A stretch of 64,000 bases of DNA from an uncultured SAR116 cluster alpha proteobacterium (GTDB taxonomy: Bacteria; Pseudomonadota; Alphaproteobacteria; Puniceispirillales; Marisalimonadaceae): the NCBI GenBank assembly GCA_902615995.1, contig CACMRF010000001.1, forward strand, positions 119,008-183,007. The letters run 5' to 3'. How positions within the stretch are numbered: position 1 is the stretch's first letter; each line of letters begins with the position of its first letter. The position numbers and the translations under genes are program-made. Positions 1-64,000 of this stretch are shown here, piece by piece. The notes under the pieces were generated by a model. The model made no database searches and had not been told where the DNA came from. It saw only the letters and a list, made by a program, of their open reading frames with translations.

Positions 1-1204
1 AACCTGCAAGAGAAATTACATTTATTGAAAGTCCCAAAGAAGAAATTATTACAAAAGTTCCAACGACTGAAACTGGAATAGCAAACATAATTATAAGAGT
101 AGGTCTTAAATTTCTTAAGAAAATCATTAAAACACAAATAGCCAGAATTCCTCCAATGATTATGTTTTGTTGAACTAAATCTATTGCATTGTTAATGTAA
201 ACGGTTTCATCATATACATTGTATAAGTCTAAGCCTTTTTTATTTAAATTTGTTTTGTTTAAATTTTTTATTTCTTTATTTAATAATTCCATGGTTTTGA
301 CAACATTCGCTCCTGGTTCTCTCAAAACCGCAAAGGTTATAGCATCTTCACCATTAATTCTTCTAAAGCTAGTTGGGTCTTTGAAAGAAATAAAAATATC
401 AGCAACATCACCTAATTTTACGGAAGTACTACTAGTGCTAGATGAATTATCAGTTTTTATAATTATATTTTGAGCACTTTCAGGAGTATAAGCAATTGAT
501 ACAGCTCTAAGAGTATATGTCCTTTTACCTTCGATTAATTCTCCTGCCGTTAATTGAGCAGAGCTATTTTTAAGCGAATTAACTAAACTATTGATATTAA
601 TACCAAAGTTAGCAAGCTTTCGCATATCTACACTTATTTTTAATTCTTTTTTACTACCTCCTCTAAATGTAACTTCAGAAACACCGTCAATTCTTGATAA
701 ATTTTCTATTATTTCAAATTCAACTAAATCACCTAAAGTAGTCATTTCACCAATTTTAGAGTCTTTAGTTTTGATTAAAACTAGTCTTGATATAGGGCTG
801 TCTTCTGAATTAGATGTCCTAACTACAGGTTTTGAGGCTTCTTCGGGAAGTCCATTAATTGTTGAAATTCTATTCAACAATTTAATTACAACATTATCTA
901 TATTTTCTCCAATGTTATAAGTTAAGGTAACTCTACCTGAACCGTATCTACTATCTGATTCTATTTTTTCAACGCCTGATAAAGAACTTATTGATCTTTC
1001 TAATCTTGTAATTATTTCTCTTTCAACATCATCAGGTGAAGCGCCGGGCCAGGACACACGAACTTGAAGAATGGGTTTATCTATGTCTGGGGTCATTTGT
1101 ATTGGAATTTGTTTTAGAGCAACAATTCCAAAGACTACGGTTAACATGACCAGAGCTAAAATAGCTACAGGGTTAAGTATACAAAGCCTTATAAACTTTT
1201 TCAT
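1..1204 (-). CDS. RND efflux transporter permease (AcrB/MexB-like), N-terminal part, truncated by window start
   Basis: Reverse-strand translation MKKFIKLCILNPVAILALVMLTVVFGIVALKQIPIQMTPDIDKPILQVRVSWPGASPDDVE... is typical of RND pumps; start overlaps the stop of the adaptor gene (ATGA). Confidence 0.9.
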   Translation of the reverse strand, partial: MKKFIRLCILNPVAILALVMLTVVFGIVALKQIPIQMTPDIDKPILQVRVSWPGASPDDVEREIITRLERSISSLSGVEKIESDSRYGSGRVTLTYNIGENIDNVVIKLLNRISTINGLPEEASKPVVRTSNSEDSPISRLVLIKTKDSKIGEMTTLGDLVEFEIIENLSRIDGVSEVTFRGGSKKELKISVDMRKLANFGININSLVNSLKNSSAQLTAGELIEGKRTYTLRAVSIAYTPESAQNIIIKTDNSSSTSSTSVKLGDVADIFISFKDPTSFRRINGEDAITFAVLREPGANVVKTMELLNKEIKNLNKTNLNKKGLDLYNVYDETVYINNAIDLVQQNIIIGGILAICVLMIFLRNLRPTLIIMFAIPVSVVGTFVIISSLGLSINVISLAG

Positions 1205-2319
1205 TTTTTGTTTTTCTTAATTTTTACAGATTGATTAGGTCTAATGTTTTCATTGCCTTTGATAACAACTAAGTCACCTTCATTTACTCCAGATTTTATT
1301 TCAATTTGATCTTTAAATGATTGTCCAAGAGTAACCGATTTTCTTTTAACTTTATTTTTTTCAACTATGTAAACTAATTTTTCAATGCCATCTGCAATTA
1401 AGCCATCTTTAGGTATAATTAATCTAGTTTTACCATCATTTATCGGAACTCTTAATTCAATTCGTTTGTTTGGAAAATTAAACTCTTTTGGAAGAGATTT
1501 TGGTAATTTAATTTTTAATAATCTAGATCCAGTTTTTAAATTTTCTGATGCAATTATAGCTCTGATTTTAGAATTTAAAATTTTACCATCAATAACAATT
1601 TGTACAGGAAACTTTGGTTTTAACTTTGAGGCTAAATCAGATCTTAAAGATGTCTCTATTTCATTCTTTGTAGGATCTAAAATTGAACCAATATTTCCTC
1701 CCTTTTTTAAAACAGAACCCAATTTAACATTAAATTTAATGAGATTACCATTTATAGGTGATTTAATTACCGTATTATTTAAATCGTCTTTACTTGATAA
1801 AAGGAGATAAAATAATTTTTTTAAATTAAATTCTAATTTTGAAACCTGTTTATTCAAATTAATTTTCTTGATTCTCAAATCATCAAATAAATCATTCGAA
1901 ATGACTTTATTTTCTTTTAGATTCAAGAATCTTTTTAGTTTATCATTAACAATTGATAATTCTTCATTTAAGAATTTGAGATTTTCTTTGGTGTATAAAA
2001 TTTCAGCTTCATATCTAGCAATTAGCCTTTTTATATTTTTGTTCTCCAACTCAATTAGTTTCTGACCTTTTACAACTTCAGCGCCTTCTAGTACGTGTAT
2101 TTTTTTTACCTCTTCATTGATTTTTGAAATAATTGAATGTGGTTCTAAAGAAATAATTCTTCCATAAGATGGTATCAAACTGTATAAATTGGTTTTTTTA
2201 GCTTCGATAACCTCAACAGGCATAGCTCTACTGCCCCAACCTTTTTTTGACTGTTTTTGTTGAGCATATACTTCAATTTGTGCACTAACTAATAGTAAAA
2301 CAAATAAAATTATCTTCAT
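1201..2319 (-). CDS. RND/HlyD-type periplasmic adaptor (membrane fusion protein)
   Basis: Signal peptide, coiled-coil hairpin and barrel-type adaptor sequence; adjacent to the RND permease. Confidence 0.85.
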   Translation of the reverse strand: MKIILFVLLLVSAQIEVYAQQKQSKKGWGSRAMPVEVIEAKKTNLYSLIPSYGRIISLEPHSIISKINEEVKKIHVLEGAEVVKGQKLIELENKNIKRLIARYEAEILYTKENLKFLNEELSIVNDKLKRFLNLKENKVISNDLFDDLRIKKINLNKQVSKLEFNLKKLFYLLLSSKDDLNNTVIKSPINGNLIKFNVKLGSVLKKGGNIGSILDPTKNEIETSLRSDLASKLKPKFPVQIVIDGKILNSKIRAIIASENLKTGSRLLKIKLPKSLPKEFNFPNKRIELRVPINDGKTRLIIPKDGLIADGIEKLVYIVEKNKVKRKSVTLGQSFKDQIEIKSGVNEGDLVVIKGNENIRPNQSVKIKKNKK

Positions 2320-2337
2320 AAATAGTAGATATGTAAG

Positions 2338-3942
2338 TTAAACCTGTGGGCCAAATTTTACTAAATTTTTGCCATTTTCGCTATCACAAAATTGATTAAA
2401 ATTGGCAATAAATAATTTTGCTAATTCTGTAGCTTTATTTTCCCAAGCTATATTTGAACCCCAACTTTTTCTAGGATCAAATATCTCAGAATCCATGTTA
2501 TTTAATTCCATTGGAACTTCTAAATTAAAAATTGGAATATTAGTTGTCGGTACATTATCAATTTTGTCATTTAAAATATTATCAATTATTGATCGAGTAT
2601 TTATTAAAGAGATTCTCTCGCCTCTACCATTCCACCCAGTATTAACAAGATAAGCTTTAGAATTATTTATTTTCATCCTTTTTGATAGTACTTCAGCATA
2701 TTTAGTTGGATGTAAAGTTAAAAAAGCAGCACCAAAACAAGCAGAAAAAGTTGGAGTTGGTTTATCTACACCTCTTTCAGTACCAGCTAGTTTTGCTGTA
2801 AAACCTGATAAGAAATGATATTGAGCTTCTTCATTACTCAATATAGATACAGCTGGCAAAACGCCAAATGCATCTGCGGTTAAGAAAATAACTTTATTAG
2901 CATGACCACCTTTTGAAATTGGTTGAACAATATTATCTATGTGATAAATCGGATAGGATACTCTAGTATTTTCAGTCAGAGATATATCATTATAGTCTAC
3001 TTTACCATTGTCATCGACGATTACGTTTTCTAAAAGAGCATCTTTTTTTATAGCTTTAAAAATATCAGGTTCTTTCTTAGGATCTAAATTAACTGTTTTG
3101 GCATAACAGCCCCCTTCAAAATTAAATATTCCATCATCATCCCAACCATGTTCATCATCACCAATTAAACTTCTTTTAGGGTCAGTAGATAAAGTTGTTT
3201 TTCCAGTTCCAGATAATCCAAAAAATAAAGCGACTGTATCGTCGTTAATACCTTTATTCGCAGAGCAATGCATGGAAGCTATATCCTTTTGAGGTAACAA
3301 ATAATTCATGACGGCAAACATGCCTTTTTTCATCTCACCTCCATACCAAGTACCCCCGATAAGTTGCACCCTTTCGGATAGGTTGAAAGCTATAAATGTT
3401 TCGGAATTCATGTTATGTTTCTTATAATCTTTGTTACTAGTCTTAGATCCATTAATTACATGAAAATCTGGAACAAAATTTTTAAGTTCTTCTTCAGACG
3501 GTCTAATAAACATATTTTTTACAAAATGAGCTTGCCAAGCTACTTCCATTACAAATCTAACTCTTAAGCATGTGTCTTTGTTAGCTCCACAAAACGCATC
3601 AATTATATATAATTTTTTATTTGATAATTGTTTTGTTACATTAAGTTTTAAATCTTCCCAAACTTCTTGTGAAATTGGTTTATTATCATTTTTTCTATCA
3701 CTTGACGTCCACCAAAAATTATCTTCTGTAGTTTTATCTTTAACTATGTATTTATCTTTAGGAGACCTGCCAGTATAAATTCCAGTTTTAACATTCAATG
3801 CCCCAAATTCTGTTTTTTGAGATTTTTCATAACCAGTTAATTCCGGAAGCAATTCCTCTTCGTATAATTTATCAAATGAAGGATTATAAATTATTTCAAG
3901 AGGGTTAATTATACCAATTTTTTTAAGTTGATCAGAAATCAT
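2338..3942 (-). CDS. pckA: Phosphoenolpyruvate carboxykinase (ATP)
   Basis: [26 protein letters not shown] and LIGDDEHGW motifs; full length. Confidence 0.97.
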
Positions 3943-4073
3943 TCGAGTGTTTGTAACAATATGTAACAGTTAAAAAAAAGTAATTTAACAACTATTTACT
4001 TATTGCCAAGAAAAAAATAAAAAAAATTCTACTTTTTTATGTTTATTTTAAATTAATTATTTAAATTAGTAAA

Positions 4074-5168
4074 ATGAAGAAGATTTTAATCATTGGAAAT
4101 AGTTTATCTGCATGGGCTGTTGCTAGTGCATTTATAAATAAAAAAGTTAATATTACAATAATTGGAAATAAGAATAAAACATTTGGAGCACAACAATTAT
4201 CTCCTAATGGGTTCGAAGCCTTAAAAAAATTAATTCAAAATGGTGATGTCAAAAACATTGTTTATGAAATAGTTAAGTTTGAAATAAATAGTTATAATAA
4301 TAATGAAACTAAAAACCTGAAAAATTTTTATTTTAATGAATTTGATTTAAAATATTTTTCTGTAAGCAGAGAAATGCTAATTAATTTTTTAATAAAAAAT
4401 GTAAAGAACAACATCAAAGTAAATGAAATAAATAAATCCTGTGTTGGCATTATTCAAAGAGAACCAGGAATGCTTGAAGTTTTAATGGATAATAAAGAAT
4501 TTATATCAGCTGACGTGATAATTGGGTGCGATGGTGTTAATGGCATTACTAGAAAATATGTATGTGGCACTACTAAAATAGTCAAAAAACAAGTTTTTCG
4601 TGGAACATCAAATGATAAAAAACAATTATTATTAAAACAAAAAACACTTGAATTAAATTTTTCAGATTATGGACATTTTGTTTCTTATCCGTTTATAAAA
4701 AATAACAATACATATATTAATTATGTTTTTATCCCTAACAGACTTTTTCAAAACTCAAATAAAATGTTACATAAACTAAAAAGCATTTCAAAATTTTCGC
4801 CAATAGATTGGAATGAAGGTCATTTTTATTTTTACGAAGATGAAATTCAAACAATTCACAGAAATAATGTTTTGCTATTTGGAGACGCTGGATTTTCTTT
4901 TGAACCCCATTTAGCCCAAGTAGGAAATAATATAATCGAAGATGCAAATTATCTAAAAATTTTAGTAGAAAACACTAATTCATATGATGAAATATTCAAA
5001 GATTTCTCAAGAAATACTTGTGAAAAAAAGAGAAAACTAAAATCCATTTCAAATATAGTTGGAATTTCTTTTGGAATTAATACTTTTACTAAATTAAGAG
5101 ATAAGTTAGTTTCTAATTTTTCAGATCAACTAATGTGTAATTTTCTTAAGAAAGTTTGGTATGATTAG
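4074..5168 (+). CDS. FAD-dependent monooxygenase-like protein (UbiH/PHBH-type fold)
   Basis: N-terminal Rossmann-like segment, DVIIGCDGVNGITRKYV and NVLLFGDAGFSFEPHLAQVGNNIIEDA motifs. Confidence 0.7.
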   Translation: MKKILIIGNSLSAWAVASAFINKKVNITIIGNKNKTFGAQQLSPNGFEALKKLIQNGDVKNIVYEIVKFEINSYNNNETKNLKNFYFNEFDLKYFSVSREMLINFLIKNVKNNIKVNEINKSCVGIIQREPGMLEVLMDNKEFISADVIIGCDGVNGITRKYVCGTTKIVKKQVFRGTSNDKKQLLLKQKTLELNFSDYGHFVSYPFIKNNNTYINYVFIPNRLFQNSNKMLHKLKSISKFSPIDWNEGHFYFYEDEIQTIHRNNVLLFGDAGFSFEPHLAQVGNNIIEDANYLKILVENTNSYDEIFKDFSRNTCEKKRKLKSISNIVGISFGINTFTKLRDKLVSNFSDQLMCNFLKKVWYD

Positions 5169-5700
5169 CAAAAGTTTTTTAATTATGCTATTTACTCTTT
5201 TAATGAGCATCAGTTCTCCTGCAAATTCTGACTTCTTTGATTTAAGTTTTGAAAGTATTGATGGAAATATTATTTCATTAAAAGAATTCAAAAATAAACC
5301 AATAATAGTTGTAAATTCAGCTTCATTTTGCGGTTTTACTTATCAATATGAACAATTAGAAAGCCTTTATCAAAAATATAAAAAAAATGGGCTTGTTATA
5401 ATAGCAATTCCATCTAATGATTTTGGAGGACAAGAATTTAAAGATAACAAAAAGGTAAAAGAATTCTGCGAAGTAAATTTTAATATTTCTTTTCTTATTA
5501 CTACAATAACTAAAGTTAAAGGAAATAGCCGACATCCTTTTTTTAAGTGGGTTGAAAAGGAAGCTGGATATTTATCGCTTCCAAAATGGAACTTTTATAA
5601 ATATTTGATAAGTAAAGATGGTAAGTTATCATCCTGGTTTTCCAGTGTAACTAAACCTTCTTCAAAAAAATTTTTAAATGAGCTAAAAAAAATAATGTAA
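5161..5700 (+). CDS. Glutathione peroxidase family protein, probably exported
   Basis: N-terminal signal peptide; SASFCGFTYQYEQLE and NDFGGQEF motifs. Confidence 0.9.
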   Translation: MISKSFLIMLFTLLMSISSPANSDFFDLSFESIDGNIISLKEFKNKPIIVVNSASFCGFTYQYEQLESLYQKYKKNGLVIIAIPSNDFGGQEFKDNKKVKEFCEVNFNISFLITTITKVKGNSRHPFFKWVEKEAGYLSLPKWNFYKYLISKDGKLSSWFSSVTKPSSKKFLNELKKIM

Positions 5701-5701
5701 T

Positions 5702-5732
5702 ATAAAACCCATCGATATAGAATGGGTTTTAT
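5702..5732. terminator. Bidirectional rho-independent-type terminator between convergent genes
   Basis: Perfect 11-bp inverted repeat ATAAAACCCAT / ATGGGTTTTAT with T-rich flank. Confidence 0.8.
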
Positions 5733-5743
5733 TTTAATATTAA

Positions 5744-6472
5744 TTACTCACGATTACCAAGTAATGATAATAAAAACTGAAACATCAAAATAAAATCTAA
5801 GTATAGAGTTAAGGCACCTATTATAGATTTTTTACCTGCTGTTTCACTATCGTCAGCGGCATAATACATATTTTTAATCTTCTGAGTATCATAGGCTGTA
5901 AGGCCAGCAAAAATTAATACCCCTATGACCGAAATCATAAAGTCTAGACCTGATGATGCTAAGAAAATATTGACAATTTGTGCTATTATAAGCCCAAAAA
6001 CGCCCATAATAAGAAATGATCCAAGTCCACTTAAGGACTTTTTTGTAGTATATCCATATATTGACAATCCAGCAAAAGATGCTGCAGTTATAAAGAATAC
6101 CCTTACAACTGATTCACCAGTGTAGACTAATAAAAGTGATGATAGAGACAAGCCCATCAGACCCGAATATATATAAAAAAGATTTCTAGCTTTTTGTGAG
6201 CTAATACTTTGCAATTTAGCTGATATGTAAAACACCATCCCTAAAGGTGCTAATATAACTACCCACTTAAGAGGGCTTAGAAAGAAAAGTTCTCCTATTG
6301 GGGTCAACTGACCATTAGAAACTGATAGAAAATTTAATCCTAATGCCAATAAACCAGTTAATGCAAGTGCTGTAGTCATATGATTATACACGCCTAGCAT
6401 ATATGATCTTAGACCAACATCAATCTGAGCAGCTTGCGCTTGAGAACTCGACATGAAACGATTATCATTCAT
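5744..6472 (-). CDS. Bax inhibitor-1/YccA family membrane protein
   Basis: Seven-TM protein with GLTAYDTQKIK near the C-terminus. Confidence 0.92.
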   Translation of the reverse strand: MNDNRFMSSSQAQAAQIDVGLRSYMLGVYNHMTTALALTGLLALGLNFLSVSNGQLTPIGELFFLSPLKWVVILAPLGMVFYISAKLQSISSQKARNLFYIYSGLMGLSLSSLLLVYTGESVVRVFFITAASFAGLSIYGYTTKKSLSGLGSFLIMGVFGLIIAQIVNIFLASSGLDFMISVIGVLIFAGLTAYDTQKIKNMYYAADDSETAGKKSIIGALTLYLDFILMFQFLLSLLGNRE

Positions 6473-6574
6473 AATTTATCCTTTTGATTTGTTTTTTTTT
6501 ATTAATATAGTTATTAAAGTTTATGAAAGCAAGAACATCATTCGCTAAAAATATTGATGAATTCATAATAAATA

Positions 6575-7657
6575 TTAATGAATAGAGGATAATAGAGATT
6601 TTTTTCTTTTTTCAGTTTTTGATTTAAGTTGACCACAAGCAGCCAATATATCATCACCTCTTGTTGATCTTATTGGAGTTGGATAGCCAGCTTTCATAAT
6701 AATATTAGAAAAAAGTTTAATTTGTTCTTTAGTAGAAGTTTCATAAAAAGTTCCGGGCCAAGGATTAAAAGGAATTAAATTTATTTTTGAGGGTATTCCT
6801 TTAATTAAATTTAATAAATTGATAGCATCTTCTTTTCTATCATTTACATCTTTTAACATAACATATTCCCAGGTTATTCTTCTAGAATTAGATAAACTTG
6901 GGTATTTTTTACACGCTTGTAAAAGAGTTGAAATATTGTATTTTTTATTTATTGGTACTAATTCATCTCTAAGCTTGTCATCAACAGCATGAAGAGAAAT
7001 TGCTAAATTTACATCAAGATCTTTTCCACATTGCTCAATCATTGGCACAATCCCTGACGTAGACATTGTTATCCTTCTTTTCGAAATACATAAACCATTT
7101 GAAGACATAACTATCTTTAGCGCTTTTTTAACATTTTCGTAATTCAGTAAAGGTTCACCCATCCCCATCATAACAAGATTAGTTACTTTCCTATTTGTCT
7201 TACTCATTGGCCAATCATTTAAATGGTCAATAACAGTAAAAATTTGTCCTATAATTTCGTAAGCATCTAGATTTCTCACTAATTTTTGAGTGCCAGTATT
7301 ACAAAATGTACAGTTCAAAGTACACCCAACTTGACTTGAAATACAAATTGTTCCTCGCTTGCCTTGTGGAATAAAAACCGTCTCAATTAAACTTTTATCA
7401 TCCATCTCTAACAACCATTTTATTGTTCCATCACTACTTTTATGAACATTATTGATTTTCGGCCTAAATATGAATGAGTATTCATTTAGCAATTTTCTAG
7501 TTTTTTTATCTAGATTTGTCATTTCTTGAAAATTAGTTTTTCCAAAACAGTATATCCAATTCCAAATTTGTTTAGCTTTAAAAGGTTTTAAATCTAATTC
7601 CAAACAAAACCTTTCTAATTCTTTTAGAGATAAATCAATAATATTTTGTCTTTTCAT
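6575..7657 (-). CDS. rlmN: 23S rRNA (adenine2503-C2)-methyltransferase
   Basis: Radical SAM CTFCNTG motif, GMGEPLLNY, C-terminal TRGDDILAACGQL. Confidence 0.96.
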   Translation of the reverse strand: MKRQNIIDLSLKELERFCLELDLKPFKAKQIWNWIYCFGKTNFQEMTNLDKKTRKLLNEYSFIFRPKINNVHKSSDGTIKWLLEMDDKSLIETVFIPQGKRGTICISSQVGCTLNCTFCNTGTQKLVRNLDAYEIIGQIFTVIDHLNDWPMSKTNRKVTNLVMMGMGEPLLNYENVKKALKIVMSSNGLCISKRRITMSTSGIVPMIEQCGKDLDVNLAISLHAVDDKLRDELVPINKKYNISTLLQACKKYPSLSNSRRITWEYVMLKDVNDRKEDAINLLNLIKGIPSKINLIPFNPWPGTFYETSTKEQIKLFSNIIMKAGYPTPIRSTRGDDILAACGQLKSKTEKRKKSLLSSIH

Positions 7658-7663
7658 AAAAAA

Positions 7664-8179
7664 TTAAGAACAATTTTTATCAATTAAAGCTAGCGCTTTA
7701 GTAAAACCGCTTAAGGAATAATGATCTGTAACTACATTACCAGGAGATGATGTTCCTTCAATAATTAATTTATTTCCCTTTTTCATTTTTCTAACTAATG
7801 TTTTGTCAACTTTAGGAGATTCTGACCACGCTCTGTCGTCGATTGGAAATAATAAAGTAGTATTTTTATCTATAGTAAATTTAACTTTAGTATTCTTTTT
7901 ATAATTGAAACCTGCAACAACTGAAATCTCATGATTTGTTCCATTTTTAACGTTAGTTACAAAGACATAAGTTTTGCCTCTATTACTTTTATTATATTTC
8001 CCAGAAGATTTAAGTGGTTCAGAAGCTATAAAACAAGTTTTACCATTTTTTTCTTTATTTGAGTAGGCTGTCCAGTCTTTATGTGTACCAATAAATTTAG
8101 TTTTTGCGTTGGTGGAACTCATAAATGATATCATCAGGACTAGGGAAAATAATATTTTGTTTAGCAGATTAAACATCAC
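7664..8179 (-). CDS. Invasion-associated locus B (IalB)-like exported protein
   Basis: Signal peptide; DWTAYSNKEKNGKTCFIASEP and C-terminal SLSGFTKALALIDKNC pattern of the IalB family. Confidence 0.75.
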   Translation of the reverse strand: MMFNLLNKILFSLVLMISFMSSTNAKTKFIGTHKDWTAYSNKEKNGKTCFIASEPLKSSGKYNKSNRGKTYVFVTNVKNGTNHEISVVAGFNYKKNTKVKFTIDKNTTLLFPIDDRAWSESPKVDKTLVRKMKKGNKLIIEGTSSPGNVVTDHYSLSGFTKALALIDKNCS

Positions 8180-8636
8180 TTAGACTTATATAATAATAAA
8201 TCATCAATGTTACAACCACTACAGTCAAAAATCTTCTGAGTAGAATATACCAATTAAAATAGACTTTATAAGTAAATAATATCTCATCTAAGATTTGACA
8301 AATTAAAAAACCCACAACAAGAAAAATAATATTTAAATAATTTGAAACTGTTATCGCTATAATAGCAAACATAAAAGGAATGATTGATAATACTGGTAGT
8401 AAATAATTTAATTTTGAATTATTTTTAATAGGTATATTAATTGATAAGCCCCAGTAAATTCCACTTAAGAAACATAAAATAGTTATTCCATACAAAATAG
8501 TAAGATCTAAAATTTTAATTTCAAAAAAATCTACTAAACCATTTTTTTCCATTAATGGAAGCCCATAAGGTATCAGGCCAAGCAGACCAATTATTATTAA
8601 AATATACTTATTTTTTTTATGAATTAGATTTTTCAT
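8169..8636 (-). CDS. DUF3429-like membrane protein
   Basis: Multi-TM, FLSGIYWG motif. Confidence 0.6.
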   Translation of the reverse strand: MKNLIHKKNKYILIIIGLLGLIPYGLPLMEKNGLVDFFEIKILDLTILYGITILCFLSGIYWGLSINIPIKNNSKLNYLLPVLSIIPFMFAIIAITVSNYLNIIFLVVGFLICQILDEILFTYKVYFNWYILLRRFLTVVVVTLMIYYYISLSDV

Positions 8637-8667
8637 TTAAATGTACTAATATTTACAAATAGTTTAA

Positions 8668-9303
8668 ATGAACAGAAAAAAACAAAAATTAATAGAAATA
8701 TTTTTGATTACATTTTTTTTCTTCATTTTTATTACATTATTTCAACTTCAATCTTTTGTTATAGTTATACTTCTAGTGGCAAGCATAATAATAAGTTTAC
8801 GCTCCAAAAATGATATAATAGAAATTACACTTCCAAAAAATAAAAATTTTTTATATTTCATTTTTTTTGACATTTTCTTAATCATCTCAATGATCAAATT
8901 ATTTGGAGATGAATTTTTTCTAAACGATATTGATTTAACAAAATATTATTTTACATCAATTCTACTTTTATTTTACTTATTATTTTCCGTTATACCCCAA
9001 GAAATAATTTTCAGATTTTTATTTTTTTATAGATATAAAGACTATTTTGATAAATTTGAAATCCTATTACTTAACTCCTTAGTATTTTCTTTTTGCCATT
9101 TAATATATTTTGATATCTACATATTATTATTCTCTTTTGTTGGTAACTTACTGTTCATGTTTAATTATATGAAAAATAAATCTTTGTTAGTAGTAATAGT
9201 AGAACATTTTTTACTTGGACAAACACTTATAATTTTGGGATTTTTTGATAATTTTAATTTTTCACTTATAAAAAAACTTTATAATTTAGTTCTTATCAAC
9301 TAA
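8668..9303 (+). CDS. CPBP/CAAX-like intramembrane metalloprotease family protein
   Basis: Multi-TM with [23 protein letters not shown] and VEHFLLG motifs. Confidence 0.6.
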
Positions 9304-9313
9304 AGATATAAAT

Positions 9314-10519
9314 ATGGATATTAAAAAAATTGTACTTGCTTATTCAGGAGGATTGGATACTTCTGTAATATTAAAATGGCTAAAAGAAAAATACAACTGT
9401 GAAGTAATTACTTTTACAGCTGATATTGGGCAGGGTGAAGAAGTTGAACCTGCAAGACAGAAAGCAAAGCAACATGGTGTTAAACAAATTTTTATTGAAA
9501 ATCTTAAAGAAGAATTTGTAAAAAATTATGTTTTTCCAATGTTCAGAGCTAATGCTTTATACGAAGGCGTTTATTTATTAGGAACATCTATTGCAAGACC
9601 TCTAATTGCAAAACGACAAATTGAAATTGCTAAAGAAGTTAATGCTGAGGCTGTATCTCATGGTGCAACCGGAAAAGGTAATGACCAAGTAAGATTTGAG
9701 CTCGCTTACTTAAGTTTAAACCCAAATATTAAAATTATTGCACCTTGGAGAGAATGGGATCTTTCAAGTAGAACTAAATTAATAGAATATGCCGAAAAGA
9801 ATCAAATTGTTGTTCCAAAGGATAAAAGAGGAGAGGCACCATTTAGTGTAGATGCTAATTTATTACATATCTCAGCTGAAGGGAAAATTCTAGAAGATCC
9901 TTGGAAAGAACCAAATGAATTAGTATTTTCACGTACTAAGTCACCTATAGATGCTAAAGATGAAGTCTCTGAAATCCAGCTTAGATTTGATAAGGGAGAT
10001 CCTGTGGAATTAAATGGTAAAAGCTTATCTCCTGCTGAAATGCTACATCAATTAAACATTCAAGGTGGTGAAAATGGTATAGGAAGAATTGATATTGTAG
10101 AAAACCGTTTTGTTGGAATGAAATCCAGAGGTATTTATGAAACTCCTGGTGGTACTATTTTATTTCATATGAGAAGAGCTATAGAATCAATTACTTTAGA
10201 TAGAGGTGCATCGCATCTTAAAGATGAATTAATGCCTAAATACGCTGAGTTAATTTATAATGGGTTTTGGTTTTCTCCAGAAAGACAAATGCTTCAAAAA
10301 GCAATTGATGAAAGTCAAAAAAACGTGAATGGAGTAGTTAGAGCAAAATTATATAAAGGAAATGTTATAATTACAGGAAGAAAATCATCAAACTCTCTTT
10401 ATGATGAAGACTTAGTTACGTTTGAAGAAGGTTCATTTGATTATAACCATCATGACGCTGAAGGCTTTATCAAATTAAATGCCCTCAGGCTCATGATGAA
10501 TAATATTAAACAAAAATAA
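9314..10519 (+). CDS. argG: Argininosuccinate synthase
   Basis: [28 protein letters not shown] and [17 protein letters not shown] motifs. Confidence 0.97.
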
Positions 10520-10522
10520 ATT

Positions 10523-10753
10523 TTAATTATTACATATTTCTCCAATGGAACCATCATTTGATTTTTGTTTGAGTATAACTTTACCAGTCGGGGCTAATAC
10601 GTAGCTTTTATTGTACGGACCTGATTTACATGATGTTGCTTTTACAAATTGATATTCAATCTTATTATGTTTATTAGCTTCAACTAAAAAGCTTTTTACA
10701 TTTTCATCATTTATAGCAAATAATGAGTATAGTAATAAAATACCTGCTTCCAT
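10523..10753 (-). CDS. Hypothetical small protein
   Basis: 76-aa ORF with N-terminal hydrophobic segment and RBS-like aggag upstream. Confidence 0.5.
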   Translation of the reverse strand: MEAGILLLYSLFAINDENVKSFLVEANKHNKIEYQFVKATSCKSGPYNKSYVLAPTGKVILKQKSNDGSIGEICNN

Positions 10754-10902
10754 TTAATTCTCCTTTTAATATTAACTACATATTATATATTAAGATGACT
10801 TTAATTTGATGAAATCAGGCATTTTTTTGACTATTAATTCTGTCTTTACATTGAATCATTTAATATTAAAGTTATTAGTTCATAATTAATAAAGAGATAA
10901 AA

Positions 10903-11910
10903 TTGAATAAATTAAAAAAACCAAATGATACAATGAAAGCTGTTGAAATTGTAAAATTTGGAGGACCTGAAAATTTGAAATTAAAACTTAGAAATATACC
11001 TAAGTTGAAAAAAGGGGAAATACTTATAAAGGTTCATTACGCTGGTGTTAATAGGCCAGATATACTTCAAAGGGAAGGTAATTATCCAGTTCCAAAAACC
11101 GCAAGTGACATTCCAGGCTTAGAAGTTTCTGGTATAGTTGTAGATAGAGAAAAGTCTGCTATTAAATATCCAGTAGGTTCTAAAATATGTGCGTTATGTC
11201 ACGGTGGTGGTTACGCTGAGTATGTTGCTGTTAATCAAGATCATTGTTTACCTATACCAAAAAAAATAAGTTTAGAGGAAGCAGCTTGTATACCTGAAAC
11301 TTTTATTACAGTTTGGAGTAATGTATTTTTGAGAGGTGGCCTCAAAAATAATGAGAGTATTTTAATTCATGGTGGAGCAAGTGGTATTGGTACAACAGCA
11401 ATACAACTTGCAAAAATTTTTGGAGCGAAAGTTTATGCTACAGCTGGATCTGCAAAAAAATGCGCTGCAGTTAAAAAACTTGGTGCAATTGAATGCATCA
11501 ATTATAAAAAGGAAAATTTTGAAAAAAAAATAAATTCCTTAACAAAAGAAAAAGGTGTTAATTTAATCTTAGATATGGTTGCAGGAGATTATGTAGAAAA
11601 AAATTTAAAATGTCTTTCAGAAGATGGAAGGCTTGTTATAATTGCTGTTCAAGGAGGACTAAAAGGAAGTTTGAATTTTGGATATTTAATGAGAAAAAGG
11701 TTTACTATTACTGGATCAACTCTAAGACCGCAAGAAGATAAAGTTAAGGCTTCGTTCGTAAGAAGTTTAATTAAACATGTGTGGCCTTTTTTAGAAAAAA
11801 GACAAATAGTGCCAGTAATTCAAAAATGTTTTGGTTTATCTAAAGTTTCTTTTGCTCATAAAGCTCTAGAAAAAGGTGATCATGTTGGTAAATTTGTTCT
11901 TAAAATTTAA
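10903..11910 (+). CDS. NAD(P)H-quinone oxidoreductase (zinc-type MDR superfamily)
   Basis: VHYAGVNRPDILQREG, HGGASGIGTTAIQLAK motifs. Confidence 0.9.
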   Translation: MNKLKKPNDTMKAVEIVKFGGPENLKLKLRNIPKLKKGEILIKVHYAGVNRPDILQREGNYPVPKTASDIPGLEVSGIVVDREKSAIKYPVGSKICALCHGGGYAEYVAVNQDHCLPIPKKISLEEAACIPETFITVWSNVFLRGGLKNNESILIHGGASGIGTTAIQLAKIFGAKVYATAGSAKKCAAVKKLGAIECINYKKENFEKKINSLTKEKGVNLILDMVAGDYVEKNLKCLSEDGRLVIIAVQGGLKGSLNFGYLMRKRFTITGSTLRPQEDKVKASFVRSLIKHVWPFLEKRQIVPVIQKCFGLSKVSFAHKALEKGDHVGKFVLKI

Positions 11911-13793
11911 ATTATATTAAAATTTTTTAAAGCAATTTTACAATCATCAAACACATTAGGATTTTCAACTGTTGGTGGCATATTCCATTGTTCTTTATTA
12001 ATTATACTTCTAATTGTTTTTCTTAGTATTTTACCAGACCTTGTTTTTGGAAGAGCTTGAACAATAGCTACTTTTTTAAAAGAAGCTACAGGACCAATTT
12101 CTTTTCTAATCAAATCAATAATTTCATTACAAATTTCAGAATGTTCTCTATTACATCCAGCATTTAAACAAGCTAAACCAACTGGAACTTCTCCTTTCAA
12201 TTCATCTTTAACACCAACAACAGCGCACTCAGCAACGTCTGAATGGTTTGAAACAACTTCTTCAATTGCACCTGTGGATAGTCTATGACCTGCTGTATTA
12301 ATTACATCATCTGTTCTTGACATAACAAAAATATACCCATCATCGTCGATATAACCTGCATCACCTGTTTCATAATATCCTGGAAATTTAGATAAATATG
12401 CTTCTATAAACCTATCATGAGCGGCCCAAAGAGTTGGAAGGCAAGATGGTGGCAATGGTAATTTTATGCATATCGATCCTAACTCATTTGATGATAATTT
12501 TTTTCCATTATCATCTAAAATATCAATCTCATACCCAGGCAAAGAAACTGTTGGAGAACCTTTTTTAATTGGTAGCAATTCAATACCTGTTGGATTTGCA
12601 GCAATAGGCCAACCTGTCTCTGTTTGCCACCAATGATCGACAATTGGTATATTTAATTTATTTTCTAACCACAGAACAGTATCTGGATCAGCTCTTTCTC
12701 CTGCTAAAAATAAAGTCTCTAATGGTTTAAGCTTTTCTTTATCAATATATTTACCTTCATTATCTTCCTTTTTTACAGCTCTTAAAGCAGTAGGAGCAGT
12801 AAAAAATGACTTTACCTTATATTCACTAATAATCCTCCAAAAAGTACCTGCGTCTGGAGTTCCAACAGGTTTCCCTTCAAATAAAACTGTTGAACAACCA
12901 TGAAATAATGGAGCATATATAATATAGGAATGTCCTACAACCCAGCCAATATCTGAAGCCGCCCAGAAAACTTCTCCAGGATTCATATTGTAAACATTTT
13001 TCATAGACCATTTCAATGAAACGAGATGGCCTGCATTATCTCTTACTACACCTTTAGGTTGTCCTGTGGTGCCAGAAGTATATAAGATATATAATGGATC
13101 ATTACCATTTACTGGAACTATGTCAGCAGGCTTAACATCTTTAATTGCCTCATCCCAAGAAACATCTAAACCTGCATTTAATTTTACTATTAATTGTTCT
13201 CGTTGAAAAATTATACAGTTTTTAACTTTATGATTTGACAATTTTATTGCCTCATCCAAAAGAGGTTTGTACTTAACAATTCTGCCTGGTTCAATACCGC
13301 AAGAAGCAGAAATAATAAGTTTGGGTGAACAATCATCAATTCTTACTGCAAGCTCTTTAGCTGCAAATCCTCCAAAAACAACAGAATGCACAGCTCCTAT
13401 TCTAGCTATTGCTAAAACAGCTATAATAGCCTCAGGTATCATAGGCATATAAACTATAACTCTATCACCTTGAGATATATTATATTTCTTTAAAGCACCG
13501 GCAAATCTTTCAACTTTGAACTTTAATTCATTATAGGTTAGTTTTGATTTTGAATTAGTTATTGGACTATCATAATAAATAGCAACCTGATCTCCTCTTC
13601 CTTCTAAAATATTTTTATCTACAGCATTATAACAAGTGTTCAAAACACCGTCTGAAAACCATTCATAAAAATAGTCACTTTTCTTTTTTAAAATTTTTTT
13701 AGGAAATTTGATCCAAGAAACATCTTCAGCATTTTTTTTCCAAAATTCTATTGAATTATCTTTCCAGTCTTTATAAATTTCCGAATATTTCAT
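11907..13793 (-). CDS. prpE: Propionyl-CoA synthetase
   Basis: AMP-forming acyl-CoA synthetase motifs ([34 protein letters not shown]); located in the propionate gene cluster. Confidence 0.88.
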   Translation of the reverse strand: MKYSEIYKDWKDNSIEFWKKNAEDVSWIKFPKKILKKKSDYFYEWFSDGVLNTCYNAVDKNILEGRGDQVAIYYDSPITNSKSKLTYNELKFKVERFAGALKKYNISQGDRVIVYMPMIPEAIIAVLAIARIGAVHSVVFGGFAAKELAVRIDDCSPKLIISASCGIEPGRIVKYKPLLDEAIKLSNHKVKNCIIFQREQLIVKLNAGLDVSWDEAIKDVKPADIVPVNGNDPLYILYTSGTTGQPKGVVRDNAGHLVSLKWSMKNVYNMNPGEVFWAASDIGWVVGHSYIIYAPLFHGCSTVLFEGKPVGTPDAGTFWRIISEYKVKSFFTAPTALRAVKKEDNEGKYIDKEKLKPLETLFLAGERADPDTVLWLENKLNIPIVDHWWQTETGWPIAANPTGIELLPIKKGSPTVSLPGYEIDILDDNGKKLSSNELGSICIKLPLPPSCLPTLWAAHDRFIEAYLSKFPGYYETGDAGYIDDDGYIFVMSRTDDVINTAGHRLSTGAIEEVVSNHSDVAECAVVGVKDELKGEVPVGLACLNAGCNREHSEICNEIIDLIRKEIGPVASFKKVAIVQALPKTRSGKILRKTIRSIINKEQWNMPPTVENPNVFDDCKIALKNFNII

Positions 13794-13795
13794 TT

Positions 13796-15970
13796 CTAAA
13801 CAATCCTAGATTTTCTATAATTATGCATTCTCTTTAAATGGTCAGTTGTATTTTTAATCACTTTATGAGCTGCATCAATTACTGAGGATCCCGGCCCAAA
13901 AATCTCAGATACTCCAGCATCATAAAGAAATTGATAATCTTTTTTAGGTATTACACCTCCACAAAAGACTAGAATATCATCTGCCTTTCTCTTTTTTAAT
14001 TCTTTGATTAAATTAGGAATTAGAGTTTTATGGCCTGCTGCAAGAGATGAAACACCAATCACATGAGCATTTTTTTTAAGTGCTTCATCTACTGCCTCAG
14101 CCGGAGATTGAAATAAATTGCCAACTTCAATATTTATACCAAAATCAGAAAAAGCAGATGAGATAACTTTAGCCCCTCTGTCATGTCCATCTTGTCCTAA
14201 CTTAGCCATATATATAGTAATAGTTTCATTATCTATTTGCTTAAATTTATCTAAAGAAATTTTAATTTTTTTAAGTTCATTTTGATCATCGAAAGTATTT
14301 GCATAAACTTCTGTAACTATAGATTGTTTCGTTTCATATCGAGTATAGACTTTTTCTAATGCAAAAGATGTTTCACCTACTGTTGCTCTATTTCTCACAG
14401 CTTCAACAAATAATGAAAGCAAATTTTCATTTTTATTTTTAGCTGCATTAGTAATTTTTTCTAAAGACTGATTTACAAGGTAATTATCTCTTTCAGATTT
14501 AATTTTATCTAATTTTTCAATCTGTTCTTTTCTAACTTGAATGTTGTCAATATCTAGAATATTAACTTCATCAAAGTGATCTGATTTAAATTCATTTACA
14601 CCAACAATAATTTCTTTTTTTGAATCTATTCTTGCCTGTTTCTCAGTGGCTGATTTTTCTATTTCTGACTTTGGAAAACCACTTTCAATGGCTTTTGTCA
14701 TTCCACCCATATCATTAATTTTCTCAATAATTTTATTTGCATTTTGAATTAACTCATTTGTTAAATTCTCAACATAATAACTTCCTGCTAAAGGATCTAC
14801 TACATCAGTCACCCCTGTTTCTTTTTGAAGAATTAACTGTGTATTTCTAGCGATTTTAGCTGAAAATTCAGTAGGTAATGCTATAGCCTCATCAAATGAA
14901 TTTGTATGCAAAGATTGAGTTCCTCCTAGAATACCTGCTAATGCTTCGATTGTAGTTCTAACAATATTATTATAGGGATCTTGTTCTTGAAGACTCGCTC
15001 CAGATGTTTGACAGTGTGTTCTTAAAATTTGAGATTTAGGGTTCTGATTATTAAATAATTTTTTTACCCAATAAGACCATAAATATCTAGCAGCTCTTAA
15101 TTTTGAAGCTTCCATAAAAAAATTCATACCAATAGCAAAAAAGAAAGATAACCTAGGAGCAAATTTATCCACATTCAAACCTCTATCAACTGCAGCTCTG
15201 ATATATTCCAAACCATCAGATATTGTAAAAGCCAACTCTTGAACTAAATTAGCTCCAGCCTCTTGCATGTGATAACCAGAAATTGAAATTGAGTTAAATT
15301 TTGGCATTTTTTCAGATGTGTAAGAAATAATATCTGATACTATTCTCATTGAAGGTTCAGGAGGATAGATATAAGTATTCCTAACCATGAATTCTTTTAA
15401 AATATCATTTTGAATTGTTCCACTCAATTGTTCAACAGGAACTCCTTGTTCTTCACCAGCAACTATAAAACTAGCGAGTACAGGTAAGACAGCTCCATTC
15501 ATGGTCATAGATACAGACATTTTATCAAGAGGTATTCCGTCAAAAAGGATTTTCATATCCTCAACAGTATCGATAGCTACACCAGCCTTACCAACATCAG
15601 CGCGAACTCTTTCATTGTCTGAGTCGTAGCCTCTATGAGTTGCTAAATCGAAAGCAATTGACAACCCCTTTTGTCCAGCTGCAATGTTTTTTTTATAAAA
15701 TTTATTTGACTCCTTAGCAGTAGAGAAACCTGAATATTGTCTTACAGTCCAAGGTCTAGACGTATACATTGTTGCCTTAGGGCCTCTTACAAATGGTTCA
15801 ATACCAGGTAAAGAATCCATATGTTTCAAATCCTCTAAATCATCTTTAGTGTATAACGGCTTAACTTTAATGCCCTCAGGCGTTTCTTTAATCAATCGAT
15901 CAGTATTTATTCCTTTTAGTTCCTCTAAAGCAATTTTTTCCCAATCATTAATGTTAGATTTTTTACTCAT
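13796..15970 (-). CDS. Methylmalonyl-CoA mutase (B12-dependent, single-chain)
   Basis: Catalytic domain ([18 protein letters not shown]) plus C-terminal cobalamin-binding [12 protein letters not shown] motif. Confidence 0.96.
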
Positions 15971-15986
15971 AATTTAATAACAATAC

Positions 15987-18020
15987 CTAAAATTCAATAA
16001 TTATATCATCAACTTTCAAAAGATCGTTAATTTTAAAGTTAATTTTTTTAACTTGTCCTTTTAAAGAAGACACCAACATATTTTCCATTTTCATTGCTTC
16101 AACTATGCACAAATTTTGTCCGATCTCAATTTTATCTCCAACTTTTACAAATAATTCAATCAACTTTCCAGGCATTGGACATATTAAATTATTTTTATTT
16201 TCTTCATCATCAACTTTTTTCATAAATTTAGATAATTCTAGATTAACTGAGTCTCTAGTAATACCTTTTACAGATGATCCTCTAAAATCAATCTGATAGT
16301 AAGGAAAGCAATAATTTAATTTTAAACAAGTACTTAATAATATTTGATCAACTTCATATATATCAATATTTATTAAATTTGTTTGAAAATCTATCTGATG
16401 ATTTACTCTTAATTTTTTGTACATTTTATAAAGTAAATTTACATTTCCATCTAATTTGCTTATTTCAAACATTTTGTTATCTGATTTTACAATGTATTCA
16501 TCAGATAAATATTTTTTATTATCAAAAGAATCGACCAGTTCTACATATGTTTTTTTATTAAATTTTTCACGATTTAGATCTCTTTTTTCATTTTCTGCGC
16601 TTAAAGTAAGAATAATTATTTCAAATAAACTTTTATATTGCTTTATTGGAAGACCTTTAAATCCATTTACAAATTCTTTTTCAATAAATGCAGTTGATAT
16701 ATCACCATTAACAAATTTAGGGTTTAAATAAATTGATGAAAGAAAAGATAAATTAGTTTTCAATCCACTAATACAAAATTCATCAAGTGCCTTTTCCATA
16801 AATTTAATTGCACTTTTTCTATCTTTTCCCCAAGTTGATAATTTAGCAATCATAGGATCATAGAAAATAGATATTTCATCACCTTCTTTTACTCCAGTAT
16901 CATTTCTTATTTCATAATTTACAGATTTATCCTCAGATGGGGGACTATATTTTGTCAATCTGCCTATAGAAGGTAAAAATCCTTTATAGGGATCTTCTGC
17001 GTATATACGACTTTCAAAAGCCCAACCATTCAATTTAATGTCTTTTTGAGAGAATGATAATTTTTTGTTATTTGCCACATTGATCATTTCATGTACTAAA
17101 TCAAGTCCTGTTATCATCTCTGTGACAGGATGTTCAACTTGAAGTCTTGTGTTCATTTCTAAAAAATAAAAATTTTTATCACTATCAATAATAAATTCAA
17201 CTGTACCTGCACTTGAATATTCCACTTGTTTAGCAAGCATAATAGCTTGCGTTGACATCTTTTTTCTGAGCGTTTCGTCTATAAAAGAAGATGGAGCCTC
17301 CTCAATCACTTTTTGATTTCTTCTTTGAATTGAGCATTCTCTCTCTCCAAGTGAAACAACATTTCCATAATTATCTGCAATTATTTGTATTTCTATATGC
17401 CTAGGCTCAACCAAATATTTTTCTACAAATAACCTTTCATCTCCAAAACTGTTTTTAGCTTCACTTGAGGCTCTAAAAAAAGCCTCTTCAATCTCTTCAT
17501 CACTATTAATAATTCTCATTCCTTTTCCACCACCACCAGCACTAGCTTTTACAATCACTGGAAAACCTATTTTTTTAGCAATTTCTTTAGCATGATTTAC
17601 GTTATTTATCTCACCGATAAATCCTGGAACAACATTTACACTTGCTTTTTCAGCAATCATTTTTGCTTTGATTTTATCACCCATTGAAATTATTGCTTTT
17701 TCAGTTGGGCCAATAAATATGATTTTATTCTTGGATAGCTCTCTTGCAAAATTAGGGTTTTCAGATAAAAAACCGTACCCTGGATGAACAGCATCAACTT
17801 TAGCCTTTTTACAAATTTCAATTATCTTTGGTATATTTAAATAACTCTTTGAGGCCTCTGATGGACCTAAATAATAACTCTCATCTGAAACGTGAACATG
17901 CTCAGCATTAATATCTGAATCCGAATAAATTGAAACTGTTTTTATTTTTAGTTTTTTAGCTGTTTTAATTATTCTGCAAGCTATTTCGCCCCTATTAGCT
18001 ATTAAAATTTTTTTTATCAT
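15987..18020 (-). CDS. pccA: Propionyl-CoA carboxylase, biotin carboxylase/biotin carrier (alpha) subunit
   Basis: ANRGEIACRIIKTAK, ATP-grasp core, C-terminal VEAMKMEN biotinylation motif. Confidence 0.95.
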   Translation of the reverse strand: MIKKILIANRGEIACRIIKTAKKLKIKTVSIYSDSDINAEHVHVSDESYYLGPSEASKSYLNIPKIIEICKKAKVDAVHPGYGFLSENPNFARELSKNKIIFIGPTEKAIISMGDKIKAKMIAEKASVNVVPGFIGEINNVNHAKEIAKKIGFPVIVKASAGGGGKGMRIINSDEEIEEAFFRASSEAKNSFGDERLFVEKYLVEPRHIEIQIIADNYGNVVSLGERECSIQRRNQKVIEEAPSSFIDETLRKKMSTQAIMLAKQVEYSSAGTVEFIIDSDKNFYFLEMNTRLQVEHPVTEMITGLDLVHEMINVANNKKLSFSQKDIKLNGWAFESRIYAEDPYKGFLPSIGRLTKYSPPSEDKSVNYEIRNDTGVKEGDEISIFYDPMIAKLSTWGKDRKSAIKFMEKALDEFCISGLKTNLSFLSSIYLNPKFVNGDISTAFIEKEFVNGFKGLPIKQYKSLFEIIILTLSAENEKRDLNREKFNKKTYVELVDSFDNKKYLSDEYIVKSDNKMFEISKLDGNVNLLYKMYKKLRVNHQIDFQTNLINIDIYEVDQILLSTCLKLNYCFPYYQIDFRGSSVKGITRDSVNLELSKFMKKVDDEENKNNLICPMPGKLIELFVKVGDKIEIGQNLCIVEAMKMENMLVSSLKGQVKKINFKINDLLKVDDIIIEF

Positions 18021-18028
18021 TTATGTCC

Positions 18029-19573
18029 TTATAAAGGTATATTTCCAAATTTTTTATTTGGATTATTTAATTTTTTATCCTTTAATTTTGAAAAAGCTTG
18101 AATAATTCTATACCTAGAATTTTTAGGTATTATAATATCATCTAAAAACCCTCTTTCAGCTGCTTTAAATGGGTTTGCAAACTTATCTTCATATTCTTGT
18201 GTTTTTGCATCAATAAACTTCTTGTCACCAATTTTTTTTCTATACAAAATTTCAACAGCACCCTTTGCTCCCATAACTGCAATTTCTGCCGTAGGCCAAG
18301 CATAATTAGCATCTCCTCTCAAATGCTTTGAACTCATGACATCATAAGCTCCACCATAAGCTTTTCTGGTAATTAGGGTAACTTTTGGAGCAGTAGCTTC
18401 TGCATAAGCAAATAATAATTTTGCTCCATTTTTAATGATCCCACCGTACTCTTGCGCTGTGCCTGGCATAAAACCAGGAACATCTACTAGAGTAAGAATA
18501 GGAATATTAAATGCATCACAAAACCTAACAAACCTTGCTGCCTTTTTACTAGAGTCGATATCTAAACAACCTGCTAAAACTAATGGTTGGTTGGCTACAA
18601 CTCCTATTGTTTCTCCATTCAATCTAATAAATCCAATTAAAATATTTTTTGCATAATCTTTCTGTAACTCAAAATATATACCTTCATCAGCAATATTGAT
18701 TATTAATTCTTTCATATCATATGGAAGGTTTGGATTATCTGGAATAAGAGTATCTAGCGAAGCTGTCTGTCTTCTTATACTATCTGTTGTATATCTAGAA
18801 GATGCTTTTGAAATATTTGAAGATGGTAAGAAGGATAAAAATCTTCTCATTTCTAAAAGTGCGTCAATATCATTTTCAAAACACCCATCTGCAACAGATG
18901 ATTTTGTTGTATGAGTCAGTGCTCCACCTAATTCTTCAGCTGTTACTTCTTCAGAGGTTACAGTTTTGACTACATCTGGCCCAGTCACAAACATATAACT
19001 CGTATTTTTGACCATAAAAATAAAATCTGTCATTGCTGGAGAATAGACTGCTCCACCTGCGCATGGTCCCATTATTAGTGAAATCTGAGGTATAACTCCC
19101 GAAGCTAACGCATTTTGTAAAAAAACATCTGCATATGCACCTAATGATTCTACACCTTCTTGGATTCTTGCTCCACCACTGTCATTCAAGCCAATCAAAG
19201 GCGCCCCATTTTGAATTGCTAACTTCATAACTTTTACAATTTTAGAAGCGTGAGCTGATGACAAAGACCCACCGAAAACGGTAAAGTCTTGAGCATAAAT
19301 ATAAACTAACCTATTGTTAACTTTTCCAGACCCAGTAATAACGCCATCACCTGAAAAAGTATTATTTTCCATACCAAAATCTTTAATTGTATGAACAACA
19401 AACATGTCCGTTTCTTCAAAAGTATCTTTATCTAAAAAAACTTCAATTCGTTCTCGGGCTGTTAATTTTCCAGTGTCATGCTGCTTGTTAACGCGATCAA
19501 CACCTCCACCAGCTCTAGCCTCAATTCTTCTATCTTGCAATTCTTCTATAATTTGTTTGCTTGTTTTTCTAAT
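18029..19573 (-). CDS. pccB: Propionyl-CoA carboxylase carboxyltransferase (beta) subunit; start re-assigned to an ATT codon at 19573..19571
   Basis: [24 protein letters not shown] motifs. ORF-track TTG start (19540) removes the usual N-terminal helix; extension gives (I/M)[15 protein letters not shown] preceded by AAAGGA. Confidence 0.9.
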
Positions 19574-19659
19574 TTTTTTTTCCTTTAATAAATTAAATTT
19601 ATGATAAATATAAAAATATATTAAAAATAAAGTATTACAATTAGTAATGGAAGAATTAA

Positions 19660-20073
19660 ATGGAAAACAAAAATAAAAAAATTAACCACATTGCAATTGC
19701 AGTCCCTGACGTAAAAAAAGCAGCATTAAAATGGCAACAAGCATTAAATATGAAAAAGAGTGAAATAATAATTTTAGAAGAACACGGTGTAAAAGTAGTT
19801 TTTTTAGAGTTTTGTAATTTAAAAATAGAATTGCTAGAACCTCTTAATAATGAGAGTCCAATTTCGCAGTTTTTAAAAAAAAATCCCAAAGGCGGAATGC
19901 ACCATATTTGTTTCGAAGTAGAAAAAATATCAGAAACTATAAATTCATTAAAAAATAAAAATATAAATATTTTAGGTGACGGAAATCCAAAAATTGGAGC
20001 TCATGAGAAACCAGTTGTTTTTATTCACCCCAATGATTTATCTGGAACATTAGTTGAATTAGAAGAAACGTAA
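19660..20073 (+). CDS. mce: Methylmalonyl-CoA epimerase (VOC family)
   Basis: [43 protein letters not shown] motifs; divergent from pccB. Confidence 0.92.
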
Positions 20074-20579
20074 TTCTTTTTGTATAAAACTTCAGATTTA
20101 CAAATTTTGCAAATAAGGTTCTTTTTTCTTCTATAAGATTTTTGCTCCCAACAGAAATTTGAACAATATTTTATCCATCCTGGATTTGAAAAATTTAATG
20201 AATGGTAAACTTTACCAGTACATCCTATTGACAAAGCTTTTTGCTTCCAGATATGGTTATGACCTTGATTAGGTCCAACGAGAGCATGCGATATTTCATG
20301 TAATAACGTATCATTCAAGTCAAAAGAAGACGAATTCCTTAAAAAATAAATTGAAAAAGAAAGTTCCTTTTTAGAATAAATACAGGCACCAGCTCTTCTT
20401 TTTGCATAATCAAAAGTTATTTTCCAATCATTCAAACTAAATTTTTCAAGTTTTGAATTTGCCTTATCATAAAAGTTTTTAAACTCAGATTTATATTCCT
20501 CAAATTTATTCTTTGAAATATTTTTTTTTTTATTTTTTATTAATTTAAATCTACTATTTTTAATTATGTTAAAAATCAT
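20025..20579 (-). CDS. SprT-like zinc metalloprotease family protein
   Basis: LLHEISHALVGPNQGHNHIWKQKA (HExxH + H) motif; start placed at internal ATG 20579 because the longer ORF overlaps the divergent ABC gene. Confidence 0.8.
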   Translation of the reverse strand: MIFNIIKNSRFKLIKNKKKNISKNKFEEYKSEFKNFYDKANSKLEKFSLNDWKITFDYAKRRAGACIYSKKELSFSIYFLRNSSSFDLNDTLLHEISHALVGPNQGHNHIWKQKALSIGCTGKVYHSLNFSNPGWIKYCSNFCWEQKSYRRKKNLICKICKSEVLYKKNYVSSNSTNVPDKSLG

Positions 20580-20601
20580 GTTAAAAGCTTTTTGATCTAA
20601 A

Positions 20602-21237
20602 ATGTTAGAAGTAAAAGATATTACATTTAGTTTTGATAAAAAAGAAAAAAAACCTCTCATTAAAAATTTAAACTTTAAAGTTAAAAAAGGGGAAATACTT
20701 TTTATTTCCGGTAAAAGCGGGCTTGGCAAATCTACATTGCTAGATTTAATTTCAGGATTTCATGACAATAATTTAATTTGGACAGGAAAAATATATCTTA
20801 ATAAACTCGATATAACTAATGCTTCAATTAAAAATAAAAAAATTGGATATATGCTACAAGATTATTTTTTGTTTCCTCATTTTAACGTAAAAAATAATCT
20901 AATTTTTTCTTTACCAAAAGAAACCAAGAATAAAAAAGAACTCGTAATTAATTTTTTGAAAGAAATTAATTTGAATGAATTTTCAAATCATTATCCATCT
21001 GAGCTTTCGGGAGGTCAAAAAGCAAGAATTGCTTGTCTAAGAGCTATTATTTCAAACCCTAATGCTTTGTTATTAGACGAGCCTTTTTCATCATTAGATA
21101 AAAAAACTATGAAATCATTTCAAAAATTTTTATTTGATTATGTCAGAGAATTAAACATTCCTTGTATAATTGTATCACATAGATTAATAAAAAATTTAAA
21201 TAATGTTATTGAACTAAATATTGCAAAATTTACTTAA
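20602..21237 (+). CDS. ABC transporter ATP-binding protein
   Basis: Walker A GKSGLGKST, signature LSGGQKARIACLRA, Walker B ALLLDEPFSSLD. Confidence 0.92.
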   Translation: MLEVKDITFSFDKKEKKPLIKNLNFKVKKGEILFISGKSGLGKSTLLDLISGFHDNNLIWTGKIYLNKLDITNASIKNKKIGYMLQDYFLFPHFNVKNNLIFSLPKETKNKKELVINFLKEINLNEFSNHYPSELSGGQKARIACLRAIISNPNALLLDEPFSSLDKKTMKSFQKFLFDYVRELNIPCIIVSHRLIKNLNNVIELNIAKFT

Positions 21238-21325
21238 AAAATAAATTTAAAATAATTCAGTTGTTTTGGAATCTAAGTATGATACGTTTCTATTTAACTA
21301 ATTACGTAAAAAAGGATTAAGAATT

Positions 21326-21943
21326 ATGTCTTCATATTCATCCATTACTAAAGCTTTTAAAAGTAATGATGCAAAAAAAGTAGTAACAACTGAGGAAGCT
21401 GAAAAAGCAGTTGAAACACTTTTAACATGGATTGGAGATGATCCTAAAAGAGAAGGTCTTTTAGAAACCCCTAAGAGAGTTATTAAGGCTTTTAGTGAAC
21501 ATTTCGCTGGTTATAATGAAAACCCATCAGAAATCCTTTCTAAGACATTTAAAGAAATTCAAGATTATGATGATATTGTTGTTTTAAAGAAAATAGATTT
21601 TGAAAGTCATTGTGAACATCATATGCTTCCAATTATTGGTAATGCAAGTATTGGATATTTACCTAATAAAAGTATTGTTGGAATATCAAAATTAGCAAGA
21701 ATAGTTAATACATTTGCGAAACGTCTTCAAACACAAGAAATAATGACTTCTCAGATTATCAATGCAATCAATGATAATTTAAATCCCATGGGAGTTGGAG
21801 TAGTCATAGAAGCTGACCATCATTGCATGAAAACAAGAGGTGTTCATAAAAAAAATTCTATGATGGTAACCTCACAGTTTAAAGGATCATTTTTAACTGA
21901 TGAAAAGTTAAGAAACAGATTTTTGGACTTTATAAAAGATTAA
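21326..21943 (+). CDS. folE: GTP cyclohydrolase I
   Basis: TPKRVIKAF, SHCEHHMLPI, DHHCMKTRGV motifs. Confidence 0.97.
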   Translation: MSSYSSITKAFKSNDAKKVVTTEEAEKAVETLLTWIGDDPKREGLLETPKRVIKAFSEHFAGYNENPSEILSKTFKEIQDYDDIVVLKKIDFESHCEHHMLPIIGNASIGYLPNKSIVGISKLARIVNTFAKRLQTQEIMTSQIINAINDNLNPMGVGVVIEADHHCMKTRGVHKKNSMMVTSQFKGSFLTDEKLRNRFLDFIKD

Positions 21944-21957
21944 ATCTATAATTAATT

Positions 21958-23403
21958 ATGAAATTTCAACCTGTCATTAATTTAATAGGCTTGTTACTTT
22001 GTACTTTATCAGGATTTATGCTAATACCTGGCTTTGTAGATTACATTCTTGGTGATAAAGACTGGGCAGCATTTTTAGTATCATCATTCATAACTTTATT
22101 TGTTGGAGCTGGACTATATCTATCTTCAAGAGAAAATAATTCTGAACACCTTGAATTAAGACAAGCTTTTCTCTTAACTAATGGTGCTTGGATTTCTATT
22201 TCTCTTTTTGGTTCATTACCTTTTTTATTTTCAAATCTAAATTTAAATTTTATTGATGCACTTTTTGAATCAACATCCGGAATAACAACAACAGGATCGA
22301 CTATAATAGATAACCTAGAACAAGTTTCTTATGGGATACTTCTATGGAGAGCTCTTCTTCAATGGCTAGGCGGAATTGGTATAATTGTAATGGCTATTGC
22401 AATTTTACCAATGTTATCAATCGGTGGTATGCAATTATTTAAGACCGAATCTTATGAAACACCAGATAAAATTATCCCTAGAGCTGCTATTTTTGCCAGC
22501 GGCATTAGTATTGTTTACATCATCTTAACATCTCTGTGGGCTATTATGCTATGGCTTGCTGGAATGCCAATGTTTGATTCTATAACACATTCGATGACAA
22601 CTCTTGCTACTGGTGGATATTCAACAAAATCAGAATCTTTAGGAGCATTCAACTCAGTAAACATAGAAATGATCATTGTCTTTGGAATGATAGTTGGATC
22701 ATTACCTTTTATTCATTATTTATCAATTTTAAAAAACGGCTGGAAAAATTTAATTAATGACCAGCAAGTAAAATGGTTTTTATTTATTTTAATTTTTCTA
22801 ATTTCAATAGTTACATTTAACTTATATATAAACGGACAGAATTTTTTTTCATCATTAAGAGTTTCAATTTTTAATGTAGTTTCAATTGTCACTGGTACTG
22901 GCTTTGGCACTGATGATTTTAGCCAATGGGGAGGTTTTGCAACAACCTTACTTTTAATATTAATGTTTATGGGTGGATGTGCGGGCTCCACAACTTGTGG
23001 TCTAAGAATGGCAAGAATTCAAGTTTTAATAGCTAATGCAAAAACACAAGTGTTAAAACTTTTAACACCTCATGCAGTAATTATTCCTTATTATAATAAA
23101 AAACCAATTCCAGAAACTGTTACTGAATCTGTTATGGGATTTTTCTTTTTATATATACTCGTTTTTATTATTATCTCATGCCTACTTGGAAGTTTAGGAC
23201 TAGATTTTATGACATCTTTATCTGGAGCAGCATCTGCTATAGGAAACGTTGGCCCTGGATTAGGTGAAATGATAGGTCCAAACGGCACTTATGCTGAAAT
23301 ACCTAATTTAGGAAAATTAATTCTTTGTTTAGGAATGATATTAGGAAGATTAGAAATATTCGCAATATTAGTAATGTTTACATCATCTTTTTGGAAAAAA
23401 TAG
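21958..23403 (+). CDS. trkH: Trk/Ktr-type potassium transporter membrane subunit (TrkH family)
   Basis: STSGITTTGSTI, GGIGIIVMAIAILP, TLATGGYSTKSES, GGCAGSTTCGLRMAR. Confidence 0.93.
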   Translation: MKFQPVINLIGLLLCTLSGFMLIPGFVDYILGDKDWAAFLVSSFITLFVGAGLYLSSRENNSEHLELRQAFLLTNGAWISISLFGSLPFLFSNLNLNFIDALFESTSGITTTGSTIIDNLEQVSYGILLWRALLQWLGGIGIIVMAIAILPMLSIGGMQLFKTESYETPDKIIPRAAIFASGISIVYIILTSLWAIMLWLAGMPMFDSITHSMTTLATGGYSTKSESLGAFNSVNIEMIIVFGMIVGSLPFIHYLSILKNGWKNLINDQQVKWFLFILIFLISIVTFNLYINGQNFFSSLRVSIFNVVSIVTGTGFGTDDFSQWGGFATTLLLILMFMGGCAGSTTCGLRMARIQVLIANAKTQVLKLLTPHAVIIPYYNKKPIPETVTESVMGFFFLYILVFIIISCLLGSLGLDFMTSLSGAASAIGNVGPGLGEMIGPNGTYAEIPNLGKLILCLGMILGRLEIFAILVMFTSSFWKK

Positions 23404-24282
23404 CTATTTCAAATCTTGTTCGCTATAAAATCTTTTTGTCTTACAAAATTCACAAACTACTTCAATTGATTTTTTTTCATTAAACAAATATGTGATTTCT
23501 TTTTGGTCCATTGACTTAAATGTATTTAAAACTCTTTCATTCGAACATTGACAATTATTATTAAGATTTATTTCATCAAAAATTTTTATTTCGTATTGTC
23601 CAAATAAATTTAATAAAATTTGTTTTGATGTTTTGTTTATATTTAGAAATTCTTCAGAATTCATAGTTTCCAAAAACATTAATATAGTTTTCCAATCTTC
23701 ATTTAATTTTTCGGTATTTTTAAAATCATTAATCTCAGGCATTAACTCTAATTTTATTGCACCAGCAATATGATTAGTTTCAGGTTCGTATTTTGTAAGA
23801 TCAAAAATGTTAAATAATTTAAAAAAAGATTTAACTTGCTCAGATGAATTGAAATAGGTGTCGATAGCATCTTTTATAGATTTACCTTTAATTTCAACTA
23901 AACCTTGATAATTTTTAGAAAACTTGCCTTCTTTAATATTTAAAGCCAAAGTTCCATTTGAAATTAGTTTTTCAAAAGGAAGATTTTCAATATTTTCAAA
24001 ATTTTTAACTAATATATAACCCCGAACTGATGAGTTATTATTCAAGTCGACAAAAATTGTTTTAATTACTCCCTCACTTTGAGCCTGAAAGCTAAAAACA
24101 CCATCATTTTTCATTCTAGATCCAATTGACGCAGTAATAGAGATAGAATCAGCAAATATTGAATTTATATTTCTAGGATATTCATTCTTGATAATTTGAG
24201 ATGCTACAGAACTTAATCTTACAATTGTCCCTTTGATTTTTTTATTAATCTGAAAAGGAATAACTAAATTTTCTAAAACCAC
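23404..24282 (-). CDS. hslO: Hsp33 redox-regulated chaperonin
   Basis: C-terminal zinc motif CQCS...VVCEFCK; Hsp33-type N-terminal domain; C-terminus encoded next to argF. Confidence 0.85.
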   Translation of the reverse strand: MVLENLVIPFQINKKIKGTIVRLSSVASQIIKNEYPRNINSIFADSISITASIGSRMKNDGVFSFQAQSEGVIKTIFVDLNNNSSVRGYILVKNFENIENLPFEKLISNGTLALNIKEGKFSKNYQGLVEIKGKSIKDAIDTYFNSSEQVKSFFKLFNIFDLTKYEPETNHIAGAIKLELMPEINDFKNTEKLNEDWKTILMFLETMNSEEFLNINKTSKQILLNLFGQYEIKIFDEINLNNNCQCSNERVLNTFKSMDQKEITYLFNEKKSIEVVCEFCKTKRFYSEQDLK

Positions 24283-24293
24283 AATATAACTTT

Positions 24294-25190
24294 TTAATAA
24301 TTATCTCTACAACAGTGTTTTATTATAGATTTTTGAGCATGAACTCTATTTTCAGCTTGATCGAAAATAACTGACATTTTAGAATCTATAACTTCATCTG
24401 TAACTTCCATTCCTCTATACGCAGGTAAACAGTGCATAAAAATTGCATCTTTTTTTGCTAATGCCATTATATTTGAATTGACTTGGAATGGTTTAAAATG
24501 ATCTATAGATTTATCTTTTTTATCTCCCATAGATATCCAAGTATCTGTCATTATACAATCAGAATTTTTAGCAATATCATTCACGTTATCTGAAATAATT
24601 AGATGTTTGTTTTGCCCTTCTAACCATTTAATTGTATTTTTTGAGACAGAAACTTCACTTGGACAAGCAATAGAAAAATTTATGCCTAAAAGTGCGGCTG
24701 CTTCTACCCAACTTTGAGTTACATTATTATAATCTCCAAACCAAGACACTTTTTTATTTTTAAAATCTCCAAACTTCTCTTTAAAAGTAACTAAATCTGC
24801 AATGACTTGGCAAGGATGGCTATGATTGGTTAAAGCGTTTATAATTGGTTTTGACAAATTATTTTCAACTTCTTTTAAAATTGAATGTTCAAAGGATCTG
24901 ATAATCATAAAATCTACGTATCTATCAAGAACTTTAGTACTATCATGAATACTCTCTCTTTCCCCAAATTTAAACTCATTTGAATTTAGAATTAGAGAGT
25001 TTCCACCTAAATCATAAATACAAACTTCAAACGAAATTCTTGTTCTAAGAGATGGTTTTTCAAAAATCATTAAAACATTTTTATTTTTAAGTATTTTATC
25101 ACATCCATTTTTTTTTATATCAATTGAATCATCAATAATTCTTTCTAGATCTTTTTTAGAAAGATCTTTTATATCAAAAAAACTAGTCAT
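24294..25190 (-). CDS. argF: Ornithine carbamoyltransferase
   Basis: EKPSLRTRISFE, HPCQVIADL, HCLPAYRGMEV motifs. Confidence 0.96.
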   Translation of the reverse strand: MTSFFDIKDLSKKDLERIIDDSIDIKKNGCDKILKNKNVLMIFEKPSLRTRISFEVCIYDLGGNSLILNSNEFKFGERESIHDSTKVLDRYVDFMIIRSFEHSILKEVENNLSKPIINALTNHSHPCQVIADLVTFKEKFGDFKNKKVSWFGDYNNVTQSWVEAAALLGINFSIACPSEVSVSKNTIKWLEGQNKHLIISDNVNDIAKNSDCIMTDTWISMGDKKDKSIDHFKPFQVNSNIMALAKKDAIFMHCLPAYRGMEVTDEVIDSKMSVIFDQAENRVHAQKSIIKHCCRDNY

Positions 25191-26398
25191 TTTTTATGCA
25201 AATCTTGAGATATCTTTTTTAATTTTAAAAATGCTAAATCAATCTCTTCAAATGATGTATTGAGCGGTGGTAAAATTCTAATGGTATTTTCTGCTGCTCC
25301 AACCAACAAAAGACCTTTTTTTCGGGCTTCTGTAGAAAAATCAGCAACAGAAACTTTTTCTGATAGTTCTATGCCACGTAAAAAACCATATCCCTTCTCT
25401 TTTAAAAATATTGGCTCATTGTGATTATCTAAATTATTTCTTTCATCTTTAATGAGAGAATTTATTTTATCATCCAAATATTTAATTTTCTCATTAAGAG
25501 TTTCTAAAAATCCATCTTCAGTGATTAAATTAATTACCACCTCTGCAGCTCTCATTGCTAAAGGGTTACCTCCAAAGGTACTGCCATGAGTTCCAGGAAC
25601 CATAGCATTACCAACTTCAGATTTTGCAAGAACTGCTCCAACTGGGAAGCCTCCTCCCAATCCTTTTGCAAGTGCAATTATATCAGGTTCAATATTCTCA
25701 TTTTGATATGCAAATAACTTTCCAGAACGACCCATACCAATTTGTACTTCATCAGATATCAGTAAAGATCCATTTTGTTTTGTTAATTTCTCAACTTCTT
25801 TTAAATAATTAATTGGAGCTTTTCTAGCACCACCTTCACCTTGAACAGGTTCGATCAATACAGCGGCTACTTTGTTATTTAATTTCTTTTGTAAATCTTC
25901 AATATTCCCCCACTCAGCATGACTAAATCCTGGAACTTTAGGGCCAAAACCTTCGCGAAATAGAGGTCTATCATTAGCCGCAAGCATAGCTAATGTTCTG
26001 CCGTGGAATGCTCCTGTAACACATAAAATCTCATCTCTTTTAATATCCTTTTTAGACCACGCATATCTTCTTGCTACTTTAACAGCACCCTCAGTGGCCT
26101 CAGCACCAGAATTACAAAAAAAAGCTTGATTTGCACATGAATACTTTACGAGTAAATTCGCAACTTTATCTTGTTCAGGGATTTTATAAAGGTTTGATAC
26201 GTGCCATAATCTAGAGGCTTGATCTTGCAATGCATTTATTAAATCTGGGTGAGAATGCCCAAATGCATTTACAGCAATTCCAGTTGCATAATCTAGATAT
26301 TTACTTCCATCCTCAGAAAATAGAAAACTTCCTTTACCGTGTGTAAATGCAATATCAATTCGACCATATGTTTTCATTATGTCTGGGCTTAAAGCCAT
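25187..26398 (-). CDS. argD: Acetylornithine aminotransferase
   Basis: Class III PLP aminotransferase, ISDEVQIGMGRSGKLFAYQ, GLGGGFPVGA; ATGA overlap with argF. Confidence 0.95.
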   Translation of the reverse strand: MALSPDIMKTYGRIDIAFTHGKGSFLFSEDGSKYLDYATGIAVNAFGHSHPDLINALQDQASRLWHVSNLYKIPEQDKVANLLVKYSCANQAFFCNSGAEATEGAVKVARRYAWSKKDIKRDEILCVTGAFHGRTLAMLAANDRPLFREGFGPKVPGFSHAEWGNIEDLQKKLNNKVAAVLIEPVQGEGGARKAPINYLKEVEKLTKQNGSLLISDEVQIGMGRSGKLFAYQNENIEPDIIALAKGLGGGFPVGAVLAKSEVGNAMVPGTHGSTFGGNPLAMRAAEVVINLITEDGFLETLNEKIKYLDDKINSLIKDERNNLDNHNEPIFLKEKGYGFLRGIELSEKVSVADFSTEARKKGLLLVGAAENTIRILPPLNTSFEEIDLAFLKLKKISQDLHKK

Positions 26399-26439
26399 TT
26401 TAAAAATCCTTAGTTAAAAAATAATTATATTAATCTAAT

Positions 26440-27576
26440 TTATACAAAATGTTTAGATAATTTTAAACCTTGGGATTGATAATTATTTTTGCCTTTTATC
26501 TCACCATATAATTTATCCGGGATATTTGACATTGGTTCATAAATTAATCGACAAATAGTTTGTCCATCTTCAATTATGAACGGGACATCATGCGATCTTA
26601 CTTCGAGCACTGCTTTAGTATTATTAGCATTTAATTCTGGAGACCCAAATCCAGGGTCAAAAAAGCCTGCATAGTGTGCTCTGAATTCTCCAATGTTAGT
26701 ATCGTAAGGTCGCATCTCAGCAGCTAGATTTTTTGGAACTGAAACTGATTCCTTGCTACACAATATATAAAAAGCATCTGGACTTAAAACTAAAGATCTA
26801 TTTTGATTTTCTTCAGAAATTATTAAATCATCAATCGTTATCTTCTCCCAAAAAGAGGAGATCTTATAATTTTTAACTTTATCACAATCAATTAATTTCG
26901 AATGTTTTTTTGCTTTATATCCTACAACACCATCAACACCCTTTAAATCAACTGATAAAGGTAATCCATTTTCTAGTTTATCTGATAGTTCAGATGATTC
27001 ATTATTTTTTATCAAATAATGTTTAGATTGAAGTTCAGCCATTTGTTTGTCTGTCAAACTTGTATCACCAATAAAAAACCTCAATTGATTCAATCGAGTA
27101 CCAGTTCTTACAACTACTGAAAAAGTTCTTGGAGAAATTTCCAAATATAGAGAACCTTTATAACCTTTTGGAACATTTTCAAATTGCTGTGTTCTATCAA
27201 CAATTAAACGTGTAAAAACATCTAATCTTCCTGTTGAGCTTTTTGGGTTAGCCATACCTGATATATTTTTTGGTAAATTCAGACCCTCTAATAATTTTAC
27301 AATGTATACACAACCACATTCTAACACTGCACCATTTGATAAACTAAATTCATGCATTGCTATTTGATTTAACTTCTCTTCAACCGTACTATTTTTGCCA
27401 GGTAAAAATGATGCAGGAACACGCCAGGCTTTAAAACCTAACCTTAGATCAATGGATGCTGGTTGAATTAGGTCTTCATTGATATTCTCATTGCTAAACA
27501 TAAAGTTTCTATCAATTAGCTCCTTAATATATTGAGACGGTAAAACACCATTTTTTTCATTATTTAAAAAGATCAT
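26440..27576 (-). CDS. dcd: 2'-deoxycytidine 5'-triphosphate deaminase (long, two-DCD-domain type)
   Basis: 378 aa with two DCD/dUTPase-like halves (SASS-type and AHYAGFFDPGFGSPE motifs). Confidence 0.88.
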   Translation of the reverse strand: MIFLNNEKNGVLPSQYIKELIDRNFMFSNENINEDLIQPASIDLRLGFKAWRVPASFLPGKNSTVEEKLNQIAMHEFSLSNGAVLECGCVYIVKLLEGLNLPKNISGMANPKSSTGRLDVFTRLIVDRTQQFENVPKGYKGSLYLEISPRTFSVVVRTGTRLNQLRFFIGDTSLTDKQMAELQSKHYLIKNNESSELSDKLENGLPLSVDLKGVDGVVGYKAKKHSKLIDCDKVKNYKISSFWEKITIDDLIISEENQNRSLVLSPDAFYILCSKESVSVPKNLAAEMRPYDTNIGEFRAHYAGFFDPGFGSPELNANNTKAVLEVRSHDVPFIIEDGQTICRLIYEPMSNIPDKLYGEIKGKNNYQSQGLKLSKHFV

Positions 27577-27594
27577 TTATGATTCCATTATCGA

Positions 27595-28431
27595 CTATGA
27601 TTTTAATCTGTAACCACTATTAAGCACGTACCAAGCAGAATAACCTAAAATAAAATTGAAACCTAATAATATTATCAATGAAATATAAGGTGATATATCA
27701 CTGACACCTAAAAAACCATATCTAAAACCATCAATTATATAAAAAAAAGGGTTTGAATACGCTATTGGTTTTAAAAATTCGGGTAAACGTTCAATAGAGT
27801 AAAATGTTCCAGATAAAAAAGCCAAAGGTTGAACTACAAAATTTGAAACAATCGCTAATTGATCAAATTTTTGAGCCCAAATACCTGCAATGATGCCTAT
27901 ACACGATAATGCAAATCCCCCAGATAAAAGGAATATAAATGTCCAAATATAATTTATTGGTAAGTTTGTTATTCCAAGTATTAATAATAATAAAAATGAA
28001 GCAAGGAATACTATAGTACCTCTTGTAATTCCTGCCAAATTATGAGCAGTAAAAATTTCTACTGAGCCTAATGGTGCTAATAATAAATCTACAATCGATC
28101 CTGTAACCTTAGCAGTCATAAAAGCAGATGAGGTGTTTGCAAAAGCATTTTGTAAAACACTCATCATCAAGAGGCCAGGAATTAAAAAAGAAATATATGA
28201 AATACCCTTAATGCCTGCAGATCTATCAATTGCAATAGAAAATACAACTACAAACAATAATGTGGTAACCATTGGAGCTGTTATAGTTTGAAGAAAAACG
28301 CTAGTGAAACGTTTTACTTCTTTCAAGTAGAGAGTATATAAACCAAGCCAATTTACAATATTTATGTCTCTTCTTATACTTAAGTATTTGTTTTTATTTT
28401 TCATAGTTATTAGTATTATTTTTAAAAACAA
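27595..28431 (-). CDS. ABC-2 type transporter permease
   Basis: Six-TM ABC-2 permease with NPFFYIIDGFRYGFLG motif. Confidence 0.9.
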   Translation of the reverse strand: MFLKIILITMKNKNKYLSIRRDINIVNWLGLYTLYLKEVKRFTSVFLQTITAPMVTTLLFVVVFSIAIDRSAGIKGISYISFLIPGLLMMSVLQNAFANTSSAFMTAKVTGSIVDLLLAPLGSVEIFTAHNLAGITRGTIVFLASFLLLLILGITNLPINYIWTFIFLLSGGFALSCIGIIAGIWAQKFDQLAIVSNFVVQPLAFLSGTFYSIERLPEFLKPIAYSNPFFYIIDGFRYGFLGVSDISPYISLIILLGFNFILGYSAWYVLNSGYRLKS

Positions 28432-28455
28432 TTTATAAAAAAAATCAAATTTAAA

Positions 28456-29010
28456 ATGAATGATGAAAATAAAATTTTAGAATTTCTTAATAAAAATGGA
28501 TTAAGATATTTATCGAAGTTTGAAACTACAGAAGCTCAATTTAAATCTTTTTTAAAGAAAAAAATTGATGTTTTCGAACCAAAATTAAGTCCATACAAAA
28601 AAAATGAATTTATTAATTTAATTACAGAAAAAATGAAAAAGTTAAATTATGTTAATGATTTAAGATATTCTGAAATTAAAGGTGAAAAAATCTTTAACAG
28701 TGGTGGTTCAAAAAAGCTTCTTAAATTTAAATTAGATGAGAAAGGCATTGATCATGACGTTATTGAAAAGATTACAGATAAGTTTTTTTCTAACAAATTA
28801 GACGAAATTCAATCCGCTTTAATTTATACTAAAAAGAAAAAAATAGGTCTATTTTATCAAAAAGATTTAAATAAAATAGATGCCACTAATTTAAAAAATA
28901 AATGGTTTGGGGCTCTTGCAAGAAGAGGTTTTTCATATGAAACAGCCAAAAAAGTTTTCGAGATAGATAATTTGTCTGAAGCAGAAAACATTATTAATAG
29001 AACAGTTTGA
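28456..29010 (+). CDS. recX: RecX family regulatory protein
   Basis: YVNDLRYSEIKGEKIFNSGGSKKLLKFKLDEKGI and C-terminal ALARRGFSYETAKKVFE. Confidence 0.8.
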   Translation: MNDENKILEFLNKNGLRYLSKFETTEAQFKSFLKKKIDVFEPKLSPYKKNEFINLITEKMKKLNYVNDLRYSEIKGEKIFNSGGSKKLLKFKLDEKGIDHDVIEKITDKFFSNKLDEIQSALIYTKKKKIGLFYQKDLNKIDATNLKNKWFGALARRGFSYETAKKVFEIDNLSEAENIINRTV

Positions 29011-29068
29011 AAATTTATTATATTATAATGTATCAGTAAGTTAGAAAAATAATTTTAAAGGTAAAACA

Positions 29069-31003
29069 ATGGACGATTTGTATAAACCAAGTAATAAAAT
29101 TGTAGAAAATGCTCACATTAATAAATTGAAATATGAAGAAATGTATAAGGAATCAATTTCAAATCCAATTAAATTTTGGGGTGAACATGGAAAACGAATT
29201 GATTGGATTAAAAATTATGAAAAAGTAAGAGATTTTTCATATGACCAAAAAAACTTATATATAAAATGGTTTGAAGATGGAACATTAAATGCCAGCTATA
29301 ATTGCATTGATAGGCACCTAAAAAATAATGGTAATAAAATTGCAATTATATGGGAAGGTGACAACCCAGATGAACAAAAATCAATAACATATAACGAACT
29401 ATATAAAAATGTTTGTAAGTTCGCTAATGTTTTAAAAAAATTAGGCGCAAAAAAAGGTGACAGGATTACAATCTATATGCCGATGATACCAGAAGCAGCT
29501 TATGCTATGTTAGCTTGTGCTAGGATAGGAGCTATCCATTCTGTTGTTTTTGGAGGGTTTTCACCAGAAGCTCTTGCAGGAAGAATTGAAGATTGTAATT
29601 CAAATTTGATTATAACTGCTGACGAAGGTATTAGAGGTGGTAAGACAATCCCTTTAAAACAAAACACTGATGAAGCATTAAAAAAAGCATCTTCATGTAA
29701 AAAATGTCTTGTTATTAAAAGAACAAATGGTGATATCAATTGGATTAATAACAGAGATTTTTGGTATCATGATTTGTTTGAAGAAGTTGCGGAAACTTGT
29801 GAGCCTGAAGAAATGAATGCTGAAGATCCAATGTTTATACTATATACATCTGGTTCTACAGGAAAGCCAAAAGGTGTAATGCATACAACTGGCGGTTATA
29901 TGGTTTACACATCTATTACTCATGAATATATTTTTGATTATAAACCAAATGAAGTTTACTGGTGTACAGCAGATGTTGGATGGGTTACTGGACATTCATA
30001 TATAATTTATGGACCTTTATCAAATTGTGCTACCACTCTAATGTTTGAAGGTGTTCCAAATTATCCAACTTCTAGTAGATTTTGGGAAGTTGTTGATAAG
30101 CATAAAGTAAATATTTTTTATACAGCTCCTACAGCACTTCGAGCATTAATGGCTGAAGGGGAGGCTCCAGTAAAAAAAACAAATAGAGATAGTTTAAGAA
30201 TTTTAGGTACAGTTGGAGAGCCTATAAATCCAGAAGCTTGGAATTGGTATAATGAAATTGTAGGTGATAAAAGATGTCCTATCGTTGATACATGGTGGCA
30301 AACAGAAACTGGAGGAATACTTATTACTCCACTTCCTGGAGCAATAGATGCAAAGCCGGGTTCTGCAACAAAACCCTTTTTTGGTATTAAACCAGTATTA
30401 GTTGATAATGACAATAATGAGTTAAATGGTGAAGCTGAGGGAAATCTATGTATTGAGATGTCATGGCCTGGTCAAATGAGGTCAGTCTATGGGGATCATC
30501 AGAGATTTATTGATACCTATTTTAAAACATTTCCAGGACGATATTTTTCTGGTGATGGTTGTCGTAGAGATAAAGATGGATATTACTGGATAACTGGAAG
30601 AGTTGATGATGTAATAAACGTTTCAGGTCATAGAATGGGTACAGCCGAAGTTGAGTCAGCTTTGGTTGCTCATACTGATGTTGCAGAAGCAGCAGTTGTT
30701 GGATATCCACACGATATAAAAGGACAAGGAATTTATGCTTATGTTACTTTAAATATTGGTGTAGATTCATCAGATCAATTACATGTTGAATTAAAAAAAT
30801 GGGTTAGAAAAGAAATTGGTCCTATAGCTACTCCAGATTTATTACAATTCTCTCCGCAATTACCAAAAACTCGTTCAGGTAAAATAATGAGGAGAATTTT
30901 AAGAAAAATCGCTGCTAATGAATACCAAGATTTAGGTGATACATCAACATTAGCTGATCCTTCAGTAGTAAATGATTTAATTGATAATAGACAAAATAAA
31001 TAA
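29069..31003 (+). CDS. acs: Acetyl-CoA synthetase
   Basis: [44 protein letters not shown]. Confidence 0.97.
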
Positions 31004-31009
31004 AATTTT

Positions 31010-31894
31010 GTGAAAAACAGTAAATTTGAATTTGCAAAATCTGATGGTTTTGTAGCAATAACCTACATGTTATTGTCAGGATTTTGTTTTGTTATAATGC
31101 ATGCAGCTGTCAAATATATTTCTGAGGAAATACATCCTTTTGAAATTGCATTTTTTAGATGTGCATTTGTTATTGTGATTTTGAGTCCAATGATATTTTA
31201 TCAAGGAAAATCGATTTTAATTACTAAAAATCCAAAATTACAAATTTATAGGATAGGATTAAATTCAATCGCGCTACTCTGTTTTTTTTATGGTTTAAGT
31301 AAAATTAATTTAGCAGAAACTACTGCTTTAGGTTTTACAGTTCCAATTTTTACAACAATTTTTTCAGTTTTATTTCTGAAAGAAATAATCAGGATTCGAA
31401 GAATTACAGCTTTGATAATAGGATTTACTGGGACACTTATAGTCCTAAGACCAGATATCACTATTGAAATAGGATCCCTAATGGTAATCCTCTCATCTTT
31501 ACTTTGGTCAATTTGTCTCATTATCATTAAGAGATTAACTATTACAGATTCAGTATATACAATATCTTTATATGCTGGTGTTGGTCTAATTCCTGCCACA
31601 TTATTTCTAGCATTGCCAGTTTGGACTTCACCAACATTAATACATATTTTATTTTTTTTATTTATTTCACTTACAGGAACATTTGCACAAACTTTAATGA
31701 ACAGTTCATTTAAAAGAGCAGAGGTTGCTATGCTTTTACCATTTGATTTTTTAAGGTTAATTTGGTCAGCTTTACTTAGCTACACAATTTTTAACGAAAC
31801 ACCTGAAATAACTTTATGGATTGGTGGAATAATTATACTTAGTTCCACTTGTTATCTCGCTTATAGGGAAATGATTTTAAGAAAAACTAGTTAA
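31010..31894 (+). CDS. EamA/DMT superfamily transporter
   Basis: Ten-TM duplicated EamA fold; GTG start. Confidence 0.88.
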   Translation: MKNSKFEFAKSDGFVAITYMLLSGFCFVIMHAAVKYISEEIHPFEIAFFRCAFVIVILSPMIFYQGKSILITKNPKLQIYRIGLNSIALLCFFYGLSKINLAETTALGFTVPIFTTIFSVLFLKEIIRIRRITALIIGFTGTLIVLRPDITIEIGSLMVILSSLLWSICLIIIKRLTITDSVYTISLYAGVGLIPATLFLALPVWTSPTLIHILFFLFISLTGTFAQTLMNSSFKRAEVAMLLPFDFLRLIWSALLSYTIFNETPEITLWIGGIIILSSTCYLAYREMILRKTS

Positions 31895-32633
31895 ACCATA
31901 ATTTTTTTGCGAACTGTGGATAAAAATTTAATACTTTAGGAGCAATCAAATTTCGTAAAATATCAATTCTTTTTTTAGAGGGCATAGTAAAATATTTTAA
32001 ATTTTTATTAGTTTTAAATTCAAAACCTGTACTATTAATTACCTCATCTAATGTAAATTCTGGATTTATTTTTTCAATTTTAAAATTTTTCTTTTTTTTG
32101 TTAAAACTAAATAAAGCTTTATTTGTGATTAAATATTTGGGACCACCTGGCCTATATATGTTAGGTGGTGAAATGCCAGGTGCAGAAATGAAATCAACTT
32201 TTTTTACTAATGTTCTGGGAGTATGTTCTTCACGAAATAGAATAATTTTGGGGACTACAAAATACATTAATGCTGAACCAAACGATCCTGAAAAACGTTT
32301 AGTCAATTTTGGGTAACGACCAGTTCCAACTAGATTTATATTAGCTTCACCATCTATTTGAACTCCACCTAAAAAGAAAGTGTCTATTCTACCCTGAGCT
32401 GATGCATCAAACAATTCTCTAGAGCCATCAGTAAAATTATTAAATTTCTGAGAATGTAAAATTGTTACTTTTAACTTTGAATCAGAGTTTTTTCTTTCTT
32501 CTTCAGCTAAAAGAGCTGCTGAACCAGGTATTGGAGATGCTGCTCCAATTGCGACATGTCTATCTTTTCTTAATAAATTAGATATTTCACTTATTATAAT
32601 TTCAGATTGAAATATTTCAGACACTTGGATCAA
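31887..32633 (-). CDS. CoA-transferase, beta subunit-like (class I family)
   Basis: GGVQIDGEANINLVGTGRYPK and downstream beta-subunit pattern. Confidence 0.8.
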   Translation of the reverse strand: MIQVSEIFQSEIIISEISNLLRKDRHVAIGAASPIPGSAALLAEEERKNSDSKLKVTILHSQKFNNFTDGSRELFDASAQGRIDTFFLGGVQIDGEANINLVGTGRYPKLTKRFSGSFGSALMYFVVPKIILFREEHTPRTLVKKVDFISAPGISPPNIYRPGGPKYLITNKALFSFNKKKKNFKIEKINPEFTLDEVINSTGFEFKTNKNLKYFTMPSKKRIDILRNLIAPKVLNFYPQFAKKLWFN

Positions 32634-33466
32634 ATATTTGAATAATTATTTTGTGAAATGAAATTTCTCATATATTCATCGAATGTTTCTTGGTATTTTG
32701 CAGACTTAGCATACTTGCTCATCTCATTACTATCTATCTCATAATAGTCTGTTAATCCACACGGCCATGCACCATTTCTAGCCAATGATATACCGTCAAC
32801 ATACAAAGATGGCAAAGTCGCAGCTGCTTTCAGTTCGCAGTCAAAAAAATCTTCATCTACAATTTCTTCTACTGTAACATATACTTTTTTTGAAGCATGA
32901 GCTAATGTAGCTAATTCTCTTCTTCTTCCAATCTGTACATTTCCATATACATCAGCTTTACTTGCATGAAAAATGAGAATGTCTAATTGTACAGCTGGTA
33001 AAATAACAATTTTTTCATCATTCGTTTTAGAACTCATTGGGTTATTAATAACAGACCAATCATTTCTGTTTTTATGCAAATCTGAACCTAAAATTCCTCT
33101 TAAAGGCATAAAAGGAACTGATTTTTCAGTAGCTTGAAGTTGTGCATGTAACGCAGGACACGTAGAATCTTTAATCTTGATCTTACTATTTTCAATTGCA
33201 TCTTGAAATCTCGGGGCTTGTCCATACTCTCCTAAAGTGACAGCAGCTGTTTCAATTTCACTTACACAGCCTGCTCCAATTAACATATCACCTTGAATTG
33301 TGGTCAGTGGTAAACAATACAACCTCAAGCCTTTGGTATTATTTTTAATTATTTCAATTGTTACTGACATTGGAACACCAGAATAATCAGCAGGTATACC
33401 AAGTAAGCAATTATCTTTAACTTCTCTAGCAATATCTTTTACAGTTATTTGCGTGAAGTTTACCAT
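32630..33466 (-). CDS. CoA-transferase, alpha subunit-like (class I family)
   Basis: Alpha-subunit pattern; 4-nt ATGA-type overlap with the beta subunit. Confidence 0.8.
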   Translation of the reverse strand: MVNFTQITVKDIAREVKDNCLLGIPADYSGVPMSVTIEIIKNNTKGLRLYCLPLTTIQGDMLIGAGCVSEIETAAVTLGEYGQAPRFQDAIENSKIKIKDSTCPALHAQLQATEKSVPFMPLRGILGSDLHKNRNDWSVINNPMSSKTNDEKIVILPAVQLDILIFHASKADVYGNVQIGRRRELATLAHASKKVYVTVEEIVDEDFFDCELKAAATLPSLYVDGISLARNGAWPCGLTDYYEIDSNEMSKYAKSAKYQETFDEYMRNFISQNNYSNI

Positions 33467-33468
33467 TT

Positions 33469-33945
33469 TTAGTAAGAACTCTTTTTACCTGATTTTTTAT
33501 CCATAATTGACTTTTTAAGTTTATCAAACTCAGAGCATCCAAGAAAGCAAATTTTATCTAATTTTTTTAAATTTTCTTCAGCTTTTCCTATTTGATTTAG
33601 AGTTAAAAACATTTCTCCTTGATACTCAAGAGCACCTTTATGCTTAGGATTTATTTCAAGAGCTTTATTGTAAAAAAAAGCAGCATCTTTCATTTTACCT
33701 AACTTTCTATGAGAAAATCCTAAATAATTATATATATCTGCATTTTTGCTATCAGTTACCAATGCGTCATTTAACTTTACAATAGCATCAGAATATTGTT
33801 TTTTATTTATAAGTTTTTCAGCAGATAAATATGCTAATGATTTAGTTTTGGCGTTATTTGAATCTGAGCTTGATCCTGCCGAAAAAACATTGTTGGAATT
33901 TATAATTAGAAAAACAGATACAGTAAATAATTTTAAAAAATACAT
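33469..33945 (-). CDS. Tetratricopeptide repeat protein, exported
   Basis: Signal peptide; TPR units DIYNYLGFSHRKLGKMKDAAFFYNKALEINPKHKGALEYQGEMF. Confidence 0.85.
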   Translation of the reverse strand: MYFLKLFTVSVFLIINSNNVFSAGSSSDSNNAKTKSLAYLSAEKLINKKQYSDAIVKLNDALVTDSKNADIYNYLGFSHRKLGKMKDAAFFYNKALEINPKHKGALEYQGEMFLTLNQIGKAEENLKKLDKICFLGCSEFDKLKKSIMDKKSGKKSSY

Positions 33946-33989
33946 TTTATTCCTCTTTAAAAAATAATTTTAGTGATTACGGTATAAAT

Positions 33990-34481
33990 ATGCATAAATT
34001 CAGTTATTTAAAGAGGCTAAAAACTACAACATTAACACTCACATTGTGCTCATTGTTTATTTTTAATTTTAAAAGTCTTTTATTTGCTGAAATTAGACCA
34101 AATGATAAGTTCAGCCCGCTAGAAGTTGTAGACATACAATTAACTTCACTTCAGAGTAATTCTAATGATAATAAAGGCATTTATCAGTGTTGGTTATTTG
34201 CCCACCCAGAAAATAAAAAATATACAGGTCCACTAGATAGATTTGTTTCAATGATTAGATCAAACCCTTATGATGTACTATTAGGATCACTGTTTTTCGA
34301 AACTAAATTAATTTCTAAAAATCAGACTGAGGCAAAGGTAGAAGTTTTTTTAGATGGAAAAAATAAAAATAGATACAAAATTTTATGGATTCTTAGTAAA
34401 AGTAATATAAGTAAAAAATGTACTAATTGTTGGATGACTGTAGGCGTATCGCAACCTCAAAATTTAGGTCCAATAATATAG
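33990..34481 (+). CDS. Exported protein, DUF4864-like
   Basis: Signal-like N-terminus; LxxLQxND..GI.. and P.......FxxMI pattern. Confidence 0.5.
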   Translation: MHKFSYLKRLKTTTLTLTLCSLFIFNFKSLLFAEIRPNDKFSPLEVVDIQLTSLQSNSNDNKGIYQCWLFAHPENKKYTGPLDRFVSMIRSNPYDVLLGSLFFETKLISKNQTEAKVEVFLDGKNKNRYKILWILSKSNISKKCTNCWMTVGVSQPQNLGPII

Positions 34482-34504
34482 TTATTATAAAATAGGAGAA
34501 ATAT

Positions 34505-34879
34505 ATGAAAACAGCACAAGATTTTTTAAAAGAAGCTAACGAAATTGTTGAAAAAATTGATACATTAGATGCAATTAAAAAACATGGTTCTGATGAAACA
34601 ATATTTATAGATGTTCGTGACAGTGGTGATATTCAAAAAACTGGAACTATTAAAGATGCACTTACAATTCCTCGAGGTTTTATTGAATTTGCTGCAGACG
34701 ATCAGACACCCTATTTCAATACAAAGTTAAATAAAAATAGTGAGATAATATTAGTATGTGGTGCTGGTGGACAAGCTGCTTTGAGTGGAAAAACTCTGAT
34801 CGAAATGGGTTACAATAATGTAAAAAACGTTGGAGGAATTGGAGACTGGGAAAAAAATAACGGTCCTATGGATAAATAA
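34505..34879 (+). CDS. Rhodanese-like domain protein
   Basis: FIDVRDSGDIQKTGTIKDA; active-site loop CGAGGQAA. Confidence 0.88.
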   Translation: MKTAQDFLKEANEIVEKIDTLDAIKKHGSDETIFIDVRDSGDIQKTGTIKDALTIPRGFIEFAADDQTPYFNTKLNKNSEIILVCGAGGQAALSGKTLIEMGYNNVKNVGGIGDWEKNNGPMDK

Positions 34880-34884
34880 TTACA

Positions 34885-35778
34885 GTGATTTCAAAAAAGC
34901 CAATCATTGGCGTATTAATGCCTGGTGACATGGGTCATGGAATTGCAAAGGTTTTAATTGAAAATAATTTTAAAGTTTTAACATTTTTAAAAGGTAGAAG
35001 TAAAAGAACACATAAACTTGCTAACGAGGCAAGAGTAACAAATATTGATAATTTTGAAAATTTTTTAAAAGAAGTTGATATAATATTATCCATAATTCCA
35101 CCTGAAAAAGCATTTCAACAAGCAAAATTTGTTATTAGTTTTTCATCTTATTTAGAAAAAAAAATAACATACGTTGATTGTAATGCTATATCACCAAATA
35201 CTTGCTTAAAAATTGAAAAACTGTTTAATAACAAACATTTTGAATTTTTAGACGGAGGTATCGTAGGTTTAAATCCAATTGTAGAAAAAGGTAAAACTCG
35301 TCTCTATATCTCAGGTAAAAATACAAGTAAATTAGAAATTCTCAATAATAAAGGTATTATAGTTAAAAGTCTCGGTTCTGAAGTTGGAAAAGCCTCAGCA
35401 TTTAAAATGATTTATGCCAGCGCTACAAAAGGCACTTTTGCACTTCATGCCGCAACAATAACGGCTGCTTCAAAATCTAAGTTGTTTGACGAATACGTGA
35501 AAGAGCTTGAATTTAGTAAACCTGAAATTTTAAAAGCTATGAAAAACATGACTCCCAAAATCCCATTGGATGCAAGTAGATGGGAAGGTGAAATGTATGA
35601 AATAGCAAAAACTTTTAAAACATTGAACCTAACTACTAAATTTCATGAAGGTGCTGCTGATATTATGAAACTAGCTCAAAAGACACCAATTTCTAAGGAA
35701 AATAGACAAACTTATGATCAGTCTAGAACATTTGAAGAAGCTGTAAATATGTTCGTAAAAGCAAGTAAGAAAAATTAA
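34885..35778 (+). CDS. NAD(P)-dependent oxidoreductase, 6-phosphogluconate dehydrogenase-like with DUF1932-type C-terminus
   Basis: GVLMPGDMGHGIAKVL nucleotide-binding motif; DGGIVG...GKTRLYISG; GTG start. Confidence 0.8.
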   Translation: MISKKPIIGVLMPGDMGHGIAKVLIENNFKVLTFLKGRSKRTHKLANEARVTNIDNFENFLKEVDIILSIIPPEKAFQQAKFVISFSSYLEKKITYVDCNAISPNTCLKIEKLFNNKHFEFLDGGIVGLNPIVEKGKTRLYISGKNTSKLEILNNKGIIVKSLGSEVGKASAFKMIYASATKGTFALHAATITAASKSKLFDEYVKELEFSKPEILKAMKNMTPKIPLDASRWEGEMYEIAKTFKTLNLTTKFHEGAADIMKLAQKTPISKENRQTYDQSRTFEEAVNMFVKASKKN

Positions 35779-35822
35779 ATTTGTAACTAATTGCTTTAAA
35801 ATTAATTAACATGTAAATTATT

Positions 35823-37118
35823 TTGATGATGTTTTTAATTAACCCTAAAACTGTAAATGAAATTAATATAAAGATGTTTTATGGGTGGATTATAGTTTTA
35901 ATTGGTGGTTTAGGTATTTTCAGTAGCGGAGCAGGACAATCCCATACATTTAGTGCGTTTCTTCCAATTATTACAAAAGAACTTAATATATCAAGTACTT
36001 CAATATCAACAGCTTATATGATTGCAACTTTAGTTGCTGCTTTCTTGCTTCCACGAATGGGTAAATTTGTTGATAAATTTGGGCCCAGAATTGTTTTAAT
36101 TACGACTATCATTTTGCTTGGTTTTGGATGTTTATTGTTTGGAGCTGCATCAAATTTTTTTATGTTAGCACTGGGTTTTGGGTTTTTAAGATTTTTTGGT
36201 CAAGGCTCTCTTATGCTTTGTTCGTCCAACATTGTAACACAATGGTTTGACAAAAAAAGAGGATTCGCCCTTGGATTAATGGGGCTTGGATTTGCAATCT
36301 CTATGGGTTTGCATCCTCCTATTTCGAATCACCTCATAGAGGTTTATGGGTGGAGAATGGCATGGGTCATTATTGGTTTTTCAACTTGGATAATTATGTT
36401 GCCTCCATTGATATTTCTAGCAGTGAATAAACCAGAAGATGTAAATATGTTACCTGATGGAGCTGAAAAAATTACAAGTGAGAAAAATACGAAAAATAAA
36501 ATTATTGGTCTAAATCTTAGTGAAGCCCTTAAAGAAAAATGTTTTTATATTTTGGCATTTTCCTTTTTCTCTATTTCTATGTTAGTAACTGCTTTACATT
36601 TCTTTCAAGTAACAATTCTGAACGAATATTTTAATCTTTCAAGTCAAATCGCCACAACATTATTTATACCAACGATGATTGCCATGATATTATTTATACC
36701 CATTATAGGTAGAATGTTAGATAAATTTCAAACACATATTATTATCGGAATAGCCTTAATAGTAACAGGATGCTCATTACTTATGATAACTTTTGCATCT
36801 TCTTTACAAAATGCAATAATATATTCTGTTATTTTTGGTATCAACAATGCTTTTAGTATTTCACTATTTGGGTATATTTGGGCCAGATATTTTGGAAGAT
36901 TACATGTAGGATCAATACAAGGCACAGGACAAATGATTTTAGTTGTTGGAGCATCTATTGGACCAATACCTTTTGCAGCTGCAATTGACTATTTAGGAGA
37001 TCCAATTTCAACTATAAGAATTTGTTCATTATATCCATTTTTAGCTTCATTTCTTTGTATTTTATTTTTGAGAGAACCAAAAAAATTGACAAACTTAAAA
37101 TTACGAATTGAAAACTAA
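35823..37118 (+). CDS. MFS transporter (OFA/monocarboxylate-like)
   Basis: 12-TM; YGWIIVLIGGLGIFSSG start, GKFVDKFGPRIVL loop. Confidence 0.85.
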   Translation: MMMFLINPKTVNEINIKMFYGWIIVLIGGLGIFSSGAGQSHTFSAFLPIITKELNISSTSISTAYMIATLVAAFLLPRMGKFVDKFGPRIVLITTIILLGFGCLLFGAASNFFMLALGFGFLRFFGQGSLMLCSSNIVTQWFDKKRGFALGLMGLGFAISMGLHPPISNHLIEVYGWRMAWVIIGFSTWIIMLPPLIFLAVNKPEDVNMLPDGAEKITSEKNTKNKIIGLNLSEALKEKCFYILAFSFFSISMLVTALHFFQVTILNEYFNLSSQIATTLFIPTMIAMILFIPIIGRMLDKFQTHIIIGIALIVTGCSLLMITFASSLQNAIIYSVIFGINNAFSISLFGYIWARYFGRLHVGSIQGTGQMILVVGASIGPIPFAAAIDYLGDPISTIRICSLYPFLASFLCILFLREPKKLTNLKLRIEN

Positions 37119-38013
37119 AATCTTGAAAATAAGTTTTTCAAATAATTTTATTGCTATTTGCGCAATGATAATTGCTGTTGTAAGTGTTACCTTAATGAGT
37201 GCAATTGCAAAGTTGATTGGGCCAGAGTATAACCCAATACAAATTGCGTTTATAAGAGGAATAATAGTCATAATCTTATTATTACCTATAATTAATAAAT
37301 TAGGGGGATTAAAATTCCTTTGTACAAAAAAACCGTTTCTTCATTTTTTTAGATCAATTGCTGGAGTAATTGGAAATATTTTCTTTTTTTATTCTTTTCA
37401 AAGATTACCTATTGCAGATGTCACAGTTATCTCAATGGCTGTTCCTATTTTCAGTTCAATTCTTGCTATAATTTTTTTAAATGAAATAATTGGCTGGAGA
37501 AGATGGACTGCTATAATTTTTGGATTTACTGGTGTTGTGATTGCATTAGATCCTTCAACTAATATAGAAATGGCTTCAATTACAGCATTAATGGCTACAT
37601 TAATGTGGTCGACAACAATTATCTTTTTGCGAATACTTGGAGAAACTGAAAATCCATTCAAAACAGTATTTTATTTTATGTTAGTAAGTGTAATAACCAC
37701 CTCTTTTTTTCAACCCTATGTGTGGAAAGATCCAACTTTAGATGTTTATATATTGCTAATTTTATTAGGTGTATGCGCTTTTATAACTCAAAGTTTAATG
37801 ACCTTTGCTTTGCAAAAGGCAGAAGCTTCAATCGTGAGCCCTTATAATTATACGGGTATTATTTGGGCAATAATTATTGATTTAGCGATTTGGAATGTTT
37901 ATCCATTGACTAATACAATTGTTGGAGGAATTATTATTACAATATCAGGCATTTACATTTTTCGAAGAGAAACTAAAAGATCCGTTAAATCTTCTAAGAA
38001 AATAAATATATGA
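37108..38013 (+). CDS. EamA/DMT superfamily transporter
   Basis: Ten-TM duplicated EamA fold, similar in layout to 31010..31894. Confidence 0.88.
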   Translation: MKTKILKISFSNNFIAICAMIIAVVSVTLMSAIAKLIGPEYNPIQIAFIRGIIVIILLLPIINKLGGLKFLCTKKPFLHFFRSIAGVIGNIFFFYSFQRLPIADVTVISMAVPIFSSILAIIFLNEIIGWRRWTAIIFGFTGVVIALDPSTNIEMASITALMATLMWSTTIIFLRILGETENPFKTVFYFMLVSVITTSFFQPYVWKDPTLDVYILLILLGVCAFITQSLMTFALQKAEASIVSPYNYTGIIWAIIIDLAIWNVYPLTNTIVGGIIITISGIYIFRRETKRSVKSSKKINI

Positions 38014-39165
38014 TAAATACCCTACAATTGGTGTAATAATTAAAACCAAATCTAATGGAATTATTTCACCAAACAAACCAATCATAATACCTCCAATAGA
38101 TAAAGATCCAAATGAAATTGTTGACCACCATGTCAATACACGAGCCCTAAATTGTTCGGAAACTTCCAATTGAATTAATGTTTGTGTTCCAATTCCTATC
38201 AGAGTTGTAGAAAAACCCAAAAATAAAAATAATAAAATAATGATTTCTATATTATTAAATATCCCAATAAATAATGAAGATAAAAATCCAAAAATTATCA
38301 TAGGTAAAAATATTTTAGATAAATTATTTTGTAAATATTTACTAGAGCCAAGGAAAATAGAAGCAAGTAAGGCTCCAATTCCTGCAGATGCAGTAATTAA
38401 TGATAAACTTGTACTACTTCCAGATAAAATTTCACCTGCGATAGTTGGTTGGATTTCCAAGACTCCTCTTACAAATAATGCATTGATGAAAACTATGTAT
38501 AAATTTATTTTTATAATTTTGTTTTTTAAAGAATATCGTAAACCCTCAAAGAAATCTTTTTTAAAAGTCTCTTTTCTAAAAGAAAAAGTATCTCGTTTTT
38601 CCAATGGTATAAAAAAAAGTATTAATATTATTGGTAAATATAACAAAGCTGAGACCAGAAATGTTAATTGTAAATCAAAATATAACATAAGAAAACCAGC
38701 AATAGCTGGTCCAATGACCCTCGAGGCATTAAATGAAGCCGAATTTAAACCTATTGCGCTTCCTAAGAAAGATTTTTTTACTACTATTGAGACAAAAACT
38801 AATCTAACAGGATGATATATAGCACTTAAAATACCATATATTAATGTTAAAACAGCTAGTGAAAAAATTGAATGAGTTTGAATAAATTGTAAATAAAAAA
38901 TCACAATTGAAATAAAAAACATTGAGAATTTTAAAATAATTGTTGCCTTTCTCATATCCCATTTTTCAGCCCAAACTCCAAAAAAAGGACCTAAAATGCC
39001 AGCAGGTGCCATTAGAGATAATGCAACAAAGCTCGTCCAAAATGTTGATTCGGTTAAATTCCATGCTAGCCAGCCTATACTTACTTTTTGCATCCATAGA
39101 CCAAGTAATGATAGAGAATTGCTGACAAAATAAATTGCAAATGGTTTATAAGATAAAGCTGTCAT
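37945..39165 (-). CDS. MFS transporter (enterobactin-exporter/MFS_3-like)
   Basis: 12-TM; GPFFGVWAEKWDMRKATI loop; FRARVLTWW. Confidence 0.85.
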   Translation of the reverse strand: MTALSYKPFAIYFVSNSLSLLGLWMQKVSIGWLAWNLTESTFWTSFVALSLMAPAGILGPFFGVWAEKWDMRKATIILKFSMFFISIVIFYLQFIQTHSIFSLAVLTLIYGILSAIYHPVRLVFVSIVVKKSFLGSAIGLNSASFNASRVIGPAIAGFLMLYFDLQLTFLVSALLYLPIILILFFIPLEKRDTFSFRKETFKKDFFEGLRYSLKNKIIKINLYIVFINALFVRGVLEIQPTIAGEILSGSSTSLSLITASAGIGALLASIFLGSSKYLQNNLSKIFLPMIIFGFLSSLFIGIFNNIEIIILLFLFLGFSTTLIGIGTQTLIQLEVSEQFRARVLTWWSTISFGSLSIGGIMIGLFGEIIPLDLVLIITPIVGYLSYIYFLRRFNGSFSFSSKNVNA

Positions 39166-40004
39166 TAAGTTGATAAAAATGAACTAATTTTTTCATTAAA
39201 CTCCAGTGCTTTTTCACAATAAGGAGCATGCCCAACACCTTTAATTTCAATATGTAGAGCATTTTTTATTTTATCGTAAAGAAATAATGACTTATCCCTA
39301 GAAACTACAATATCTTCTGAACCGGTTAAAATTAAACATGGAACTTTAATTTTTGATAATATATCAGTGGTATCTAATATTTGCATGGAAGAACCACCAC
39401 AAACAATTGCTTCACTTGAAGTTTCCCTACTAATTAAACATAAAAAATCAAAAATTTTCTTATCTTGAAATCCTGGCAGCATTTTAGATATCCTTAATTT
39501 TCCATATTCCACATCAGAAAGTTCATGTCTTTCTTGAAGTCTTTTATTGTATGGTTCTCTAAGGGGTTTCTTGTATTTCATTGAATATCCTTTATGTGTG
39601 CATGAGAGTACCATTTTAATGACTGATGAATTGTTATTTGTACTTAATATTTGAGCTAACATGCCTCCCATTGAATGCCCAATTACATAATATTCTTTAA
39701 TTTTTAAATTTTCTAATGCACGGATTATTAAATCAGACACTTTAAACATGTCTGGATCTTTCATATTATCAGATTCACCAAATCCAGGAAAATCAAATGA
39801 GATCAATGAATAATTATGTTTAAAAAATTTAAACTGATATGCCCAACTTTTGCTATTTCCATTATAACCATGCAAAAAAACTATAGTTTTTTTATTTTTA
39901 TTTTTTAAATACCTATATGATAATTTTAAACCAGAAGCTTCATCATTATAAATTTCATTTTTTGGAAGTTCATCAATAATTGATAGTGACATATGAACAA
40001 ACAT
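39165..40004 (-). CDS. Alpha/beta hydrolase
   Basis: FLHGYNGNSKSW, IGHSMGGMLAQ nucleophile elbow, C-terminal GVGHAPYCEKA. Confidence 0.92.
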   Translation of the reverse strand: MFVHMSLSIIDELPKNEIYNDEASGLKLSYRYLKNKNKKTIVFLHGYNGNSKSWAYQFKFFKHNYSLISFDFPGFGESDNMKDPDMFKVSDLIIRALENLKIKEYYVIGHSMGGMLAQILSTNNNSSVIKMVLSCTHKGYSMKYKKPLREPYNKRLQERHELSDVEYGKLRISKMLPGFQDKKIFDFLCLISRETSSEAIVCGGSSMQILDTTDILSKIKVPCLILTGSEDIVVSRDKSLFLYDKIKNALHIEIKGVGHAPYCEKALEFNEKISSFLST

Positions 40005-40103
40005 AACATCAAAAAAAAAATTTAAATAGATTAAATTGACTCTTTACTTAATTTCATTCACTGTTTTTGATAGTTATTATTTTAGTTATTAAAGGAGATA
40101 ATT

Positions 40104-41693
40104 ATGAGATTAATTAAAACTTTTTTAGTTCTATTTGTAAGTATTTTATTTTCTAATTTATCTTTTGCAAAAGATCTTACAGTAGGATTGAAATCAGAAC
40201 CAAGTTCTATTGACCCTCATTATCATAACTTAGGTCCTAATAATGCATTTGCAACTCACATTTTTGGAACTCTTGTAGGAAGTGATGAGAACCAGCAACA
40301 TTATCCTGACCTAGCTACATCTTGGAAACCCATCGATGAAACAACATGGGAGTTTAAACTGAGAAAAGGTGTAAAATGGCATGATGGCAGTGATTTTACA
40401 GCAGATGATGTAATGTTTACTGCTCAAAGAGCTCCAAACGTTCCTAAATCACCATCTGGTTTTGGAACATATTTAAAAGGTAAAACTTTTATTAAAATAG
40501 ATAGTCATACAATTCATATTAAAACAAAAAAACCGTATCCATTAATGCCTAATGACATTATGACGGTTAAAATTATTTCAAAAAAGTATGGAGAAGGTGC
40601 TACTACAGCTGATTATAACAGTGGAAAAGCTGCAATTGGAACTGGTCCTTATAAATTTGTAAAGTGGGTTCCAGGTGATAGAATCGAATTAAAGGCTAAT
40701 GAAAATTATCACGGTGCTGGAACAGGTAAACCAAAATATAAAAATGTACTGTTTAAGCCGATTAAATCTGGTCCTGCGCGAATTGCTGCGCTCCTCGCAA
40801 AAGATGTTGATTTTATTGATAATGTTCCACCTTTAAATGTTGCAAAACTTAAAACAAATCCAACTTTATCAATCAATAGTGGGGCATCTAATCGCGTAAT
40901 CTATTTGCATATGGATCAATTTAGAGAAAACTCCCCCCATATAAAAGCTATTGGAGGTGGAAAAATTAAAAACCCTTTAATGGATGTTAGAGTAAGAAAA
41001 GCTATATCTTTGGCAATAAATCGTGACGCAATGGTATCTAAAGTAATGGAAAATATCGCTGTGAAAGCTGGTCAACTTCTTCCAAAAGGTTTCCACGGTG
41101 TGTCTCCAAATATGAAACCAGACCCATATGATCCTGAAACAGCAAAAAAACTAATGGCTGAGGCTGGATATGAAAAAGGATTTGAAATGACAATTCATGG
41201 TCCAAATGATAGATACATAAATGATGCTAAGATTGCTGAAGCTTTAGCACAGATGTTTTCAAGAATTGGAATTAAAGCTAAAGTTGAAACTATGCCAAAA
41301 GCTGTTTATTTCAAAAGAGCTTCTAGAGGTGGTCCAAATAAGAGTCCTGAATTTAGTTTCATGGTTCTTGGATGGGGAGCTGGTTCTGGAGAAGCATCTT
41401 CACCTTTAAGAGCTTTGTTACATACATACGACAAATCTATAGGAATGGGTAGAGCTAATAGAGGTAGACACTCTGACCCCTCTGTAGACAAAATTATACA
41501 AGAAGCTTTAGCAACAGTTGATTCTGATGCTCGAGGAAAGCTTCTTGCTAAGGCTACTGAGATAGCAGTAGGCAAAAATTATGGTGTGATTCCAGTTCAT
41601 TATCAAATGAATACCTGGGCAGCAAAATCTACATGCTCTTATACACCTAGAACTGATGAAAGAACTATTGCAACTTATCTAAATTGTAAATAG
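40104..41693 (+). CDS. Peptide-type ABC transporter substrate-binding protein (SBP family 5)
   Basis: Signal peptide; WKPIDETTWEFKLRKGVKWHDGSDFTADDV. Confidence 0.95.
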   Translation: MRLIKTFLVLFVSILFSNLSFAKDLTVGLKSEPSSIDPHYHNLGPNNAFATHIFGTLVGSDENQQHYPDLATSWKPIDETTWEFKLRKGVKWHDGSDFTADDVMFTAQRAPNVPKSPSGFGTYLKGKTFIKIDSHTIHIKTKKPYPLMPNDIMTVKIISKKYGEGATTADYNSGKAAIGTGPYKFVKWVPGDRIELKANENYHGAGTGKPKYKNVLFKPIKSGPARIAALLAKDVDFIDNVPPLNVAKLKTNPTLSINSGASNRVIYLHMDQFRENSPHIKAIGGGKIKNPLMDVRVRKAISLAINRDAMVSKVMENIAVKAGQLLPKGFHGVSPNMKPDPYDPETAKKLMAEAGYEKGFEMTIHGPNDRYINDAKIAEALAQMFSRIGIKAKVETMPKAVYFKRASRGGPNKSPEFSFMVLGWGAGSGEASSPLRALLHTYDKSIGMGRANRGRHSDPSVDKIIQEALATVDSDARGKLLAKATEIAVGKNYGVIPVHYQMNTWAAKSTCSYTPRTDERTIATYLNCK

Positions 41694-41709
41694 TTTGATT
41701 TTAAATAAC

Positions 41710-41740
41710 ATTAAACCCAGAATTTTTTTCTGGGTTTAAT
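41710..41740 (+). terminator. Intra-operonic hairpin (terminator/attenuator or 3'-end stabiliser) between SBP and permease genes
   Basis: Perfect 13-bp stem ATTAAACCCAGAA / TTCTGGGTTTAAT, 5-nt T loop. Confidence 0.75.
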
Positions 41741-41761
41741 GAATAAATAAAATATTTTCAT

Positions 41762-42739
41762 ATGTTAGAATATATCTTAAAAAGATTTGGACAGAGTTTC
41801 TTAGTACTCTTTATAATGTCCATATTAGTTTTTGTTGGCGTTAATTTAGTTGGCGACCCTGTTGAAATGTTAATAAATCCTGAGGCAGATCAAGCTGAAG
41901 TTGAACGCGTGATTAGAGAACTTGGTTTAGATAAGCCAGTAAGTGAACAATATTGGTATTTTCTAACAAATGCACTTAAAGGGGATTTAGGAAGTTCTTT
42001 TATTTATAATGAACCAGCACTAAAATTAATATTACAGAGAATGCCAGCAACACTTGAACTTGCTTTGTTTTCTCTTTTTATCTCCTTAATTATTGCTATT
42101 CCTCTTGGTATTTACGCTGGCTATAAACCTAATAGTAAAGTTAGTAAAACTATTATGGCTGGATCAATTCTAGGGTTTTCAATGCCTACATTTTGGGTAG
42201 GAATTATTTTCATAATGTTTTTTGCTGTATATTTAGGGTGGTTACCTTCTACAGGAAGAGGAGAAATTGGATCTTTTTTAGGTATAGAAAGTTCTCTATT
42301 CACGCTGAATGGCTTATCTCATGTTTTTCTTCCTGCTTTAAATTTAGCATTATTTAAGATTTCATCGGTTATCAGACTTACTAGAGCTGGAACAAGGGAA
42401 ATAATCTTACAAGATTATATAACTTTCGCTAGAGCAAAAGGTTTATCTGAAAAGCGAATAGTTTTAGTTCATATTTTAAAAAATATTTTAATACCTATAG
42501 TTACAGTTATAGGTCTTGAATTTGGTTCTTTAATAGCTTTTTCAACAGTTACTGAAACTGTATTTGCATGGCCAGGAATGGGGAAATTAATTATCGATTC
42601 TATATATAATTTAGATAGACCAGTAATTGTTGCTTATTTAATGATAATAGTTACGTTTTTTGTGTTTTTGAACCTTGCTGTTGATATTCTATACACTTTT
42701 CTTGATCCTAGAGTCAGATTAAAAGGAATGAATCAATGA
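41762..42739 (+). CDS. Peptide-type ABC transporter permease (DppB-like)
   Basis: BPD transporter permease with ARAKGLSEKRIVLVHILKN EAA motif. Confidence 0.94.
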   Translation: MLEYILKRFGQSFLVLFIMSILVFVGVNLVGDPVEMLINPEADQAEVERVIRELGLDKPVSEQYWYFLTNALKGDLGSSFIYNEPALKLILQRMPATLELALFSLFISLIIAIPLGIYAGYKPNSKVSKTIMAGSILGFSMPTFWVGIIFIMFFAVYLGWLPSTGRGEIGSFLGIESSLFTLNGLSHVFLPALNLALFKISSVIRLTRAGTREIILQDYITFARAKGLSEKRIVLVHILKNILIPIVTVIGLEFGSLIAFSTVTETVFAWPGMGKLIIDSIYNLDRPVIVAYLMIIVTFFVFLNLAVDILYTFLDPRVRLKGMNQ

Positions 42740-43614
42740 GCAGTAGAGACCAAAACTTTAAAAATTTTTGGAGAGATTTTTCTGTTAACAAAATTGCTGT
42801 ATTTGCCCTTTTTATTTTTCTTTCTATATTATTCGTAGCTATTTTTGCACCACTGGTTTCCCCAACAGATCCATATGATTTGAATAGTGTAAGTATAATG
42901 AATAGTAGAATGCCACCAATGTCTGAAGATTTTGCTGGTAATTTGTATGTCCTTGGGACAGATGGAGCTGGTAGAGACATGCTTTCAGCAATATTTTATG
43001 GTTTACGAGTAAGTTTAGGAGTTGGAGTTCTGTCTGGAGTATTTGCATTAATTATAGGTTCAATATTTGGAATTTCTGCCGCTTTTTTTAGAGGAAAATA
43101 TGAAACCATAATTATGAGAATTGTTGATATTCAACTTAGCTTCCCATCAATATTAGTTGCTTTGATAATATTGGCAGCATTTGGAAAAGGAGTTGAAAAG
43201 ACAATAATCGCTTTAATATTAGTTCAATGGGCATATTATGCGAGAACTGCAAGAGCTTCAGCACTTGTAGAAATTAACAAAGAATATATCGACTCTGCAA
43301 GATGTTTGGCCTTTAGCAATACTAGAATAATGTTTAAACACATTTTACCAAATTGTCTTGCTCCATTAATTGTAGTTGGCACATTACAAACAGCGCATGC
43401 AATTTCACTAGAAGCGACATTAAGTTTTTTAGGTTTAGGATTACCAATAACAGAGCCCTCTTTAGGATTACTTATTGGTAATGGTTTCGAATATATGTAT
43501 AGCGGTGATTTTTGGATTAGTATATTTCCAGGTATTGCTCTTTTAATAACCGTAGCATCTATAAACTTAGTTGGAGATCATTTAAGGGACATGTTTAACC
43601 CTAGACTTCAATAA
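42736..43614 (+). CDS. Peptide-type ABC transporter permease (DppC-like)
   Basis: FAPLVSPTDPYD, LGTDGAGRDMLSAIFYGLRVSLGVG; 4-nt overlap with the upstream gene. Confidence 0.94.
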   Translation: MSSRDQNFKNFWRDFSVNKIAVFALFIFLSILFVAIFAPLVSPTDPYDLNSVSIMNSRMPPMSEDFAGNLYVLGTDGAGRDMLSAIFYGLRVSLGVGVLSGVFALIIGSIFGISAAFFRGKYETIIMRIVDIQLSFPSILVALIILAAFGKGVEKTIIALILVQWAYYARTARASALVEINKEYIDSARCLAFSNTRIMFKHILPNCLAPLIVVGTLQTAHAISLEATLSFLGLGLPITEPSLGLLIGNGFEYMYSGDFWISIFPGIALLITVASINLVGDHLRDMFNPRLQ

Positions 43615-43631
43615 TTACTCTACATAAAAAT

Positions 43632-44612
43632 CTAATCTACATTGTAAGCAAGTCTAACTGCTGTTTTACCAGGGAATAACCTCTTCGTAGGCATTATCAA
43701 TATAGTTTCCTCAAAAGGAGCATATATAATTTCATCTCCATCCTTTCCGATAACTGAACCTTTGGTAAGTTTATCGAAGCCTTGCCAATTTTTTTCAAAC
43801 TTAAAATTGTTTGTTTTAATAGTCACAATTTCACCAACTTTAAATACTTCAATTTGATTTGATGAAACAACTTCATTTGATATTATATCTTCTCCAAAAT
43901 TATTATCCATAACTCCAGTATGTCTAAGAAACTTTATCAATGTCTCAATAGCCACATCTTCAGATGATTTCTCCCAGTGTTGTCCACATTCAACTAAGAG
44001 AGCATTTTTTGGGCTTTCTGGATTTGAGAAATCACCATAATCTCTCATCCTCATACCCTCTTTATGCCCTGAATCCGTAATAATTTTAATTTCATAATTT
44101 AAATTTTTAGCTAATGTTATACCTTTATCCAACATACCAGCCATCATTAGTGGCACACATGGTTTTTGCATTGAATGAATGTCCAAAAGAAAATCGGCAT
44201 CAGAAATTATGTGTTTTACTTCATAAGCTCTAAAAAATTCGTAGGTTTTACTTCCATTTTTTTTTTCTAAAACTCCAGGAGCCCAAAGTCTGTTAAAATC
44301 TTCATCTACCCATCTAGTTCTATTAGGATTTTCTGGATCAAAAGCTAAATATGCTTCTATATTCATAAATCCAAATGTGAGTTTACCTTCTTTAGGTCTA
44401 AAATTATTTTTTAAATACCAATCTATAGCAATTGCCCCACAAGGCTCGTTACCATGAACAACAGCAGTTACTAAAACATGAGGTCCTGAAAACCCACTAT
44501 CTAAAGTTAAAATATAATCTACACCTGTGTTAGTTTTTTTATATCCAGATATATCAGGAGGCAAAATTTCTACTGGGTACTCATTTGCATAATTTAATCT
44601 AGGGTCGTTCAT
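43632..44612 (-). CDS. Succinylglutamate desuccinylase/aspartoacylase family protein
   Basis: AVVHGNEPCGAIAIDWYL, FNRLWAP, LDIHSM zinc-site motifs. Confidence 0.85.
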   Translation of the reverse strand: MNDPRLNYANEYPVEILPPDISGYKKTNTGVDYILTLDSGFSGPHVLVTAVVHGNEPCGAIAIDWYLKNNFRPKEGKLTFGFMNIEAYLAFDPENPNRTRWVDEDFNRLWAPGVLEKKNGSKTYEFFRAYEVKHIISDADFLLDIHSMQKPCVPLMMAGMLDKGITLAKNLNYEIKIITDSGHKEGMRMRDYGDFSNPESPKNALLVECGQHWEKSSEDVAIETLIKFLRHTGVMDNNFGEDIISNEVVSSNQIEVFKVGEIVTIKTNNFKFEKNWQGFDKLTKGSVIGKDGDEIIYAPFEETILIMPTKRLFPGKTAVRLAYNVD

Positions 44613-45484
44613 CTTAATTCCTCTTCTACAAACAGTTTTATCTCTCTAGTCATCAACGACAAATGTTCTTTTAAAGCATTAAAACCATCCGTTTTGATTC
44701 TAGTTTTTTCATCCATATATAACCCTCGATTAACTTCAATTTGTAATGAATGTTTATTTTGAGCTGGATTACTATAAGCAGAAATTAACTCCATACCTTT
44801 ATAAGGATCATTTGTAACTACATCATAATTTAAATCTTTAAGAATATTAACAATAAGATTTGTAAACTTTTTATTACAAGAAGTACCATCTCTATCACCT
44901 ATAACAAAGTCTGGCCTAGGTGTCCCCTTTTCTTGAGTAGACATTGCACTTGCATTATTTTGCATAGAATGACAGTTTATATGAAAGAAACATTTATATT
45001 TATCATATGTATTTTTCAAAATTAATTTAAGTTTTTTATGATATGGTCTGTGATAATTTAAAATCCGATTCGCAACTTGATCATTTGTTAATTTTTTTTC
45101 GTACATATCTTCACCATCAGGCGGCACTTTAAGCCAAATCAAACCAATTCCTAATTTTGTTTTGATTGTTGGTTGGAAATCTACATTTAAAATGTCTTTA
45201 CTAAAATCAGAAATCTCACTTAAAGAAAAATCTGTTTCCGCTCTATTTGGATCTATATAAGATCTAGGAAAATTTGCTTTTAATAAAATAGCACCAATAT
45301 CTGGGGCTTCGTTGTAGAGCTCATCTACATAACTATCTTCTGCCTGTCTTAATTTTTCAAATGTTGTATTGTGTTTAAAATCATTAGGATAAATATTTCC
45401 ACTATGTGGTGAATCAAAAATTAGAGGAATTGTTTGGTTTTCTTCCCCAAGAATTGTTAATATATTATCAAATGCTGAAACCAT
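44609..45484 (-). CDS. N-formylglutamate amidohydrolase family protein
   Basis: PLIFDSPHSGNIYP, RSYIDPNRAETDF, HINCHSM motifs; start moved to internal ATG at 45484. Confidence 0.88.
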   Translation of the reverse strand: MVSAFDNILTILGEENQTIPLIFDSPHSGNIYPNDFKHNTTFEKLRQAEDSYVDELYNEAPDIGAILLKANFPRSYIDPNRAETDFSLSEISDFSKDILNVDFQPTIKTKLGIGLIWLKVPPDGEDMYEKKLTNDQVANRILNYHRPYHKKLKLILKNTYDKYKCFFHINCHSMQNNASAMSTQEKGTPRPDFVIGDRDGTSCNKKFTNLIVNILKDLNYDVVTNDPYKGMELISAYSNPAQNKHSLQIEVNRGLYMDEKTRIKTDGFNALKEHLSLMTREIKLFVEEELR

Positions 45485-45500
45485 TATTGAGTAAATTATA

Positions 45501-46664
45501 ATGAAATTTAATAAAAACATACAAGATTTAATTCCAACCATGAAAAAGTGGAGACAAACAATTCATTCTTTTCCAGAAATTGCTTATGAAGAGTATAAAA
45601 CTGCAGAATTCATTGAAAAAAAACTTAAGGAATTTGGAATTAAAGTTATTAAAAATATTGGTAAAACAGGATTAGTTGGTATTTTAGAAGGCAAAAAAAA
45701 ATCTAGTAAATCAATAGGTTTAAGAGCTGATATGGATGCATTGCCCATGGATGAAAAAACAAATTTAAGTTATTCATCAAAAAATTTAGGTAAAATGCAT
45801 GCTTGCGGTCATGACGGCCATGTGACAATGCTATTAGGCGCTGCTAAAATATTATCTGAAGATAAAAACTTTAGCGGAAAAGTATATTTCATTTTTCAAC
45901 CAGCTGAAGAGGGCGGAAGAGCTGGAGCCAAATCTATGATTAATGATGGATTATTTAAAAAGTTTAAAATTGATAACGTTTGGGGAATACATAATTGGCC
46001 AGGAGTTGAACTTGGGAAAGCTGTAATACATCAACAGTTTGCTATGGCTGGTGGTGATATATTTGAAATTAATATATTTGGAAAAGGTGGTCATGCTGCT
46101 CAACCAAATGTTTCAAACGATCCAATAATAGCTCTAGGATTTATAATCGTTTCTCTTCAAACTATTGTGTCAAGACAATTAGATCCATTTTCAAATGCTG
46201 TTCTATCAATTACAAAAATTAACAGCGGTTCAGCCTTTAATGTTATACCTGAAAGTGCATATCTAGGAGGAACATTAAGATCTACTAATGAGCACGACAG
46301 AAATAATCTTTTAAACAAAATTAAAATTTTAGTTGAACAAACTGCAATTTCACATAATTGTAGAGTTGATTTTAGAATTATTCCAGGTTATCCGCCAACC
46401 GTAAATGATGAAAAAAGTGCATCTTTTGCCCATGAAATTTATGAAAAACATTTTGGAACAGATATGATAGATGAAAATTGTACACCTACAATGGGTTCAG
46501 AAGATTTTTCTTATATGTTAAAAGAAAAACCAGGAGCTTATATATGGTTAGGCGCAGGAACTAATTCTGAAAAATTACATTCTCCTTATTTTGATTTTAA
46601 TGACAAACTTTTGCCTTTTGGTGTTAAATATTGGGAATGTTTAGTTAAGGAAAATTTAAAATAA
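45501..46664 (+). CDS. M20-family amidohydrolase (hippurate/N-acyl amino acid hydrolase-like)
   Basis: GLRADMDALPM, MHACGHDGHVTMLLGAA, PAEEGGRAGAKSMI motifs. Confidence 0.93.
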   Translation: MKFNKNIQDLIPTMKKWRQTIHSFPEIAYEEYKTAEFIEKKLKEFGIKVIKNIGKTGLVGILEGKKKSSKSIGLRADMDALPMDEKTNLSYSSKNLGKMHACGHDGHVTMLLGAAKILSEDKNFSGKVYFIFQPAEEGGRAGAKSMINDGLFKKFKIDNVWGIHNWPGVELGKAVIHQQFAMAGGDIFEINIFGKGGHAAQPNVSNDPIIALGFIIVSLQTIVSRQLDPFSNAVLSITKINSGSAFNVIPESAYLGGTLRSTNEHDRNNLLNKIKILVEQTAISHNCRVDFRIIPGYPPTVNDEKSASFAHEIYEKHFGTDMIDENCTPTMGSEDFSYMLKEKPGAYIWLGAGTNSEKLHSPYFDFNDKLLPFGVKYWECLVKENLK

Positions 46665-47311
46665 CAAATAATAAATTCAAAAAACTAAACTTTAAATATC
46701 CCTGTGTAATATTGGCAGGAGGAAAGTCTTCAAGAATGAACAATGTCAATAAAGCATTTGTTTTAATAGATAATCATGCCGTAATTTCAAGAATAATTAA
46801 AAAGATTTCAAATAATAATTTACTGATAGCGATTAATGCCAACGAACATCTAGATAAATTTTCTCAATTTGGACTAGAAATAATTAAAGATAAATTTGTT
46901 GGTCATCTAGGTCCATTGTCAGGAATATATTCTGCACTAAATTGGGCAAATCGTTTAAAGTATAAATGGGTTTTTACTTTTCCTTGTGATGTACCCTTTT
47001 TCCCAAATGATATATTTTTAAAAGCCGATAATCTCCTAAGTAATAAAGCTAAAAATTTTGATTTAATATCTGTAACATCCAATTTAAAAAAACATCATAT
47101 AATATCTCTGTGGAATATAAAATTGATAGAAGATTTACGAATAAAAATAACTAGCGGATTGAGAAAAGTGGATCAATTTACATCTAATTTAAAAATTGAG
47201 TATATCCATTATCATTTTAAAAAAAATGAAGTTGATCCTTTTTTTAATATAAATTCAGAAAATGAGATTAGAGAATTGGATAATTATAAAATTAGTTCTA
47301 TTAATAAATAA
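46655..47311 (+). CDS. mobA: MobA-like nucleotidyltransferase (molybdenum cofactor guanylyltransferase-like); start re-assigned upstream, probably a non-AUG codon
   Basis: VILAGGKSSRMNNVNKAF and FPCDVPFF motifs; the ORF-track TTG start (46712) cuts into the first beta-strand. Confidence 0.7.
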   Translation, partial: FKITNNKFKKLNFKYPCVILAGGKSSRMNNVNKAFVLIDNHAVISRIIKKISNNNLLIAINANEHLDKFSQFGLEIIKDKFVGHLGPLSGIYSALNWANRLKYKWVFTFPCDVPFFPNDIFLKADNLLSNKAKNFDLISVTSNLKKHHIISLWNIKLIEDLRIKITSGLRKVDQFTSNLKIEYIHYHFKKNEVDPFFNINSENEIRELDNYKISSINK

Positions 47312-47373
47312 TAATTTAAAATTTTTATATTTAAATCTATTTTTTTTTATTATAATTTGTTAATTGGTAAAAA

Positions 47374-48774
47374 ATGGAAGATTTATGGTCGTTAAAAGCG
47401 AGTGAAATATCTAAACTTTATCTCTCAAATGAAATATCTTTAGATGAAATTATTAATTCTGTGGAAGAAAGGTTTAACCAAGTTAACCCAAAGATTAATG
47501 CAATTCCAGAATCAACATTTGAATATGCAAGAAAACAGGCCAAACTTTTAGACGATAATAAAAAAAATAATAAACCATTAGGTTGTTTGGCTGGTGTTCC
47601 AGTAACTGTTAAAATCAATACTGATCAAATCGGCTTTGCATCAACAAATGGCTTGAGATTAAACAAGTCTTTAATAGCACATAAAAATAGTACCGTAGTA
47701 GATAATTTAGAAAAGGCAGGTGCTTTAATTATTGGTAGAACAAATACACCGGCATTCAGTATTAGATGGTTTACTAATAACTCACTTCATGGCCATACTT
47801 TTAACCCACATAATAAAAATATAACACCAGGAGGATCCTCTGGGGGTGCTGCTTCAGCAACTGCTAGTGGTATAGGTTGTATAGGTCATGGGACTGATAT
47901 AGCAGGTTCCATAAGATATCCTGCCTATGCATGTGGAATTCATGGAATTAGACCAAGTCTTGGTCGAGTTCCAATGATAAACTATTCTGCTCCTGATAGA
48001 TATATTGGTGGTCAAATAATGGCTGTTTCCGGTCCTCTCGCAAGGTCAATTAAAGATTTAGAGTTGGGGTATGATGCTATGAGACAGTCAAATTATGACG
48101 ACCCATGGTGGACACCCTTATCAAATGATTTGCCACCATTGAACAAGAAAATTGCATTGCTAAGTGAAATTAAAGGCATGAAAATCTCTAAAGAAGTTAA
48201 ATTAAATCTTTTAGATGTAGCAAAAAAATTAGAAAAAGAGGGCTGGATTGTAGATCAAGTAGAAGGACCAAACTTTGAAGAGGTTGCTCATTATCAAGCT
48301 GTACTTTGGCTTGCTGAATTTAGAAGATCTTCTGGCAAAGTCATTTTTGATGAAAAAGATGAAGAAGCTATATTTGTTTTTGATCAAATGTCAAAAAAAT
48401 GTCCTAACACCTCTATAGAAAAATTGATGGATTCACTTCAAAATAGAGCTACCTTAGGACGAAAATGGTCACATTTTTTTGATAAATACTCCTTAATATT
48501 ATGTCCAATCTCGGGAGATCTTCCTTTTGAAGATCTTAAAGACACAAAGTCTGAAAAAGATTTTGATGAAGTTTTTACATCCATGCTGCCACAAATTGCA
48601 CCTCCTTATCTGGGTTTGCCCGGATTATGCTTTTCAAATCATGTTAATGAAAAGAAAATACCTATAGGTGTGCAATTTATTAGTAGAAAATTTAGAGAAG
48701 ATCAGTTATTAAAAGTAGCATATGATTTAGAGAAACTTTTTCCAGAAATTAACCCCATTAATCCAAATTATTAA
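47374..48774 (+). CDS. Amidase (amidase-signature family)
   Basis: GGSSGGAASATASGIG and GTDIAGSIRYPA signature. Confidence 0.93.
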   Translation: MEDLWSLKASEISKLYLSNEISLDEIINSVEERFNQVNPKINAIPESTFEYARKQAKLLDDNKKNNKPLGCLAGVPVTVKINTDQIGFASTNGLRLNKSLIAHKNSTVVDNLEKAGALIIGRTNTPAFSIRWFTNNSLHGHTFNPHNKNITPGGSSGGAASATASGIGCIGHGTDIAGSIRYPAYACGIHGIRPSLGRVPMINYSAPDRYIGGQIMAVSGPLARSIKDLELGYDAMRQSNYDDPWWTPLSNDLPPLNKKIALLSEIKGMKISKEVKLNLLDVAKKLEKEGWIVDQVEGPNFEEVAHYQAVLWLAEFRRSSGKVIFDEKDEEAIFVFDQMSKKCPNTSIEKLMDSLQNRATLGRKWSHFFDKYSLILCPISGDLPFEDLKDTKSEKDFDEVFTSMLPQIAPPYLGLPGLCFSNHVNEKKIPIGVQFISRKFREDQLLKVAYDLEKLFPEINPINPNY

Positions 48775-48789
48775 GTGGAAGATTAATAA

Positions 48790-49599
48790 ATGTTAAAAAA
48801 ATCAGTCAAAATTACATATGCTGAACCCTGGTTGCCTTTTCATCACAGACTTTTTATTGAAGTAGTCGAAACTTGCTCTGCAAGGTTTGCTCTAAAAAAA
48901 AGATACGATAGTTATACAAAAAATGTTCAAAATAAAATTGGAAATGATTGTTGGGATTTAGCCTTAAATAGTTTGGGAGTCCAATTTCCAAATTTAAACT
49001 TACCAAAAAAAAATAGAAATAAAGGATTAATTATTGCAGCTAATCACCCTTATGGCGTGACTGATGGAGTTATACTTTCTTGGTTAGCTTCACGATATGA
49101 TTCTGATTTTAGAGTAATAGCTCATGGTATATTGCAAAAAGAACCCTCGTTAGCACCAAATATACTACCAATCGATTTTAGCAATAATAAAAATGCAATG
49201 AGAAATAATGTTAATATAAGAAAAGAAGCAATAAACATGTTAAATAATAATGGTGTTATTGCAATATTCCCAGCAGGTGCAGTAGCTTGGTCTAGAAAAA
49301 AAGGTGAGCCTATTAAAGAAGAGTTTTGGAAACCTATGATTGGCAAACTATTAAACTCATCAGCAGCAGATATATTGTTAATAAAATTTAAAGGAAGCAA
49401 CTCAAAAATTTTTCAGACAGCGTCTAGAATTAATCAAACAATGAAACAAAGTTTATACCTTTACGAAATTAAAAAAAGCTTGGATAAATACATTGATCTT
49501 GAAATATGTGAATTTATCCAGAATAAAAATTTACCAAATTTAAATGACAAAGAATTAGCACTATTTCTTCAAAGTAAAATCGAAAAATTTATTTTCTGA
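48790..49599 (+). CDS. 1-acyl-glycerol-3-phosphate acyltransferase-like (PlsC superfamily)
   Basis: NHPYGVTDG acyltransferase motif I, FPAGAVAW motif III region. Confidence 0.78.
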   Translation: MLKKSVKITYAEPWLPFHHRLFIEVVETCSARFALKKRYDSYTKNVQNKIGNDCWDLALNSLGVQFPNLNLPKKNRNKGLIIAANHPYGVTDGVILSWLASRYDSDFRVIAHGILQKEPSLAPNILPIDFSNNKNAMRNNVNIRKEAINMLNNNGVIAIFPAGAVAWSRKKGEPIKEEFWKPMIGKLLNSSAADILLIKFKGSNSKIFQTASRINQTMKQSLYLYEIKKSLDKYIDLEICEFIQNKNLPNLNDKELALFLQSKIEKFIF

Positions 49600-50443
49600 A
49601 TAACTCACCACCACTTGTTTTTAATTGAGGTGGGGCCGTTGGTCTTTTCAAAAAAGCTGCAGCTTCCTTTGGATTCAAAAATTTTAAACCAGCTTTTTTG
49701 ATTTCTTTGTCTTCAAGCTTTTTTATAGGAGTATAATTAGGGTGATGATGCTCAATAAATGGATTATTATCAGCTAAATTATAGCAACATAATAATGTCC
49801 ATCTTCTTTTATCTGAGTTATTTTTATCTGATCTATGTAGTGTATTACAATGAAAAAACAAAACATCTCCAGGTTCCATTTCACAATAAATAAGATCTAA
49901 ATGTTTTTTAGCTTCTTCAACTCTTCGTAAGTCTACACCAACTTGACCACTTTCCAATAAGGCATGATCAATTCTACCAATTTTATTTGAACCAGATAAC
50001 ACCTGTAAACAACCATTTTTCTTTGTACATTTATCAAGAGCAATCATTGCACTAGCCATATGTGGGAAAAGACAACCATTATTATACCAATATCCATAAT
50101 CTTGATGCCACTCCCAAGCACCACCTTCAAATGGTTCTTTTGCAGTTATTTTTGAATGATAATGATAGACTTCACCTTCTAATAAATGTTCCATAGAATC
50201 TACCATTTTATAGGATCTAGCAACGGTGCCATAAATACTATCATCTGGATGATTCCAGGCTACCATCTTTGTTATCAATCCTTCTGAATCTTTTCTATCG
50301 TAAAGATGTTTTTTAATGTTTTTATCTTTATATGATGCTTGTTGAAGTAAACTTGTTTCTTCTTTATCAAAAAAATTTCTAATTAAAATAAAACCTTTTT
50401 GATCAAATTCTTTTTTTTGCAATGAATCTAAAACACTAGCCAT
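49589..50443 (-). CDS. Phytanoyl-CoA dioxygenase (PhyH) family protein
   Basis: WEWHQDYGYW (HxD) and LFFHCNTLHRSDKNNSDKRRW distal His/Arg. Confidence 0.9.
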   Translation of the reverse strand: MASVLDSLQKKEFDQKGFILIRNFFDKEETSLLQQASYKDKNIKKHLYDRKDSEGLITKMVAWNHPDDSIYGTVARSYKMVDSMEHLLEGEVYHYHSKITAKEPFEGGAWEWHQDYGYWYNNGCLFPHMASAMIALDKCTKKNGCLQVLSGSNKIGRIDHALLESGQVGVDLRRVEEAKKHLDLIYCEMEPGDVLFFHCNTLHRSDKNNSDKRRWTLLCCYNLADNNPFIEHHHPNYTPIKKLEDKEIKKAGLKFLNPKEAAAFLKRPTAPPQLKTSGGELFRK

Positions 50444-50449
50444 ACATAG

Positions 50450-50668
50450 TTAATCTTTTTTGACAGTATTCCTTTTTTCATTATACCTTCTTATAGCACT
50501 TTCTGGTATGTCTTCCGTAATTTCACAAAGATCATAATTCAATCTTTTCATAAAATTTTCTGCATCTTCTTTTTCGTTCCAGCATTGCACCACAAACTCC
50601 TCTGGATCTCTATAAAGAAACCAATCATCCATTTTACGTTTATTTGGTATAATTTTTATAGCATACAT
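50450..50668 (-). CDS. Hypothetical small acidic protein
   Basis: 72-aa ORF immediately upstream of the PhyH gene on the same strand. Confidence 0.6.
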   Translation of the reverse strand: MYAIKIIPNKRKMDDWFLYRDPEEFVVQCWNEKEDAENFMKRLNYDLCEITEDIPESAIRRYNEKRNTVKKD

Positions 50669-50808
50669 AATTAATCCGAATGTAATTTTAAACTAATTTA
50701 AAAATAATTTTCAATAAAAATTATTCTAATAGTTATAAAATGATTCGATTATATCTTTTAATTTAAACTATACTAAATTTGTTGTATAAATAATAATTGA
50801 TACCTAAA

Positions 50809-51330
50809 ATGAGATTCTATAATCACAAATCATCAGCCATATTTGATATTTATTTAAAATTATATGACAGTGAGCTTAGTTTTGAAAAAAAAAAACTAAT
50901 ATTTAAATCATTATTAATTGGTGAATCATGGTCTTGGAAAATTACAGGCATTTCAAAATTATGTCTAGAGAGTTTTAAAAAAAATAAATTTGAAAAATCT
51001 AGAAAACTCAAAACAAAACGTCAAACTGTAAAAAATGTGATACGTCATCAACTTACAAATGTTGACAAAACAATTAAAGATATTTTTATTACCAAAAGAA
51101 CTAAAGAAGAATGGTGGGATAAAATTCTAACCGAAGAAAAAACTCATCTGGTCACAAAAGATGAATTGAAAGAAGAATATTATTTATTTACTGATATTCC
51201 AGAAGATGGTGGATATTTTATTAATGGTACAACAGGATATCTTTATAGCGAAAAAGAAAAACTTTTATTAAAACATATTAATAAAACTAAAATTTTGTGG
51301 AAAAGAAGTAATGATCCTTTAATGCAATAA
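50809..51330 (+). CDS. Hypothetical protein
   Basis: ORF from internal ATG MRFYNHKSS; no family recognised. Confidence 0.55.
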   Translation: MRFYNHKSSAIFDIYLKLYDSELSFEKKKLIFKSLLIGESWSWKITGISKLCLESFKKNKFEKSRKLKTKRQTVKNVIRHQLTNVDKTIKDIFITKRTKEEWWDKILTEEKTHLVTKDELKEEYYLFTDIPEDGGYFINGTTGYLYSEKEKLLLKHINKTKILWKRSNDPLMQ

Positions 51331-51495
51331 GCCATTCTTAAGATGAGTATATTTTAATGCATAATAAAATAGCATCTGATTAAAATACTGTTTTTAATTT
51401 AGTCATATTTTTAAATTAGATTATTTCTAGAACTGAAATCCAATGATTAAATGTTAAGTATGATATTAAATATTTAACTATTAAAGAGGTGAATT

Positions 51496-51696
51496 ATGTT
51501 TCAAGCAATTATATCCGTATGTAATTTAATAAATATGGAGTGCATGCTACTCAAAGATACTGTAGGTTTAATCAATACTCATAAAGAATGTACAGTAAGA
51601 GCTGAAAACATGCGAAAAGATTTTATTGATTTATATAAAGGACCAGTGATTATAGAAAAAAATTGTATTAAACTGAATAACTATAAAGGTGCATAG
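51496..51696 (+). CDS. Hypothetical small Cys-containing protein
   Basis: 66-aa ORF with upstream AGAGGTG RBS-like sequence. Confidence 0.5.
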   Translation: MFQAIISVCNLINMECMLLKDTVGLINTHKECTVRAENMRKDFIDLYKGPVIIEKNCIKLNNYKGA

Positions 51697-51750
51697 AAAT
51701 TAAAAGTATTTATAGCTAGACTTAAAGCATTTTAATTTATAGTTTTAGTA

Positions 51751-52113
51751 ATGGCTAAGTTGTTATTTAATATTACTAATGGTACTAACAATCCTACCAA
51801 AGCATCTTTAGGTTTTATGCTGGCCAGGACCGCAGTTGAAGAAGGTCATGAGGTTCAAGTTTTCTTAAACGCTGATGCTGTAAGTCTGATTAGAAAACCT
51901 GTATTAGATAGTTTAGTTGGCTTAGGTACTGGTAAACTTAGCGAGCATTTCAATATTTTAGTTGATGCAAATGTTCCTATTTACGTGTCTGCAATTTCTT
52001 GTGAAATTAGAGGTGTGACAGATAAAGATCTTAAAGAAGCTAATTCAATAAAAGTTTTTCCAAAAACACTGCTTAGTTTGTCTTTACAAGCAGATAGAAC
52101 CTTTGTTTACTAA
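51751..52113 (+). CDS. DsrE/DsrF-like family protein
   Basis: KLLFNITNGTNNPTKASLGFMLARTAVEEGHEVQVFLNADAV. Confidence 0.8.
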   Translation: MAKLLFNITNGTNNPTKASLGFMLARTAVEEGHEVQVFLNADAVSLIRKPVLDSLVGLGTGKLSEHFNILVDANVPIYVSAISCEIRGVTDKDLKEANSIKVFPKTLLSLSLQADRTFVY

Positions 52114-52139
52114 AAGCTTTTAACCATTATAAGATAAAC

Positions 52140-52336
52140 ATGCAAAAATTTTTGATAATCTTAGGTATAATAAACTTAGTTATAGGATTAATTTATCCTT
52201 ATCCTTAGAATTAAGTCTCGTTCAGTTACCTAGTGGTATAATTTTCAAATCAGAGAACTCATTATTTTTCTTTCCATTAGCTAATTGCGTAATAATTATC
52301 ATTGTTTTGATAATAATGTTTAATTCATTTGAATGA
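52140..52336 (+). pseudogene. DUF2905-like small membrane protein, interrupted by a 1-nt frameshift
   Basis: Frame 1 MQKFLIILGIINLVIGLIYPYP* continues without gap in the -1 frame as LELSLVQLPSGIIFKSENSLFFFPLANCVIIIIVLIIMFNSFE*. Confidence 0.6.
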
Positions 52337-52345
52337 ATCGAATTT

Positions 52346-52681
52346 CTAATTCTTTAACTCTAAAAAATATAAAATAAAAATAATTATAATAATCATTCCA
52401 AAAATTTTTAGATAATCTGTTTTTTTTTCTTCAACTTCAACTTCATTAATTTCAGAAATTTCTTGCCTTTGGATTTTGATTATTTTCTTCAAATTTTTTA
52501 TTTTTTTGTAAAAATAATAATTTAAAAAAAATGATGTCAATAATGATATAGGCCCTATTATTAGAAATAACCAAATATTGATTTCTTCATAACTGATGCT
52601 AAGTAAACCTGCAATTTTATATAAAAAATTAACACACCAATCAAAAGTAATATCTATCCAATTAATTCCTGAATCTGCCAA
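52346..52681 (-). CDS. Hypothetical membrane protein
   Basis: 111-aa ORF with two predicted TM segments. Confidence 0.55.
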   Translation of the reverse strand: MADSGINWIDITFDWCVNFLYKIAGLLSISYEEINIWLFLIIGPISLLTSFFLNYYFYKKIKNLKKIIKIQRQEISEINEVEVEEKKTDYLKIFGMIIIIIFILYFLELKN

Positions 52682-52766
52682 AATTGACCCTTAAAAATAT
52701 AAATGGTTTAAATTCTAAATTAAAACATAATCAATAGTAATGTTCAAATTTCAAAAAATAATATTT

Positions 52767-53183
52767 TTATTTTTTAGTAATTTTTTCATGATCAAATTCT
52801 TTATCTACTGGAACTTTGATACCATTTAAAAGATTATTTGTTCGACCAGCAAGGGATACTATTGACAAAAATTCAGCATACTGATCATCTGTCATTCCTT
52901 GAGCACGAGCTGCTGCTGTGTGTGAATGAATGCAATATTCACAGCTATTAGCAATAGATACTGCAGCATAAATGAGTTCTTTAGTTATTGAATCAAGATG
53001 ACTTGGTTTTGCCATAACTTCTTTTACGTCACGCCATGTTTTTTCAAGTAATTCAGGATTAAAAGCTAAGTAATACCATAAATTGTTTATAAAATCGTTC
53101 CCACGCGTAGCTCTAATGTCGTCAAAAACTGATTTAACGCGGGGATTTTCTTCAGGATTTTGAAGGCGTGGTATAGTTGACAT
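52767..53183 (-). CDS. Carboxymuconolactone decarboxylase/AhpD-like family protein
   Basis: SCEYCIHSHTAAARAQG (CxxC-H) motif. Confidence 0.88.
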   Translation of the reverse strand: MSTIPRLQNPEENPRVKSVFDDIRATRGNDFINNLWYYLAFNPELLEKTWRDVKEVMAKPSHLDSITKELIYAAVSIANSCEYCIHSHTAAARAQGMTDDQYAEFLSIVSLAGRTNNLLNGIKVPVDKEFDHEKITKK

Positions 53184-53327
53184 TCAATAACCTTTCTTTT
53201 AACAACCTTATTAATAATCCTAACACATCGTCTTTAAGCAAACAATGTAAGGATTTCTTTGCTTTAGCTAAATATATACTGGTGAAAATTTGAATATTAA
53301 TAGATTTTGTAATTAATTTTTTTTGAA

Positions 53328-54818
53328 TTATCTAATAATAAATGGATTTGAAACTGAAGTCTGCTCTGCTATCCAAATTGATTTTGTTTGCAAAAATTCT
53401 TTAATAGATTCTTGGCCACTCTCTCTACCTCTTCCTGATCGTTTATAACCTCCAAATGGTGACATGAAGCTTACAGCTCTATATGTATTAACCCATACTG
53501 TTCCCGCTCTTAAACTGTCAGACATTCTTAAGGCTCTACCAATATCATTAGTCCAAACCCCGGCAGCTAAACCAAATATTACATCATTTCCTACTTTTAT
53601 TGCTTCTTCTTCATCCTTAAACTTAATTATAGATAATACTGGCCCAAAGACTTCTTCTTGAGCAATCCTCATTTTGTTTTTTACATCAGTAAAAATTGTT
53701 GGCTCAACAAATCTATCTCCTTTTATATCCTTACTAGAATAAGCATTTCCTCCTAAGATACATTTTGCACCTTCTGATTTTGCAATATCTATATAGTTCA
53801 TAATCTTTTCAAATTGTGGCTGAGTTGTAACAGGCCCAACATGTGTTTCAAATGACATTGGATCTCCGATTTTTGCTTCACTTGCAACTTCAACAAGTCT
53901 TTTAACAAATTTTTCATAAATCGTTTCTTGTACTAACAAGCGAGAACCTGCAATGCATGTCTGACCTGTTGCGGCAAATATACCTGAAATAACTCCCATT
54001 ATAGCAGCTTCAAAATCCGCATCTTCAAAAACGATGTTTGGTGATTTTCCTCCTAATTCTAATGAAACAGGCATTATTTTTTTAGCTGCAGATTCATATA
54101 TTTTTTGACCAGAAACATCAGAACCAGTGAATGCAATTTTAGATACATGTTTATGTTCAACGAGTGGTTGACCAACATCAACACCCATTCCCGTAATACA
54201 ATTTACAACTCCATTTGGGAATCCTGCCTCTGATACTAGTTTCATAAATTCTAAAGTTGATGCCGAAGTAAATTCAGATGGTTTTATTACCGCAGTATTT
54301 CCAGCAGCTAAAGCTGGAGCAAGCTTCCAAGACAAAAGAAGTAAAGGAGAATTCCAAGCTGTTATCATTCCTACAACACCAAATGGCTCATACTTAGTAT
54401 AATTAAAAATTCCAGGTTTGTCTGAAGGTAAAACAGAGCCTTCAACTTTGTCTGCAAGTCCTCCAAAATATCTATACCATTCTGCAAGATACTTCGTTTG
54501 TGCTGCCATTTCAGCAATTAACTTTCCATTATCTTGAACCTCTATTTCACCAAGTTTTTGAGCATCTCTCTCAACAAGTTCCGCAAGTTTTACAAGTAGT
54601 TTACCTCTTTCTGTAGGTTTTGTTTTAGACCAATTATTTTCAAAAGCTTCCTTTGCAACATTTACTGCAATATCGACATCATAAGCATTTCCTTTAGCAA
54701 CTTTTGCCCAATTTTCGCAAGTATATGGATTTTCAGTATCAAAATATTCTCCACTATTTGGTCTCATTTCTTTTCCATTAACGAAATGATTATATGTTTT
54801 CATAATATTCTCCGTCAC
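53328..54818 (-). CDS. Aldehyde dehydrogenase (NAD(P)+)
   Basis: VSLELGGKSPNIVFEDAD, GQTCIAGSRLLV, PFGGYKRSGRGRESG. Confidence 0.95.
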   Translation of the reverse strand: MTENIMKTYNHFVNGKEMRPNSGEYFDTENPYTCENWAKVAKGNAYDVDIAVNVAKEAFENNWSKTKPTERGKLLVKLAELVERDAQKLGEIEVQDNGKLIAEMAAQTKYLAEWYRYFGGLADKVEGSVLPSDKPGIFNYTKYEPFGVVGMITAWNSPLLLLSWKLAPALAAGNTAVIKPSEFTSASTLEFMKLVSEAGFPNGVVNCITGMGVDVGQPLVEHKHVSKIAFTGSDVSGQKIYESAAKKIMPVSLELGGKSPNIVFEDADFEAAIMGVISGIFAATGQTCIAGSRLLVQETIYEKFVKRLVEVASEAKIGDPMSFETHVGPVTTQPQFEKIMNYIDIAKSEGAKCILGGNAYSSKDIKGDRFVEPTIFTDVKNKMRIAQEEVFGPVLSIIKFKDEEEAIKVGNDVIFGLAAGVWTNDIGRALRMSDSLRAGTVWVNTYRAVSFMSPFGGYKRSGRGRESGQESIKEFLQTKSIWIAEQTSVSNPFIIR

Positions 54819-55050
54819 TTATTCTCATGAATTTCAAAAATTTGTTTCTTATTATTATAATAGTTATTTTTTATAAATTTTTATTTTTATCTCATATTTT
54901 TAGTAAAAAAAGAATCTTAAAATATATATTTAATATTAACTAAATATTGTCTGAAGATAATTAAAAGATTTAAAGACACCTCTAATAAATAATATTTAAA
55001 TAAATTGCTTTTTATACTAAATTATTAAATGAACTATTTGGTAATTAAAC

Positions 55051-55704
55051 ATGCAAGCAATTTTTTTTGGTTCTATAGGAACTATGGTAGAAACTTCTGA
55101 AATTCAACGTAAAGCATTTAATACAGCCTTTAAAGAATTTGGATTGAATTGGTACTGGAATACTGGAAATTATATCAATATGATCCAAAAGCCGGGGGGA
55201 ATTTCAAGAATTAAAGAATATTCGAAATTAAAGCTTAAAGATAGTGAAGTAAAAAAAATATATGATCTTAAAATTAAATATTTTAGAAATTATTCTGATA
55301 ACTGTGTAAAACCAAGGGAAGGTGTTTTAGACATTATCAACTATGCAAATAGAAATAATATAAAGCTTGGCTTTATTACAACAACTTCTAAAGAAACTAT
55401 TGAGATTATAAAGGATAGTTTATCGAAGTTTATCAATTTTAATGACTTTGATCTTATTACATATGAAAAAGATTGTGTTAAAAAGAAACCTTATCCGGAC
55501 ATATACAATTTTGCTATTAACAAACTCAAAGTTGAAAAAAATAATTCAATTACAATTGAAGATACCCCTATAAGTTATGCTTCATCAAAAAAAGCCAAAA
55601 TTAAGACTATCTTATTTCCTGGTGAATATTCAGTGAATAAAAAAAATATATCATCCACGTACAAAATTTTTGAAGAAGTTAAAAATTTTTTTGAGAAAAA
55701 ATGA
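55051..55704 (+). CDS. HAD-superfamily-like protein lacking the catalytic aspartates
   Basis: HAD cap and core pattern (FITTTSKETIE, KKKPYPDIYNFAINKL, ITIEDTPISYASSKKA), but motif I reads FFGSIGT instead of FDxDGT. Confidence 0.75.
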   Translation: MQAIFFGSIGTMVETSEIQRKAFNTAFKEFGLNWYWNTGNYINMIQKPGGISRIKEYSKLKLKDSEVKKIYDLKIKYFRNYSDNCVKPREGVLDIINYANRNNIKLGFITTTSKETIEIIKDSLSKFINFNDFDLITYEKDCVKKKPYPDIYNFAINKLKVEKNNSITIEDTPISYASSKKAKIKTILFPGEYSVNKKNISSTYKIFEEVKNFFEKK

Positions 55705-55711
55705 ATTTAAT

Positions 55712-56752
55712 ATGGCTATAGTCAAATTAGAAAATGTTTCTAAGTCATGGGGAGATTTCAAGGCAGTTGATGATTTTAATTTAACTATAAATGATGAAGA
55801 ATTTTTAGTTTTATTAGGACCATCAGGATGTGGAAAAACAACAACCATGAGAATGATTGCTGGACTAGAAGAGTTATCTTCTGGAACTATTAGGATTAAT
55901 GATATTATAGTTAACGATCTTGAACCAAAAGACAGAGACGTGTCTATGGTTTTTCAATCATATGGTTTATATCCAAACATGAGTGTTTATGAAAATATAA
56001 GATTTCCTCTTAAAATTAGAAAAATAAAAAAGTCACTCCACGAAAAACTGGTTATGCGAGCTGTAAAAATGGTAGAATTGGAAAAATTTCTAAAAAGAAA
56101 ACCTGCAGAATTATCTGGTGGACAAAAACAGAGAGTTGCACTTGCTAGAGCATTAGTAAGAAATCCAAACATTTTTTTAATGGACGAACCTCTATCTAAC
56201 TTAGATGCAAAATTAAGAGTTTCGACACGAGCCCAAATAAAACATCTACAAAACAAACTAAAAATTACAACTATTTATGTAACTCACGACCAAGTTGAAG
56301 CAATGACCTTAGCAGATCGTGTTGTTGTAATGAATAATGGTAAAATTCAACAAATTGGATCACCAAGAGAAATTTACAATAGGCCCTTTAATACCTTTGT
56401 TGCTTCTTTTATAGGAAGCCCTCCCATGAATTTAATTCCAATATCTATTAAGAATAAAAAAACAATTTCTAAAGATTTAAAATTTTCAAATGTTAATATT
56501 AAAGATGGAAAATATATACTTGGCTTCAGAGCTGAAGATGCTAGTATAATAAGTAAAGGTAATTTCACTGGACCAATTTATTCAATAGAACTTTTAGGGG
56601 ATAGTACAATAGTTACACTAAAAATAAAAAATTATTTGTTAAATGTTAAAACCTCTAACAATTTTTCCTCAAGAATTGGTGAAATTATATCAGTAAAAAT
56701 ACCAAATAATTTATGTCATTTTTTTGATTCAAAAACTGGAATTCATTTATAA
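55712..56752 (+). CDS. Carbohydrate-type ABC transporter ATP-binding protein (UgpC/MalK family)
   Basis: LGPSGCGKTTTMRMIAGLE, LSGGQKQRVALARALVRNP; C-terminal TOBE-like domain; start at internal ATG. Confidence 0.94.
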   Translation: MAIVKLENVSKSWGDFKAVDDFNLTINDEEFLVLLGPSGCGKTTTMRMIAGLEELSSGTIRINDIIVNDLEPKDRDVSMVFQSYGLYPNMSVYENIRFPLKIRKIKKSLHEKLVMRAVKMVELEKFLKRKPAELSGGQKQRVALARALVRNPNIFLMDEPLSNLDAKLRVSTRAQIKHLQNKLKITTIYVTHDQVEAMTLADRVVVMNNGKIQQIGSPREIYNRPFNTFVASFIGSPPMNLIPISIKNKKTISKDLKFSNVNIKDGKYILGFRAEDASIISKGNFTGPIYSIELLGDSTIVTLKIKNYLLNVKTSNNFSSRIGEIISVKIPNNLCHFFDSKTGIHL

Positions 56753-56769
56753 ATAGATTGGAGTAAAAT

Positions 56770-57999
56770 ATGAATTTAATAAAGTATACTTTTTTGTTAA
56801 CAAGTTTTTTGTTTTTTTTGATAAAAAATTCTTTTGCCTGTGAAATAAAAGCAAGGGTAAGTGTTGTTGGAAACGAATTTCCAGCTATACAAACAGTTGG
56901 TGCAGGTGCAAAAAAATGTAAGGGTGCTGAAGTTAAAACAAACTTAACAGCTGACCATCAAAAAATTAATGTAGCCGGAATGAGTAGTAAACCAGCGGAA
57001 TACACATCTGCAATAGTTGCAAATACATCAATTGTCGCACTTTTAAACAACGATTTAATTAGACCTTTAGACGATCTAGTAAAAAAACATGGCTCAAAAC
57101 TTAAGAAAAATCAACTTATCACTATTAACGGTAAAGTGATGGCGGTAGCTTTTATGGCTAATGCTCAACATTTAGTTTATAGAAAAGACGTTTTAAATAA
57201 ACTTAATATTTCTGTTCCTAAAACATATGAAGAAATGTTAGCAGCTGCAAAAAAAATTCGGGAATCTGGTCTTGCAAAAAATCCTGTAGGTGGAGCTTAT
57301 AAAGCAGGTTGGAACTTGGCACAGGAATTTAATAATATGTTTATTGGATATGGTGGTAAACATTTTAAAGGTAACACGCCTGAACCAAACGTGAATTCGA
57401 ATGCTGGAAAAAAAGCATTAAATATGATGAAGTCTTTATCTGAATACATGAATCCAGATTTTTTAACTCATGATAGTAATGCTACGAACGCAGAGTTCAG
57501 AGCTGGTAACGTTATCTTGATGAATATGTGGGGAAGTAGAGCTGCAACACTAACTGATGCAGATGGAGTTTCTGAGGCTGTAAAAAAAGGAATGGATATA
57601 GCTGGTCCAATGACTGTTGGAGGTGGTACTATTCCAGCATCTACACTTTTTTGGGATGGTTGGACAGTTGCAAAAAAAATAAGTGATGCCGAAGCTGAGG
57701 CTACTTTTATTGCTATGATGAATGCAATAGACCCATCTATTATTAAGAATGATAATGTTAGAAAGCAAGCAGTTTGGCTTTTAGACGGATACACCCCAAC
57801 AGATGCCGCTAGAGGTGTTTTCGCAGCAGCAAAAATGAATACAACGCCTTACCCAATGCTTCCTTATGCTGGCTTAATGCATTCAGCTATAGGCGCAGAA
57901 ATTGCAGATTTTATGCAAGGTAAAGAAAACGCAAAAAAAACTTTGTCTGATATTGAGGATGCTTATCGTGCAGCTGCAAAAGAAAAAGGGTTTTTATAA
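56770..57999 (+). CDS. Carbohydrate-type ABC transporter substrate-binding protein (SBP family 1)
   Basis: Signal peptide; extracellular SBP pattern; flanked by permeases and ATPase. Confidence 0.88.
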   Translation: MNLIKYTFLLTSFLFFLIKNSFACEIKARVSVVGNEFPAIQTVGAGAKKCKGAEVKTNLTADHQKINVAGMSSKPAEYTSAIVANTSIVALLNNDLIRPLDDLVKKHGSKLKKNQLITINGKVMAVAFMANAQHLVYRKDVLNKLNISVPKTYEEMLAAAKKIRESGLAKNPVGGAYKAGWNLAQEFNNMFIGYGGKHFKGNTPEPNVNSNAGKKALNMMKSLSEYMNPDFLTHDSNATNAEFRAGNVILMNMWGSRAATLTDADGVSEAVKKGMDIAGPMTVGGGTIPASTLFWDGWTVAKKISDAEAEATFIAMMNAIDPSIIKNDNVRKQAVWLLDGYTPTDAARGVFAAAKMNTTPYPMLPYAGLMHSAIGAEIADFMQGKENAKKTLSDIEDAYRAAAKEKGFL

Positions 58000-58012
58000 A
58001 ATCAAATTCAAT

Positions 58013-58041
58013 AAACTAGAGAGACACGTTCTCTCTAGTTT
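58013..58041 (+). terminator. Intra-operonic hairpin between SBP and permease genes
   Basis: Perfect 12-bp stem AAACTAGAGAGA / TCTCTCTAGTTT followed by T-rich sequence. Confidence 0.75.
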
Positions 58042-58047
58042 TAAATT

Positions 58048-59073
58048 ATGAAGCATAAGACTTTTTTTTGGTTTATATTGCCAACGTTTTTGGCAATGTT
58101 AATTTTTATTTTTTTACCAATTATTTCTGTTATTTTACAATCAATCCACACACCACATGAAAATGTACTTGTCACAGTTGAAAATTGTGACCCTTTTGGA
58201 TGTAAAAAAGTTACATCTATTGACCATGAAGCTACAAAAAATTTAAAACAGTCCGAGCCTTTGGGTAAATTTGTTGGGTTAGATATCTATTTTGATAGAG
58301 GACACTTGGCGATTGAAAATTTTAAACTATTATGGAAAAACTCTAAAAATATTTCTTCATTTGTAAAATCCTTAGGTAATCTTCCATTTTATAAAGCTGT
58401 TTTTTTTACACTAACTTTTACATTCACAGTCACACCCATAATGCTTTTACTTGGTTTATTGATCGCTTTAGGTGTAAATTCTATAAGTAAAAAATTAAAA
58501 GGGATAGTAATTTTTTTTTCGCTGTTACCAATGATTGTAACTCCTCTTATTGGTTCAATAATATTATTTTGGATGATTGACTCACGAGGTATAATTGGTA
58601 ATTTAATACAATGGTTACTTGATGATCCTAATTTATCTCTTAAAGCTTCAACTTCATTAACTTGGATTATGTTAATTGTTTATGGAGTGTGGCATGCAAT
58701 ACCATTTTCCTTTATTGTATTTTATGCAGGATTACAAACTGTACCAAAAGATCAACTTGAATCTGCTAAAATTGATGGTGCTAATAAATTTGAAGAAGTA
58801 ATCTACATTATTATCCCTCATTTAATGCCATTAATTACATTTGTTACACTTATGCAATTAATGGATAATTTTCGCGTATTTGAACCTATTGTTGGTTTCA
58901 GTGCAGAAGCTCACGCTACTTCATTAAGCTGGATAATTTTTAATGACTTAGGAGGCGAAACACGACAGCTCTCAGCCGCAGCTACAAGCTCCATTTTGAC
59001 AATTATAGGAGTAATAATTTTACTTTCACCAGTTTTAGTGAGAACTTGGAGGGACTTTAAATTTAAAAAATGA
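58048..59073 (+). CDS. Carbohydrate-type ABC transporter permease (UgpA/MalF-like)
   Basis: ESAKIDGANKFEEVIYIIIPHLMP EAA motif. Confidence 0.93.
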   Translation: MKHKTFFWFILPTFLAMLIFIFLPIISVILQSIHTPHENVLVTVENCDPFGCKKVTSIDHEATKNLKQSEPLGKFVGLDIYFDRGHLAIENFKLLWKNSKNISSFVKSLGNLPFYKAVFFTLTFTFTVTPIMLLLGLLIALGVNSISKKLKGIVIFFSLLPMIVTPLIGSIILFWMIDSRGIIGNLIQWLLDDPNLSLKASTSLTWIMLIVYGVWHAIPFSFIVFYAGLQTVPKDQLESAKIDGANKFEEVIYIIIPHLMPLITFVTLMQLMDNFRVFEPIVGFSAEAHATSLSWIIFNDLGGETRQLSAAATSSILTIIGVIILLSPVLVRTWRDFKFKK

Positions 59074-59942
59074 CAAAAAAAAATTCAAACAGATTTTCTA
59101 TACTCATTTACTCATTTATAATTATTTGGGTTTTTTTAGCCTCATTTCCTTTCTTTTGGACATTTTGGGGTTCTTTTAAAGTAGAGCTAGATTTTTTTTC
59201 AATTTCAAATTGGTATAATGCAGTCACCGGGAAGAATACTTTTGATACCTACAACTCTCAGTTTACTGGAGCTGGTTATGAAGGAGCTTGGATTCAAGAA
59301 GAATTTTGGAGATCTTTTGTTAACTCAGCCATAGTTTGTTTTTTTGTTGTCTTAACCTCCCTAACAATTGGCACGTTAGGGGCTTATGCATTATCTAGGT
59401 CAAATTATAAATATACTTTTTGGCTCTTAATTACAGCTCTGATTTTTAGGGCAATGCCCCCAATTACTCTTGTGGCTGGATATCTACCACCTTTTTTTGA
59501 GTGGAATATTTGGGGGATATTACCAACAACTATAATCGTGCTAGTATCGATTAATCAACCTTTCACGCTTTGGATGCTACACTCTTTTTTTCAAAACATC
59601 CCTAAAGAACTTGATGAAAGTGCCAAGGTAGATGGATGCTCCCAATTTCAGGCATTTAGATACGTTATTATACCAGTAATGTGGCCTGGTGTAATAACAA
59701 CAGGATTATTTAGTTTTTTGTTAGCCTATAATGATTTTGCGGTGACTGCTATGTTATTATCTGATGAAAATAGAACTATGATACCAAAAATTGCTGCTTT
59801 TTTGGGAACGACTTATACTGAAGGAAATGTAATGTTCGCAGTTGCAGCTGTTGTTTCAGCTACTGTTCCACTTTTCATACTTGTAATATTTTTTCAAAAA
59901 AAAATAGTCAGTGGTCTTACACAAGGTGCCGTGAAAGGATAA
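59070..59942 (+). CDS. Carbohydrate-type ABC transporter permease (UgpE/MalG-like)
   Basis: ESAKVDGCSQFQAFRYVIIPVMWPG EAA motif; 4-nt overlap with the upstream permease. Confidence 0.93.
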   Translation: MTKKNSNRFSILIYSFIIIWVFLASFPFFWTFWGSFKVELDFFSISNWYNAVTGKNTFDTYNSQFTGAGYEGAWIQEEFWRSFVNSAIVCFFVVLTSLTIGTLGAYALSRSNYKYTFWLLITALIFRAMPPITLVAGYLPPFFEWNIWGILPTTIIVLVSINQPFTLWMLHSFFQNIPKELDESAKVDGCSQFQAFRYVIIPVMWPGVITTGLFSFLLAYNDFAVTAMLLSDENRTMIPKIAAFLGTTYTEGNVMFAVAAVVSATVPLFILVIFFQKKIVSGLTQGAVKG

Positions 59943-59948
59943 TAAATT

Positions 59949-61401
59949 ATGAAAAAAAAAATAATTCATTCAAAATTAACTAAAAACAATAATCTATCTA
60001 AAACCAAAGAAACGGAAAAAGTTCTAGAAAAAATGGTTGATGCTTTAAATGATCATAGAATAAAGGATATTGGAGAATTTTTTTCATCAACATTTAACTG
60101 GTTTGGAAATTATGGTTGTGGGACAAAAAAAGGATTAAAAGAATTTCAAAATAATTGGCAAGTACCTTTTCAAAAAGCTTTCTCAAATAAAGTATGTATT
60201 GATGAAGCTAGAATAGTCGTTGGAGAATGGGGTGCTTCTTTTGGCAGACAAGAAGCATTTCATACGGGTATATTCATGGGTATAAAGCCTACAAATAAAA
60301 AAGTTGAAATTAGATATATGGATTTTTGGAAAGTGAAAAACAAAAAAATAGTTAATAATTGGGTAATGGTTGATTTTCCTGGAGTTTTAAAACAATTAGG
60401 CTTTGATATATTTAACGGTGAAGGTTGGGAAAAATTTGATAAAAAAAATAAATTCCAAATTGGAAAAGATTTTAAAGTTGAAAAATTTATTTATGGAATA
60501 ACTGAAGAAATTTGGGAAAATAAAAAGATTAATTCTGTTTATGATTATTATAAAAAAGATGTTATTGTCAGATCTCCCAGGAAAACAACGTACAAATGTA
60601 ATGACGTAATCAATTCTACAATAGATACATTAAGTCAATTTCCTAATAGGCAATTGATTGGAGAAGATGTAATTTGGTCTGGAGATAATAAAAATGGTAT
60701 CTTAAGCTCACACAGAATTTTATCCACAGCAACACATAAAGGTAATGGTTTTTATGGAAAATCAACAGGAAAAAAAGTTATTTATAGAGTTATTGCTGAT
60801 TGTTTTATTATAGATAACAAGGTAGTTGAAGAATGGATAGTTAGAGATGAAAGTGCTATTTTAAATCAACTAGGATTGACTGCTAAAAAATTTGTAGAAA
60901 TGAAAATTAAAGAAAAGTTTTTCAATAAGAGATGTTTGAATTCTATTTCAAATGCTTTTGATGTTAAGAATATTATCACAAATAATTCTAATGAATTTAC
61001 TAAAACTTACATCTCGAATTTCAAAAAGTTAATTGACAAAGATTTTGATTTATTAAAAAAAAATTACGAGAGATCTGCTCAAACTTTCTGGCCAGGAGGA
61101 AAAATAAATTATTCGTATGAACAAATAAAAAAAATATGGTCAGATTTTTTGAATTGTTTTGAAGAATTAGAATTGATCATACACTTTTTTTCTGGAATGA
61201 CAGAACCAATTTTACCCCCCCCGAGTTGCCATAAGGTGGACAATTAAGGGAAAACATTTAAATAAAGGATATTACGGATGTCCATCGCAAAAGAATATTG
61301 AAATTGCTGGCATATCTCATGTCGAATTTGGAAAAACTGGAATAATTAGGGAATATGTCATCTTTGATGAAATATCTATTTGGAAACAGATATTACTTTA
61401 A
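59949..61401 (+). pseudogene. Triple SnoaL-like (NTF2-fold) domain protein, frameshifted at a C8 tract (apparent; may be sequencing error, phase variation or true pseudogene)
   Basis: ORF ends at 61247 after ...ILPPPSCHKVDN*; the other frame continues PPRVAIRWTIKGKHLNKGYYGCPSQKNIEIAGISHVEFGKTGIIREYVIFDEISIWKQILL* to 61401, the expected SnoaL-domain C-terminus. Confidence 0.8.
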
Positions 61402-61415
61402 TTATACTGCTTGTA

Positions 61416-62387
61416 ATGAGTAATTTTAACATTCAAGACAGGCTAGTAAGATTTGGTGAATTAATACCTTGCAAAACTGCATTTATTGATGCTCATACAC
61501 CTGGATCTAACTTAAAGGAAAATTTTACAATTATTGGAGCAGGAGTTTCTGAAAATCCTGATCAACACGTCCATATTAACATACCTCACGGTTTTAATAT
61601 TGGAGCTGCTGGTCAACCACCCAAATGTAATAATTCACTTCATAGCCACAGAACAGCTGAGGTGTTCTTTGTTTTATTTGGTAAATGGAGATTTTTTTGG
61701 GGAATTAACGGCAACGCTGGTGAAGTTATTCTTGAAAAAGGTGACATATTTAACATTCCTACAGGAATTTTTAGAGGTTTTGAAAATATAGGCGAATCGT
61801 ATGGTATGTTAATGGCTGTGTTAGGTGGAAATGACGCTGGTGGAGGCGTGATTTGGGCACCAAAGGTTTTAAATGACGCAAAACAACATGGCCTAATTTT
61901 ATCTGAAAAAGGAAAAATTTATGATACAAAATTAGGACAAAATCTACCTCATAACGAAAAAGAGATGCCCGCGTTAACGAAAAAAGAATTGTCACAATTT
62001 CCTGAGATAGAAGCTAGGAAAATTATACCTTTTTATGTAGCAAGATATTTGGATCTATATTCCTTATCAAAACAAAATTTTGTTTCAGTTATTGGCGAAC
62101 ATGGTATTCTTTATGATAAACCAGGTTTTGAGATAAATTTTATATCTGAAAAATGTACAAATAAAATTAAAAATTATTTTGATAAAGACTCCGTATTAAT
62201 GCCTATTGAAGGTTGTTGGAATATTGAAGCAGAAATTTTTAACTTAACTTTAAATCCTGGTGATACATTATCAGTTCCAAAAAATACACAGTTCAATCTT
62301 AAAACAACCAAACCTTATATGTCCTCAATGTATCAAGTAATACCTACAAATGATCCTGCTGGATCAACTCAATTACGAACTTCTTAA
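61416..62387 (+). CDS. Two-domain cupin (bicupin) protein
   Basis: LHSHRTAEVFFVLFGKWRFFWG...GDIFNIPTGIFRGFEN and C-terminal second cupin (LNPGDTLSVPKNTQF); start at internal ATG MSNFNIQDR. Confidence 0.82.
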   Translation: MSNFNIQDRLVRFGELIPCKTAFIDAHTPGSNLKENFTIIGAGVSENPDQHVHINIPHGFNIGAAGQPPKCNNSLHSHRTAEVFFVLFGKWRFFWGINGNAGEVILEKGDIFNIPTGIFRGFENIGESYGMLMAVLGGNDAGGGVIWAPKVLNDAKQHGLILSEKGKIYDTKLGQNLPHNEKEMPALTKKELSQFPEIEARKIIPFYVARYLDLYSLSKQNFVSVIGEHGILYDKPGFEINFISEKCTNKIKNYFDKDSVLMPIEGCWNIEAEIFNLTLNPGDTLSVPKNTQFNLKTTKPYMSSMYQVIPTNDPAGSTQLRTS

Positions 62388-63505
62388 TGACAATTTTAAC
62401 AACACATGTTGGGTCATTGCCAAGAAGCAAAAAATTGTCTGACCTTCTTTTTAAAAAAGAAAATAATGAATTTTATGATAAAGATTTATTTAATAAAGTT
62501 GTAAAGGAAGCAGTTTTTGACATTGTAAAAAAACAAAAAGAAGTTGGAATTGATATTATATCTGATGGGGAGATGTCAAAAATATCTTATGCAACTTATG
62601 TAAAAGATAGATACAATGGATTTTCAGGTGATAGTCCTAGAAATGCACCTTCAGATCTCAAAAGATTTCCAGGCTATTTAAAGAAATTAGCTGATAGTGG
62701 TGGAACACCAACTTATTCAAGACCTTGTTGTGTCTCTAAGATTTCTTCTAAAGGTGACAGTGAACTAGTTGCTGACATTAAAAATTTGAAGGACGCTATG
62801 AAAAAAAATAAGTTATCTAAAGGATTTATGAATTCAGCTTCACCAGGCGTTATATCATTATTTCTTGCTAATTCTTTTTATAAAACAAGAACAGAATATC
62901 TTGTAGCTATATCTGAAGCTATGGAAAAAGAATTTAATCTCATTGCGAACTCAGGATTAAACTTACAATTAGATTGCCCAGACTTAGCTTTGTCAAGACA
63001 CATGATTTTTTCAAAATTGAGTGATAAAGAATTTATAAAAATTGCAAATGAAAATATGGAAATTTTAAACCACTGTCTTCGTAAAATTGATCCAAGTATG
63101 TTAAGAATTCATGTTTGTTGGGGAAATTATGAAGGTCCTCATATTGATGATATTTCAATTAGTGAGATTTTCGAAATTATAATGTCATTTAGAGGCAATT
63201 ATATTTTATTTGAATCCTCTAATCCAAGACATGCTCATGAATGGAAAATATTTGATGATTTAAAAACTAAGATACCTGAAACAAAAATTTTAATACCAGG
63301 GGTAATAGATTCTACAAGTAATTTTGTTGAGCACCCAGACTTAATTTGCCAAAGACTAATGAAATTTATCAATATTGTTGGTAAAGACAGAGTTATAGCT
63401 GGATCAGACTGTGGTTTTGGCACTTTTGCAGGTTTTGGCAATGTTGACGAAGATATCGTCTATGAAAAATTAAAATCAATGACAACAGCGGCACAAAGGA
63501 TTTAA
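62387..63505 (+). CDS. Cobalamin-independent methionine synthase C-terminal (MetE-core) family protein
   Basis: TTHVGSLPRSKKL, DIISDGEMSKISYATYV, RIHVCWGNYEGPH, GSDCGFGTFAGFG. Confidence 0.88.
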   Translation: MTILTTHVGSLPRSKKLSDLLFKKENNEFYDKDLFNKVVKEAVFDIVKKQKEVGIDIISDGEMSKISYATYVKDRYNGFSGDSPRNAPSDLKRFPGYLKKLADSGGTPTYSRPCCVSKISSKGDSELVADIKNLKDAMKKNKLSKGFMNSASPGVISLFLANSFYKTRTEYLVAISEAMEKEFNLIANSGLNLQLDCPDLALSRHMIFSKLSDKEFIKIANENMEILNHCLRKIDPSMLRIHVCWGNYEGPHIDDISISEIFEIIMSFRGNYILFESSNPRHAHEWKIFDDLKTKIPETKILIPGVIDSTSNFVEHPDLICQRLMKFINIVGKDRVIAGSDCGFGTFAGFGNVDEDIVYEKLKSMTTAAQRI

Positions 63506-63512
63506 TGTCAGC

Positions 63513-64000
63513 TTAATCTTTTTTAAAATTTAAATTTATCCAAATTACTAACATTATGAAATATGCGTTTAAAATATACCAAATAACTTCAAAAATTGAT
63601 TTAAATTTATCTAAAAAATTTATACTTAAGGAATTTAAAAGTAAAGTAAGTGAGACAAAGATCAAACCAATAGCAATGATAGAATTTTTTCTTTTATGAT
63701 TTTTATATCTCATAGGATGAATTACTTTAATAGGAATTATCTTTAATGATATTAAAACTACAAGTATGATTAAATTATTCCAAACGTTTAAATCTAAAAT
63801 CGATAAATAAATAATAATAACATTCCAAATAGAAGGAAATCCTATATACAAATAATTTTGCGTCATTATTTTTAAATAAGAAAAAGAAAATAAAGAAATA
63901 CTTAATATTATTATCGGCAAAACAATTATAAATTGTTCAGGCACATAATTGAATTTGTAAATAATTATACACGGTATGAATACGTAGTTTATATAATCGA
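63513..64000 (-). CDS. pcs: Phosphatidylcholine synthase-like CDP-alcohol phosphatidyltransferase, C-terminal part, truncated by window end
   Basis: Reading frame stays open to the edge: DYINYVFIPCIIIYKFNYVPEQFIIVLP...NYLYIGFPSIWNVIIIYL...KVIHPMRYKN, matching the Pcs C-terminal pattern; ORF-track GTG start at 63944 is internal. Confidence 0.75.
   Translation of the reverse strand, partial: DYINYVFIPCIIIYKFNYVPEQFIIVLPIIILSISLFSFSYLKIMTQNYLYIGFPSIWNVIIIYLSILDLNVWNNLIILVVLISLKIIPIKVIHPMRYKNHKRKNSIIAIGLIFVSLTLLLNSLSINFLDKFKSIFEVIWYILNAYFIMLVIWINLNFKKD

Follow-up and report, generated by a model that had tools for sequence, protein, structure and literature searches.

In the window, the 64,000-nucleotide stretch of DNA analysed here, a run of eight C residues interrupts a SnoaL-like gene, and we consider it probable that this C8 is a natural C7 tract to which amplification, sequencing or assembly erroneously added one base. 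We favour this explanation because all relatives read through the site and because the assembly's only rpsE carries the same +1-C lesion. Sequencing error was one of several options offered by an earlier, sequence-only reading of this DNA, and it is the best supported of them. The window forms the end of contig C1 of a genome of 1.27 Mb in 47 contigs (56.6% complete), whose shape and kin suggest that it was probably assembled from a single amplified cell of a SAR116-type marine alphaproteobacterium.

The C8 tract and the frame beyond it

The features of the locus are as follows.

55670–59942, + strand: ABC transporter genes (ATPase, substrate-binding protein and two permeases), intact, upstream of the SnoaL gene
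59949–61247, + strand: apparent 432-aa ORF with SnoaL-like domain 1, domain 2 and a truncated domain 3
59949–60446, + strand: domain 1, a separate SnoaL gene of 166–167 aa in G002 and G012
60442–60449, + strand: A8 tract at the junction of domains 1 and 2; A9 in loci L033 and L034, A6-TAA in L038, the TAA ending the first gene there
60462–61214, + strand: domain 2 plus the beginning of domain 3, which relatives carry within a separate gene of about 321 aa with a TTG or ATG start
61215–61222, + strand: C8 homopolymer, one base over the in-frame state (C7 in G008; 25 of 25 orthologous loci in frame)
61222–61401, + strand: displaced final 59 codons of domain 3, in another frame and apparently still under purifying selection, as judged from in-frame identity, codon changes relative to relatives and a structure model
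61416–62387, + strand: cupin protein gene, downstream, intact
62387–63505, + strand: MetE-like protein gene, downstream, intact

The run CCCCCCCC occupies exactly 61215–61222, and its first base, 61215, opens a codon in the frame that starts from the ATG at 59949. This frame crosses the run as CCC CCC CCG AGT TGC and ends in EPILPPPSCHKVDN before the stop at 61247, while the other frame, starting with CGA at 61222, encodes RVAIRWTIKGKHLNKGYYGCPSQKNIEIAGISHVEFGKTGIIREYVIFDEISIWKQILL in 59 codons and stops at 61399–61401. The tract, the early stop and the restored frame up to 61401 are thus all as the sequence-only reading had claimed. The C8 is the window's sole C/G run of at least 7 bases; dinucleotide shuffles of the window contained a mean of 0.07 C8 matches, with at least one C8 in 5 of 100 shuffles. 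Genome-wide, two C8/G8 runs are observed where about 0.5 are expected from base composition, and the length of the tract is therefore unremarkable by itself. The second of these runs lies in frame inside a substrate-binding protein gene.

Orthologues were defined as relatives that encode the segment downstream of the tract. After removal of the window itself and of duplicate loci, 25 distinct loci were retained: six from the same genus, locus L037, eight from the sister genus g2 and ten that are more distant. In all 25 the frame is unbroken through the site, including at least 138 codons upstream, and the window has one base more, which bears out the proposed frameshift. Relatives of the same genus have 6 nt (two codons) at the site versus 7 nt in the window. 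The sequence is C7, in frame, in G008; TCCCCCC in G007 and G012; TCCCCTC in G002; TCGCCTC in G004; TCTCCCC in G009; and CATCCTA in L037. The sequence-only reading had also asked whether orthologues might naturally end at the first stop, which would speak against the loss of a third domain, and none of the 25 loci does so. Its view that the segment after the C8 is a true SnoaL-like domain end was confirmed as well, as the segment is 93–98% identical, and in frame, in the six genus relatives. No relatives of the protein were found in viral contigs.

Over these 59 codons the window differs from G004 by 8 synonymous changes and 1 replacement (dS 0.25, dN 0.007), from G012 by 9 synonymous and 2 replacement changes, and from G002 by 11 and 4, respectively. 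Three codons after the tract occur in the window alone; the sole replacement among them falls where relatives vary (S, P, L or F). Judged from these codon changes, the frame beyond the C8 looks as if selection acted on it until very recently or is acting on it now.

An equivalent lesion in rpsE

Pattern searches and extracted stretches were used to check C/G runs across the genome. Among 31 runs of at least 6 bases, two break a reading frame, the C8 of the window and a C7 in rpsE, and both do so by +1.

G000:C34:2298–2304 (L110:1299–1305): rpsE C7 tract with one extra C; 8 of 8 relatives one base shorter

The rpsE gene lies in an otherwise ordinary and intact spc operon (rplF, rplR, rpsE, rpmD, rplO, secY). 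The ORF before its tract matches positions 2–93 of the 156 in the S5 model, and the C-terminal domain begins in another frame; a second copy of this domain was not found in this assembly. All eight genus relatives with rpsE have one base fewer at exactly that place. Since S5 is essential in bacteria, a living cell with a frameshifted sole copy of rpsE is very unlikely, and a lesion of the same type as that in the window is therefore present in a gene that the cell cannot do without. We take the rpsE lesion to be technical and to share a common cause with the window C8: a natural C7 tract would have gained one C during amplification, sequencing or assembly, and the underlying SnoaL gene would be ordinary and intact, encoding a two-domain SnoaL-like protein.

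Both frame breaks are among the six longest C/G runs of the genome, which has a random chance of about 0.03. The other C8/G8 run and three further 7-base runs are in frame, and long tracts in this assembly are therefore not always in error. The window also contains 55 A/T runs of at least 8 bases inside ORFs, and A/T runs thus appear to be mostly assembled well. A G6 run at G000:C5:16834, considered as a third frame break, was rejected because it represents the natural fliP/fliQ overlap.

The pattern resembles indel errors at homopolymers in assemblies of amplified or single-cell genomes: two of the longest C/G runs each gained a single base, and rpsE, which contains one of the two, is essential. 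It differs in that the other long runs are in frame. A literature search found no direct homopolymer indel rate for single-cell amplification. Mismatches and indels in single-cell assemblies have been described without mention of homopolymers (PMC5519541). Weighing against a technical origin, some AT-rich symbionts may tolerate real frameshifts in essential genes via transcriptional slippage, although at long A/T tracts (PMC3017870).

Domain architecture and operon context

The sequence-only reading described a triple SnoaL protein. The window ORF does span three domains, but its nearest relatives carry two overlapping genes instead. In G002 and G012 a TAA located at the junction A tract terminates the domain 1 gene, which is overlapped by a gene for domains 2 and 3 with a TTG start; L037 is likewise split, as is L035, a more distant locus. 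As assembled, the window has A8 at 60442–60449 instead of the A9 of L033 and L034, which joins the two overlapping genes into the 432-aa ORF. A true triple fusion of 487 aa, with three recognised SnoaL domains, occurs in the sister genus g2, for example in G016. The g2 triple-domain copy in G035 (L011, G035:C20) has an internal TGA in domain 2.

Domain 1 varies among the genus relatives. In G004 (L033:5001–5500; G004:C1 about 66580–67080) it is broken twice, once at the A tract that follows its start codon and once by a TGA within the domain. G007, G009 and G008 (L036, L098 and L099) are without domain 1, and their two-domain gene starts ATGAAAAAAAAT; this would fit a loss of domain 1 between the A tracts of the start and the junction, which resemble each other.

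The 432-aa ORF scores 98.1 bits against PF07366 (curated cut-off 28.4), and the separate genes of relatives score 63.7 and 52.6 bits. The displaced segment aligns with positions 70–126 of the 126 in the Pfam SnoaL model, with a score under the curated cut-off. A structure model of the two-domain orthologue (mean pLDDT 71.5, moderate confidence) consists of two SnoaL-type domains, the second of which, domain 3, has strands at 242–255, 263–274, 287–298 and 303–310 and a C-terminal helix. The break lies between the first two long strands of this domain. According to the model, the window stop would remove everything past about residue 262, that is, three of the four long strands and the last helix, and domain 3 of the window protein would lack a complete alpha+beta cone.

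Sequence comparison and fold, like the profile, identify the protein as SnoaL-like; the best fold matches of the two-domain orthologue are AclR, IdmH, KstA15, ChaU and SnoaL2, at about 20% identity. The protein thus shares SnoaL domains and structure matches with known SnoaL-like proteins (PF07366; AclR 2gey, SnoaL2 2gex/8r2b, IdmH 6hnn, ChaU 8kaa), but differs from them in its tandem domains, in its low identity and in its genetic setting, a transporter operon instead of a polyketide cluster. A small-molecule enzyme that acts on an imported compound is a plausible function. The gene is placed between a sugar-type ABC transporter and the cupin and MetE-like genes in a conserved operon. The sequence-only reading had called this operon otherwise intact; this holds for the flanking genes, but the single ORF itself rests on a second homopolymer difference, A8 versus A9.

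The SnoaL region of the operon was found in 7 of 13 genus genomes, all of them incomplete. The region (55051–63505) was not found in the likewise incomplete G005 and G011, which are the closest by rpsE (96% and 95%). Identity to G004 drops from 94.5% (1–50742) to 89.6% (51186–64000), with about 440 bp unaligned between, and 50742–51186 is a possible recombination boundary.

Alternative origins of the extra C

A genuine and very recent private frameshift, in which a C7 tract slipped during replication and left this cell or lineage with an inactive domain 3, is unlikely but is the strongest of the alternatives. C7 is natural at the site in G008, and slippage raises homopolymer indel rates. When 63.6 kb were aligned to G004, the in-gene frame-breaking gaps fell in the SnoaL locus, and the other gaps were compensated pairs, at gene ends or in an ORF without counterpart; this concentration is the main argument for real decay. 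Against a technical error, the A8/A9 indel, the broken domain 1 of G004 and the lost domain 1 of G007–G009 fit relaxed selection and real decay at this locus. The internal TGA in G035 and the presence of the SnoaL region in just 7 of 13 genomes, all incomplete, likewise favour a private frameshift. However, replacement changes after the tract are not in excess, all six genus relatives with the two-domain gene carry it intact, and the rpsE lesion of the same type points to a technical source.

A broader proposal is that the SnoaL locus is a hot spot at which homopolymer length changes repeatedly fuse (A9 to A8), split or truncate (C7 to C8) tandem domains, including the domain 1 loss in G007–G009, such that cells of one species might carry different protein forms. 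We regard this as improbable.

Phase variation, also offered by the sequence-only reading, would have reversible C7/C8 slippage toggle domain 3 within a population. Here a C8 within a coding region, where a one-base change toggles the frame, resembles the poly-C/poly-G contingency tracts described for Campylobacter and Neisseria (PMC8355987, PMC5084427). Unlike at those loci, the tract is not conserved, with C7 present in a single relative and a shorter or broken run in the rest (at most C6 or interrupted in 6 of the 7 nearest orthologues), and phase variation is therefore not supported. Moreover, the genome has no set of such loci, its only other C8/G8 run being the in-frame one in the substrate-binding protein, and a cytoplasmic SnoaL-like enzyme would be atypical as a switched surface factor. 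We consider phase variation very improbable.

Equally remote is the production of some full-length protein by a shift on the C run, either as programmed +1 ribosomal frameshifting or as slippage during transcription: the downstream frame is intact and selected, but the slippery run is missing from most orthologues, all of which encode the protein in one frame and are single-frame at the site rather than sharing a slippery site with two conserved frames, and no stop directly follows the run, the zero-frame stop lying 22 nt past the tract.

If the C8 is an error, the practical value of this result lies in the correction: counting the gene among pseudogenes or switches would be wrong, and the assembly, with rpsE also affected, is unfit for claims that rest on long C/G runs. 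Were the C8 real, it would amount to a minor example of a free-living marine bacterium losing a domain.
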